Shown here piece after piece: positions 1-64,000 of a stretch of 64,000 nt of DNA. Source of the DNA: Antedon mediterranea. Lineage: Eukaryota; Echinodermata; Crinoidea; Comatulida; Antedonidae. Numbering within the stretch: position 1 is the stretch's first letter; every line of letters begins with the position of its first letter. The translations under genes and the position numbers were made by a program. A model generated the notes under the pieces. It did not search any database. It was not told the origin of the DNA and was given only the letters and a program-made list of their open reading frames with translations. Location: assembly GCF_964355755.1 (NCBI RefSeq), contig NC_092680.1, positions 14,237,001 through 14,301,000 on the forward strand, in the 5' to 3' direction.

Positions 1-56
1 TCTTTATTTAGATCAATGCATATAACCTATAATTCGTGACGAATTAAATCTAGTTA
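1..56. repeat. Fragment of a dispersed repeat, second copy near 53046-53105
   Basis: The stretch carrying TTCGTGACGAATTAAATC matches a segment in the ENSA intron that reads CTTTATTTAAATCAATGCAT and then GACGAATTAAATCTAGTTAT. It ends where the exon-cassette homology begins. Family unknown. Confidence 0.45.
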
Positions 57-2045
57 TTTATCTATTTTCATCATGTTATTGTTTAGGAATCGTCAAGAAG
101 AAACGTCTATTAATGGACGTGACATGGAAGAACATCACAGAACACAAGAACCAGGCAATGGGGAACAACAACTATCAAATCAAACGTAAAGTTATTAACT
201 TTTTACTTAACCTTTTCTTTGTATTCATTTTGTTTCTCTTATTTTTCGAGGTTTACTTCTACTATTTTATTGAATATTTTATATAATTGTTTTGTTTTTT
301 AGGAATCTGGAAACAGATAATAACGTCACTGATGTAACTGACATGGTACCTTGCATAACTCAAGAACCACGTCATGTGTACGAACAACAAATTATATCGA
401 CACAAAAGTAAGTTATAACAGGGAAGGTTTTTCACTCTTCCCTGGTTAAAAGAGTTTTGCTAAAAGTGTATTTTGTATCTTTCTATTTCTTAAATGTGAA
501 TGTTTATTCTCTTTTTATAATTGCCTTATTATTTAGAAATTGTCAACAAGAAGCAGATAGTGAAGCCACCGATGGACGTGATATTAAAGTAACTGACGGA
601 ATCCAGCTACGCCATGAGTACGAACAAATTATATTGACTCAAACGTAAGTTAATTAACAACACCCTGGTTTTAAAATCTTGAAACAAATTCATTTAGATT
701 CTAATATTTAGAAGAGTCATTTTTCTTTTTTTGTTGTTGATCCAATGGATCGAATCGAAAGTAGGCCTACTAAAGGTAGTACCGTACTTATGACGACGTT
801 TTGCAAATATTACATATTTCTCTCTTTCTGTATTGTTATTTTTATGATTTATCTATTTTCATCACTTTATTGCTTAGAAATCGTCAAGAAGAAACGTCTA
901 TTGATGGACGCGACATGGAAGAACCTAACAGAACACAAGAACCAGGCAATGGGGAACAACAACTATCAAATCAAACGTAAAGTTATTAACTTTTTACTTA
1001 ACCTTTTCTTTGTATTCATTTTGTTTCTCTTATTTTTCAAGGTTTACTTCTACTATTTTATTGAATATTTTATATAATTGTTTTGTTTTTTAGGAATCTG
1101 GAAACGGATAATAACGTCACTGATGTAACTGACATGGTACCTTGCATAACTCAAGAACCACGTCATGTGTACGAACAACAAATTATATCGACACAAGAGT
1201 AAGTTATAACAGGGAAGGTTTTTCACTCTTCCCTGGTTAAAAGAGTTTTGCTAAAAGTGTATTTTGTATCTTTCTATTTCTTAACTGTGAATGTTTATTC
1301 TCTTTTTATAATTGCCTTATTATTTAGAAATTGTCAACAAGAAGCAGATAGTGAAGCCACCGATGGACGTGATATTAAAGTAACTGACGGAATCCAGCTA
1401 CGCCATGAGTACGAACAAATTATATTGACTCAAACGTAAGTTAATTAACAACACCCTGGTTTTAAAATCTTGAAACAAATTCATTTAGATTCTAATATTT
1501 AGAAGAGTCATTTTTCTTTTTTTGTTGTTGATCCAATGGATCGAATCGAAAGTAGGCCTACTAAAGGTGGTACCGTACTTATGACGACGTTTTGCAAATA
1601 TTACATATTTCTCTCTGTTCTGTATTGTTATTTTTATGATTTATCTATTTTCATCACTTTATTGTTTAGAAATCGTCAAGAAGAAACGTCTATTGATGGA
1701 CGCGACATGGAAGAACCTAACAGAACACAAGAACCAGTCAATGGGGAACAACAACAACAACAACAACAACACCACAGAACACAAGAACCAGGCAATGGGG
1801 AACAACAACTTATATCAAATAAAACGTAAAGTTATTAACTTTTTACTTAACTTTATCTTTGTTTCTTTCGTTATTCGAAGGTTTACCTCTACTATTTTGT
1901 TGAATATTTTATATAATTGTTTTGTTTTTTAGGAATCTGTAAACAGAGATAATAAAGTCACCGATGGAACTGACATGGTACCTTGCATAACTCAAGAACC
2001 ACGTCATGTGTACGAACAACAAATTGTATCGACACTAAAGTAAAA
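57..2045 (+). repeat. Tandem duplication of a ~791-bp three-exon cassette
   Basis: Equivalent exon starts are 791 bp apart (87 to 878, 303 to 1094, 537 to 1328) and then 792 bp (878 to 1670). Introns are almost as similar as exons, so whole genomic units were duplicated recently. The third copy holds an expanded CAA run near 1750-1770 with a repeat of the neighbouring ACAGAACACAAGAACCA segment. Its B exon has diverged: an early stop plus a 2-bp insertion. Confidence 0.88.
87..1942 (+). CDS. 3' part of an unknown gene made of tandemly duplicated phase-2 exons
   Basis: Eight exons can be read: A 87-185, B 303-407, C 537-644, A 878-976, B 1094-1198, C 1328-1435, A 1670-1825, B 1933-1942 (stop TAA). 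Each internal exon has an AG acceptor and GT donor and a length divisible by three (99, 105, 108 nt; third A 156 nt). Each begins by completing a codon with its first base and ends two bases into a codon, so any order of exons stays in frame. The product is hydrophilic, rich in Q, E, N, T and D, with repeated TQEP and YEQ motifs (RHVYEQQI in B, RHEYEQII in C). I see no membrane segment or known domain; the 5' part lies outside the window. It could be the cytoplasmic tail of a receptor with YxxI-type motifs, which is a guess. An AATAAA lies at 2063-2068. I do not recognise the family. Confidence 0.62.
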
Positions 2046-2290
2046 TTTGTTTGAATACGTTAAATAAATTGAGAATGGTGAATTATTATAATAAACATTA
2101 TTTTAATAAAAACTTAACTAAAAAATACGTTTATTCTTTGATTTTATTCTTAAACATATATTGCTTAGTTTCATTTATTTGTTCCTCCATCGTGGTTTCA
2201 TAGACTTTACTACTGTACGTTTATAATACTGCATTGGCTTGTTGTAGCTGCGGCGGTATTGGCGTCCCATAGAAAATGTTGGCGGCCGTT

Positions 2291-2835
2291 TCAGTCGGCG
2301 GCCGTTTCGGTCACACACCCAGAGAATACGGGCACACTGCTTGATATGATACCATTAATGATGACTTGTTGTTGCCGGTCATAGAGGAAACTCTGTATCC
2401 ACTTATGCACTTTTCCCTTGATCCCATACCATTCCAATTTTGACAGCAGTCGCCAGTGTCCAACCTTGTCAAACGCTTTGGCAAAGTCATGTATACAAAC
2501 ATCAGTTTGCAGACTGTCCATCATATTTGCTGTGATATCATGTACAAATTCTATCAACTGTGTCTCACAGCTCCGCCTTGCTCGAAATCCATGTTGCTTA
2601 GAATGTAGAATAGTGTTTAATTCTGCATGGTTCATCAGACTACTAGTGATAGTGTGCTCCATGACTTTAGATGCGATACTTGTCAGGCTAATAGGTTGAT
2701 AATTTCTTTTGTCACTATGCTGGCCTTTCTTGAAGATGGGGACAATATTTGCATTCTTCCAGTCACTAGGCACAATCCCAGTATCTAAAGATTTCTTGAA
2801 TAAGCCACAGAATATCTGGGATATATCTGATGTCT
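2291..2835 (-). mobile_element. LINE reverse transcriptase fragment (Jockey/CR1-like)
   Basis: The minus strand encodes about 175 residues typical of non-LTR reverse transcriptase: DWKNANIVPIFKKG (RT block 1-2), YQPISLTSIASKVME, KQHGFRARRSCETQL, then HDFAKAFDKVGHWRLLSKL with the first catalytic Asp region, and IQSFLYDRQQQVIING. It starts in the middle of the domain (ISQIFCGLF near 2830) and stops before the FADD catalytic box, so both ends are lost. The right end is GC-rich repeat with two GGCGGCCGTTTC copies near 2280-2310. It is a dead insertion. Confidence 0.85.
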
Positions 2836-4782
2836 AGGCCTATAGCTAGCGTACGATATTTGTACGGTTCTGCTGTTTACAAAACTAAGACTAGACTGAA
2901 TTTTTAAAGTAATACATATGTATATGCATTATTTTTCCAAAACATCAAAAATTGCAGGGAATAAATCATTAGCCAATCATCTACTATGTACTATTTTAAA
3001 TACATGTTTATAGATAGACACATTTTGAGTTTTAGAAACTATTCCATCTTAAGACAAATTTTCTCTTTTGAAACTTGTAAATATAATTATGATTTAAATC
3101 AATTTTATTTTTACTATTTATGTATCAAAATAAATGAAATAATAATAACTATTACTTTATTAGCATAAAGTGGTCCATAATTGGATTGACACTTTAGTAT
3201 AATAAATAAATTGTCGTAGTATACATTGCTATTTTTATTTTAATTACCATAAAGTATTTCAATCTAAACTAATGAATGTGTTAAATCAACATTGATTCAA
3301 TAAAAGAGTTACAAAATCTAGATGTTTGTTGTGTATGTTTTTTAATAAATATGTTGTAGATGCTCATTTGGCAAAGATGATGATGTCTGGTTGACACCGC
3401 ATATTTCTCTTTTTATTGATTGGTCAAATATCTTGCATATATTGCAGTTCTTTGGCAAAGGATATATATAATTGTAACTAAGACATTAAAAATTCAAACT
3501 TTTAGTGTTGTAGTTTTTTAATTCCAAAATTGTGTACATCTCAACATACATTACTTTTGTGTTTTTATCTACTTTTTATATTTGTTTTTAGTAAAACTAT
3601 AAGACCTATTTTTTTTTACATATCAACATAAATTCATAATTTCATTAATACAGTTTGGATTTGTCATGTAATTTAATTAGTGATTTCATAAGTATTTTGG
3701 TATGCATTTTTCTCTTACACATAAAATTTAAACTGATATAATATAATATAATTTCAAATACAATTTGAAATTATATTAAATTAATTAGACACAATATGTT
3801 GCATACGAATAAGAGAAAAGATAAATGTATTTAGCACAAAATTTTACTACAATGGCTACACACGAAAAAAAAACATGTGCAAAAACACATTATTATGTCA
3901 ATGATAGTTGATACAAATCAAATTTGTTTTGAATTCTGAAAAATCCAGATTAAAATCCTAAATATTATGGCAAATATAACCTTCCAGAAGAAACAGTATA
4001 AAATTAAAATCACTAATTAATGTATTAATCAACTAATATTTAAAAATATTTAATGCTTACATAAATCCAAGGTTGAAGTTTATTTTCACCGATTTAAAAT
4101 TACTGTTTTTTGTAATAATAGAGTTCAGTACTTGGTATTTGTACTTGTTTTTTTTAAAATAAATTATATTTTTATAAAATGGTAGACAACATACCTCATT
4201 TTTAATAAATATATTTCTGTTCAACCACATCTATGGTTTAGATGTAATACTTTTTTTTCACATTACTGATTTTTATTATTTATTTTTTTGGAATTTCTAT
4301 AGACTTGATATAAATGTTTAGCTTAGTTGCATAATTAGTTTCCAAAGCAATGTCAACATGCAATTATGTTGGTATCTGTCACGTCAAATCAAGGTTCAGA
4401 GTATTGATAGCCAGTAAGAAGGTGAAGTGCTTTACAAATTGGATTGATTCTTTAAAGCTATGTTCACACATGGCACATTCGTAATCTAGTAACCAAAATT
4501 ACTGGCATCATTATTTACCCGTAACGCCGATCCTGAAGGAAATCTAGGAGACACATTGGCCAAATTGAGAACCGATACTGATAACCTATTCGGGTCATAT
4601 ACCTATATCAGTTGATCAAAATAATGCTATCCAGATTGGCCACTCTCATGGACTGCAATCGGTAGACAAACTGAGCTACTGATCTGGATACAAAGTCCTG
4701 TTTAAATTATTGATTGTGACGCAAACCCTGTTGTAGGGCTATTTAATGACAGCATAAAATACTTATTTAAGAACATCTAGTT
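2836..4782. other. AT-rich intergenic DNA downstream of AK6
   Basis: No coding exon, RNA gene or clear repeat array is visible. The tract is very AT-rich with scattered homopolymer runs. Part of it presumably holds the AK6 3' untranslated region, since AK6 ends at 4783 on the minus strand. Confidence 0.5.
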
Positions 4783-7700
4783 TCAAATCTGTTCCTTTGA
4801 CGCTTTCCATCTTTCAATATAGTCTTTGATTTTATCTATGTTGGTTTCCAGATCATCAGGACAGTTACTGGCCAATGGGAATACGATGCTTGGCAGGTAC
4901 GAGCTTCTTGCTTCATCTAGAATTGTCTGGAATATTTCACATTGTATGTTGTCCTGGAGTTTACGACCACTGTAGCCCCTAAAATAAAAATAATAAATAA
5001 AGAATATATGTGTGACATTAAATCACAGATGCAAAATTTTTCTCAATCTTGGAAATAGTTTTGTAAACAATTTCATCTGGTTTTAATGTAGAATAAAGTA
5101 AAGTTCATAGATAAACCATGTAGTGGCTGCAGAGGAGTCTATTCATAACCTAACAACATATCAACTGATGCTGTGGGCTGGACCAGACTGCCTGTCTAAC
5201 TGTGAGCCGGACCAAACTGTCTGTCTGTCCATCTGTGAGCTGGACCAAACTGTCTTTCTGTCTATCTGTGAGCTGGACCAAACTGTCTGTCTGTCTATCT
5301 GTGAGCTGGACCAAACTGTTTTATACTGGTTTAGTCAAATTTATTCACCTCCCTAATATAAAAATTGTACAGCAAAATAAAACACGAATCAAAAGATTAA
5401 AATGATTTTAACAAGTTAAATAAAGTGTCAAAATCATTTTGAAAAGGGCAGACTTACGCTATCACAGATACCACGATTGACACAATCCACAGATTTACAC
5501 ATTTTTTAAAGATTATGGCGGAATGTACTATTAAAGACAATATTACAAATAGAAAAGTCATTGCTTTGTATGTTATCAATTAGGTTGTTTTTTACATGTT
5601 CTAAATTGCTATTTAATAGATGCGATTAAAAGGTATGTGACTAGTTTGCCGACTGCCAGATTGCTGACTCCTCGTTTGCCGACTGGCTATGTAAATGGTT
5701 TATCAAATAGCCAGTCAGCACACGCAAAACCCACATTGCACACAATAATAAAAATATGAAAAATCATACTTTAATCAATGGTTTCTATTACCTAAGATAC
5801 CTTGGTGTTTTGAAATGTTTTTTTCATACGCACAAGCCTAGGTAACTGCTATGCTAGCGATCGCTAGGTCACCTGCTGTAGGCTAGGCCTAGCTATCTAG
5901 CACACGTACGTCACCCGTGAAGAAGGAAGGTCGATCGTATTAATTTATGACCCCACCAACCACACACAAGTACATTTTAAGAGTTAAATTAAACATCTTA
6001 AATACTACAAAATATCTGTATATAATACATTCTAAATACTAAGTTACCGTAAATTAAACATTTTAAATATGATAAATTATATTAATAATATACATCTTAA
6101 ATACTATACAGTACATCGGGAATTTTTGTAACATTTTACGGTAAGATTACACATCTTAAATACTATATTGCATCAGGAAATTGTCAACATTTAAATACTA
6201 AATTAAACATCTTTAAATATGATAAGCTTAATAATACATTCGGAAATTAAATGCTAAATTTAACATCTTTAATACGATAAATATTTAAAATACTAAATTA
6301 AACATCTTAAATACCATATTACATTCCGAAATTATTTAAACAATTAATTACTAAATTAAACAAATTCTATATTACATTCGGAAAATATCTAAACAAAATA
6401 CTAAATTAAAACATCTTAAATACTATATTATTACATTCGGAAAATATTTAAAACAATTAAATACTAAATTAAACATCTTAAAATACGATAAATATTTAAA
6501 ACACTAAATAAAACACCTTAAATACTATATTACATTCAGAAAATATCTAAACAAAATAGTAAAATAAACATCTTAAATACGATATATATTTAAATATTTA
6601 AAATACTAAATTAAACATCTTAAATAATATTACATTAGGAAATTATTTACAAACAAAATAGTAAATTAAACATCTTAATTAAATACTATAGTACATTAGG
6701 AAAATATTTAAAACAATTAAATACTAAATTAAACATCTTTAAATACGATAACTTAAATTATACATCTTAAATACGATTATGGCCTACAGTACATGTCGTT
6801 GAATCGCGGTCAAATACTCGTCGATCGTGCGTTGTCCTTCGCTTAATTCCATCTGCAACAAATTTTTGAGGAACGAGAGAAAAAGCCATCAGAGACTGGT
6901 TTATTCGCTTAACTTCTTGGTTGTTGTGGTATCTTACTGATAAACCCAAGTTCTGTACCTTTTGATAAATAGCCTGAGTGAAGTGAAAGTTGCAGCCTGT
7001 CATAGTTGTGCCGGGAAACATTAGCGCAATTGTTGTCATCATGCCGGATACAAAGTCAGTGTGAAACACTGCTCATAGCGGATATTCTCATTGTTAGTGC
7101 TCTCATAAGTGAAGATGATCCACAATTGGGCACATATACTTTTTTACTTAAAATTTTGGATTTTTTGTTAATAATCTGAAAAGCTTTTTAAACAAAATAC
7201 TTAAATTCCTATTAACCTACAATTCAATAGGATTGAAAATGAATGCCTTAAAAGGAACTCTGCATATCAGGCATAATATTTATGAAAGTTTTAATACTGT
7301 AAAGCTATGTCTACACTATCAAACTAGTTTGACAAAAAAGTGTGATGTGCCCAAATATGGTAGTGATAAGTTTAAACATGGTAGTGATATGACATCATCA
7401 TGTCCATATATGGGCACATCACATAAAGTTTGATAGTGTAAATACTTTAACATACCTTTGTTGCAATCTGTTGTAGAGAATGCTGTTATCGGTCCTTAAA
7501 ACAAAAATGATGTCAAACCAGCGTTCTGGAAAGAACTCACAACTATGATAGTCTATTATACAGCCACCATTGTTGACAATTTCTTCCATTTCATCAATAA
7601 CCTACAGTAGATAGTTATCAAATATAATCATGTTCATTTTTAAAAACCAAGATTTACCGAAACTTTTGTCAAATAAATGAATGAAATGAAAATTCAATGG

Positions 7701-10700
7701 CACAAATCTTTTTTATGACACCATGGTTAACTGTGGTGCAGAGCATTGTTGTTATGCTGTTGTTAAGGGGCGGCGCTGCCCGGTCTTCCACCGGAAAAAT
7801 TGAAAATACACCACGTTTATGTAAGCGCAAAAATAGGGCACTTATTTTTATCATGTAACCCATAATCGTCCAATCAAATGACATAAATATATTTAGGTAT
7901 TATTTATATAATAGAAAATAATACTAAATATACAATTTATAGAAACATGTTTATTATATTTTAATGCTTGGTACATTAGTTAAGCATAGTTAAGCTTAGT
8001 TACATTTTTTTTTTCACATTATTGATTGTCTCCATCCCCGAAACCTCGACTAAGAAATACCGGAATGGTGTCCGGCGGGGGATAGTTTATTACCATTAGT
8101 TAAGGTCCTATGTAAAGCACCTAGAGGGGTCAGTGATCCATTAGGCGCTATACAAATACTGTTTATTATTATTATTATTATTGGTATAACTGTGAATGAA
8201 TGTTTTCATAGTGCAAACTTTTATTTAGCTTGTTACAAGATGTTTCTTTTAAACTATTATTTACCCTGTCTTCATCTAAAACAGGACACTGATAATCCTC
8301 ATCCCATCCTTCATAAAGTTCTTTTTCTTTTGCTACATCACCAACATTTACATATTGCATGTCCAGCCGAAGAGCAAGTTCCTGTCCTAATGTTGTTTTA
8401 CCTGTTCCTGGTGTACCTAAAAACATAAAAATAATTTAATTAGTAATTAATAATAATATATATATTAAGGTTTGCATGGCGAAATCAAATGTTCATACAC
8501 CATATATATTAATGCTACTAAATTATTTTACGTTTCTCCTCCGAAACCACTAAATGGTACATTCTCACATTTGGCACCACACTAATTGATGGGCTATATC
8601 ACTTTCCTGAATTTTAAAAATAAACACTAAAACAAGGCAAGAAATAAAAAAAATTTCACGTCTCAGCGGCCATGTAGTATGAGTCACAAATCAACTATGC
8701 AGCTCTTCTGTTTTGTACCGCAATGGCCGGATCTACCAATACTATGCCGGGTCGCATTATTTTTTTTCCTATTCGGTTAAGGCAGAAACTATAGAGGGCC
8801 TGAATCCATGCATGAATACAGTATTTATTTATTTATTTATTAAGGTATTAAAAAAAAAAACATCAAATTCCAACCAGCAGCAAAAGTTGAAAAGGTTGGA
8901 TTACAATCATAAACTGAGAAGTAAAATACATCAAAGTAGATCTAATCTAAACATTATACATAAAGGATTCGTGCTAAGTGCGGAATAGTAGACCGCCTAT
9001 ATCTTTCAGTACGACATTTGCAAGAATCCAACTTTGAACTAGTATTGTTCCTCGATCTTGAATGCCTATCAGATTTATATGCTGGTAACATATTTCTAAA
9101 TTTGGTAGATTCTAAAAGACTCTTGCCAAACTTGAGAAGAATATGTTCTCTACGGGACTTTAAAGAAGGCAAACCTACTTGCTCTAAGGCTAATTCATAG
9201 CTAACGTAATGTGGGCTTAAAATTATGCACAATGCCCTTTTTTAATTTTTTCAATTAAATTAGATTGCTGAACAGTTCATGATGAATGCCAAACCTGGCA
9301 GGCATATTCCAGCACAGGTCTGATATATGATGTAAATACTGTAACCAGGTCACTGACTGGTGCATTAGACCATGGAGAAATATTATTTCTCCATGATTAG
9401 ACCTTTTCAGGATACATAGTGAGAATAGTCTACGTGAGGCTCTTGATGTTATATCATTAACATTTGAACCCCATTTGAGGTCATTTTGGATTATTACACC
9501 AAGCAATTTTAACTTATTAACTATTGGAAGATTAAAGTTATCAATAGTGTATACTAAATTAAGCTGCCGTTGCTTTAAAAAGTTAAATTCAATTACTTGG
9601 CATTTAGCTGGTTTAGGTTGAACATCATTAGATGCACACCACTCACTGACACTATTAAGGACACTATGTAAGTTAGAGGAAGCACCACATTTGGTATTCA
9701 TGATGTGACAGAAAATCTGGAAATAGTTTGCACGTGGTATTGAAACTGATCTCTTGTTGCTACTGTAGGGTAGCTGCTGCAAAAACTCACCAACCATGTA
9801 GCTTTTTGTTTTTGTTCTGCAAGTTTCGTATTAAACTGTTTTAAAGTTTCGAAAATATTCAATACATTTTTAAAGCAGTTACTCATATTTTAAAATCATG
9901 AAACTATTTAGGGCAAAAGTGGATACCAGCCTCATTTTTGCTGCTAAGTAAGCATAAGTTTTAGAATAATAAATCTATGTAGATTATTGCCCTAGTATAC
10001 AATGACGGATGTGAGAATAATAAAAGGTAACCTGCAAGACGGTGACATTTGCTGTTATGAATTATGAATAAAAACAGAAATACTACTAAACCTAAAACCA
10101 TCTTATCGCCAACAGATACGCAAACTTGTGCAGGTAGGACTTTCCAGAACGTTTATATTATTTTAGTAAATAAGACTACATCCAATGCCATGGAAAAACG
10201 ATTGTACGTCATTAATATGTCTTATTTGACACCTATGAAAACAAATGCGTTTTTTTTTTAAAAAGGGAATCTCCGGTTTGCAAAAACATGTAGCTGTTGA
10301 GAAAAATCTGCCAAAATGTTTAATAGCCTTCAAACAGATCATTTTACTGAATTATTTAAGAAAAAATATACGGAAAATCATATTTTACATTGCGTTATCT
10401 ATTTTTTGACACACTCTATAAATGCGTTTTTTTTAAAATATAAAAGGGGAATCCTCGGTCAGCTAACAAACGTACCTGTTATAGAAGAAAAATCTGCCAA
10501 AAATGTTTATTTGCCATAAACAAATGTGTATATGATCATTTCACTGAATTATTTAATAAAAAAATAAATGGAATTATTGTGTTGTCTATTTGACAACTAT
10601 TAAAATGTATGTTGTTTTTTATAAAAGGGAAATACTGGTCAGCAAAAACATGTAGCTGTTATAGAGGAAACATCTGCCAAAAATGTTTATTTGCCATAAA

Positions 10701-11586
10701 CAAATGTGTATATGATCATTTCACTGAATTATTTAATAAAAAAATAAATGGAATTATTGTGTTGTCTATTTGACAACTATTAAAATGTATGTTGTTTTTT
10801 ATAAAAGGGAAATACTGGTCAGCAAAAACATGTAGCTGTTATAGAGGAAACATCTGCCAAAAATGTTTAATTACCTTAACCAAACGTGATGATCATTTCA
10901 CTGAATTATTTGATAAAAAAATATATGGAAAATGATCATACGTCATTACTGCGTTTGACATGACACCCTATAAATGCGTGTCCCGGTCAGCAAAAACATG
11001 TACTGTAGCACGAAATCCAAGTAATTTGACCTCATAGCCCTCCTGCAGGTTTTTTTTTTAAAACAGGGCATTGTTAATTCAAACAAACCAACTATTAAAT
11101 GTACATAACATTTTTATGTTTAAATGTTTTTATGTTAAAAAAAATGGGTTTGAGTAAGCCAAATGGGTACGAGTAACAAAATACTTAGGTACGAGTTTGT
11201 ATGGGTACAGACTAGACAGGTTGCTGGTTTGCGGGCTAGCTAACAAAAAGTGGCTACGAGTTGACCAATTATTTGGGTACGAGTTAGCTAAGTTTGGTAC
11301 GAGTTAGCATGGGTACGGGTTTGGGTATGTGTTGACCAGCACCCCTACAGTAGGAAAAAAGGGTTAGCCTAGTATAGGCTCTAGAGGCTAGCTCTAGCCT
11401 AGTGTGCCAGGCAGGCCTACTTTAGTCTAGACTTTTTAGTTACTTTAGTAGGACACACTTACTTAACTTAACAATTTAGGCATTGAACAGCACAAAATAT
11501 AGTAAATTTCCAACTTAAATAATTCTATTATTACCAGTTAAAAGAATATTAGGTGATTCACGGTTTCTTGAGCTATATGTTGCCAT
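4783..11586 (-). CDS. AK6: Adenylate kinase isoenzyme 6 (AK6/CINAP/Fap7 family)
   Basis: Exons on the minus strand: 11535-11586, 8265-8416, 7456-7601, 4783-4978; all borders are GT..AG and phases join to a 181-residue protein (human about 172). Residues 18-25 read GTPGTGKT, the Walker A P-loop. Then follow INVGD-like YVNVGDVAKE, LYEGWDEDY, the family signature DEDR at the end of exon 2, IIDYHSCEFFPERWFDIIFVLRT in exon 3 and the GYSGRKLQDNIQCEIFQ LID/C-terminal part in exon 4, stop TGA. The family is a nuclear nucleotide kinase/ATPase that acts with uS11 (Rps14) in the last steps of 18S rRNA maturation. The gene is divergent from the C1orf43 homologue; intron 3 holds repeats and a MULE relic. 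Very sure of the family. Confidence 0.95.
5189..5322 (+). repeat. 33-bp minisatellite, about four units
   Basis: Unit GAGCTGGACCAAACTGTCTG followed by TCTGTCTATCTGT, with an inner TCTG microsatellite. Because 33 is a multiple of three it gives a repeated ELDQTVCLSIC in translation, which is not evidence of a gene. It lies in AK6 intron 3. Confidence 0.8.
5985..6775. repeat. Degenerate AT-rich tandem repeat
   Basis: The motif ACTAAATTAAACATCTTAAA followed by TACTATATTACATTCGGAAA recurs more than ten times with many small indels. Unit length is roughly 55-75 bp. It lies in AK6 intron 3 next to a MULE fragment. Confidence 0.75.
6767..7075 (-). mobile_element. MULE transposase fragment
   Basis: The reading frame (about 100 residues) carries HTDFVSGMMTTIALMFPGTT, then GCNFHFTQAIYQKVQNLGLS and LMAFSLVPQKFV. 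This is the middle of the MULE transposase domain: an Asp before the helix, then the GCxFHF(S/T)Q box. The rest of the transposase is missing and the left side runs into the AT-rich tandem repeat. It is a relic inside AK6 intron 3. Confidence 0.75.
7308..7440. mobile_element. Short palindromic MITE
   Basis: The left end TACACTATCAAAC and inner GTGATGTGCCCAAATATGG are mirrored at the right end by CCATATATGGGCACATCAC and GTTTGATAGTGTA. The arms fold into a hairpin with a short centre. No coding capacity. It lies 15 bp from AK6 exon 3. Confidence 0.62.
8030..8183 (+). mobile_element. SINE/LINE 3' end with (ATT)n tail
   Basis: The sequence GTAAAGCACCTAGAGGGGTC, then CATTAGGCGCTATACAAAT and (ATT)n, is the usual layout of an L2/CR1-mobilised 3' tail ending in a short microsatellite. 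A similar tail (GCGCTCTATAAATCTTATTATTATT) is at 49838-49915. It lies in AK6 intron 2, just downstream of exon 2. Confidence 0.5.
8690..8757 (+). repeat. Dispersed repeat copy, inverted relative to 24192-24262
   Basis: TTTTGTACCGCAATGGCCGG and ATACTATGCCGGGTC reappear as reverse complement near 24192-24262. Short, diverged, unclassified. Confidence 0.45.
8815..9800 (-). mobile_element. LINE 3' end: C-terminal reverse transcriptase region and tail
   Basis: Two minus-strand reading segments belong to one broken ORF2. Segment 1 (about 9700-9370) has SVLNSVSEWCASNDVQPKPA, KCQVIEF, KLLGVIIQNDLKW and ITSRASRRLFSLCILKR. Segment 2 (9232-8954) has HYVSYELALEQVGLPSLKSR, REHILLKFGKSLLES and CKCRTERYRRSTIPHL. 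These are the palm-thumb part after the FADD box and the C-terminal zinc-knuckle-like region of CR1/L2-type LINEs. Frameshifts separate them. A (TTTA)n and A-rich tail follows at 8815-8870. Confidence 0.85.
10120..11030. repeat. 180-bp tandem repeat, two near-identical and several diverged units
   Basis: The 60 bases from 10501 are repeated exactly from 10681, giving a 180-bp period. The unit includes TGCCATAAACAAATGTGTAT, GATCATTTCACTGAATTATT and CAGCAAAAACATGTAGCTGT. Diverged units extend left to about 10120 and right to about 11030. An isolated relative is at 15360-15460. No gene is seen. Confidence 0.85.
11135..11345 (+). repeat. Irregular minisatellite (GGGTACGAGT motif)
   Basis: GGGTACGAGT or GGTACGAGTT recurs at uneven 20-40 bp spacing, mixed with AAATGGGT and AGCTAAC. 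It lies about 190 bp from the end of AK6 exon 1, in intron 1. Confidence 0.6.
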
Positions 11587-11938
11587 TTTACAACAAATTA
11601 TGGCCTCTCTTGAACGTGTTGTGTGTTTAAAGATTAGGAAAGTGTGTGACCTTTTTGTTTAGATTCTTGTTGCGGTCATCTATCCAAAATATGTTATTAA
11701 TATTCTATTCTATCATGATTATTATTTCTTTTTCATAAGTTTAATCCATTAACAAAATTGTTTTCTTGAGATTAAAGAAACTTTATTTGAAATCAAATCA
11801 TTGTTTTTTTAAATCAAGGCCTAAAAAACAATAATCAAATAGCTTAAGTATGTATTGATGAACTCTGACCCATGGGGTCACAAATAATATAATAATAATA
11901 AGCGTAAAAAAAAAAGATCAAGGAGAGGAGAGAATAAA
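11587..11938. promoter_or_regulatory. Shared upstream region between divergent AK6 and C1orf43 homologue
   Basis: The start codons are 352 bp apart on opposite strands, with no repeat array between them, so this should be a bidirectional promoter. ATGGCC at the AK6 side is a YY1-like word. I cannot place the transcription start sites, and no clear TATA box stands out from the AT-rich background. Confidence 0.5.
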
Positions 11939-14900
11939 ATGACAGGAACAATGAAAACCGCCGCGGAACTTAGCTTCGAATACATAATATTGATAGGTGG
12001 TTTTGCTGCTATGGTATGTAGTATTTAAAATGTATAATAATTTAATGAACAGTCTAGCCTACTAGCTAGGCCTAGGCCTAGTAGTAGAGGCGGTAGCCGA
12101 TCACTCCGGCCGCGCTTCACTCCGGCCGCCGTATCAGTTTAACGCGATGTTATGCACTCTCCGGCCGCTATTCAATTCGACTTCCTGTGCAAAGGGGCCG
12201 TTAGTATGGAGCGCCCGTATTTACGTTTTTTATACTGTTCAGTGTTATAACAAATTCTTGGTGACCAAAAGAATTAAAAGAAAAAAGAATTTAAATGGAA
12301 CTAGGCTAGTTGAATATTTATTAGCAACAATTTTACTTTTTTCATTAACAATAACATTCGGCGCTACTGCAGTTTCACACCACACTGTTATATCTTCGAT
12401 TTCTCACCAAAATTTTTTCTCGCACTCACATCATACAATTTTGGGTCATTATGTAACATGTTCCCATGATTTAGCCACGGTTAAATTACATTTATCACAA
12501 TAAAAAATGCCTTTCAAAACAGCTCCTTTCCGCAAATACTTCGATCGAACTGTGGCCATTTTAGAATCAGAAAATTGCCAGAAATCAATGTATGTTTTAT
12601 TTTTTGTTTTTATTTTTAAACTGCAGTGTGGTTTTATAAAGAACCTGCTGTAGGCCTACATATCAAAAGGGCGACGATATGAGTCCGTACATATAACATT
12701 TTATTTTTTTTTAAACAATTCACAGTTTTAAAAATAATAAACCATATTTCAATTTAGATGTAAAACATATCGTCATCATCATCATAGCAAATATTGTTAT
12801 CTCACTGTATTGAAAAATAGAAAATTATTTGTTTATGTTTTAGTGAATGTATTGATTAGTGACCGAGATAATTTTCTTTGATAGGCCCTATTAATATGAA
12901 TAATAATAATGAAATATTAATTTAACCTCTATTACGCCAGCTGAAAACATTTCTATTTCAAAAGTAAATACATGTTTAATCGGACTTTATAACCCTACCC
13001 TCTATAGTTTCTAATATTTTTGGGCAAAATGAAGCATACATTCTGGCAATTAATTGTTAAATATAAGATGGCGAACATTTCGCAGTGTGTTGACACCGAG
13101 TTCAGTATTGTTTAAAATGTTTTAAAAACTATTGTTATTAAAAAAAAATTACTTCGTAAGTGGTCGAACCGTATAAACATGTCACATAATAAATATTATT
13201 TGTGAGTGTGAAAAAGGAAAGTTTAGGTGAGAAATCGAAGATATAACGGTGTGTGCGAAACTGCAGTAGTGCCTCTAACATTCAAAGAAGTTGGAACTGT
13301 TTTTTCTTTCAAACTAAACTTAACTTTTTCCTTTCAAATAATCAAATACCCGTCTAATTAATGCTTGAATAACAATATTTAATTTCTTTCTATGTACATT
13401 TTATAGCTTTACATTAACATTTAAAATTAGTTAAAAACCTTATTTTTATAACACTTTATCTTGCCAGTACCCATACTTACTTACTAATTATAGTTAATAA
13501 CAATATGTAAAATATTAATTTATTTATTTCAAATAATCAATTATTATTGATGTTTGTTATAGTTACAGTAATAACAATATTTACAATATTAATTAATTTA
13601 TTTATTTCAAATAATCAAATATCCGTCTAATTAATGTTTGAATAACAATATTTAATTTCTTTCTATGTACATTTTATGTTTAATGCTAGTACCCCATAAA
13701 AAATGAGATCGGGATCCCGATCGGGATGCGGTGGAATCCCACCGGGACGAACTCGGGATTTTTTTCGCAATATCGGGATAGACAGGATTTTTTTTAAAGA
13801 ATTGGGATCATGTTTGTAGACTACTGGATTTTGTAGGCAACATCGGGATCTTGTACGCGCGCAAGATCGGGATTGGCGGGATTTTGTTTATAAAATTACG
13901 GGATTTTGTACGCAAGATCGGGATTGACAGGATTATGTTTGTAGACTATGGTATTTTGTACGCAACATCGGGATTGGCAGGATTTTGTTTGTAAAAGTAA
14001 AGGATTTTGTACGCAAGATCAGGATTTTGTACGCAACATCGCAATTGTCGGGATTTTGTTTGTAAAAATACGGGATTTTTTACGCAAGATCGGGATTTTG
14101 TAGGCCTACGCAACATTGGGATTGGCGGGATTTTGTTTGTAAAAGTACGGAATCTTGTACGCCATAGCGGGATCTTGTTTATAGGGGATTTTCTACAGTA
14201 TTAGAAGATTGGTACTTTCCTGTAAGTTTTACAAAAATGTCTTAATTATGCTATGTTATAGAGTGTCTTTTTTATATTGTATCGGAGTTGTCAGTGATTA
14301 TTTTTACATTAGTATTGCGAAAAAAATGTTTCTTTTAATACGTAAAAGGTACATTAGTCGATAGGACTAGACATTTTACACTATCCTACAATTTTTACTG
14401 TAGGATAGGGACAATGTAGTAAATCTTATTTGCATTCCATGTTTTAATACTAAAACGATGGCCTAAGCACCTTTACTTCTTCTGCCTCTAGCTTATGGAA
14501 TGACTTACCCGCCTCTATTAGGTCGTTTTCTTCCAATTCCACCTTCAAATCTTCCTTATCTTTTTCTTTAGAACTAAGCTCTCATACTGTGCCTTTAATC
14601 ACTTTTCTTTAAATCCATTTAAAGCACAGATAACTATATTGTCACAGAAGACTTCATACAATAACTGCGTGGTCTCTTTATTTTTATTTTCTATGGTTGA
14701 TATGTGATTACTAATCAGCATGGAAGGAATAAGTATAACATAAACCCCACACTCTCCTAATAAAGGATAACACCTGGAATTGTATCAAGAATTAATATAT
14801 CATTTTTGTACAGTCCAATTTACAATGATTTTATATTTAATTTATATATGATAAAAATAATATGACATAGGGTACATTGCAATCAATTACATTAATTAAT

Positions 14901-17900
14901 CACATTACCAATTAATATACTATCCTATTACATTGGATAAAACACATAAATTATTTTGTTTTAGCATTAGAGCTAATTTAAAACACTTGCGATGTTGTTT
15001 TGATCCTGAAATTGAAAAAATATACTGTATGTTACAAATGTTTATTTTGATTCTCTACAAAAAACGTGTCTCGGTTGTAAAAGACTCATTGGGCGCTCCA
15101 TAGCTGCGGCCGGAATGAATCGCGGCCGGATTGAAGCGCGGCCGGAGTGAAGCGCGGCCGGACTGAAGCGCGGCCGGAGTGATCTGTATTCGTAGAGGCT
15201 AGGCCTAATAAATGTAGACAATCGGGGCCAAAAGACGATCAGGGCCACGGACGATCGGGGTCATCATAGACAATCGGGCACATAAAAAAATGGGCCCGAT
15301 CATTTTATACGTTTGGCCCTATTGATCGTCTTTTAGGCGTTGGGCCCGAACGTCCACAGAGTTTTTTTTAAAATAAAATGGAAATCCCGGTCAAAAACAT
15401 GTAACTGTTGAGGACATTTGCCAAAAATCCTGTCAGCAAAAACATGTAGCACAAAATCTACGCATGATTAAATAGAAATAATAATTAATTGATCAAATTA
15501 TGTAATTAGGGAAGATAATTAGGTGATAAAGGATAAAAATTTATGAATAAAAAGGTAGAAAACGAACGCAAGCTCTCAAAATATTCCGTTAAATAAGTAC
15601 AGTACGAAAAGGTAAATCAATGAAAGACTATACTCAACAGTTAAAGTTCCATTCGAATACAAGATCAACCATGTACAATCAATAATTTGGTTACTGTAAT
15701 AACACAGTGGCGATTTTAATTAAAAGTTTTTTTTCTTTTTTTCTCCGCTTAAAATCCATAAAAAAAAAACACCACAATGTATAAGCATATGCGCCATGAC
15801 TGCACCGCAGAAAAATGTTGGTGATTAAACGGCTACTGTATGAATATATACTGTGGTATTTTTTTCGTATGTATGGTGCCATTGATTCAGATTTCCAATA
15901 AACATTGAAAAAATAAACTGCACAGGTTTTTGTCTTTGGTGGTTTTTTTTTTGTATTATTAAATAAATTTTTTTCTACTGCAGATAGTAATAGTTTTGCT
16001 CATTTTTGCCAAACGACAAATCATGAGATTTGCTTTGAAGTCAAGCAGAGGTCCACATACATCTATAGGGAAAGGATTATCCAAGGTTCAACAGAACACG
16101 GTAGAACGTAAAATACAAAGAATTATCAGCATCAAACACGAACCAAATCTATTACAAAAAGATGATTACAGAATTGATAAATATATAGGAGGAGATGTTA
16201 CTGCCGATGGTAAATATAAATCCAGTATAGTACTGTATATAAATTTATGACCCAAGCAAATATTTGTGCCAATTTTTAGGATCATTTAATTAAAGGCTAT
16301 AATTTGATACTGTACTTTTTTGTAAAATAATAGTATAATAAAAATAGGATTATGTGATTTAGTATTAAGCATAAGCTTAATAATATTTAGTCCAAAATAC
16401 AACTCTCAACCATTATGCATACACTGTAAGTCTTATGCATTCCAGTCTAGTCTTACTGTTTTACACAAACACTGGTAAAACTTTTATTATCCCACAATTT
16501 AAGTAATATTTTACAGTACCCAGGCACTACATTAGTATAGTTTTAAGTATAGTTAAGTAATTATAAATAGGCCTATAATTACTTTCGTAATTTAAGGATA
16601 ACCTAGGGTAGACCTAGGCTATCCATTGGAGATGACTTGGTGGAACACTACTACTGTAACTACACACACTACAGGGCGTTTGTAACGTTCAACATCTGGT
16701 AGAAAATTCCCTTCTTTGGTGACTTGACGTGCACATGATTTGGTAAATTTTAAATTGCAACACAATCAACTTTGCCAATGGCACGATTAACTTTTCCAAT
16801 GGCACGATCAACTCTGCCATGACACGATCAACTTTGCCAATGGCATGATCAACTCTGCCATGACACGATCAACTTTTCCAATGGCACGATCAACTTTGCC
16901 AATGGCATGATCAACTTTGCCAATGGCACGATCAACTTTGCCAATGGCACGATCAACTTTGCCAATGATCAACCATATGTATTGCATTTTTTACAAATTC
17001 TTTTATATTTTCCAGAGAAATGTACATATATTTACAGAATGATGGCAGTTGATAAATTTAAACAGTTTGGTAAGTCATTTAGTTCTTTTCCATGGAAAGC
17101 CAAACCTACCAAAAATACATAATACACCTGTCTGACTAAATTGAACGTAAATATATGGCTACTGAAGAACGAAATTAAACGTATACAAATGTATGGACAT
17201 TATCAACTAAATGTCTTTATTTCTTTATCAGCCGTACCAACAGTCACTTCTTTGTGGACTTGGTCTTTACCAATTACAATCCAATCATATATAAACCGTG
17301 ATGTGTATACATGGCTTGGTCTACTACTACTGCTTGATATTGTTGAAAAAAATGTTATAATCTTCAATTCAATTGGTTTATTTTTCCGTTTTTCTTTTTC
17401 ATCAATTAGGCAATATAAAGCCATATTCCATTAGTATTTGATTCAGAAAGTCATTGACAATGGCCGAATAGATAAAAAAATCTGATTGGATAAAGTATGA
17501 TCCGCAGTGGATTGTGGGTTTGTGTCTTATTCTGTACCTGTGATGTTTATTTATATAAAAGTATCTCGTTATGAGATCCCGCTTCGTGAATAAAATACTG
17601 AAATATGAGGCCGTATTAATTTGATCTCTGGTGCATGTGCGTACAATTGAGGGACTAGTTCTGTACCGCCGTACCACGCCGAGAATGTTAAAGAGTTGCT
17701 ATCCAATCGCGTTTGAACAATACCATGAAAGCCCCAGTGGTGTAATGGTTAGGACATCTGCATATCAAGCAGAAGGTTCCGGGTTCAAGTCGGGGCGACT
17801 TTTTCTCATTCTCACAGATTTCCTCATCTTTATCGTTTCAAATTAATTAAATTTCAGTATATCACCGGGCGGTTTAGAATTTATTCTGTGCCTGTGATGT

Positions 17901-20900
17901 ATATGATATATTTATATTATACTATAACAATCTATGTCAAATATTCAAGTAATTCTGTAAACAATAAAATAATGCTAAAGAACTATTGAGTAAAAAATGT
18001 ACAAACACACTCGTCAAAATCCATCGTTATACGCACAAAACTATCAACTTTTAAACCCAGTTTTCTCGAAACATACTTATTAAGTGCCTTAACTTGATTT
18101 TTAATAACTTATACAATAACTAACCATGTGTTAGATATTAGGTGAATGATTTAAGTTATCATGGAACTGTATGAGATAAGATTGAATGGTTTTGTATGAA
18201 TGAATTATTGGTGGATGGTATGCATTATGTATTTTTGGCTTTCCATACTTTTCAGAACTACATACGTGGTGTACCGCAACCTTTATATCAGAAACTTTCA
18301 AATGATAATTTTTAGCATTTTTACTATATTACTATATTACAATTTTATTTTATTTAAAAGATAAGGAAATGGAAGAGCTTCATCCAGGCCTAGCAAGAGG
18401 ACCTTGTGAAGAGATTCGTAGGTATCTGGAAGGGTTATCAAAGGAGGTTTTGAAGGGAGCTGGCTCATCTTTAATTGCTGCATTTGCTGATTCATATGAA
18501 CATGCAAGGTTTGGTTATAAGGTAAGAAACAAATAGTAAGAATACTACCTTTTCCATTAACAAAAAAATCAATTTCATTTCATTTTTAATAGTTTTTCAT
18601 GTGCATCTATTATATGTGAAGTTCTGCACAGTATAAAAAGATGACGATGATGATTACATACCTGCCAACATTTCAGAATTCAAAATCGGTAGTTACTTGA
18701 TATGTAACTATAGATGACACTTTGCGGACGAAGCGACACAACCAATCTTTGGCTGGGGACCGTCTAGTGTCTGGGTACAAGAGCCGAAGGCCCTGGAAAA
18801 TTTTGTTTTTCAACGTTTCAACAGAGAGATTTGGGACCGTTTAATTATGATCATTTCAGACATGCCTACTATTAAACAGCTTCTGTAAAGGCAGTGTGAA
18901 CAAAAATTCTATCTAGAGTTCAAGGAATATTATAGTTATACTAACTTTTTTTCCGGTGGTAAAAACACAGGTGACGTAACATTTTTGCGTGTTCTGTGGG
19001 AACAGCCGATTGTTTGATTGTAGTGTTTTGCATTCAATATGTGTACTGTATAGCATAATATAGACGCACTCAACCAATTGGTAATTTAAAACATTTACTA
19101 ACATGTATTAAATGCAATAATAACAAACAACGATGTGCAGGGAAGCGTAACCAACAGAAATAACATAGCGCGGCGAGCATTTTCAACTCGATTGAAAGTA
19201 CTCTTTTTAAAATCAAAACGACACCAGTTTAATCATTGGTTGATCTTTTTCATGCATCCATGTATAATTCATATATTATTTCATTTTATTACTACCATAC
19301 GTTGAATAGGATAGTAAAATTATGTCAAAGGTAAGATTTTATTTTTATATTTTGACTATTATGCTGTTGTATGCATTTTATGTTGTTTTGATTTGGAACT
19401 GTAACAAACTTATTAATTATGTTTCCGAGTTGTTGTACTTAGTTTCTGTTATTTAACCAAGCTGTAAGTAGCTGATTTGTTTCTGCTGTTGTTTTTGCAT
19501 CTCTGACATGCTAAGATTTCAAAAAGAGAATCCATTGGATTTGATCAGTGAAAACATGTATGAAGAAGAACCAGCTGAAGTTGTCAAAACGTGCAGCTCG
19601 TAAAATCCGACATTATAATGTCAATGTAATGATGTCATTTTAAAAGTATGCGTATACAGATGGGGATTTGTTTGAATGTAAATAGACATTTCTGATGGAA
19701 TGATAGGACATACAAGCTACTGTATAGATAATTTAAAACGTCTTTCATTTATTCTCAATATATCTCAGATGCATTACCGTACACATATTTCTAACAAATA
19801 ATCAAATAATTTTCTATTAGATTTCAAACATTATTCTTTATAAAAAGTGTTGTTGTATTTCATTTCGTAGTTCTGTAAGTATACCACCATAGGCAGTGTT
19901 AAAAGGCGGATTAGCAATACAAAAATCGCTATAGTCAACTGAAACAGATTTATGCTAATTAGTTCCACGTCTTTATAGTTGTTCACATTAATTATTCAAA
20001 ATCATACAATCTATGACAATGACAATCTTGATAATGTCGTTAGGAGTGTAATAAAACATTTATTTAATATCATATAACCAAAAATCCTCCAATTAAATGA
20101 AAAGAATTTATGAAAATGCACTCGCTATATAATATTGTGTTTATATGTTTGATTTTTGTGTGCTACACAATGCTTTCAGCTTTTGCTGCTTTTTTTGTAT
20201 TACTTTTTATACCACAATAAATAAATATCAAATCATCTACTCGGGTGTGTTATAATCGTTTTCTGATGGCTTTAGACTATATTACCAAGGTATATGTGAA
20301 TCTTTTATGCTCCGTTAACTTGCCTTGAAATGAACATTCATTCAATTGTACTGAGCTGAATTTTCGTGTTGATTGCTGTTTTAATTAATTTGTTGTATTG
20401 AGTGAATGAAAATAATAATATCTTTTACTTAAAACAAATTTATTTAGTAAGTTTTTTTTATAGTTTTTTTTAAATTTGTTCTTGTTAAGCCTTATGTAAC
20501 TGTTTTACTGTAAGATGTATTATTGTTTTAAAATAGGAAATTGTATTATCCACGACCAATTATTGTTTACTACTGTTGATTTTAATTTGTATACTTTGTT
20601 TTTGCAGCCATTTGGGGAAAAAGAATATAATGATTATGTTGCCATGTTTAATGAAATGATTAAATGGTAAGTTTACTAATTATGAAGTGGGTGTCTAGAA
20701 AACAAAGATCGCATATGTTTTCTAGATCTGAGTTTTCTAGAGACCCATTATAATGAAATAGTTCAAAATAGAGACAAAATGGTGATGATGATAAAGTCTC
20801 ATTTTTTTTCCAGCATTAGAGACAAAACTTACAGAGCTAAGAAAACAAAGGAAACAGTGAAGCGACATAGTGTTGGTAGTGCCCGCTCTATTGTCTCAGT

Positions 20901-22909
20901 TCCAGAAACAACTAAACATGTATGTACTTACTTATCTTTCGCAGACTTACCATTTTTTAAATAAATGTTGAAAAGCGTGAATTACTTGCTTTTTCATCAA
21001 TACAGTAAATTTAAATATGTTATAGCTCCTTATAATGAAAAGTGATACTCATGATTAAATCGTTTTCTGGAAGCTGTTGAATTGTAGATAAAAATTCATG
21101 TACAAATTTTGCGCATCGGATGTTGTGATGTCATCATATGACCAGTTGAATTATAAGAGTCATATTTTCATATTTCGCGTTATAGTTCTTCACATTTAAA
21201 AGAGGGCGCATCTATATTCTACGTATCCAAATTTCTTCAACACGTTAATATCTTGTTGCTCAGACAATATTTATCCGAAATTGCTATCTTCATCTTTCAT
21301 TTTGATGACGTCATCATGTTAAAAATTAGAATTAAAAGCGGGTCCGATATTTACAACTAAGATACACTGTATGTAGTATTTACACAACATTTAGTGTATA
21401 CTGTAGGCCTATATACTTGGACACAAAATAGAGAGCACACTTAAAACAATGTGCTTGATATTCAGATCATAATAGCATATCAATCTTTTTTCTCTGCGTA
21501 TTTTCTAAAACAGGCTTAACGTACGTGCATATTTGTGGTGCGGATAACTAACTTGTCAAAGTGACGAGTTCAAGTCTAGTTTGTGATTTGTAATTTTAAA
21601 ACATATTTTGATTGTCCCGGTTTTTTGATACGAGTAGTTTTAAAAAACCTACTTCTTTTCAAATTCACCCGTTTGTTTTTGGCATTACTATTCAGTTGTT
21701 AGTTGCTATTGTTAGTCATCTGAAACTATTATATTTAAAAGGCAGGTTACATAACCATTACACCAAATTCACATACACGTGGTTATAGTGAAATTAGTCT
21801 AATCACACACAGCATTAAGATACAAATTTAACCCTTTCTTTTATTTTCCGGTGAAATCTTACGTACAGTAGGTTCTCGCAGTGTCGTTCTAGTTTGAGTA
21901 TGTAAGGCATCAGTACCACCACACAGAACAAATTTGGCTGCTTCTCAATGTATAAGATTATTATTGTTAATTTGTATGTAATAATATGATATTTTTGAAT
22001 ACTTTTATTTTTTTATATAGTTTGAAGGCACTGTATCAATCATTGTTACAGTACTAAATTAATTTTAAAATTGTACTGTTTAAATAGCCATGGTTGTTGG
22101 ATGTAGAATTGAAATAAAACAAATTAATTTTAATAAAATTACATATAAAAAGCCCTGTATAGAATATACAAAAATACTCTAATAAAACGAAAATAACAAC
22201 CCAAAGACCACAGACTGGTGATACATAATGATCGCCTGTGCTTCCGACATCAAGCATCAAGGACACAGGCTTTTTTTCCATTCTATAGCAATCGGGTTAC
22301 TCCGTGTCTGGGACCAGCTTCCCAGACCGTTGACAGCTGATGCTGCAGTCCTAGACTAGAAAGCCCATCAGCCTTCATTAGAAAAGTTCATATTCATTTT
22401 GATTTGCTGTAACTGTATTTTGTCTTTATGTCTTTTATGTGTAAACTGACTTTGGGGTTGGGTCAACCGGCTCAAATAGACCAAATAAATAATGAAATGA
22501 AATAAAATAACAAAAACTCATGGAGTAAAAATCCTCAGTTTGCATCAATTGAAAGATAACAGTATTCGATCCATTCCACTCATTCATTATTTGTATAATA
22601 CCCTAATGAAGCATTACAGTGTATTTATGGTCATGATTTAGTAGAAAATAACTGCTTTTAATTTTTTTTTTTTCGCAGTCCCGGTTAAAAAAGCAATCTT
22701 CAATTACAGAGGAAGCGATAAGGTTTGAAGAATCGGTTCTCAAACGAATCAGCTCGGAACACAGTAGCGACACGGACAAAAATCGTACAGGAGTCTCACA
22801 AACTTCTTTACATAAAAGTGAAGAACTTCAACCACTCATGGATGTGAAGTCAAAAAGAAAAGGTTCACACACTTCTTCTCAAGTAAACAATGAAGAATAC
22901 AGTGTATAA
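11939..22909 (+). CDS. C1orf43: C1orf43 (NICE-3) homologue, single-pass membrane protein
   Basis: Exons: 11939-12013, 15984-16209, 17016-17069, 18361-18521, 20608-20666, 20814-20919, 22679-22909; all GT..AG and in phase, giving 303 residues (human about 253). Exon 1 supplies a hydrophobic EYIILIGGFAAM that continues as IVIVLLIFAKRQIMRFALKS in exon 2: an N-terminal membrane anchor followed by the family signature KRQIMRFA(L/M)KS. Exon 3 gives CTYIYRMMAVDKF (human CYNYLYRMKALDA); exon 4 gives LIAAFADSYEHARFGYK. The C-terminus is Ser/Lys-rich and ends NNEEYSV. Human C1orf43 is Golgi/mitochondria-associated and was found as a regulator of phagocytosis; its biochemistry is unknown. The start is the first ATG in exon 1; ATG 5 is an alternative. 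A polyadenylation signal is at 23206-23211. Confidence 0.93.
12040..12180. repeat. AGGCCTAG run and CGGCCG-rich short repeat
   Basis: CTAGGCCTAGGCCTAG is followed by repeated TCACTCCGGCCGC. The latter is the inverse of the array at 15095-15190. Both lie in intron 1 of the C1orf43 homologue. Confidence 0.55.
12360..13275. mobile_element. Non-autonomous DNA transposon with ~48-bp inverted repeats and 8-bp target duplication
   Basis: The left end GGCGCTACTGCAGTTTCACA..TCGATTTCTCACC (12360-12408) is mirrored by GGTGAGAAATCGA..GAAACTGCAGTAGTGCC (13227-13273). TAACATTC lies directly before it (12352-12359) and again at 13276-13283. Eight-base duplications suit hAT or P families. The inside is AT-rich and non-coding. 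Confidence 0.75.
13700..14200 (+). repeat. Minisatellite with ATCGGGATT / TTTTGTACGCAA units
   Basis: CGGGATTTTGTTTGTAAAA and GGATTTTGTACGCAAGATC alternate about ten times with variable spacing, between sequences that do not contain the motif. It lies in intron 1 of the C1orf43 homologue. The 65-residue open frame here is repeat translation only. Confidence 0.8.
14474..14580 (+). mobile_element. LINE C-terminal remnant
   Basis: One frame reads SSASSLWNDLPASIRSFSSN then STFKSSL, the motif (LWN-LP-IR...FKSxL) near the C-terminus of many CR1/L2/Jockey ORF2 proteins. No other part of the element is left. Confidence 0.5.
15095..15190. repeat. GCGGCCGGAGTGAA minisatellite
   Basis: About five copies of a 15-bp GC-rich unit (GCGGCCGGAGTGAAGC and variants). 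It is inverted relative to the similar stretch at 12095-12175. Confidence 0.75.
16760..16976 (+). repeat. 21-bp minisatellite upstream of C1orf43 exon 3
   Basis: ATCAACTTTGCCAATGGCAC G repeats about ten times with variants (ACTCTGCCATGAC). It ends 40 bp before the acceptor of the 54-nt exon 3. Confidence 0.85.
17731..17798 (+). pseudogene. tRNA-like sequence with pol III boxes, probably a degenerate tRNA
   Basis: GCCCCAGTGGTGTAATGGTT matches a tRNA acceptor start and A box (TGGTGTAATGG). TCTGC and GCAGA form a 5-bp anticodon stem around the loop ATATCAA, so the anticodon would be AUC. GGTTCAAGTC resembles a B box and a T5 terminator follows. The 3' T stem and acceptor are about five bases short, so cloverleaf pairing fails there. 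It lies in intron 3 of the C1orf43 homologue; similar 24-bp words (TTCTGTACCTGTGATGT) flank it near 17530 and 17880. It could be a SINE head. Confidence 0.45.
18522..20607. other. Intron 4 of the C1orf43 homologue
   Basis: No exon, RNA gene or tandem array is seen. The sequence is AT-rich with no recognised transposon. Confidence 0.5.
21060..21600 (+). repeat. Unclassified interspersed repeat (copy 1; inverted copy at 30330-30965)
   Basis: Blocks such as CGGATGTTGTGATGTCATCA, TGATGACGTCATCATG, AAGCGGGTCCG and GGATAACTAACTTGTCAAAG recur in the same order, reverse complemented, at 30330-30965. GTCAAAGTGACGAGTTCAAG near 21555 has hairpin character. No coding potential. It lies in intron 6 of the C1orf43 homologue. 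Confidence 0.65.
22255..22400 (+). mobile_element. Possible LINE 3' remnant
   Basis: One frame reads FHSIAIGLLRVWDQLPRPLT, reminiscent of the FxxRxIxxWNxLP motif near the end of some LINE ORF2 proteins; an AAATAAATAATGAAATGAAA tail follows at 22480-22505. Weak. Confidence 0.3.
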
Positions 22910-23205
22910 TGATTCAAATATTACACAAATTTGTAGTCAATTGAATAAGGACTTAGAGCAGTCGTGAACGGTTATGAACACTCACTAGCTAAACCAAGGG
23001 AGGCCCAAAAGAAAAAATATTAAACTTCTGCCACTGACTATAGTACAACAAAAATCAACAATTGAATGGCATAGTATAAAACTGACTCTAAATAACGAGA
23101 GGCAAGCCATGATTCAATGATCTTTATTTGATCATCATCAGGAATGGTTTCTTAGAACTGTGTGCCCATTATTTTTAATGTATTATAATACTGTAAAAGA
23201 AAAAT

Positions 23206-23211
23206 AATAAA
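23206..23211 (+). terminator. Polyadenylation signal AATAAA of the C1orf43 homologue
   Basis: First AATAAA after the stop codon at 22909, about 300 bp downstream. Confidence 0.5.
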
Positions 23212-23619
23212 ATTAACTAACAGTAACCCATGTTTTTCTGTCTTAATGTGGTTAAACTAATTGGCATGGAATGAGTAATTTGCATGGAATGAGTAAGTAT
23301 ACGAAAAGCGCACTCAAAACAATTTATCAAGAATCAAATTTGGAACTATTCACGGCCATTGATTTTGTTATACACAAAGTATTCTTTCACTTTTAAATAT
23401 CTGTAAGCTAAAAAAATGGAAGCATACTGTTTATGGAACTTTATTGTGGTAAGAATTTGCAAAAATAGAAGATGCTAAACACAAATTGTGCTGTGTGAAT
23501 ATTAATCTAGGGTGCACATCAGAAAGTGACAACGTGCATGTACATGTTAATCAGTCGGCAGTTTAAAACATTTCAAGGAAAAAATATGAATAAAACTACA
23601 GCTACTTACGGACACAATA

Positions 23620-23698
23620 AAAGTGCACAGAGTGGTGGTAGTCAAAGTGCACAGAGTTGTGGTAGTCAAAGTGCTCAGAGTGGTGGTAGTCAAAGTTA
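23620..23698. repeat. 24-bp minisatellite, three units
   Basis: GTGCACAGAGTGGTGGTAGT CAAA repeated three times with single-base changes. Three open units on the minus strand give the residues DYHHSVHF, which I treat as noise. Confidence 0.8.
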
Positions 23699-24191
23699 GA
23701 TAATGTGTGCGAAAGTATAAAATACCAAACTATATTTTTAGTGTATTTTTTGTTGTGTATATTTTGTTTGTTAATTATGCTTAGAATAAATCGAATGAAA
23801 AACATGACCTAAATCATACAAATGACCTCATATTGCTCACACATTTTCCGTAATATTTGGATTCGTTTTGTTGTGTGTGTTTATTTTTATTCATGTACAT
23901 TTTCTTTTGTTTCAATGGTTTTTGATATACAGTATTGCAATTTTTTTGTGGGAGTTTTGTTATCTTTTTTGCTACTTTTTAATTATATTGTTTTTTTGCT
24001 TTAAGCGGTGATACTTACATTGGTACTACACATTTCGCGGATTCAAACTTAAATGCACTATGCATTTATATCAATGGCCACAGCATTTTACTCACTTAGC
24101 TACTGTAGCCATGATTTACGAAATTAATTTTCTTCAAAGGATAGGTGTAATTAAGTAAAGCTTCCAACAATGGCCGGCTGCCGAGACTAAA

Positions 24192-24262
24192 CACTGTTTA
24201 AATTTGGGGACCCAGCATGGTATTTGTAGATCCGGCCATGGCGGTACACAACAGAGGAGGTT
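24192..24262 (-). repeat. Dispersed repeat copy, inverted relative to 8690-8757
   Basis: GATCCGGCCATGGCGGTACA reads as the reverse complement of TGTACCGCAATGGCCGGATC in AK6 intron 2, with further similarity on both sides. Confidence 0.45.
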
Positions 24263-26326
24263 ATATTTATGGCGTTATCTTTAAGGAGCAAATTTGCAAC
24301 ATCTTTGTAACGCTCTGCAAAGAAACAGAGGGATGAATTATATTCGAAGCAAGTACTGAATTAAAAAGATCAGAAAAGTGAAATAGACTTGCTGTGCCTA
24401 CATGTATGGTGAAAGTATTTTGACGGCGCCAACTATTACATTTTTTATGTATGTACAGTACTTTGGATGGGAAACTGTGATCCAACTCCATATTTGGGAT
24501 AGGGTTGAATTATTAAACCCCAGACTCATTACAGACTTAAGAATCTCTTTTCTTGAAATATTATGAGATTGCAGTTATAAAAAGACTATCTATCTTATGA
24601 CATCATAGGTATGTTATATGGTAATTTAAATATGCTAATTGGAAAGTTTAGTATCACATTTATATGTACTCGCAATGCACTTAGATGGTATAAAAACAAC
24701 CATTAGGATACAGAGCTTCAAAATGGTAGACTGTTGTGAAATATATGCACTCTACAAAAAAAAGTCAGAGCTAATCATCTTTTTTAGAATCATTTTAATT
24801 ATAGCAATGTAGTATTTAACATTCTATAAATTATTGGTAATATATAATAATATTTAAATTTATATAAAAATAAGTTGATATATCCTATAATTTATCCCAT
24901 ATTTATAAATAAAGGAGCACTTAGAACAGACAAAAAATACTGTATCGCCAAAGGGTCTGCCTTTTGCAATACAGTATCATAGTTTTTGTACAATTTCCAA
25001 GAAAAGTTTGATTAATATACTATTTTCAATTTTGAAGATATTGTGAAACCACGTCAGGTCAAGTTCAATATCAAATATCGAAACTTGCCAGACTATAGAC
25101 GTTTGACAAGATGGCCTAAAATTGTTTGTATATTCAGGGATAGTTGCTGCATAATCTCTCGCTATTCCTCCTTATTTTCTTTATACTAATAGATACCATT
25201 ATACATATACGTAATTAAATTATGTTAATACAACAGGCTAATGTATTTAACACATTACCTGTTGCTATCAAAACATAATTGTAAAAGATAATCTGAGCAA
25301 AAACAAAAACCAGGTAACCTTTACTGTACATATTTTAATATTTCTATTCAAAAATGAAAAACAATTTTTTAGGTTGACTAAGTATTCGATAATAACTATA
25401 AATTCTCGCCCAATAATACACTCCTTGGCCTGGCTCACAATTTCATGATGTGGCATTATCAATCTCAAGGTAGTTAAGCTGTGATTTTTTGGCTTAGTAT
25501 TAAGTGTGATAAATCTGACCCCTGCTATTTTGGAAAAGTCTGGAAATGTTAAATGCATGGGCCTAAGAAAATGTTGGTTTTGGTTTTTTTTTAGCGCCTG
25601 GTTTAGAGAGAGTTTACTACCTATTTTAGAGATGTATTGTCCCTTGAAACACAAAAAATGAAGGTAAAAATATTCTAAATTTAATTTGGCCATATCAAAG
25701 TAATATTAAAATTATTCACTTTAAGTCGAAAATTCGGACCAAAAACAACAAGTTTACGTAATTAACAGGTAAATTAATTTGATTACTTTTCGTCTGGAAA
25801 ATCGTGGCGAGCAAAAGTAAACAAAGATTTCAAACGACGAGTATGCATTATGCATGATGCTAATTAGGATTGTTTACAACTCGTCATGGTTGAAAAGGTG
25901 TTCTCACACAGATCGCAAGGAAGTTTTATGATTATGTATACAGAGTAGCCAAACAAGCGCGTTGCATTATGAGATATGTTTTGATTGAAAACTTTGACTG
26001 GAAGTCAAAGTTATTTTTTAAACAAAAAAACGTCTGTATTTTAGTTAAATTATTTTTTTTTCTACAAATTTTTGGTGAAAGTTAAAAACTATTATGATAC
26101 TTCAAAATGACCCTCTTTTTTTCGAAATATTTTTTTTTTTATTTTTTGGAAATTAGTCAAAGGGACAATACATCTTTAAATAAAGTAAGATGTAATAATT
26201 ATTGAGAGCTTTATACTAGTACAACAATAAAACAAAGATACATCAATTACATTTACAGTATTTACTTTTTTTTTCGAGTTGACAATTTGAAATTGAATCA
26301 ATAACTTATTACTACTACATCACATG

Positions 26327-29300
26327 TCACATAGTTTCATCAATTAAATCAGTGAGATCTGCAGTGCTTCGAGTTTCATCCTCATCCTCACTGATTGTTG
26401 CTTCTTCTGTTTCACGATAACTTTTGCTTAAGTTAAGGAATGTATTCTTGAAAGATAGGCATATTTGTTAGGACGTAAGCTATTGGTCACATTGTTCACA
26501 ATAAGAAACTCGGTACACTATTCTATAAAGAGTATGGAATTGTCTCGCGGTGTGCTGATCACATTATCCTCTGGGAGAATAGTCTCGTATTGAAGGTCAC
26601 CCAATATAAAGAATAAATATCTATCTTTTAAAATTGAATTTTGCATAAAAATCAAATGTAAAATGATCATTTTCTGGCAATAACAAATCTATACAATGTA
26701 TTGTATAAACTGGTATGATTCTAAAGCCTAGTCTAAACTAGCAAATTACCAAATTTGTATTTATTTAACAATCGGCGAATAGCCCAAGAGGAAACTATGG
26801 GCCAATGAACAGAAGTGCAACTGAAGAAGTTTGTTGTGCCTGCTTACACCAGTTACTGGAGGCTGTCATTTTGTCTGTCTGCAGGACTACATGAGTACAA
26901 ATGAGTTTGTAATCTTTTCTTTCCAAACTTTAGAGTTTTCAAACTAAACTCTGCTAGTGTAGAAGACCTTGATATCAAATGTGATACTGCAATAAACAGT
27001 CGACATAAAAGTAACAATATTCTTGAATATTAATTTCAATTAAATTGAGCGAGTTAAATAAACAACAAAATTACAACAAATATATATTTTGTTGATTAAA
27101 TTCAAAGGATACACATCAGTAGTTTGTTGTTCATACTCTCCCATGGTGAGGTGCATTCTTTCAGCTAGCCTCTCTGCTGCTTGCTGAGCCTGCAGATCCT
27201 GAACAAGAAATTAATAATCAATAATGATAAATACAACAATATTATTTCAGAGGAAAAATGAAAAAGAATATAAATGTTATAACGCCGTATTAGGGCGTTA
27301 TAACGCCCTAATTATACAATCCGTTCACACGTACATGCACATGCGTAGTACATCAACAAACCCAGAGCCATAAAGAGTTGCGACTTTGAATGGATTGAAT
27401 CAATTTGTTTAAAGGTTTTTGTTAAAATAATAATAACATTATTTTGATGATTTAAAAAAAAAAAAATAGCTTTAATCCATTTAATTTAACGGCTCTGGCT
27501 GTGCGCTCCATGCACGCTCTACGCGTGCACGTTTTTTTTGTACAGCAATTCTCTAAAGTAATGCATTGTTTTTACATTTTGTTGTTTAAAATCATCTTCG
27601 CAGTAAAACTTTATGATTGCATTATCTTAACAACCTTTAATTGATTGTTTTGATTTTAAATTAGATACAGTATTTAAAACCTTGTGAATGGAACATTTTA
27701 TACATTTTTTAAGCAAATGACTCGACTCCATACACTACATAGGCATAGTTGGACACAAAGATGGCCAGTAATGTACCACGTGACTTTCTAAAATCTGTGA
27801 ATGCGCCCTAATATGGTATTATAACGCCCTAATACGGTGTTATAACACCGTATTATTATAAAATAATTATTTTCTTTGGCGGAAATTAGCCACCGTAAAA
27901 AAGAGGTTTGGAACATGAAATCTAAATTTATATTTCCACCTATACAGTGTAACTTAACTACAGTGTACAGTAATAATAATACATTGAAACAGGTCATCAA
28001 ATTACCATTAGATAAACTACAGTCATGTGCTGCATTTGGTCATACACTATATACCAGAGCCACTTTATAATTTGTGAAAACTACTACACTTTCTTCCAAA
28101 TACCTTGTATTCTTTACAGAACCCATTTGAGTGACACTGCTGTTTAGCAGAATGTGTCAGCCTACTACAGTATTTGGGATGTCGCATTTTATCAGTGTAC
28201 AATATTCATATGACTAATGCAGCATTGCATCACAACTGACTGTTTCTTTACTTGGTGAAAGTCCAAGCAGAATGTATACCCATTCTTGCACCCAACAGTA
28301 TAAACACATGTTGTATGCTACATTGCAGTATACAGAGCATTAAAACAAAACACCAAAATACTGTACTGTACCTCATATTGTTCTTTTTGTTGTACAAGTA
28401 GCTTTTGTGACTCTTCCAGAGGAATTATCATAGTCTTTCCAAATTTCCCCAAAGGTGACACAACATTTGAGTATTCCATAACTGTTTGTGATTTTGATTT
28501 GACATTCAAATTCCCTCTGGAAGACGCCACCCTTGTTCTTTCTACATTTGCAGGAATCGATTTTGATCTTAAACTTTCAAATGGTTTAAATGAAAACTTT
28601 TGCACATCTTTTAATATTGATCCATCGCTAAGTCTGGTTTTGGGGTCTTTAGCAGTTCCACTTGATTCCAATTTCATTTTCTCTAATAAGTCGGCAGTTT
28701 CATCAACAGTTTCTCGTTGTTTTATCACATCTTGAAGTTTCTTTTTAAAGATCATTATTTTCTCTCCTTTATCAGGTAATCTGGCCACAAACCTTTAATT
28801 CAAATAGAAATTATTGATCACAAAGCAAAATACACCTCCACCTTGGTCCAATCAAATACAATTCAAGAATTTGGTTCTTATGTTACGAGAGTGGTATTGG
28901 TTATCAAGAGTAACAGGGCACTTAAATAGTAATTAATAATTTAGACCAGTGTGCAAGAATGCATCCTAGGGGTGGCGACAGCTCCAAGGCCACATGATCT
29001 CTGCTTTGACAACTGACATGAAATTAATAATAAATGGAGGTACTGTATTAGAATATGATATTATACACACCTTAAAATGGTCAAATAGCTATTCAACCAA
29101 ATCCACTATTATTATTATAATATATAATTTAGTGCAAATGTATCTCAAAAATAGTTAATGTGTCATCAATCAACCTTTACTTTCATTGTTTGTATTCATG
29201 GGTATGCAATGCCTCCAAAATGTATTTTCCCGAATCAAAAGCATTGGCTTATTATAGACATGCATATTTTCCATCTTCCAAATCCTTTTCTGTGATAAAT

Positions 29301-29612
29301 CCTAGTTCATGAGTTTTTTTGTTTTCATGAAATTACTTATTTTTGCCATGTTCATAATCACTCATGCAAATCGAACAGCTCAGTAGATACGGTCAAAATG
29401 AAAATTGTAGCTATTTGATAGTATAGTAGAAAATAATAAGACTAGCAGGAATATTTGTGTCACTAAATTCGCCTAGTGCGAAACAGGCTTTAGTATACCA
29501 ACCGATATTACCTACTATTTTTCAATAGATTTTCTTGTCGTTTCAGTAAATATGCTAACTCCTCATTTTTCATCTTGTTTAAATCGCCAAATTCACCTTG
29601 TTTGAATTCCAT
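26327..29612 (-). CDS. POLR2M: POLR2M (GRINL1A/Gdown1) homologue, RNA polymerase II-associated regulator
   Basis: Minus-strand exons: 29512-29612, 28372-28792, 27137-27198, 26327-26426; GT..AG borders and phases join to 227 residues (human about 368). Exon 1: ELAYLLKRQENLLKNS (human LREMLKRQERLLRNE). Exon 2 opens FVARLPDKGEKIMIFKKKL (human ICKLPDKGKKIFDSFAKL) and ends with IPLEESQKLLVQQKEQYE. Exon 3 is DLQAQQAAERLAERMHLTM (human MQAKLAAQKLAERLNIKM). Exon 4 has KSYRETEEATISEDEDE, an acidic tail like the human one. Gdown1 binds Pol II, competes with TFIIF and makes transcription Mediator-dependent. The protein is shorter mainly in the central linker. An acceptor just upstream of the ATG (CTTACAG) implies a non-coding first exon that I cannot place. 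Confidence 0.92.
26728..26970. mobile_element. Possible MITE
   Basis: AAAGCCTAGTCTAAACTAGC at the left is mirrored by GCTAGTGTAGAAGACCTT at the right, about 240 bp apart. It lies in POLR2M intron 3. Confidence 0.4.
27278..27862. mobile_element. Foldback/MITE element with GCCCTAATACGG palindromes at both ends
   Basis: The left end reads GCCGTATTAGGGCGTTATAA CGCCCTAAT; the right end GCGCCCTAATATGGTATTAT AACGCCCTAATACGGTGTTA. Each end is itself partly palindromic, and the two are mutually inverted. The middle has no ORF. It lies in POLR2M intron 2, about 80 bp from exon 3. Confidence 0.65.
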
Positions 29613-29623
29613 TTTGATAAATT

Positions 29624-30329
29624 TCTGTAAGAAAATAAACTTCACAATTTATTACCTCCTTGGTCCAACACATTCATCATCAATCATCAATCAATCAATT
29701 AGCATTGTAAACTCCTCATTACAGCTGTATGTGGACTAAAAAAATTACAATGATATTAAATGATTAATAATTTAGCCTTATGAAGTACAGTATAGTTCAT
29801 TATGCCTTAATAGTACGCTTCTATCAGGGAGTTTTACAACTCCCTGCTTCTATTAGCATTGATGGATAAAATAGATAGAATTTGTTTAATCATTTAAAAA
29901 ATAATGGGCCCAACCATCTTTGGTCTTGGGCCTGGAAGTCAGGCGTCAATACTAATATATATGGTGTGGTTATAGTTCTGGCACCGAAACGGTACATTTC
30001 TATCTAACGAACGAACAGTACTTGCTTTTCTGCTTGATAAATTCTTGTTTAATTGACGTTTAAAATAAGATATTCTATGATAAATGACACAAGCTATATG
30101 TTTACCCCTCGTGTATAGGCAACGTACATATCGCAACACATCGTAGGGCTTGTGTGGTGGTAAAAACCAACGTACCACCAAAAATGGTATAGTCCATTTC
30201 ATGGATGTCCATGATTGAATACACAGTACAGTATGTATTGCAAAACATGTGCACGGTCAGTCTAATTACCAAAAACAACCAAAATATAACCGAAAACAAC
30301 CATAAACAACTGAAAACAGAACTACTGTA
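29624..30329. other. Upstream region of POLR2M
   Basis: No gene is seen. It should include the POLR2M promoter and a non-coding first exon, but no motif fixes their position. The short minus-strand frames here have no recognisable content. Confidence 0.4.
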
Positions 30330-30965
30330 GACATGAACTCGTCACTATGACGAGTTAGTTATCCACACGACAAACGCTAAATGCACGTCATACATGCACA
30401 CAGAAAAAGATTATGCCATTATGACCTGAACTGAAGAATATGATGTGTTGTTAGTGCTGAATTCTGTCTATTTTGTGTCAGTATACACAGTATAATCTGT
30501 ATACATTACATACAGTGTAGAATATGTGAAATTACGGGACCCGCTATTTATTCAATTTTTTAACATGGTGACGGTATCAAAATGAATCACAAAGATTTTG
30601 GGAGGCAATTATCTCAGCAACAACATATTAACGTGTAGAAATTTGAATACGTGAAATATAGATGCGCTGTCTTTTAAATGTGATGAACTATGACGTAAAA
30701 GGTGAAATTTTTTTTATTCAACTGGCCATATGATGACGTCACAACATCCGATTGACGAAATATTCGGCTGTAAGCGTGATGCGCTCTATTGAATGTGATA
30801 AGCAATAACGAAAGAGACAACAATCCTATATTTTATATTCGAGTGGCCATACTATGACGTCATTACATCCGAATGGTAAAAATTCTGCATGAATTCATAT
30901 CTACAATTTATCTTCTTGCATAACAAATTTGGGGTCACCTTTAATCCTGAAGAGAATGGGATTGA
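30330..30965 (-). repeat. Unclassified interspersed repeat (copy 2, inverted relative to 21060-21600)
   Basis: Contains ACTCGTCACTATGACGAGTT, GGACCCGCT, CATATGATGACGTCACAACA and related blocks in the reverse order of copy 1. An internal block (AACATCCGA..GTCATTACATCCGA) is repeated near 30745 and 30865. Confidence 0.65.
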
Positions 30966-30999
30966 CTTTCCGTCCTTAATAATTAAATGTTCATTGTAA

Positions 31000-31560
31000 T
31001 ACTAATAATAGTAATCTAAATGTTTATTAATAAAAATTGTTGTACATAGTTTGTTGCATATAAAATAAAAGACACAGACGTAGCTTACGGTCCCTATAAA
31101 ATTTCACATTTAATGTACCTATACAGTACTGTTAAATGACATATGCTGAATAATATTATTATCTTAAACTATGTTTACAAATTGTCATTTTTGAAGGCAC
31201 ACATCTATCTATCTCCTAAACCTGTAAAATAAAAAATAAAAACAATTTAATTATTAATAATAAATATTTATCGACTAAAGTAAAAATAATTTAGATCATA
31301 ACATAATTTAATTGGGACCAAAATGAAACGCTACCGATTTCTAACACGACTGACATCATCATAAAATTTGGAGTAATGCGGAGTGATTTACAAGGGTTCC
31401 CCCTGGTGAGCTAGTGTATCGTTTAGTGCGCGCGACAGTGTAATAATTACATTGGAGCTTCCTCTCCGATGATGGGAGCCAATTGATGTACTGTGTGAGA
31501 CTATACTACACAGCAGGGCTTCCCCTCTTTATAGGGTGTGTCGAAAGGGAAGACCACGAA
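31000..31560 (-). repeat. ~560-bp dispersed element (copy 1; inverted copy at 59650-60260)
   Basis: Shared blocks with 59650-60260 include TGCATATAAAATAAAAGACA, TGACATATGCTGAATAATAT, ACTATGTTTACAAATTGTCA, the motif TTTATCGACTAAAGTAAAAA and GATGATGGGAGC. The similarity runs for most of the length in opposite orientation. No coding capacity is visible. In both copies a TTTTATTTTACAG|GT acceptor-like site precedes a conserved GATGTGTGCCTT block. Confidence 0.7.
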
Positions 31561-32790
31561 AGCGAAGATCGAAGACCGAAGACCTCGAAAGCGAAGACCT
31601 TACGAAATGGTAGTGTGCACAAAATTCGACCAAAATCATACAAAATCGTGATAACACCTTGAATTTACAGATTCTAAAAAAATATTTCGATTTTAATTGT
31701 TATGTTATCAAAAAACATGACTTTATCTATGAAAACAAGCTCACGCGTTTTCACCAATGGAGTTAATATGTGATATGGTTTTACGAACAAACACATCGCG
31801 CTATTTGCAAGGCGACGGACGCACAAGAAGGACCTTGCCTTGCACAGAGCCAGGGGAGCACAGGAGTTATATAAAATAGAAATAAAGCCACTGAATTTTA
31901 ATATCTTTTCGTATGTTAACACACTGTGCTCAAGTGGACCCAATTTGGAGCCAGGGGAGCACAGTGATATAAAATGGAAATAAGTCACTGAATGTTAATA
32001 TATTTTTGTATGTTAATACACTGTGCTCAAGTGTACCTAATTTGGCGCCAGTGGAGCACAGTGATATAAAATGGAAAAAAGTCACTGAATTTTAATATCT
32101 TTTCGTATGTTAATACATTGTGCTCAAGTGGACCCAATTTGGAGGCAGGGGAGCACAGTGATATAAAATGGAAATAAGTCACTGAATGTTAATATCTTTT
32201 CGTATGTTAATACACTGTGCTCAAGTGGACCCAATTTGGAGCCAGTGGAGCACAGTGATATAAAATGGAAATAAAGTCACTGAATTTTAATATCTTTTTG
32301 TATGTTAATACACTGTGCTCAAGTGGACCCAATTTGGAGCCAGGGGAGCACAGTGATATAAAATAGAAATAAGTCACTGAATTTTAATACACTGTGCTCA
32401 AGTGGACCTAATTTGGCGCCAGTGGAGCACAGTGATATAAAATGGAAAATAAGTCACTGAATTTTAATATCTTTTCGTATGTTAATACACTGTGCTCACG
32501 TGGACCCAATTTGGCACGCGCGCCAGTGAGAACAGTGATATAAAATAGAAAAAAGTCACTAAATTATAATATCTTTTCGTATGTTAATACACTGTGCTCA
32601 AGTGGACCCAATTTGGCACCAATGGGAGCACAGGGAAATAGTCACATACAAAAACATCGAGAAAAAATACTTCTGGATTTCAAAAATATTTCAAACTTGG
32701 TATATATGTTCAATATCGGTTACTCCATCCGTAAAGCAAAAGAAAAATTAGTTTCAAACCATATCAGTGATATTAGTAATTTTCGTTAGT
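31553..32790 (+). repeat. Dispersed element with an internal ~97-bp tandem array (eight units)
   Basis: Leader: GAAAGCGAAGATCGAAGACC and AATCATACAAAATCGTGATA. The array 31921-32640 has units starting ACACTGTGCTCAAGTGGACC at 31921, 32018, 32115, 32212, 32310, 32389, 32487 and 32589, so the spacing is 97-98 bp apart from one unit of 79 and one of 102. Tail: AAATAGTCACATACAAAAAC, CGGTTACTCCATCCGTAAAG. Inverted partial copies are at 38158-38385 (tail plus half a unit) and 44155-44460 (leader). Confidence 0.82.
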
Positions 32791-32804
32791 TTAAAATGTA
32801 TATT

Positions 32805-32940
32805 TATTTATTTATTTATTCCACATTTATTTAGTCATCAATTACAGTACATCATAATTACAGTAGCCTACAACTGAAAACAGGGATCCTGCATAAAAAA
32901 GCTGTAGCTTCATTTTTTTGTAGGACCCTTTTACATAAGA
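32805..32940 (-). mobile_element. (TTTA)n plus hairpin, likely LINE/SINE 3' tail
   Basis: TATTTATTTATTTATTCCAC is followed by the inverted pair AGGGATCCTGCA..TGTAGGACCCTT. A similar arrangement is at 49401-49520 (GGAGGAGCCT..AGGCTCCTCC). Confidence 0.4.
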
Positions 32941-33221
32941 ACAAGTATAGGCCTATAGAACTTAAATAAACAAAGGTGTTGTTAATCAGCATATAGTGAT
33001 AAAAAGTATTTTTTGACCTGTTTTTTTATACATTTATTTTGTTTCTTTAAGATAACCGGTTTATTACCACCATTACAAGTGAATTCTTTCCAGAATTTTG
33101 GTCCATAGGCCTATATGTGTTTAAACTGTTGACTGCAAGTTAGTCTTGTGAAGGGAATTTCGAATTCAGTTTCTGTTCTGAGGTTATGAGTAGGCCTAAT
33201 ACTGTCACAGTAATTAAAAAT

Positions 33222-33480
33222 ACAGTCGACTCCGCCTAAGTCGAATTCGCGCAAGTCAAAAAATCGCGAAAGTCGAATTTTTTGGAAAGTCCCAATTCTT
33301 TCCTATACATTACTGTGTAATTTTTATTTGTAAGTCGGATTTTTCTAAGTCGAGATTCGTCCAAGTCGACGTCTTTTTGCGGTCCGAATACACACATTCT
33401 TTAGTGATTTATATCGTATAAGTCGAAGTCACAAATTACGCGGCAACAACGTGCTAAAAAAGCCGATGAAACGTACGTAA
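33222..33480. mobile_element. Pogo/Tigger-like DNA transposon end
   Basis: TACAGTCGACTCCGCCTAAG followed by TCGAATTCGCGCAAGTC and several more AAGTCGA words (AAGTCGGA, AAGTCGAG, AAGTCGAAG) is the layout of Tigger-type termini with subterminal repeats after a TA target. No transposase is present. Confidence 0.45.
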
Positions 33481-34499
33481 TTCGATAAACAAACAACAGA
33501 GGGGATAATGTGGGACCATATCGGTTCTCTCAAGCAGGTTGTATAGTATAGGCGGCGTCCTACAACTCGCGCTAGTGTATAGTGTATGAGTTGCTTAAGC
33601 GTTGAGAACTTGAGCGGCGTTTTGTGGGTACCTATTTTGTGCTAGACAGATGGCAATAAACCGGGCAATAAACAATGGATACCGATTTCGAATAAGAACC
33701 GAAATGTATTTATTATACGTTTTTGTATTGTTTTGGGCTTAAACCATAAAAGAAAATACAGTTTATCATTGCCGATAAAGAGGCTTAGCATTTATTAGGC
33801 CTAGCTAGCTAGCTAAGCAAACTCAATTCAAGAAGGCTCATTACAGCTCTCCTTTGGAGTTTTAGTATTACTTCTAACGTGCTCTTGTATGTATTTCCCC
33901 ATATTAAGTTACCATACTGAAGGTGAGGTAATACTAAGGTGTTATAAAGACTAATACGGACCTTATGAGGAAAGAATTCTCTTACTTTTAAAAGTATACC
34001 AATTGCCCTAGACATTTTTTTCCTAATAAGCTGTATGTGATGTTTCCAGTTAAGATTTTCGTTTAAAATTACATCTAGAAATGTCACATTTTCTTTTCTA
34101 TGTAATAACACATTATTCATTTTTATTTTAAACTGGTTTTTGTCAAAGTACTGTAATGATTTTGGGGTAGAAGGAACAGATAGAGGGCGGCAGATGGAGG
34201 CAGAGTTAGGCAGGAGGAGAAGCAGAGAACGGACGTGAGAAAAAGGGCAGAGAGGGATTGGAGAAGGAAGGCAATGGAGGGTTACCTCGAGCTGCGTTAA
34301 AAAGGAGGGAGAGATTGGAGCTGGAAAACCGGAGAAGCAGGGAGAATACGTGTAAAATAAGTAGGGACATTAGAGCAATTGGAAAACAAAGTGTAGAGAA
34401 GATTAGAGAAAAGAAAGAGAAAATTAGAGCTGAATAATAAAAGGAGAGTTAAGACTCAGCAAGTAAAGTTAGCCGGAGGGTACAGCCTACCGCTTGTGC

Positions 34500-34740
34500 T
34501 GCTGTTGGAGACATAGTGAGCCGGAGGTTGCGCCTACTGTACTGGTTGTATCACTATTTGAGACATAGTGAGCCGGAGGTTGCGCCTACTGTACTGGTTG
34601 TATCACTATTTGAGACATAGTGAGCCGGAGGTTGCGCCTACTGTACTGGTTGTATCACTATTTGAGATAGCTGAGCCGGAGGTTGCACCTACTGGTTGTG
34701 TTACTGCTTGAGATACAGTTAGCCCGTGGTACACCCTGTG
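34500..34740 (+). repeat. 52-bp tandem repeat
   Basis: GAGCCGGAGGTTGCGCCTAC TGTACTGGTTGTATCACTAT TTGAGACATAGT repeats at 34518, 34570 and 34622, with diverged units on either side. Confidence 0.88.
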
Positions 34741-34789
34741 GTTGTGATACTGCTTTGCTGGTGGGTACACCTATTAGCCAGTGGTTAAG

Positions 34790-35340
34790 ACTACTGGTGG
34801 TTACCCTGTTAGCCGGTACGTGGTTACGCCACTGTTGGTGGCTACGTTGCTGTTAGAGGTTACACCATTGTGTTGGTATACATGCTGTTGGAGGTTACAC
34901 CACTGTTGGTGGTTACGTTGCTGTGGAGGTTACGCCATTGTTGGTGGTTACGTTGCTGTGGAGGTTAAACCACTGTTGGAGGTTACACCATTGTTGGTGG
35001 TTATGTTGCTGTGGAGGTTACACCACTGTTGGAGGTTACACCATTGTTGGTGGTTACGTTGCTGTGGAGGTTACACCACTGTTGGAGGTTACACCGTTGT
35101 TGGTGGTTACGTTGCTGTTGGAGGTTACACCATTGTGTTTGTGTACGTTGCTGTGGAGGTTACACCATTGTTGGTGGTTACGTGCTGTGGAGGTTACACC
35201 ATTGTTGGTGGTTACGTGCTGTGGAGGTTACACCATTGTTGGTGGTTACGCTACTATTGGAGGTTACGTCATTATTGGTGGTTACGCTACTATTGGAGGT
35301 TACGTCATTACTGGTGGTTACGCTGTTGTTTCAAGTTCGG
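34790..35340 (+). repeat. GTTGGTGGTTACGTTGCT / GTGGAGGTTACACCATT minisatellite
   Basis: About thirty half-units of 17-18 bp alternate. All three forward frames stay open because the unit lacks stops, giving VTPLLVVTLLWRL-type translations that should not be read as a protein. The strand is strongly G/T-rich. Confidence 0.9.
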
Positions 35341-38005
35341 CGTAATAGCAGAACTAATCTAATTAATTATTATAATCGGTTGTTACCAATAATTTGGAAT
35401 CGGAGAAGAATAAAGGAGGTCACTCCAAAAATTTTAATTGATTTGTTTGTTTCATTCGTGTGTGCCGCAGTACCGCAGACCCCTCCCCCCAAAAGAGAAC
35501 GAACCCGAGAGCGGATTTTCGTTACAGTACTTTTGGTTAGTTCTAAAAACAACGTAATTAGTTTTGCTGACATTCAGTAACAGCTTATTTACTTTAAGCC
35601 ATACGTTTATTTTTTCTAGTTCAATATTCATAGTATGGTTTAACATTGTAGGGTCATCTCCCCTTGTTATACAAGTTGTGTCGTCAGCAAAACTAATTAT
35701 ATCTATTTTACTACTTGCTCGACATTGATGTAAATCAAAAACAAAAGTGGTCCTAAAACAGAGCCCTGTGGCACTCCTATATTGGTGTCTTTTAAACATG
35801 ATGATCTACCATTGGCATACACATATTGTTTGCGGCCACTTAAATAGTTTCTAAACCACATTAAAACGATGCCTATTATACCATAATGCACCAATTTGCT
35901 CAACAGAATACTGTGATCGATAATGTCAAACGCTTTTGACAAATCCATAAAGGTAGTAAGTGCATATTCCTTTTTTTCAAATGCATTTAATATTCTATGG
36001 ACCAAGTCGATCATAGCATGAGAAGTTGAGTGTTTGTTTCTAAATCCATATTGATTGTTGCTTAACACTTTACATTTTGTAAGATAATTGTATAATTGAT
36101 TATGGATAATCTTTTCAAAAACTTTCGAAAAAATGGGCAACAGCGATATGGGACGATAGTTTGAGGCCAAATGGCGGTCCCCTTTTTTATGTATAGGAAC
36201 TACTTTGGAAATTTTCAACTTCCCTGGTATCATTCCAGTTTGAAGTGATAAATTAAAAATATATGTCAGCGGCTTTAAAATGTTGTATTTTACTTCCTTT
36301 ACAACTTTTGCTGAAATGTCATCAAATCCGGTGGCTTTGTTTGAATCGAGAGATTCAATAACTTTTAGTACCTCCTCCTCATCAACATAGCAAAAAAACA
36401 TTGAGTTGCGTTGTTTGTTTGCGATGTATTCAGAATATTTTGTCGTAGTAGACTCAATATTGTCTCGAACCTTACAACCTACATTAATAAAATAATCATT
36501 AATGTGATTTACAACATTTTCGCAACCATGTATAGTTTCATTGCTATGTGTAAAAGAAGATGGAACTTTAGTTTTTCCTTTGTTCGGATCAATTACATCA
36601 TTTATAACATTCCATGTTTTTTTAATATTACCATTTGTTCGATTGAAAAGATTTTCATAATACATCTTTTTGGCGATTTTGCACGTGCGTGCAAAAGCTT
36701 TTTTAAATTCTTTATACGCATTTTTGTTTTTTACAGTAGGGTGTTTTATGAACCTTTTATACAGTACATGCTTTTTTTTACTAGACCTTAGTAACCCAAA
36801 ACTCATCCAGGGCTGCTTGAATTTGTCATACTGTTTTGATGATTTTACAGTTTTTTTAAGGTGTTTGTTATATAGAAACTTAAAATTATCCAGAAAATCA
36901 TTATAAGCGATTTCTGGATCAGTCGCTTCATATACTCAAAGCCACTCTGCACTTAATAAATCACTATTTAGTTTCATAATATTTCTATTGTTAACTATAT
37001 ACGTGTCACATGAGACGGAAATGCCTTTATTCATGTGCGTGTTTACGTGGGAAGACGAAGCAGAGTGTGTTATTTGATATACTGGTAAATGGTCGGAAAT
37101 GTCCGAGATTAGTATACCAGATAGAACTTTTTCGGAAATTGTATTTGAAAATATGTTGTCAATTAGTGTTACTGACTGATCTTGTATTCTAGTTGGTCTA
37201 GATATAGATGGATAAAACGAGTGAGACATCATTATTTCAATAAAATCATTTACATCACTGCATGTTACATGTTTAAGCAGATTGATATTAAAATCTCCCA
37301 TGATATAACATGGTTTACCTTCTTTGTCTATAGCAGTGAGGACATCTTCAAGTGAATCATTAAAAACATCTATTTTCATGTCTGGTGGTCTGTAGACAGT
37401 ACCAACAATTGCATTTTTACACTTTTTTTCAATTATCTCAATAAACAGACATTCAAAGAAATTAATTTTCAAATCGGTTCTTGTTTTGACCTCTATAGTA
37501 TTTGAAATAAACAAGCCAACACCACCTCCTTTTCGATTTTCCCTGTCTAGAGCATGGAAATCGTAGTTTGGTAAGTATGGTCTAGGTGATGTTTCTTTAA
37601 GACATGTTTCTGATATGCCAATTACAGTGAATGGGTGTTTAATGCCGTTTAAACAAGTAATTAATTCATCTAAGTGTTTAATACTTCTGATATTATAGTG
37701 TAAAAATGAGTAGCTGATATTATTTATTTTATTAACCGATAGAACATAGAATTCCAACACATTTTTTAAACTTTAAATTTTGATCGCCATAAAATAATTG
37801 TCCTACACATTTGAAATTTGGTAGGGCCATAATGAACAAATCTTTTCATCATATTTAGTATAACATCATGCTAAAATGACTTGAAAACTAGGCCTAGGCA
37901 GAAGCAGGTTGCCGTTACGTTAGTAGGCCTAGCCTACTCAGGCCTAGAAAACGAGGTGACGATATAGCCTAGGCCTAGGCTATGTACAATCTGTGTGGTG
38001 AGGCA

Positions 38006-38093
38006 TTTATGTTCGGTGTATAAGACGCACCCTTAATTTAGAGGTCAAATTTGTGTGTCAAAAGTGCGACTTATACACCGAAATATACGGTAT
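38006..38093. mobile_element. ~88-bp palindromic MITE
   Basis: TATGTTCGGTGTATAAGACG CAC at the left is mirrored by GTGCGACTTATACACCGAAA TATA at the right, with about 40 bp between. Confidence 0.65.
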
Positions 38094-38157
38094 GTCTTTT
38101 TTTTAATCGCTAAAGTTTTAAAAAATGTGTTGGAATTGTATTTTCTTTCATAAGTAT

Positions 38158-38385
38158 TTATCTTAGACAAACGCAAGTTATAAAATCACTGATGTGGCTT
38201 GAAACTAATTTTTCTTTTGCATTACGGATGGAGTAACTGATATTGAACTTATATACCAAGTTTGATATATTTTTGAATTCGATAAATATTTTTTCCAGAA
38301 GTTTTTGTATGTGACTATTTCCCTGTGCTCCACTGGCGCCAAATTTGATCCACTGGAGCACAGTGTATTAACATACGAACATTTC
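38158..38385 (-). repeat. Inverted partial copy of the 97-bp-array element
   Basis: Reverse complement of 32600-32790: it contains GCATTACGGATGGAGTAACT, TTTGTATGTGACTATTTCCC TGTGCTCCACTGGCGCCAAA and one half unit ending ACAGTGTATTAACATACG. Confidence 0.8.
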
Positions 38386-39867
38386 TTTTGTAAAAAAAAA
38401 TACTCCTCGATTTCAATATTATTTTCTTGGTATATTTTTAATTTGTTTCCGCGACCTTCCGTACCATTGTGTGTAAACATTATTGAACATTTTTGTAGTT
38501 TTTAACATTTTTTAAATTTGTAACAATTTTTAAAACTTTTACATTTTTATACTGCAGGCCTTTATCAATATTCTGATGTTTTCAGTTTAACTTGTTTTTT
38601 AACATTTTGAATATATATTTATTGTTTTTATATTAAGTGATGTTTTTGTTTTGCAATAAAGTTCTATTCGTATTCGTATTCTCTTTGTAGGCTTCTTTGT
38701 ATCTTGGGTCTAATCAACTACAGAGCGAGAAACCTTACCAAATTTAAATAACAATTATGTTGGCTGCAGTGATGAGCTTTCTCAATAATTGCCCACAAAG
38801 TAATTACGTAACACATCATTGTAATGCTTGGACCTCATGTAATCATGTCACGTGTTTTGTCCAATTAGGCTCGACTTTTTAGTTCAATATTTAGGGATAC
38901 TAAAATACAAATTATCTGTAAAAAGGAATAAGGACCACTTCTTTTTCTTCTGTCACGTTGGTACCCCAACCCTCCCCTGCTGGTGCGTTCCCGTTCTGTA
39001 CTGAGTTTAAGAGTAGTAAATATTATATTATGCGCAAATGCTCTACATTATCACAATTATTAGGCGTTTAGTAAGTACATATACTTACTTACAGAACAAA
39101 AAAATCGATATATTGGTGATGTCACAAATACTTATTAAAATCTCGAGTTCTTTGTATCTTCAATATGCGCAATATTATATAGCACACCCTCTGTTGCTCG
39201 CTCTTTATTTCCAAGTACAGTATTTCGCTCAGTTAATTCTATACTTTATTTTAGTTAGATTAAACAATAGGACTTGATTGACAGTTGGCTTTGAGAAATA
39301 AATGACTGAAATGTTTCACACTTTTCGTTAGAAACAAAGACACTGGTGAATAGGCTTGTATTCAATTAGTACTAATTACTGACATGGTTGCCAACTAAAC
39401 AACCAACCAATGTCTAATTATAAATATAATGAACTCATTTCTAGCAAAAACCAACATAAAGTCAACATCAACATCAAGAACGGCTTTAGAAGGCATCCTC
39501 TTAATTCGTCAGTAGACAGTTCAAATGTCGTGCTGCCTATATCGCACACACGGTAGTTTTCGAGCAGCCTTCCTATCCGAAGAGTCTATTTAAGTCCGAA
39601 ACAAAAGGATGGAAGAACTATTGTACGGAAAACCCGAACAGATCTGTTTTGTACGATATGATACTGTGTAAGGTGATATGTATTAAATTGCAAGATTAAA
39701 CAAATATTTTATTTTTGTTCTGTGGTATATTATTTTTTTTGGTTGTTCAAAAAACACAAAATTATGCCAGATTATGCTAAAAACAGCTAAATAATGCCGC
39801 GGCATTATGCCAGATGCCGTGGGCCTCTAAATAATGCCAAAAAGCATAATAATGCCAGAAATGGCAA
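38386..39867. other. Region between mobile elements and TRMT10C
   Basis: No gene is supported. Near 39755-39865 the word AATTATGCC/GGCATTATG recurs five or six times around AATGCCGCGGCATTATGCC, a short palindromic repeat directly next to the TRMT10C stop codon. Confidence 0.45.
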
Positions 39868-41031
39868 CTATGGTCTCAGTGCCCGACTAAAAATAAAGTT
39901 GTTTTTGGCTGCGGGTTCCTGTCCGCTGGATGTTGGTTGATTTTGGCCACATGTTTTCATTCCTGTGTGTTTTCTAATAGGGACATGTTTCATAGCTTCT
40001 TTCCAATCATTTGTTTCTTTCATTGCTGATAATATCTTAATTACTTGATCTAAAGTCAGATTCTTATTCCCACCACTTCCCCACTTTAAGTAGTAATCAA
40101 TTGGTAATCGTACATGAGAAACATTTAATCTTTTTGCAATACCTAAAGTCAATCCTTTTTGTATTTGAGTTGCATCAACTAAAGCACCAATAACGTACGT
40201 CTTAGTGTCATCAAATGTGCGCATTATGTTTGGTGAATCTGGCGACAGATAAATAATGTCCTCTTTTGGAAATTTTTCCAGTAAAGATTGTGAACTCATT
40301 GTCACCATCATCTTATTGTATGCGTCCTTTGTTGTTGTACGCACCAATTCTTTATGCGATAGTGAACCCTCTAGGTGGTTAACAAAATGTATGTGAAAAG
40401 ACTCCTTAGCTTTCTTATTTGCATGTATTACATAACTCATTTGCATACATAGCCTGATAGCTTCTCTTCGTTGCATATACTGGTCATAGCAAAAATCGAA
40501 CACAACATTCTGACCAAATTTCATTCCTTGAGACAGTTTCCAATTATTAAACTCCAAAATACGTTTAGGATTCAATTTGAGAAACAACGTATTTGCTAAT
40601 GGTGTTTCATACTCCTTACTTTCTTCGGATTCTATTTTTCTTTGTTCCCGTTTTTCAAGACGCTTTTCCTTATTCTTCAGTTTCAAACACTCTCTACGAT
40701 ACATGAAAGTCATAAACTTTTCCCTTTGCTTTTTAGATTTGATAGAAGCAAAATGTTCTAAATCTGCATCACTGATTTGTTGTGGGACTTGTCTGCCTGA
40801 AAGCTTCATTTCTTCTATTAACTCTCTTGCCTCTTCAAGTCCTCTATCATTAGACGTTTCTTTACTAGATTCATTTGTAATAGAACAGTAATATCTTGAT
40901 TGATCGATAAGTTTGTTTTTAAATTGGCTCACTGATATCCATAACGTACTTGTTTTATTCTTCACTGATACAGGAACGCTGTTTTTACACACTGATGGTA
41001 AGCTTCTTACCAATTTCAAAAGGTGATACAT
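39868..41031 (-). CDS. TRMT10C: TRMT10C (MRPP1), tRNA position-9 methyltransferase of mitochondrial RNase P
   Basis: One intron-free coding exon of 387 codons (human 403). The N-terminus MYHLLKLVRSLPSVCKNSV is basic and lacks acidic residues, as a mitochondrial presequence should. I prefer this start to the in-frame ATG at 41100 because a TTCACAG acceptor lies just upstream (a non-coding first exon is usual for this gene). A charged helical region (LKNKEKRLEKREQRKIESEE) precedes the SPOUT domain: VVFDFCYDQYMQRREAIRLC, DIIYLSPDSPNIMRTFDD, YVIGALVDATQIQKGLTLGI, AKRLNVSHVRLPIDYYLKW, GGNKNLTLDQVIKILSAM, WKEAMKHVPIRKHTG. With its dehydrogenase and PRORP partners this protein methylates purine 9 and supports 5' processing of mitochondrial tRNAs. 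The frame is intact, so the gene is probably functional. Confidence 0.94.
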   Translation of the reverse strand: MYHLLKLVRSLPSVCKNSVPVSVKNKTSTLWISVSQFKNKLIDQSRYYCSITNESSKETSNDRGLEEARELIEEMKLSGRQVPQQISDADLEHFASIKSKKQREKFMTFMYRRECLKLKNKEKRLEKREQRKIESEESKEYETPLANTLFLKLNPKRILEFNNWKLSQGMKFGQNVVFDFCYDQYMQRREAIRLCMQMSYVIHANKKAKESFHIHFVNHLEGSLSHKELVRTTTKDAYNKMMVTMSSQSLLEKFPKEDIIYLSPDSPNIMRTFDDTKTYVIGALVDATQIQKGLTLGIAKRLNVSHVRLPIDYYLKWGSGGNKNLTLDQVIKILSAMKETNDWKEAMKHVPIRKHTGMKTCGQNQPTSSGQEPAAKNNFIFSRALRP

Positions 41032-41100
41032 TTCTATCTGTGAATTTAACGCAAAAATAATTATTGAATAACCATGGTAACCAATCAATGGCAATTCCAA

Positions 41101-42024
41101 CTTTCATTATGCACAGACAGTTTAGTCATGAAAAGGGCAATTTCTTAATAAAACTAAGCCTAGGTACACTAAGCTATCGCCCCGTAGAATTTTATGATAT
41201 AAAATTTTATCAAGTATATGCTAAAATTATATACATTTTTGATATGAAAAAACGTCGGTTTATTCAGAAACTGTAGACCGCCCTCTGTGATAAGTGATGT
41301 TTTGTGGCGTTGAACATATTGCGGAAGTTTAAACCGATTTTAATTTGTTTCTGGAAAGAAATATAGGCTATGTATATAACACTTAACATGTAATAGCTAT
41401 ATAGAAGACGCTGATCTCGTAAATTAAAGTGATCTTTGTGAATATTTCAGCTAGGCCTATTAAGCCTACGCTGTTGGATAACGTAGCAACCGGTAACCAA
41501 GGACGCTCTGCCCCCGGACGCTCCGGTCAATCACCCCAACCAGGCTCCAGTGTCTTGACATTGTCTTGACATTGTAATCATCACTACTCTAATCTACCTG
41601 GTGGATTGAGTTATACGGAAAGCAAGTTAAGTATCCATAACTTATTACGATTGAAACTATATTATTGTTGAAAACGGTATATTACCGAAGATTGTTGGTA
41701 CTATAAATAAATCGGACAACAATAGGCCAACATAACATTTACAGTAGGCCTAGGCCTATATACTACATATAGGCATATCGTGTAACCGGAACGCCCAACT
41801 AGCCTACCAACCACCAATTCATTTTAGTTACGCTTTTGGCGGCATTTTTTAATTGAACGATCGTAGCTTGCTGCATTGTTATCCAAATTTTGTTTTTTTT
41901 TACTGTTGCCTATTACCGGAAGACGCTCACTGCTGAGGGTGAGGAATATCGCTCAGTTCATTGAACCCAGTACGGTACGGTAATAGGAATCTTGACTATT
42001 TTAGATAGATAATACAATTTCAAG
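41101..42024. other. Region upstream of TRMT10C and 5' of the LINE
   Basis: Should hold the TRMT10C promoter. GGACGCTC occurs twice near 41510 and AGGCCTA words are frequent. Nothing else is supported. The 5' UTR of the LINE may begin near 41900. Confidence 0.4.
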
Positions 42025-43392
42025 ATGCCTCTACAAACCAGAGCCCAAATACATGCGACGCCACCACCAAAGTTAACACCCATGACTGACCAATCATCAT
42101 CACCAACCAACAAACAAAACGAAAACTCAACACCCATACTAACAAAAATATGCGCTGAACACCCACCAGCAGATGCAGAAGATACCTTGTCAGATGATGA
42201 CGAGTTGACCCAGTTTAATAATGACAACAACACATCCTTCCATGAGGATTGTAAACTAGCCATAAATAGTCTAGAAAAACTGTTCATAGACATGTTGGCA
42301 AATACCGTGAAAGAAAACTGCGAGTTAAAAGTTAAAATAACCAACGATGAAAACAGCCGTCTCTTAATAGAAAATAACAAACTGAAAAGCGAGATAAAAA
42401 CCTTAAAAGAGAAAATAAAGTCAAAGACAGCAAATGACACAAAGAAAGAAGAAACAGCAAAGATAAAACAAGACCTTGACAGAACAAACGAACGACTAAA
42501 ACAACTTGAGAAAGATAATAAATCTATTACTCATGAACTAAAGTCACTAAAACAACGCGATGAAATACTGACAGCAAAAGAAAAACAACTAGCACTACTA
42601 CATGAACAAATCAACAAATTACAAAAAAACCTGTCTGCCGCCAATGATGAGGCATATGAAGCTAGGCGCACCTAAGTGGCAGTAGATACAACAAACTTCA
42701 CTACCGTAAACAGAAATAAGAGCGAACCAAAATCATATGCCAATGCTGTCACCAGCAGTAATAATCCTCGCAATCAAATACCGGTTCAGAATGCTCCATC
42801 ATCCGCAAATCGTTACCCAAAAAACAGAGAAAATGATAGAGATAGACGCCACCACGCAAAGCCAAACGTTGTGATAATTGGCAACTCGCATCTTGCACGT
42901 ATTGATCCACAGCGTCTCTTACCATGGGCAAACATACAACTTATTCCAGCATACACAATAAAAGACATACACGACAAACTCAAAGCATTAGACACAAACC
43001 CTGACTGCATACTCATCCATGAGATAACGAACTCAATAAAAGGAACTTCCGCCACAGAGTGCGCAGCGTCGATATACGGCCTACTGAAACAATACGCGAA
43101 CGCCCATGAAGGAGTGGATTTCATTGTATCGCTTGGACTACCGCGGGTAGGAGAACTAAACTACAAAATAGATATAGTAAATGCCGAAATCAAACATCGC
43201 ATGCGCCTCGAAAATCTGAAGAACTTATTCTTCTGCGATAACAGTAACTTTCTCAGAAATGGAGAAATATTATACCATCTCCTAGCAACTGATGGATATC
43301 ACCTATCAACGGAAGGAACAAGCCTACTTGCAAGTAACCTTAAGTGCAAGATAAAGAGCGTGCTAAAGGGACGTACCATTAGAAGACACTAA
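42025..43392 (+). CDS. LINE ORF1: coiled coil plus SGNH/GDSL esterase domain, one in-frame stop
   Basis: The first 216 codons (42025-42675) have a Pro/Thr-rich start (MPLQTRAQIHATPPPKLTP), an acidic stretch and a long coiled coil from about residue 95 (NNKLKSEIKTLKEKIKS, LERLKQLEKDN-like heptads). A TAA at 42673-42675 is followed in the same frame by 238 codons that open basic and Asn-rich, then PNVVIIGNSHLARIDPQRLL (GNSH nucleophile block) and end with TDGYHLSTEGTSLLASNL (the DxxH block of SGNH hydrolases). CR1-group LINEs are known to encode an esterase ORF1, so I read this as one ORF1 split by a nonsense change, or two adjacent ORFs. A CAA to TAA transition is a simple explanation. Confidence 0.82.
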
Positions 43393-43835
43393 ACGATATC
43401 TATTATGTACTTTATTATAATATCATGTTAATGTAAATATTTCCTTAAATTAAAATTACACTAAATTATATTAAATCATATTAACTAAATCAATGGCAGA
43501 AACTAATATTGTATATACGCTTAACCAAAATGATTCCTTTAGTGTAAGCCCGATGAACGAAATACTGTACTTCCATTCCAAAATCTAAAAGATATTGAAT
43601 TTTGTAAATTAATAGACAGAAAAATTAAAAACAATGAAAGGCTTACACTAAAGAAAATCACAGAAAATGTATGCTTTAACCCAATTTACGAAAATAATAA
43701 TCAATTTGATAGTCAACAATACTTTATTCAACATAGCTTACAAATGAGACTTGATACTGTAAATATTTTGATGTCGAGGAGTTCAATAACGAGTTCCATA
43801 AAACACAAAATAAATTAAATAACTTATCCATATTC

Positions 43836-43864
43836 CACGCACACACACACACACACACACGCAC
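43836..43864 (+). repeat. (AC)n microsatellite inside LINE ORF2
   Basis: About twelve AC repeats between TATTCCACGC and GCACGTAG. It breaks the endonuclease N-terminus of the LINE. Confidence 0.9.
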
Positions 43865-44154
43865 GTAGTATAAATAAACATATTGACGAACTAAAACAGT
43901 TCCTCGATTTATTAAACCATACATTTTCAATAATAGGAATTACGGAAACCTGGTTAAACAAAAATTCTCACCCACCTGCCCTTCAAAATTATAATTTCTT
44001 CCATGTGAACAGAATAAATAAAAAAGGAGGTGTAGGCTTTTATGTTCATGAACACATAAACGTTATTGAAAGAATCGACATCAAAACCCACAATGATATT
44101 TGTGAAAGCTTATTTATAGAAATACCAAACAAAAATAAAAATACTATTCAATGC

Positions 44155-44460
44155 TACAGTATGTGCGATGTCCTTCTTGTGCGTCCGTCGCCTTGCAAAT
44201 AGCGCGATGCGTTTGTTCGTAAAACCATATCACATATTAACTCCATTATTGGCGAAAACGCGTAAGCTTGTTCATAGATAAAGTCATGTTTTTTGATAAC
44301 ATAACGATTAAAATCGAAATCTTTTTTTGGAATCTGTAAATTCAAGGTGTTATCACGATTTTGTATGATTTTGGTCGGATTTTGTGCACACTACCATTTC
44401 GTAGGGTCTTCACTTTCGAGGTCTTCGGTCTTCGATCTTTGCTTTCGAGGTCATACACGT
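44155..44460 (-). repeat. Inverted copy of the leader of the 97-bp-array element
   Basis: Reverse complement of about 31565-31835: TTGCAAATAGCGCGATGCGT, ATAAAGTCATGTTTTTTGAT, GTGCACACTACCATTTCGTA, TCGAGGTCTTCGGTCTTCGA. It abuts the LINE without visible spacer. Confidence 0.85.
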
Positions 44461-44544
44461 ACGTTCCATGTTTAATTTAAGTGTTCAAATTGCGCAAGAA
44501 TATCAATTGCGTTATTTTGTGCACTTGCAAACTATTTTAACGTT

Positions 44545-44660
44545 TAGGGGCGACTTTGCGATGGGTCGACTTTGTGTTGGTTGGGGCGACTTTGTGTTGG
44601 TTTGGGCGACTTTGTTTGTGTTGGTTGAGGCGACTTTGCGATGGGGCGACTTGCATCCCT
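44545..44660 (+). repeat. GGGGCGACTTTGCGATG minisatellite (copy 1)
   Basis: About five units of GGGGCGACTTTGTGTTGGTT type. The same motif occurs at 59275-59402 (minus) and 60838-60925 (plus). The 80 bp before it (TTATTTTGTGCACTTGCAAA) also match the 59-kb copy, so this is a family, not chance. Confidence 0.8.
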
Positions 44661-44689
44661 TCTACTAGAGGAGGCCTCTACTTATCTAA

Positions 44690-44850
44690 CTAGGCGAGGG
44701 CCTAGCTAGGCTAGGAGGGCCTACTAGGCTAGTAGGCCTAGAAGGTCTTCTTTAGGCCTAGGCTAGATAGAGCTTCTAGGCTAGGCCTGCCTATAGAAAT
44801 AGGCCTAAATATAATAGGCCTAGCTAGGCTAGCCTAGCCTAGGACCGGGA
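44690..44850. repeat. AGGCCTA/CTAGGC low-complexity cluster
   Basis: TAGGCCTA, CTAGGCTAG and related 6-8 bp palindromic words fill the stretch. Smaller clusters occur near 11380, 12050, 37910, 41750 and 59230. Confidence 0.7.
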
Positions 44851-47800
44851 AAACTAACGAATTTCCTTTTTAGATCAATAAATATTCTGTACTAGGGCTA
44901 GCTATGGATGTAGCATAGGGCTAGTTTTAATTAATAATTAGATAAAAAGCCTAAAATAAAAGTTCTAATTACTTTTTAAACCGGAGTAGGCATAGGCCTA
45001 GGTCACCACGTCGTCGTCAGCACCCACACAAAAGATATCTTTGCCCACACCAAAGATTGTATAGCTCCGCGCTCTATACAACAATCTTTGCCGCCCCCAC
45101 ACGTCACACGAGGCTACTAGATATTTTGTTCGTCGCCGCTGTCACGCAAAATTAGGTTCCACTGCCAAATTAGATACCAAACTTAATTTGATTTGGCGTC
45201 TAAAAGGCGGCAAATTAGGTACTATTGCCAAATTAGGTTCTATTGTATTGTAAGAACTTTAGAAAATTATGGTGTCATCCATACGTATTTAAGTAAATAG
45301 GCTAATATGTCAGAAAACGTTCTTCATCTTTAGCAGTATGTACACATTTGGACAGAAAGCAAACACAAAATACATAATATGGATTCCAGATTTTATTTTG
45401 TATATACAACTATAAGGAGTTCCTTTTGTAAGGAAGTTAATAATATAAACATGAATAAAGACTGATACATAAGTGAATAAAATTTGCATTTGCACATTCT
45501 ACTCATTGTCTGACAGCACAAACTGTTTAACAGAGCAGCTCAAACTATCCTTCCTTATTCACAAAATAGGCCTACTCACAGTGCATGTTGTAGTGTTACA
45601 TTGAGAAATTGATAGAAAATCTTGAAAAAAAACAATATTAAACATGGTACACAAAGTTCTAGATAGGTCAATATAAAGATACAATTTGTACAAAAAGGTA
45701 TGTGGACTTTTGTTATGATTCAGTGTTTATTTTACTGCTATTGCATAACAGAACAAAGACACAAATTATCATTATGCAACATACTGTAGGTGTTAGTAAA
45801 CATCATTCAATGTTATACAGTACAAATAATAATAATGGTCACACCTAAGCTGGTTATGATTAAATGAACTTAATTTTTATAATGTCAATAATATCAATTA
45901 CTTAAAACACTTCTATAGATTAAACTGGTTTTGATATCTGTTGTTGTATACATGCTTCATGAATACATTAACTTAATATGAAGAACTTAAATGACTAAGA
46001 TACTACTCCGTATTTCTTTCTGTATAAAACTTTACAATCCATTAACAAGTGGTTGTCCAGGCTCCTTTTGACAGCTAAATGAAATTATGAACTAATTCCT
46101 TTATAGTTATTTTTGACAAGACTATTAATATTATTGTACTGTATTATGCTAGTGCTGAGCCCACACTACCAAAAAATCCTTTCTCTAATCCAAAAGTTTG
46201 TGGCTGCGATGAGAATATGGGGTGAGGGCAGTGTAGATATACAGTAGTAAATACAAAGCCAAGTTAAAATAATAGGTCGAGGTTTTTTGTCTAAACATCA
46301 CATTTTTTAAACATTAAAAGTTGTACAGTATAAATGATTTGTTTTACAGCGATTGCAAATCAGTCACGGCAAATACTATACTATTTTAACAAAATAAATT
46401 GGCTCCAACTGTTAAAAAATATTGACATAAAATAAACACTTGTCTAGTAGTACTATTAGGCTATGTCTAGCCATTATGAAACAAGAGCAATCAGCAGCTA
46501 CATTATCTGCATTGATCAAGCAGTTTAGTTACAGTATTTCTATTTAGAGAAAAGTTGTATATACCAAAGTATCGAACAAATATGGGACAACACTCTATCA
46601 GGTATTCTAATGCAAAGCTGTGGATGATTTAAGGTTGTTAACCAAAATTTTTACAAGAAATGAAAGAATATTATTTGTTTGGTTAAGATAATTATTATTG
46701 TATTTCAAAAGAGAATTCTACAGTATATAATTTGAGAGAAAGTTAAAAATAAAATGTTTGATGTATATTAAGTTTAGAAAGGTTCAAGATACAAGAAACT
46801 TTATTTGTCTTGATTAGTTCTCACTATTTTTAAGCCCTTAACTTGATATATTACAATGTTTATAACTTATTTTTGGGTAAATAAAAGAAAGATGCTATAT
46901 CTTTGATTCGATATCTTGCTTAATTATTCAGAATTGTTGTCTAAATTGGGAGAATATCATGTTTTATAAGTTCATATTTTTAAAACCACCTAAAACCCCC
47001 AAAATAATTACCCTTTTTCAAATCATCTTCTTACTTTATATAATACTCCTTTACATGTGTTGAATATACTGTACATAATAAACAGAAAGCAATTCAACTT
47101 ATAACACTACATGAATATGATTAATATACTTTATTGCAAGCAGTTACTGATTGTCATCATATTTTAATATTCTTTTCTCATCCAACACTTGTAAAAAATT
47201 CTAATAGCTTTCTGAAAGTATTTACATTCATTTTATGGAATCAGTATTAGCATATATCCCACAAATGCATCATCATTTTAAATACACACTGTTTTGTGCT
47301 TTATGCAGTAAGGGAAACCCCAAAAACATAATTCTGTATTATATTTCAAATAAAGAATCGGACTTTTGCGCGAGGAAATAATGTACGAATGAATTTTGTG
47401 CACATGTACTGAATATTCCGTTTTGCGTAAATAGAGCTATGGTTTCAAGTTAGTGATTTGGAGATGTGGGTTTGAGTCACATTCAATAACAGAATTTTTT
47501 CCCAAGCATTAGCAACAAATTAAAAAAAAATTAATTTTACATCCTATGGGTTTTACAATCAACTATTGTGTTGTACCAAACACTAGAATTCTAGTGTAAA
47601 GTATAATTATATATTTGGTGAGTGGGGGGAGGGGGGGGGGGGGGAGGAAGAATGTGAAACAATTTGTTTTCACATACTCAGTATTCAGGTAAGGCAACAA
47701 AAATCATTCATACAATATTGTGAAGGGGTAGAGTAGACATCTAACTCCATATCTTAAATCTGTGATAAAATAGTTATATTTTGATAAACAAAGCACTAGT

Positions 47801-48136
47801 TTTTAAAAATCAACTATACAGTTGTAAACTGCTTGTACAATAATGCATTATGTTTTCTTTTAGACTTATTATACTGCCTAAATAGGGCTAGGCAATATAG
47901 TGATTGTTATGTATTGAGCGCCATGCAGTGTACAGCTAAGCTTGATGGAAAAAATGTAAACATCATTCTAATGTGCACCGTTCTTATTTACAATCTGATA
48001 CGAAACAAACTGTTGCACCCCGTACATGTACATGTCTGATAAGAAACAAACTGTTGCACCCCGTACATGTACATGTTTTTTTTTACAACAGGGTAATTAA
48101 GGCCAGACTTAAAAATGGCCAGGTTTGAATTTTATT
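44851..48136. other. Downstream flank of ENSA/ARPP19, probably its long 3' UTR
   Basis: No protein gene is seen. 45050-45105 holds an inverted pair (CAAAGATTGTATAG / CTATACAACAATCTTTG) and 45130-45250 several GCCAAATTAGGTTCTATTG words. The rest is AT-rich and mostly repeat-free, which fits a long 3' UTR of the minus-strand gene ending at 48137. Confidence 0.45.
47621..47650 (+). repeat. Poly-G tract
   Basis: A run of about 20 G broken only by single A near its ends. A comparable poly-C tract is at 49596-49620. Confidence 0.9.
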
Positions 48137-51100
48137 CTAACTGTCCAACGCGGCAAGTTTGCTTTTACCCCCCGACGGTTTACGTTGTGGGAGCAACGCG
48201 GGTGTAGGGATCATGCCTCCTACTACTAGTTCAGGTTGCATTCGCCTTCCTGGTCTCACTTTCTGTTGGTTCTGTTTAGCCATCATGTAATCTCCAGAAT
48301 CAAAAAATCTATTCTGTAAATAATAAAAAAAATGAAGCAGATTTAATATTTATTCAAAGGACAAAATATTTACTGTAACTTGAGTTGCATGATTAGACGT
48401 CTGGGCAAGCTTATTTTGAAAATAATGATTAAAATTAATATTAGTCCAGTTGCATTAGTAACTGGACAATTAACTTAATAGTTAGTATAGTACTGCATTG
48501 TGTGTAAGTGTCAAGCAACTGGGGCATGCAGATAGATTGTCAATTTTACTCAGTTCTATTCAACATGAGTCACTTCCCAAATTTGTAGATTCAATTCAAA
48601 ATTTGAAGGGATCATAAATTGTTGTAATTTCAATGTTGGAATTCATTTGTTTGGCGATCAATCAGTCATTTAAGGTTAAATGGTACAAGCACTAGAGAGG
48701 GCAGTCAAGTTCTATTTTGGCAGTCAATCACAGCCATTTAAGGTTAGATGGAGACAAGGCAGTCAAGCTCTATTTAAGCCACCCACAAGCTCCTTACAAT
48801 ATCACTTTCATCAATTTTGAAAAAACAAAACTATAAAGAGTTAAATTGACTTATATCGAGGTTTAATTTCAAACGCAAAAGAAATCACTGCAGCTTGAAC
48901 ATTGTTACATTTTTAAAACAACTGGAATGGAAGTTATATCAGATGTACTGCACCTCTCACAGTTACAGTAGAACCTTTTTTTTACGTATGGTATGGGACC
49001 GAAAGGCGTGTGTAAAACATAGGATTCATAAAATTCAGGTTGACTTCAAATTGACCCCCAAATACGTAGATCGTAGCTAAAAAGGCTAGCAAGATGTGAG
49101 GCCTAACTAAGAAAGTACAATATATACAGTACAGGCTGTGCGATGTTTAAATAAAGTGTACCGTAATTAAAATATTAATGTTCTTGTATTTTCTATCAAT
49201 AAAAACAGCCGCTGCTGTAGGGGGAATGCATGTGTGCAGCTGTCTCACACAGCCATGGCTTTATGCTTTGTTGTTGTTAAATTGCGCCCTCAATGTAAGA
49301 AAATGATGACGTCATCGGTCATTTTAAGCGTACGTAAAATCCAGGAAACCTAAAATCAGGGTACGTAAAACATAAGTTCTACTGTATATCAAAGTTATTT
49401 CATTTCATTTTCATTTCATTTATTTATTTCACTTTACAAATATATAATATAAAGTGGAGGAGCCTAAAAGAAAGCAAAGCTTGTGGTGAATAGGCTCCTC
49501 CTTATACTAAGAGGTAGAAGAGAGTTAACTAATCACAAACATACCATATTTAATCAAATAAACTCTCCCATAGAACATAATTTGGAATAAAAGCCTCTCC
49601 CCCCCCCCCCTCCCCCCACTAATCGTTATTTATTTCCGTTATTTATTTTTCATTTTATTCATGTTTCTTGTTGACAATGCTATTCCTGCTGGTGGTAATT
49701 GTACTTAATCTAAATAAGCATAAGTATCTATTAATACATTGTTTTACCAACAAGAAATGCTTTCTATGTATCAAGATATACGGTAGTTTAGCAAAGTTAG
49801 TTTAAACCAAAAATTAAGGTTGACAATTGATGGTGATGTAGTGCACTAGTCATCGCTATTTAAGCACCTTGAGCACTTTGTGGATATGTGCGCTCTATAA
49901 ATCTTATTATTATTTCATCATGTGATTGGTCAATGTTGCTCAGTAAATTATTATACTTACTCCTTTTTGTAATCGTTTCTTTAACAGTTCGCCTGGCTTT
50001 CTCACATTTCCATACTTTGCTCTTAACTTTGCCTCTGCTTCTTGCTCTGGTGAAATATCCTTACAAAATAACAAAGATTAAATTCATTTTGATTAACTAG
50101 TATAAAAATTTGGAAATGATTTAATTTCAGGTATTTGATCAATCTGTTATATGACCAGTTATTTAGTAATAGTAGGCGTGTGAAGGTGCTTATTTGAGGC
50201 AAGTTGTGGTAGGTAACATTTTAAAACTTAATGGACCAGTCCGCAACCACGCCCTCATGTGGGAACGTACCAACGTACCCCCATCATCATTTTCTTTCGT
50301 AACGTGAGAAATTCACTTTTAACTTAAATTTTATCAGTTTCTGAAAGAATTACACTTTGAAATTTGTAATATACCAATTAATAATCAATTCCAAACAGGT
50401 CCCAGGTGGCTGCTCTCTGGTGGTAGGATTTGTTGCTCTGGTAGGTATTTAGTTAATAGTAGGACCCGCCGAGGCTTAGCATTTTTATTACGCCGTGGTT
50501 AGGATTCCGGCACCGGAACTCAACTGCCCAGCGTTAGGGAATCCGACACGCTATTGCGCATGCCCAGAGCGAGGTAATCTATACTTATCAACAGCGATGG
50601 ATCATTTCATAGCTGCGCCACACGGCGAACTAGCCTACAGTAGATGCCTACTAATACGGGATCCACTACCGTAATCTAGGCTAGGGCTACCAGTTAGACG
50701 TGACCAGTGGGCCTATTTATTTTGTAATTAAAAAGTGGTTGCTTCATTCATATATAAACTTCATATCATTAGGTTATATGCATTATCATGCATATAACCT
50801 CTTGATTCTGTCAGAATCTTTATTTATTCATTCCTTTATTTATTCTTTCCTTAGCACTATTTTGTCCGTGAATTATCTTGGCATCAGTTTCATCTAGCTA
50901 AGTCAAGTTTTCAGAGTATATTCCTTATGGCCAGGAATCGATGTGGTTATATTTTCACGATGAGCAATCAAATTTCACATCACGTTTGTAATCATATCTT
51001 CACAAGCATGAATCACAATTAAACAAAATTTGGTACTCATAAATTTCAGGTCATATTTCATCATATGGCAATACAATTACGTGCGTAGCGCATATAACGC

Positions 51101-54100
51101 TTGCGTACGCGCGCTTAAAATGTTCAAAATTGTCAAAATTTATTTTCGATGAAATTAGAGTACGTTTCAGGCAATTTTAAGCGTTTAAAAAATTGCCATG
51201 AGTGCGCAGACTTTTGCACGCGCACTGCGCGTTAAACGTTAATGGGCACTCTTTTTGCCCGATTTCTGTTTTACAATCTTTCTTTAATAATATCATCATA
51301 TTTGATTCACGTTTCAACTCGAAATTGCGTTATACGAGCACGTCAAAAGTGACTGGCTACGCACGTATAAGTTAACAAAATGGTGAAAATATGCTAAATT
51401 TTAAAATTAATATATATCGTCAGAATGCTGGGGAACACCTATTTTTTATTTAATTTTCTTGAAGTGTACTGTATGTATCATATGTATGATTTATTATCAA
51501 ATTAAGAGAACAAAAGTTGATTAAGTCATCATTAATTGCATATTTAATTTAAAAAAAATAATTTCGACAATCAAACAAATTATGACATTTTCTTAGGCCA
51601 AAATAACAAACTTAAAATTAACTTTCTTCCTTCAAAAGTTCATATATTAAAGTTAAAAGTATATAGTTTGACAGTGCATCATTTGTTTACATTTTAAAGA
51701 TATCATAGGCCCCGTTTCTGCTGCCAAAAATATACCGTATATATACGGTATATTTTATATACGGTATATTTTTTGGCAGCAGAAATGGGTCTCATAAAAA
51801 ATATACTGTATATATATGCGGTATATATACCGCATAAATATCCCCATCGTTTGTGGATATTATACGGTATATTCCAAAATATACCGTATATTTCGTACCC
51901 CGTTTCTGCTGCACTCAAAATATACCGTATATGTGACCCGGCCCATGACACGAGGTCAAAAACTAACAGAGCGTGACGCGTTTGTTTGGGTTTTTCTGCT
52001 GCATTGACAAACGCGTGTATAATAAGCAAGCAACAGATCAAAATATCACTGTGGACTGAAGAAATAACTATTTTTGCAATTCAATTGTGGGGAGAAGCGA
52101 AGGTTGGGGGGAGACTACATGGCAACAGAAGAGATACCGAGATTTACAAAAGTATCTCAAACAAAATAAAAGCAGAATTTGTGGTAGACTTAATAACGCC
52201 AAAGTTATCGGCAAACGCCGTCGTCTTCTTTGCATAAATGTAGTCAATGCCCATTCTACATTTCTAGATTGTTTGTGCGATGTAAATTCGTTGCCACTTC
52301 TGATCATTAGATTTAAAATAGAAAGCAATGCTAAGACGTTTTGAGAAACCATAATTGTTTTGTTTTTGTCATGTAACCTCACTACACGAGACTCTAGGTC
52401 AATCCATACTTCCGTCTCACAAAATGCATTTTGGGTATATGAAAGCCAACTTTTTTTACAGCCCACCCACGAAGTATGTGCAGCGGAAACGGTGCACGAA
52501 TTTCATATACGGTATATATACGGTATATTTATACGGTATATTTATACGGTATATTTGGGATTGGCAGCAGAAACAGGGCCATAGTAAAAAATTATAATTC
52601 ATTGCGGTATGTAATAATCTATTTGCACCAAAGTGGTTACTGCATAGTAAATACACGGAGGAATTTTTCTACAACTTTTAGTCAGTTGTGTATGGCTCGA
52701 TGGCCTGTGCTCGTGTCTATGGCATTCAAGGTACCGAGATCAAGGTACCTTGGGAAACGAAATTTGATTTTTTTTTTATTATCCGTATTGTTTGTTCAAA
52801 TTTATTTCTTAGTGTATAGATTATACACATGATTTATAATGAAATCTAGATAAAAATTAACTTATGTCTTTATTATTATGTAACAACAAATGTGGTTTAT
52901 TACATTATACGCATATGGATCTCTGATCGGATTGTGATACCGGCTATGGTGTTCGCGTTAGCAAGGTCCTATCATATACAGTATTATAAATAATTAAAGA
53001 TTCTGAGAAAATCAATCAATCAATATATCTTTTAAAAATCAATTATCTTTATTTAAATCAATGCATAAGATAACCTATACCGTAATTCGTCATAGTGACG
53101 AATTAAATCTAGTTATGAATTATAATTACATGACTAGTTTTATGATTTTTCCTAACGCATTATTTATACTGTACATGACAACATGCAATCACAAATTTTG
53201 GCCGCCAAAACAGGTCCGGCCTGGATAAAATCGGTCCGGGCAGTAGGACTGTTTTTGGCCGCCAAATATGGTCCGGTCTTACAAATATATGGTGCGCAAA
53301 ATGAGTCATAATGTCATTTTGAAAAAAGGGCCATGATTGTCATTATACTGTATTGAAAACTACAGGGTTTTATTTGTTATTTTAATATTATAAATTAAGT
53401 CTGTTTTTTTATTATCATTATTAATAGTAACTATCAGTAATTAGTACTAATTGTTAAGCTTTTTGTGTACAATGTACAGTATCTCTGCCTGTTTTTAATC
53501 TACTTTGTTCTTTTGTTCGTTTCCCCATGTTAAAAAGAATTAAATTTATTATTCAATTCAATACAATTATTATAAAAAAATTATTGATTGATTGATTGAA
53601 ATATATATTTATACTGGGTAACCTCTTCAGTCAAAGACTGGTCTCCCAGAGGGCCCAGTTGGTGATCAGTGGCTATGATGTACTAATACAACCGGGGTAA
53701 CCCCCTACTCGTCTCGAAAGATGTACTAGGTTCTTTAAAGTGCACACGATGTGTACACTGGACCTACGGTTTATAGCCCTTATCCGAGAAGACTCGTTCT
53801 ACCACCAGAACCATGGAGTGAGTGAGCCTCGAACCCCTGCCGATGTTATGGCTACGTAATTACGGTTCCACTGTCTTACCCGCTCGGTTAATATTGATTA
53901 GGCTGAGGAATGAAAAAGGCCTCGATCATAAAATAAAATCTAGCTGGCAATATCAGCATCTCATACACGTTCATGTGAGTGTGTGGCAGGCTGAAATATC
54001 AGTGAACACCTAAGTCATGTTTTTAGATAAAATACATTTATTTATCGTATCTATCCGACAAGATAACTATACTTATATATATCATGGGATATTTTTTTAG

Positions 54101-57100
54101 CCATAAACAACTTAAACCAGCATCATAGGCCTAGTAATTCAATTAAAATCGGCAGAAGAAAAACCCGGACCGATTTTGGCAGTGGCGGACTGCTTTTGGC
54201 CACAACTTTGGAGCCAAAACTGGTCCGGCCGGACCGATTTTGGCTCCCGGACCATATTTGTCGTGACACAGCCACCGCGTGGATGTGAAAAAACTGTTCC
54301 GGAAGTCAGGGTCGCAACGCTAAAAACAGCATTACGATTCTTAGATAGATACATACCGATACTTATTACAGGGTTCGTACACCCGTGAGCTAGTAAAATT
54401 CCAGGACATTTCAAGGACATTCAATGTCAACATTTTAAAATTTCAAGGACATTATTATACCTAAATATTAAGTTCAACAGATTAATAAAAAAAAATGAAT
54501 TCGTAGTTACGATGTTTTTCAGAAATTCAAGTACTAACTGTAGCCACTAAAAAAACATACAGTACTGAAAACATAGGCGTGGGAAATCGAGTAAAATGAC
54601 ACGTAACGGTAGTAAAGCGTAAAGAGTTGTAACAACTCCCTGGTAAAGCCTTTGTGGAACCGCGCCAGACTTCCGCGCCTATCGAGGGTAGTCACGGCGT
54701 GTATTGAACAAAGGCTGATGTTTCCATAGTCACTGCACTGTCGACGATATTTGGTAATTTGATACTACTATAGGATGACGTTCTACAATTCGTTCGGAAT
54801 TCGGAGTTTAAATGCCGTTTCTGTATATCGTATGTTTTTTTTAGAAGGTATAAATAAAAGAAATCAAACCATATTCTAATTCACTCTGAACTTTATTCAA
54901 AACGATCATAAACACATGAGATTTTTACATTGTTTATTTTTTACAACTTAGTAATTTCTGCTAATTTAATCTACACAATAGCCTAGCTATTTTTGATTTC
55001 CTCTAATTTATGTCTAATGTCTTCCTCTAGTTGAGCTAATTGCTCTTTTTTTTCAGAAGCGGTTCTACGCAAGCTATTAGCTTTGGCAATGAGGGTAAGA
55101 CTACCTTTACTTTCAGCTTGATCGGAAAACTTTGCAGACGATTTTTCTAAACCCATAATATCAGCAATACATCTTTTTTTGGCTTTCTTTAAGTTATCTA
55201 ACTCATCGATCGTCGATTTTCTCTTAATAGCCTTTGAAGATTCTGCCGCTTTACGTTTTTCATTATCAAGATGGAGATTATAGCGTTGCCTAGCCCCACT
55301 CACAGAAGTAATTAATTGGGGCGTTATCTTTACAGACAAAACACCACCAACTGAAGCTATGTGACCGCATACAACGCGCTTCGAAACATATGTACTCTCT
55401 GACATATTGACAGCCGCTACCTCCTTGTTTACACTAAAACCTCTCTCAACAGTCGCCTGGCCATGGGAAAGCATTAGAATCAATTTTACTACCCCCCAGA
55501 ATGCGTGATACTTAGTGGTTTTGCTAAGGCGGTCATAGTAAAATTCGTCAATTCTACATTTAGGATCGTATTCAGTGAAATCTGATAAATTATTTAACAC
55601 AACAAAATCATAGAATTCGTTTGCCTGATTAACAATTTCATCACACATGTCATGGTTGATTTTTTGGTTGTCTGCTAATATTTTTAATACAGCCTTTAGT
55701 CTACCAACATTAAGAGATCGCGCATTACCACTTAAACAAAAATTTCTTGGATCGAGAAATTTCGCTTTTTGAACGATTCTGAAACCAAGTGGGCATTTAG
55801 ATAGCACTTTCTTAACAATTGTAAGAACCATGGTCTTGCACTCATTTTTAAACCTGAGTTCTTGTAACTCGGACACCTTCTTTTTCTTGATCAACTCCTT
55901 TATATGCTCTGAAGCTAATATTCCACAGTCTACTTTGTTAGCAAGTAAATGGTTTTTCGTTTCATCTATATTAAAGTTAGTGAAACTTTGGCCATTCACG
56001 AGCCCGGAAAGGACGTCTGGTTTAATGACCAATCTCAATAGCCCTCTCAAACATGCCACTAGATCTTTCTCAAGAAACGGTATCATTGGTTGATCTGTTT
56101 GATATTTTTTAAGAAACGTTTCCATTTGTGTGGCCACCATCACAAAAAAGTGCATTCTGGGCACCGTAAATAAGTCTACTGAAGCAGCCTTCAGAGTGTC
56201 ATACGACTTTGTTTTTGGGTCATTTATTTTCTTTTCGGTCACCTGCTTGATGTACGTTTTAAGGTGCGGAAAAACACTGAGAAACCGCTTCGCAACTGCA
56301 GCATTCTCCACCCATCTGTGTTTACAAAACTTAAGGCCAAACACATGTGTGCCAGTAGCGTTCTCAAAATCTTCCCGACGAGCAGGGGTGTCTTTGAACA
56401 GTATTTGTAAACTAGACAGTATGTCGTAGACCTTCCAATCAATTGACTGCACACCACTTTGAAACCCATTGTGCATTACATGAAGGCCACACGACCCAAT
56501 GTTGAGAACTGATGTATTGTAATTCGTCTTTATATCGGCAGAGAGAAGTTTATAAAACTTCCAATTGACGTTTGGACCATCCATACCGATTTGAAGTAAT
56601 TTTGCGAGATTTAGTTTGTCTGCACATATCTTAAAATCGGTGACGACTTTCTCAGCAGTAGCATGACCCATGAATGTACTATCAAAGAATCTAGTTTCCA
56701 CGTGGTTGTTAGCCCAAAATCGGACATGGATATCCATTTGCTTTAGTTGTGTACCTTTGTTTAGACTTTCATCAAATAGTAGAACGTAATCTGACTCATC
56801 CGTAACACGTTTCAGAAGTAATGACCTAAAATGAACAAAACTTAGACTAAAAACATTTGTTTTTTATACTCACCAGGCTATTACTCAATACAGAAATGCC
56901 TATTACAATTATTTATTTAATCTAAATTGTAGGCCTATATCAATCGATATCAAACAAAACTTACCTAAAATATGGCGCTAACCCATAATTAACAACATAA
57001 GCAAACTTTTTTTCACCACAACTAAATTTTGCAGCTATTCCACTATCTGGAAACATCGCCTGGAATACTTCATTTATTTCATCCATCGACTTGTTCGAAT

Positions 57101-58766
57101 AGTGCCGGTTAGTCATGAATAAGGCCCACAATATTTCTGCTTTACGAATCTCCTCACTACTACTGAAATACTGCATCGTCGCCGGGCCACTTGGGTTCGT
57201 ACGTTTCGGTATACTATTATCAACACTAGTTCCTGGTATGTCTTGTTGTTCAATAATACTGGTGATGGTACTATTAGATTTACTGGTGGATGTTGTTGGG
57301 TTGGACTTACTAAAAAATTGATTAACTTCTTGCGTCGTATTGTTAAACCTCAACTCCATTTGTTGTTTATGCTTTTTTCCGTTTTGATGAGATATTTAAA
57401 TAACGCCGACCGTCCCATGTTGGAGATATCTAATGTTTTTCTACATAGTTTACACTTTGCCTCCGTTTTTATTGATGCACGGTTAATCCACGGGGAAAAT
57501 TTGCTATCAAAAAGCATGTACGCGGCATGTTGGATAGATTTCCACTGACGAGAAACGCACGATAAAAAACTCTATCGGCAGCCATATAGAGACCGCTAAT
57601 ATACGCGCTTGCGGTGTGAGAGAGCCTCGCTGAGAGAGGTCACTATACTCGCATTCTATTTATAGCTTATCAGAGGCTATAAATAGAATGCGAGTATAGT
57701 CACTAATTAAAGTGTAATGCTAAAATGCTATGCATGTTTGCAATATTAAATTCGTTAAATTAATGTTTAAACAAAATCGGAACACAAAAAGGGCCAAGTA
57801 TTTATTTCAATAGTAATAGCTATTATGCAATAATGTACTGTGGGGGAACAAAAGAATAGTTGGGCAAAGTTTTTTCAAGGTGATTGTCATCTGAACATCA
57901 CTGGCCAGTGGCGTTCTGCAGTCAACAACCAACCTGATAAGAAAGCCTATTTCATGTACGAGCATTTATCGGCGGCGGAAAAGTCGGCACGTACAAACGT
58001 TGTTATCTTCCATGTACTTTCATACTTAATACTTTTATTGTTCAGTGTTTTCAAAACTTTATTAAAAAGAATTCATATAACTTTATTGTATTTTAACAAT
58101 TTTCAGGACATTCAAGGACAAATGCAAATTTCAAGGACTTTCCAGTACTTGAAAAAAGAGATTTATTTTTCCATGACTTTCAAGGAATTTAAGGACGCGT
58201 ACGAACCCTGTTATTAATATCATTATAATTATTTTAACGCGTGGCGTAGTCGTATTTTAATTATTAATTCATGTATGGCATAGGCCATCGCTCTCTCGCT
58301 CAACGACTATCTAGGCTACAGTAAATCCCTATAACACTCAGACTCTCGGTGGTGTGGTGTGTGTGGCACACTATTAGTGCAAGCTATAATTCACTTCCCA
58401 GAGCTCTGGGCATGCGCAATAGCGTGTCGGATTCCCTAACGGTGGGCAGTTGAGTTCCGGTGCCGGAATCCTAACCACGGCGTTTATATTATTATTATTA
58501 GGCCTACTAGCTAGGCTAGGCCTTGCTAAGCAAACTCAATTGAAGAAGCATATAGGCCCAGTATATTTTAAGATGTTTTAATTGGTTGTCCGCAACTAGC
58601 TAGTCCTGTCCTACGCTAGGCCTAAAAAACGTTGACATTTTATTTTTACCTCGTCCTTCAATTCGTCAGTGGTGGATCTTCTTAAATCAACCGGGGAAGT
58701 TTTTGCAGGAGACTCAGCTTCTGTTTGTTGATTTTCTTTTTCTACAACAACTATTTTGTTCTCCAT
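48137..58766 (-). CDS. ENSA: Alpha-endosulfine/ARPP19 homologue, PP2A-B55 inhibitor
   Basis: Minus-strand exons: 58650-58766, 49961-50059, 48137-48313, all phase 0 with GT..AG borders, total 130 residues (human ENSA 121). Exon 2 encodes SPEQEAEAKLRAKYGNVRKP and LLKKRLQKG; exon 3 starts RFFDSGDYMMAKQ, the invariant FDSGDY box whose Ser (about residue 78) is phosphorylated by Greatwall/MASTL, turning the protein into an inhibitor of PP2A-B55 at mitotic entry. The C-terminal part has GMIPTPALLPQRKPSGGKSK with the RKPS site (Ser about 119) used by PKA in ARPP19/ENSA. The N-terminal exon is acidic and low in conservation, as usual. The ATG is the first in the exon after an AT-rich upstream stretch. 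Intron 1 (8.6 kb) hosts at least three mobile elements. One gene here represents both vertebrate paralogues. Confidence 0.94.
49401..49520 (-). mobile_element. (TTTA)n plus hairpin, likely LINE/SINE 3' tail
   Basis: TCATTTCATTTATTTATTTC and then GGAGGAGCCT..AGGCTCCTCC with a ~28-base loop. It resembles 32805-32940 in layout. It lies in ENSA intron 2. Confidence 0.45.
49838..49915 (+). mobile_element. SINE/LINE tail with (ATT)n
   Basis: TTTAAGCACCTTGAGCACTT, GTGCGCTCTATAAATCTTATTATTATT: same class of 3' tail as 8030-8183. It ends about 45 bp from ENSA exon 2. Confidence 0.5.
50485..50575. repeat. Dispersed repeat, inverted relative to 58390-58490
   Basis: GTGGTTAGGATTCCGGCACC GGAACTCAACTGCCCA and GGGAATCCGACACGCTATTG CGCATGCCCAGAG appear reverse complemented at 58390-58490. 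The two copies bracket most of ENSA intron 1. Confidence 0.7.
50600..51700. other. ENSA intron 1, left part
   Basis: No gene or clear repeat is seen. A GC-richer CGCATATAACGCTTGCGTAC GCGCGC patch is at 51085-51110. Confidence 0.4.
51708..52582. mobile_element. Harbinger-like non-autonomous transposon with ATATACCGTATATA palindromes
   Basis: The ends GGCCCCGTTTCTGCTGCCA (left) and TGGCAGCAGAAACAGGGCC (right) are inverted, with ATA next to both (a 3-bp duplication, as in PIF/Harbinger). Subterminal ATATACCGTATATATACGGT words recur at both ends, and a second CCCCGTTTCTGCTGCA is at 51898, suggesting a nested or duplicated end. The inner 52080-52460 stretch has no recognised transposase. Confidence 0.68.
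53194..53278. repeat. GGTCCGG inverted-module repeat (copy 1)
   Basis: TTGGCCGCCAAAACAGGTCC GGCC, AAAATCGGTCCGGG and GCCAAATATGGTCCGG. A related module in mostly inverted order is at 54146-54262. Confidence 0.55.
53585..53905 (-). mobile_element. tRNA-derived SINE
   Basis: Read on the minus strand: a Ser/Leu tRNA-like head with A box (ACCGAGCGGGTAAGACAG) and B box (GGGGTTCGAGGCTC), then a ~200-bp structured body (AAAGAACCTAGTACATCTTT, GAGTAGGGGGTTACCCCGG), and a (TCAA)n tail at 53585-53600. Nearly full length. Confidence 0.75.
54146..54262. repeat. GGTCCGG inverted-module repeat (copy 2)
   Basis: AAACCCGGACCGATTTTGGC, GCCAAAACTGGTCCGGCCGG and CCGGACCATATTTG. It sits about 100 bp left of the hAT element. 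Confidence 0.55.
54983..57359 (-). CDS. hAT-like transposase
   Basis: Two minus-strand exons, 56965-57359 and 54983-56825, join in frame (TTT AG|G TCA) to 745 residues. N-terminal part: Ser/Thr-rich, then KAEILWALFMTNRHYSNKSM and FAYVVNYGLAPYFR. Middle: LLFDESLNKGTQLKQMDIHV (catalytic Asp region), IGMDGPNVNWKFY, GSCGLHVMHNGF, HRWVENAAVAKRFL. C-terminal: ILMLSHGQATVERGFSVNKE, the hAT dimerisation motif, and a basic coiled-coil end. Upstream of the ATG, 57550-57370 still encodes KCKLCRKTLDISNMGRSALF and, in another frame, HQNGKKHKQQ: a zinc finger (CxxC...H...H) that should be the true N-terminus but is broken by a frameshift near 57388. The RNase H-like core has no stop. Confidence 0.85.
57642..57700. 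repeat. Perfect 25-bp-arm palindrome
   Basis: ACTATACTCGCATTCTATTT ATAGC (57642-57666), 9-base loop TTATCAGAG, then the exact reverse complement (57676-57700). It lies upstream of the transposase gene, between its 5' end and the right terminus of the hAT element. Confidence 0.92.
58390..58490. repeat. Dispersed repeat, inverted relative to 50485-50575
   Basis: CTCTGGGCATGCGCAATAGC GTGTCGGATTCCCTAACG and GGCAGTTGAGTTCCGGTGCC GGAATCCTAACCACGGCG. It lies 160 bp downstream of ENSA exon 1, inside intron 1. Confidence 0.7.
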
Positions 58767-59274
58767 CTCAAAATATATGTATTTATATAGTGTAGACACA
58801 AATGAACTCAACAATTATTCGTTAACTTGAATTTTTAGAAGATAAACATTAGAAAAACTAAAAAATTTACCGTCCTAAAATTCTAGAATGGCTATGTTCT
58901 TTGAAATTTCCGACCTTCTAAAAAATATAAAGCATAGTGGGCAGGCTTCCATTCTTTCTTTGCCGATGGGGGCGCAATTTTTAAATGTCATAAAAAAACT
59001 CAAACAATATGATTTATAATTTCAAATTTAGGACGAGAGAGAAAGGTATGATATAGGCCTAGGCCTAATTTCTTTATATTTATAGAATTTTGAAAAATCG
59101 AATGCTTTATAATATAATTGTATATTGAATAGTTAGAATATTGGCATTTTTAGATAATTTATAGACTTCAAAAGGCAACTTGAAGTCAATAAAACAAAGC
59201 AAGAAGGTCTGATGAGAAGATGGAGCTAGGCTAGGCTACCTAGCTAGCTAGCTAGGCCTAGTAGTGATGCTAGT

Positions 59275-59402
59275 CAAGTCGCCCCATCGCAAAGTCGCCC
59301 CATACAAAGTCGCCCCTTACACAGTCGCCCCATCGCAAAGTCGCCCAAAACAAAGTCGCCCTGACACAGTCGCCCCATTGCAAAGTCGCCCCAACGCAAA
59401 GT
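59275..59402 (-). repeat. GGGGCGACTTTGCGATG minisatellite (copy 2)
   Basis: About eight units of GTCGCCCCATCGCAAA type on the plus strand. Together with the 60838-60925 copy it forms an inverted pair 1.65 kb apart. Flank TGATACACAAAATAACAC matches the flank of copy 1. Confidence 0.82.
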
Positions 59403-59649
59403 AGTTTACAAACAAGTGCGTAAATTAAAATGTCGCAATGATACACAAAATAACACGGAACGTATAGGCTAGGCATAAAAGGGTATGGTCGAAGCGCTAA
59501 TAATGTAGATTGTTATTTACGTCCGAGAAAAAGAAAACCTGTCAAAACAATGACAATCAAAGATTACAAAACAACGACAATCAAAGCGCACACGGCGTTC
59601 CATACAAATTACCGTTATTAAACTACTGTAGCGGCCACTTTGGTTGGCG

Positions 59650-60260
59650 GCCGCTTCGACCGTAATCCAAAAGGGGAAGCCCCGGCCGCCATGTAGTCTC
59701 AGGTCACACGATCGGCACGCTCCCCCATCATCCGAGAGGACGACAATCACTCCGTGGTCGCACTAACGTGCTAGCTCACGAGAGGGAAACCCCCGTAATT
59801 ACTCCGCCGTTGTCGCACTACAACGCACCATCTGAAGATGAGGAAACCCCGCCGGAGTTTTACGATGATATCAGTTTGAAATCGGTCGCGTTTAATTTTG
59901 GTCGCGTTTAATTTTGGTCGCGATAAAATGATGTTACGATCTAGATTATTTTTACTTTGGTCGATGAATATTTATTATTATTATTAGGCCTATATTAATA
60001 ACTGATTTTTTTTATTTTACAGGTCTATGATGAGAAAGATGTGTGCCTTAAAAAATGACTATTTGTAAACATAGTTTAAGATTATTTTTATAGTATTATT
60101 CGGCATAATGTCATTTAACAGTACATAATTATTTGAATGTGAAATATTTTATAGGAAACGTAGGCTACGTCAGTGTGTCTTTCATTTTATATGCAACAAA
60201 TTATGTAAAACAATTTATTTATAAACATTCAGTTTACTATTAGTATTACAATGAACATTG
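59650..60260 (+). repeat. ~600-bp dispersed element (copy 2; inverted relative to 31000-31560)
   Basis: See 31000-31560 for shared blocks; here they run in the opposite direction. The left third is CpG-rich (GGCGGCCGCTTCGACCG, CGGCCGCCATG). GGTCGCGTTTAATTTTGGTC GCG near 59885-59925 is mirrored by AACGCGACCAAAGTAACAAC GCG near 60750, so the full element may extend to about 60775. Confidence 0.7.
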
Positions 60261-60837
60261 ATTATAAGCCTGGAAAGGCAATCCCATCATTATATCCATT
60301 ATAAAATTGCATCATATCACCACTAGGCCTAGCTATATGTCGTAAATGATGACGGCGTGCGTGTGTGTATTCGTCGTACGTCCGTGTACGTATTATTCCG
60401 TGCCTCTTCACTGTCTTGTTTAATTTAAAATTAAATAAACACCCGATATGAGGATATTTATTAGGCATAATAATTAGAATGTTCTATAACTAAAAGGGGT
60501 GAAAAGAATTTCTTCAGTAAAATGATCATTGTGCTGTTGAATAAAAGGCGACTCCAATCTGAAACCAACCAGAGCTGCGCCTTCTGGCAGCTGTTACGTC
60601 TTTCTGCTGACCGTCGGGGATTCCCCTTTTTAAAAAACACGCACACGATACTGTACGATGGTTTTTCCAAATGATTTTTAAAAAGCATATCACTCAAACA
60701 CAAATTATGTATATAATAGGATAAACATTATAATGTATACGACATTTAACGCGACCAAAGTAACAACGCGATAGATATCAAACGCAACCGATATGATTAA
60801 AACTTCATAGCTTCATAGTCATACCAAAACAAAACCG

Positions 60838-60925
60838 TGGGCGACTTTGCCTTGGCAACTTTGCGATGGGGCGACTTTGCGTTGGGGCAACTTTGCGATG
60901 GGGCGACTTTGTATTGGGGTTTTAT
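60838..60925 (+). repeat. GGGGCGACTTTGCGATG minisatellite (copy 3)
   Basis: Five units of GGGGCGACTTTGCGTTGGGG type, followed directly by unique sequence. Confidence 0.82.
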
Positions 60926-60929
60926 GGGC

Positions 60930-61939
60930 GCTAATGCAGTTTCGTATCCACCCCTCAAAATTACTCAAAATTGTTTCAATACTTCATCTAACCTACTCAC
61001 GAGTTGTCTACAACATCCTGCAAAAAACACCTTTTCATGCATGGATTTACATAAAACTTTGTCAAATAATACATTATAAATAAGCTAAAAAATATCATGG
61101 AATTTTGTTAAAAAAGAATGGACCAAGTTATTTTCTGGAAAAAAACCCCATTATTTTTCAAACAAAATGTTTTAATTCTAGTCACTTCTCGTGACGTATG
61201 AATTTTGTGAAAAAAATCATAGTTAAAGAATAAAATACAAGGACCACTATTTCCACACTAGTAATTCAATTCACAATTTGCATTGTGTGTTGTCAACGTA
61301 CCTACTGTTGACACAGTCAAAATGGCATGTCATCAGATAATTGAGCATAATAATTTTTTTCTTTTTACAAATTTGAGCCCTATTTAAAGTTTGTCCAACT
61401 GTTAGTTACGGAGTTATATGATATGTAGGTCAAAGGTCAAATATGGCAAAAATCATACTTACGGCCGTTTTTGTACAAACTTTTCCATTAGAATGAATAC
61501 AATATTAATATGCATCTTCCAAATAATTTGACACTAAAATGATTTCATTTAATCTAAGCCTTGCACAGATATGACCATTTTGTTTTCAGTTGGTCAAAAT
61601 ATTCAAATTGAAGTCAGAGGTCAAAGATGAATTTTAGAAATTTGACATGTGTTTTATAACCAGCATGCTTCAAATATTCATAAAACACAATATTTAGTTA
61701 CACTTTCCCCTATGATCTGCACACAAAAATACATAGGGAACTGGACTATATTTAATTCGCTTTGATCCAATAATCCATTTCCTTTACCCTTTAAATAAAT
61801 ATCAAAAGTTTGCAATCTAGACTTGTTGGTCACTTAATCACAATGTTTTTTCTTTTCAGCTCATCCATCTTTTAACGATGTATTTGCAAATTATAGTAAT
61901 TACCAACTGTAGCTACAGTAGCATGTAATAATTCTTAAA
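60930..61939. other. Upstream region of ASB7
   Basis: No gene is seen. GGTCAAAGGTCAAATATGGC and AGTCAGAGGTCAAAGATGAA (61430, 61612) contain AGGTCA/GGTCAAAGGTCA words like nuclear-receptor half sites, but another AGGTCA is in ASB7 intron 1 (62780), so a repeat is equally likely. Confidence 0.35.
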
Positions 61940-63830
61940 ATGGCAGATGGAATAAGAACAAGAAGTCAACAGCTTAGTATAAGCCTAAGAAAAGAAATAG
62001 AACAAAAGCTACGTACTGCTGTTGCCTTGTTGAAAGTTCAAGATGTAAGAAGAATCTTAGAAATTGGACTGTCACCAAATAATGTTGACAGTTTTGGGTG
62101 GACTCTGCTCCATGTTGCAGCATACCATTCAAGGGATAGGATGATGAGGCTATTACTTGAATTTAATGGTAATTATGAATTAAGAGACGTTTACTATATA
62201 ACTTTAAAATAAATTTAAAGAAGGGTGACAGGAAATACTATAAACATTTAATAACAAAGACTAAAATAATAAGCTCCTCCTCTTGTTAGTTGTTAAATAA
62301 TTTTGCTTTGATTGAGTCATTTTGTTTGTTAAGTGACGGTTTCAACTCTTTTATCCATAACATTTCATTAATTAAACAATCAAATTTAAATTTGCACTTG
62401 GACAATACTTTGAAATAATTGACTGTATCAGTAGGACTAATGTCATGATTTCTTAGATGATTCTCATATGATACCCTTGTTGTGTTCGTTAGTGAGTTGA
62501 TGAAGGTGCCGACAAGTGTAACCGACATAGCTTGCATCACACGAGCCACATTGAAAATTGTACACAACGCATTAATTACTGTAGAAACAAAAGTATCAAA
62601 TTATGCACATTTTCCAAAAAATGTGATTAATAATTAAACATTTTCAATACAAGTTGAATAGTAGCAGTGGGTAGCATATTGTATGGCCTTTCATTTGATA
62701 CCATACAGTTTGTCCATTGACATTTTAGAGAATAATTTAACCTGACAATGTGTTTTTTTAAAAATCATTTTTGGGTCAAAGGTCAGTACGCATTCCCGGT
62801 AATTATTAATATATTTGTTCTTAGGTAACCCCTGTATACCAGACAAGATAGCTCATTTTACATGTCTGCACTACGCATCAATGAATGGTAAAACGCGCAT
62901 GGCTAAGTTGATCCTTGAATATGATGAAACACACACAAAAAAGGGAGTGGTTAATCAGAAGGGAAAGGAAGGCCTAACTGCATTACATCTTGCAGTCAGA
63001 AATGGTCACACAGCTTGTGTTAAGCTCCTTTTGCAGCATAATGCGGATGTGAATGCTAAGAGTATAGAAGAGATCACACCACTGGTGCTTGCCATTGTCT
63101 GGGAGAGAATCAGCTGCCTCAAATTACTTATTAATTGGTCTGCAGATATCGATACAGATGTCGGCCTTCCTCTGCAGTATTCCATCATGAAAGGTCGTTC
63201 TCATTGTACAAAACTGTTGCTGCAACATGGTGCAAATCCAAATTTAAAACATTATGAAGATGGTCAAGCTCCATTGCATATTGCAGCCATGAAAGATGAC
63301 CTTAGTACGTGTGTTTTGCTATATGCATATGGTGCCGATTGTGTGACTAAAAATGAAGATGGATTGACTCCTGTGGCTGTTGCCAGACAAAGGTCGTCAG
63401 TTGATAGGCCGTGCCTTCAATACCTCACAGATATAGCACGTAAGTTGAATTAACATCAGCTTTCTCATAGAGTAAAGTATTTTATTCATGTACAATTTGT
63501 CAATAAGTAAATCTATTAAAATAAATCTATATACAATTTAAATTTGAGGTTAAATTTGTGGGTGGATAGAAACAGCATCAATTCTTAACCTTTAACCTAG
63601 TGTAGCTTATTTTCACTTATTACCTCTTTTTACTTATTCTCTCAGTTGTTATAATTATTGAAATAAAACAATATTTGTGTTTTCTATCCATAGGAAATCC
63701 TCGATCTTTGCAAGATACCTGTCGAATAGTAATCAGGACCAGTATTGGGAAATCAAGGCTAAAAAGTATTAATAGTCTTCCACTTTGTAAGATCATGCTT
63801 GAATATCTTGAGTATAAGTATGATGATTAA
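61940..63830 (+). CDS. ASB7: ASB7-like ankyrin repeat and SOCS box protein
   Basis: Exons 61940-62168, 62825-63439, 63694-63830; GT..AG borders, phase 1 at both junctions, 326 residues (human ASB7 318). At least six ankyrin repeats: SPNNVDSFGWTLLHVAAYHS, FTCLHYASMNGKTRMAKLIL, EGLTALHLAVRNGHTACVKL, EITPLVLAIVWERISCLKLL, GLPLQYSIMKGRSHCTKLLL, GQAPLHIAAMKDDLSTCVLL and DGLTPVAVARQRSSVDRPCL. Exon 3 is the SOCS box: PRSLQDTCRIVIRTSIGKSR with the BC-box pattern L-x3-C-x3-I for Elongin B/C, then LPLCKIMLEYLEYKYDD, close to the human ending (QDLCRIKIRQCIG, KVMKDYLKHKFDD). ASB proteins are substrate adaptors of Cullin-5 ubiquitin ligases. The start is the first ATG in exon 1. A Penelope remnant lies in intron 1. 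Confidence 0.93.
62286..62575 (-). mobile_element. Penelope-like element C-terminus (GIY-YIG endonuclease) fragment
   Basis: Two minus-strand frames make one broken domain. The first gives VYNFQCGSCDASYVGYTCRH LHQ, the start of the GIY-YIG-type nuclease of Penelope elements. The second gives FKVLSKCKFKFDCLINEMLW and IKELKPSLNKQNDSIKAKLF, its C-terminal part. At least one frameshift and one stop lie between. It lies in ASB7 intron 1. Confidence 0.75.
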
Positions 63831-64000
63831 ATCCCACCTGTACAGTTTGTGATTGTAAATAGAAGATTTTATATTGGCAGAGAATGTTGCAGTTAAAACA
63901 TTAATGTAAATTGAATTAATGTTAAACCACATAAAATATCAGGCCTCCATCTGAAAGTATTTAGGGGACATCTATACATTATTTCAGGGCACAAAGATAT
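63831..64000 (+). other. Start of the ASB7 3' UTR
   Basis: AT-rich sequence after the stop codon up to the window edge; no polyadenylation signal is seen before the end. Confidence 0.45.

Follow-up and report, generated by a model that had tools for sequence, protein, structure and literature searches.

Exon anatomy of the cassette

The window analysed here is a stretch of 64,000 nucleotides (C11:14237001-14301000, contig NC_092680.1), and the host genome searched with it comprised 354 Mb in 18 contigs. Close to its left end, at window positions 87-1942, lies a cassette of small exons in the order A1 B1 C1 A2 B2 C2 A3 Bt, of which the first seven are complete and the last, Bt, is represented by its beginning, which ends in a stop. 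The internal exons, read directly from the sequence, are 99, 105, 108, 99, 105, 108, and 156 bp long, each divisible by three, and are framed by AG acceptors and GT donors; a codon is split after its second base at every donor, so that all introns are in phase 2. Exon lengths and intron phase thus confirmed an initial sequence-only reading of this DNA, which had described exons A, B, and C as divisible by three and all in the same phase.

All cassette exons lie on the plus strand. Exon A1 (87..185, 99 bp, phase 2-2, NRQEETSINGRDMEEHHRTQEPGNGEQQLSNQT) is bounded by an AG acceptor and a GTAAAG donor and has a paralogous copy at C11:13045810, and it is followed by B1 (303..407, 105 bp), containing RHVYEQQI, and C1 (537..644, 108 bp), containing RHEYEQII. 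The second unit consists of A2 (878..976, 99 bp), B2 (1094..1198, 105 bp), and C2 (1328..1435, 108 bp), the last identical to C1. The third unit is partial. Its A exon, A3 (1670..1825, 156 bp), is a long form carrying a CAA-rich insert, longer by 57 bp that are partly CAA repeats, with a paralogous counterpart of 141 bp, and its B exon ends after two residues (NL*). The coding start of this terminal exon Bt (1933..1942) reads NL and then a TAA stop at 1940-1942, which is common to the paralog; the predicted 3' untranslated part of Bt (placed at 1943..2125) is derived from B with a 2-base insertion, and AATAAA-type signals were read from the sequence near 2090-2115. A reverse transcriptase fragment (RVT_1) was observed on the minus strand at 2294-2833, directly 3' of the end of the putative gene.

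The intron between C and A contains a dispersed repeat (668..754, unstranded), which recurs in unit 2 and is matched at 77-85% or more by sequence on many other contigs. Cassette matches on other chromosomes were considered as exon relatives and rejected, being matches to this intronic repeat. Neither an Rfam search across the whole window nor a search of a phage collection gave a match. Elsewhere in the window, minus-strand ORFs at 35703-37772 resemble by eye a LINE endonuclease and reverse transcriptase, and a 626-residue ORF at 54983-56863 on the same strand looks transposase-derived or domesticated. By eye, the ORF at 39868-41103 (minus strand) resembles a tRNA methyltransferase (TRMT10C-like) and that at 62803-63453 (plus strand) an ankyrin-repeat protein. 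The sequence AGGCCTA/TAGGCCT is about 20-fold enriched relative to base composition across positions 1-64000 of the window, a trait tentatively reminiscent of echinoderm genomes. No mitochondrial contig was detected in a COX1 search of the genome.

Nested duplication and the paralogous cassette

The cassette is a recent, nested, phase-symmetric exon duplication. A direct repeat far above chance, with 97% identity across 300 nt, was found at a spacing of 791 nt, and the next spacing is 792 nt owing to one inserted base in the second unit; the unit length of 791 bp given earlier therefore applies to the first unit, the second being 792 bp and the third partial. Comparison of units 1 and 2 showed 7 differences in 312 exon bases and, over the roughly 430 bases of intron that precede the one-base insertion, 3 substitutions. 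The introns are thus no more diverged than the exons, bearing out the earlier remark that the two are nearly alike. As in tandem in-frame exon duplication generally, neighbouring copies are homologous, their phase is symmetric (2-2), and their lengths are multiples of three. At a deeper level, DNA alignments of B with C and of A with B exceeded those of 2000 codon shuffles (p at most 0.0005), and A and C were more weakly related by the same procedure (p 0.002 for DNA, 0.0004 for protein). Since the three exon types are mutually related, one ancestral exon appears to have produced all of them, and the trio was duplicated afterwards.

A paralogous cassette was located 1.19 Mb away, at about C11:13045400-13046942, with the order B' C' A B C A Bt (stop). 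It contains one complete A-B-C unit in the middle, where the window locus contains two, a difference that supports the initial proposal of recent duplication with phase symmetry and changing copy number. Its introns differ by about 4% from their window-side counterparts. Both loci share the same Bt stop, which marks a common end. In the paralog, the donor of one C' is lost, and no recognisable transmembrane exon was found within 15 kb upstream. Relatives of the protein modules were confined to C11 in the search of the whole genome. Among the indels that separate orthologous modules, all three in coding sequence are multiples of three (3, 9, and 15 bp) and none of the 11 in introns is (Fisher p 0.003; p 0.013 when the CAA-repeat case is left out).

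This second locus also bears on the possibility that the duplicated units are an assembly artefact, a concern raised at the outset. Units 1 and 2, which share about 98% identity, are so short that reads could have been misplaced, but they are distinguished by diagnostic sites and by the terminal A3 and Bt, and the independently diverged paralog at 1.19 Mb repeats the exon order with a different copy number. The concern is reduced accordingly, and an artefact is now highly improbable.

Upstream exons and the split intron

Extension of the contig to the left revealed candidates for the 5' exons that had been expected there. The same strand carries, upstream of the window and by assignments made by eye, a predicted signal-peptide exon (MNSRHSVVWRFLTVSILNYVVFAN), a small four-cysteine ectodomain exon (DDCPEEVKHGERNSKGEVTCDTGYNRVECSTPTPAPAGYEAAKCELG), a predicted transmembrane exon (DLVSLAVAVALMVILVIASIFILSIILR), and a basic juxtamembrane (JM) exon (RFCNRGIRSRRRDL...), all preceding a B-like exon, B' (C11:14164512), and eight C-like exons, C'. 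The donor phases of the first four exons are 1, 1, 2, and 2, so that tail modules can follow them. The B' exon has lost its donor at the window-side locus (GT to AT) and therefore reads straight into a stop. The first C' lies at C11:14164698 and seven more follow up to 14189256, forming a tandem, transposon-rich array (C11:14164698-14190500) whose units are about 1.7-4.3 kb long, mostly more than 98% identical, and rich in dispersed repeats. For each array C' tested, one such repeat, with some two thousand first-look candidates in the genome, was found about 1.2 kb upstream. Individuals could differ in how many C' copies they carry, or the count could be affected by assembly.

The ectodomain, the joined protein, and the array ORFs gave nothing significant against Pfam, and a PDB search gave nothing below E 1. 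A Sushi/CCP assignment of the ectodomain was rejected, there being no Pfam Sushi match at E up to 1 or up to 5. A related gene on the minus strand of C11 (12.97-12.99M) has the same types of signal-peptide, ectodomain, and transmembrane exons followed by a tail of another kind, in an open frame of 344 codons. Within the region of this gene (C11:12967001-12997000), a tandem duplication of about 7.7 kb spans the signal and ectodomain exons, and the tail frame contains AVYAQV. Compared with the copy at 14.16M, its ectodomain exon is about 97% identical and its signal-peptide and transmembrane exons only about 83%; the high ectodomain identity suggests either gene conversion or strong constraint.

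The link between the array and the window cassette is provided by a split intron. The short intron that lies between C' and A in the paralog contains GCTTTATTATTTATC (C11:13045.78k), which represents an empty insertion site. After every array C', GCTTTATTA is followed by element DNA starting with GGTTATATGC; before window exon A1, the same element ends in AAATCTAG, followed by TTATTTATC. The right end of this transposable element, which interrupts the C'-A intron, occupies window positions 1..53 (plus strand), with its junction to intron DNA (CTAG/TTATTTATC) at about 51 and TTA bounding the element on both sides. The two flanks, together with the TTA target duplication, rebuild exactly the empty site of the paralog, indicating that the C' array formerly adjoined the window cassette within a single gene. 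TTA also borders both sides of another copy of this element, at window 50.8-53.1k. The last C' is now 47.8 kb of transposon-rich DNA away from A1. Of the ORFs tested in between, some encode the reverse transcriptase or endonuclease of a retroelement and the others match no Pfam family, and no domain of a host gene was found among them by Pfam; the retroelement ORFs explain part of the distance.

The candidate gene, its rivals, and known systems

A single gene of about 76 kb (C11:14163191-14238942), for a predicted type I single-pass membrane protein, probably has the cassette as its 3' end. The signal-peptide, ectodomain, transmembrane, and JM exons, the eight C' exons, and the window exons join into an open frame of 679 codons with no stop, a conceptual maximum from which B' was omitted because its donor is lost at this locus; a conceptual form terminated by B' would have about 159 residues. 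The predicted protein would consist of a signal peptide, a four-cysteine ectodomain of about 48 residues, one transmembrane helix, a basic juxtamembrane stretch, and a cytoplasmic tail built of modules of about 30-35 residues, each encoded by a single phase-2 exon and all presumably descended from one ancestral exon. With a common phase at both ends of every module, the frame stays intact when modules are gained or lost by unequal exchange or exon skipping, and such gains and losses would alter both the length of the tail and its number of tyrosine motifs. The transposable element split the intron, and exon C' was then duplicated along with transposon DNA to give seven more copies. From the compatible phases of the upstream transmembrane and basic JM exons and from the split intron, we infer a single transcribed gene and a cytoplasmic tail, by which the earlier idea of a receptor tail gains support, at least as to membrane topology. 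The confinement of module relatives to C11, the shared stop in Bt, the frame-preserving coding indels, and the related gene at C11:12.97-12.98M also favour a single gene; the failure to find a recognisable transmembrane exon upstream of the paralog, or a Pfam family for the ectodomain, counts against it.

Purifying selection is weak and does not reach significance in the tail modules or in the 5' exons. Tail modules showed 9 changes at 132 synonymous sites against 17 at 507 nonsynonymous sites (totals pooled by hand over five exon pairs and the B' alignment), a ratio of about 0.5 that was not significant (p 0.08), and the nonsynonymous/synonymous ratio of the 5' exons, about 0.7, was not significant either (p 0.35). 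These values count against a single gene and fit another explanation, possible though less probable, in which the cassette is a stranded and decaying remnant: transposons would have split the gene, the upstream part would end at B' as the 159-residue short form or at the C' array, and the cassette would go untranslated. The transposon-rich intron of 47.8 kb and the lost donor that runs B' into a stop both count against a single gene and fit such a remnant, as does the paralogous cassette, which has a broken C' donor and likewise appears orphaned. Splice sites and frames are nevertheless intact in all eight window exons, and the coding indels without exception preserve the frame, observations that speak for a functional cassette unless the split was so recent that the exons have simply stayed intact.

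It is also conceivable, if improbable, that the 5' exons of the cassette's gene are different ones that have gone unrecognised, either within the 48 kb upstream or in other reading frames, and that the cassette contributes to something different from the predicted membrane protein. More than 70 kb separates the cassette from the closest recognised 5' exons, and homology would miss exons that have no relatives; the split intron and the empty site of the paralog, on the other hand, link A1 to C', which is linked in turn to the JM and transmembrane exons.

That the tail tyrosines matter is the least secure part of the single-gene interpretation. The C exons read YEQI, which fits YxxI, and the paralogous C exon reads YKQI; the B exons read YEQQI with Q at Y+3, so that the YxxI pattern first assigned to both B and C holds for C exons only. 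Terminal B copies retain the DNA coding for RHVYEQQI downstream of their stop codon, and since it is equally preserved in these untranslated copies, its preservation reflects recency rather than selection. The suggestion of tyrosine signalling thus finds no backing past the spelling of the motif. Receptors with ITIM, ITAM, or YxxI tails are transmembrane proteins that carry tyrosines in the tail, and the predicted protein resembles YxxI-tail receptors in being a predicted transmembrane protein with tail tyrosines and YEQI in its C exons. Unlike ITIM/ITAM receptors, it has no I/V/L/S at Y-2 (H in C exons, H-V before Y in B exons), it reads YEQQ in B, and it lacks ITAM spacing. Accordingly, an ITIM ([I/V/L/S]xYxx[I/V/L]) was rejected, HVYEQQ and HEYEQI both having H at Y-2 and B exons having Q at Y+3, as was an ITAM (two YxxI/L 6-8 residues apart), because about 37 to 67 residues separate the tail tyrosines of the joined protein. 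An improbable extension of the single-gene interpretation is a membrane receptor that would signal more or less strongly according to the germline copy number and the splicing of its self-similar tail exon. Counting the C' array, such a tail could have up to fifteen intact modules; transposon-assisted duplication would have amplified them, and their number would vary between individuals.

Most of the history described here is known evolutionary mechanics. No match for repeated tail exons in allorecognition or other receptors was found among the open-access papers searched. If transcribed, the locus would offer a compact natural case in which the length of an inner tail and its number of motifs change by whole exons without damage to the frame, and the less and more expanded states of the cassette sit on one chromosome. 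The repeat blocks of nebulin, to which the cassette may be compared, code for actin-binding structural repeats. In the triplicate region of human NEB (exons 82-105), a multi-exon block with eight exons per 10-kb block is repeated in tandem, its copies are highly alike, and its copy number varies between people (PMC9109913). The present locus shares with nebulin a block of several exons tandemly repeated inside one gene in highly similar copies, and differs in having three small exons per 0.8-kb block that would encode the tail of a predicted membrane protein. Arthropod Dscam likewise has tandem duplicated exons in a gene for a cell-surface protein, as predicted here, and these encode extracellular Ig domains and are mutually exclusive in their use (PMC3236188, PMC4835542), whereas the exons described here share one phase and could all be included together. 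Tandem exon duplication is an already known kind of change (nebulin, PMC9109913; Dscam, PMC3236188), of which this locus preserves an unusually clear history.
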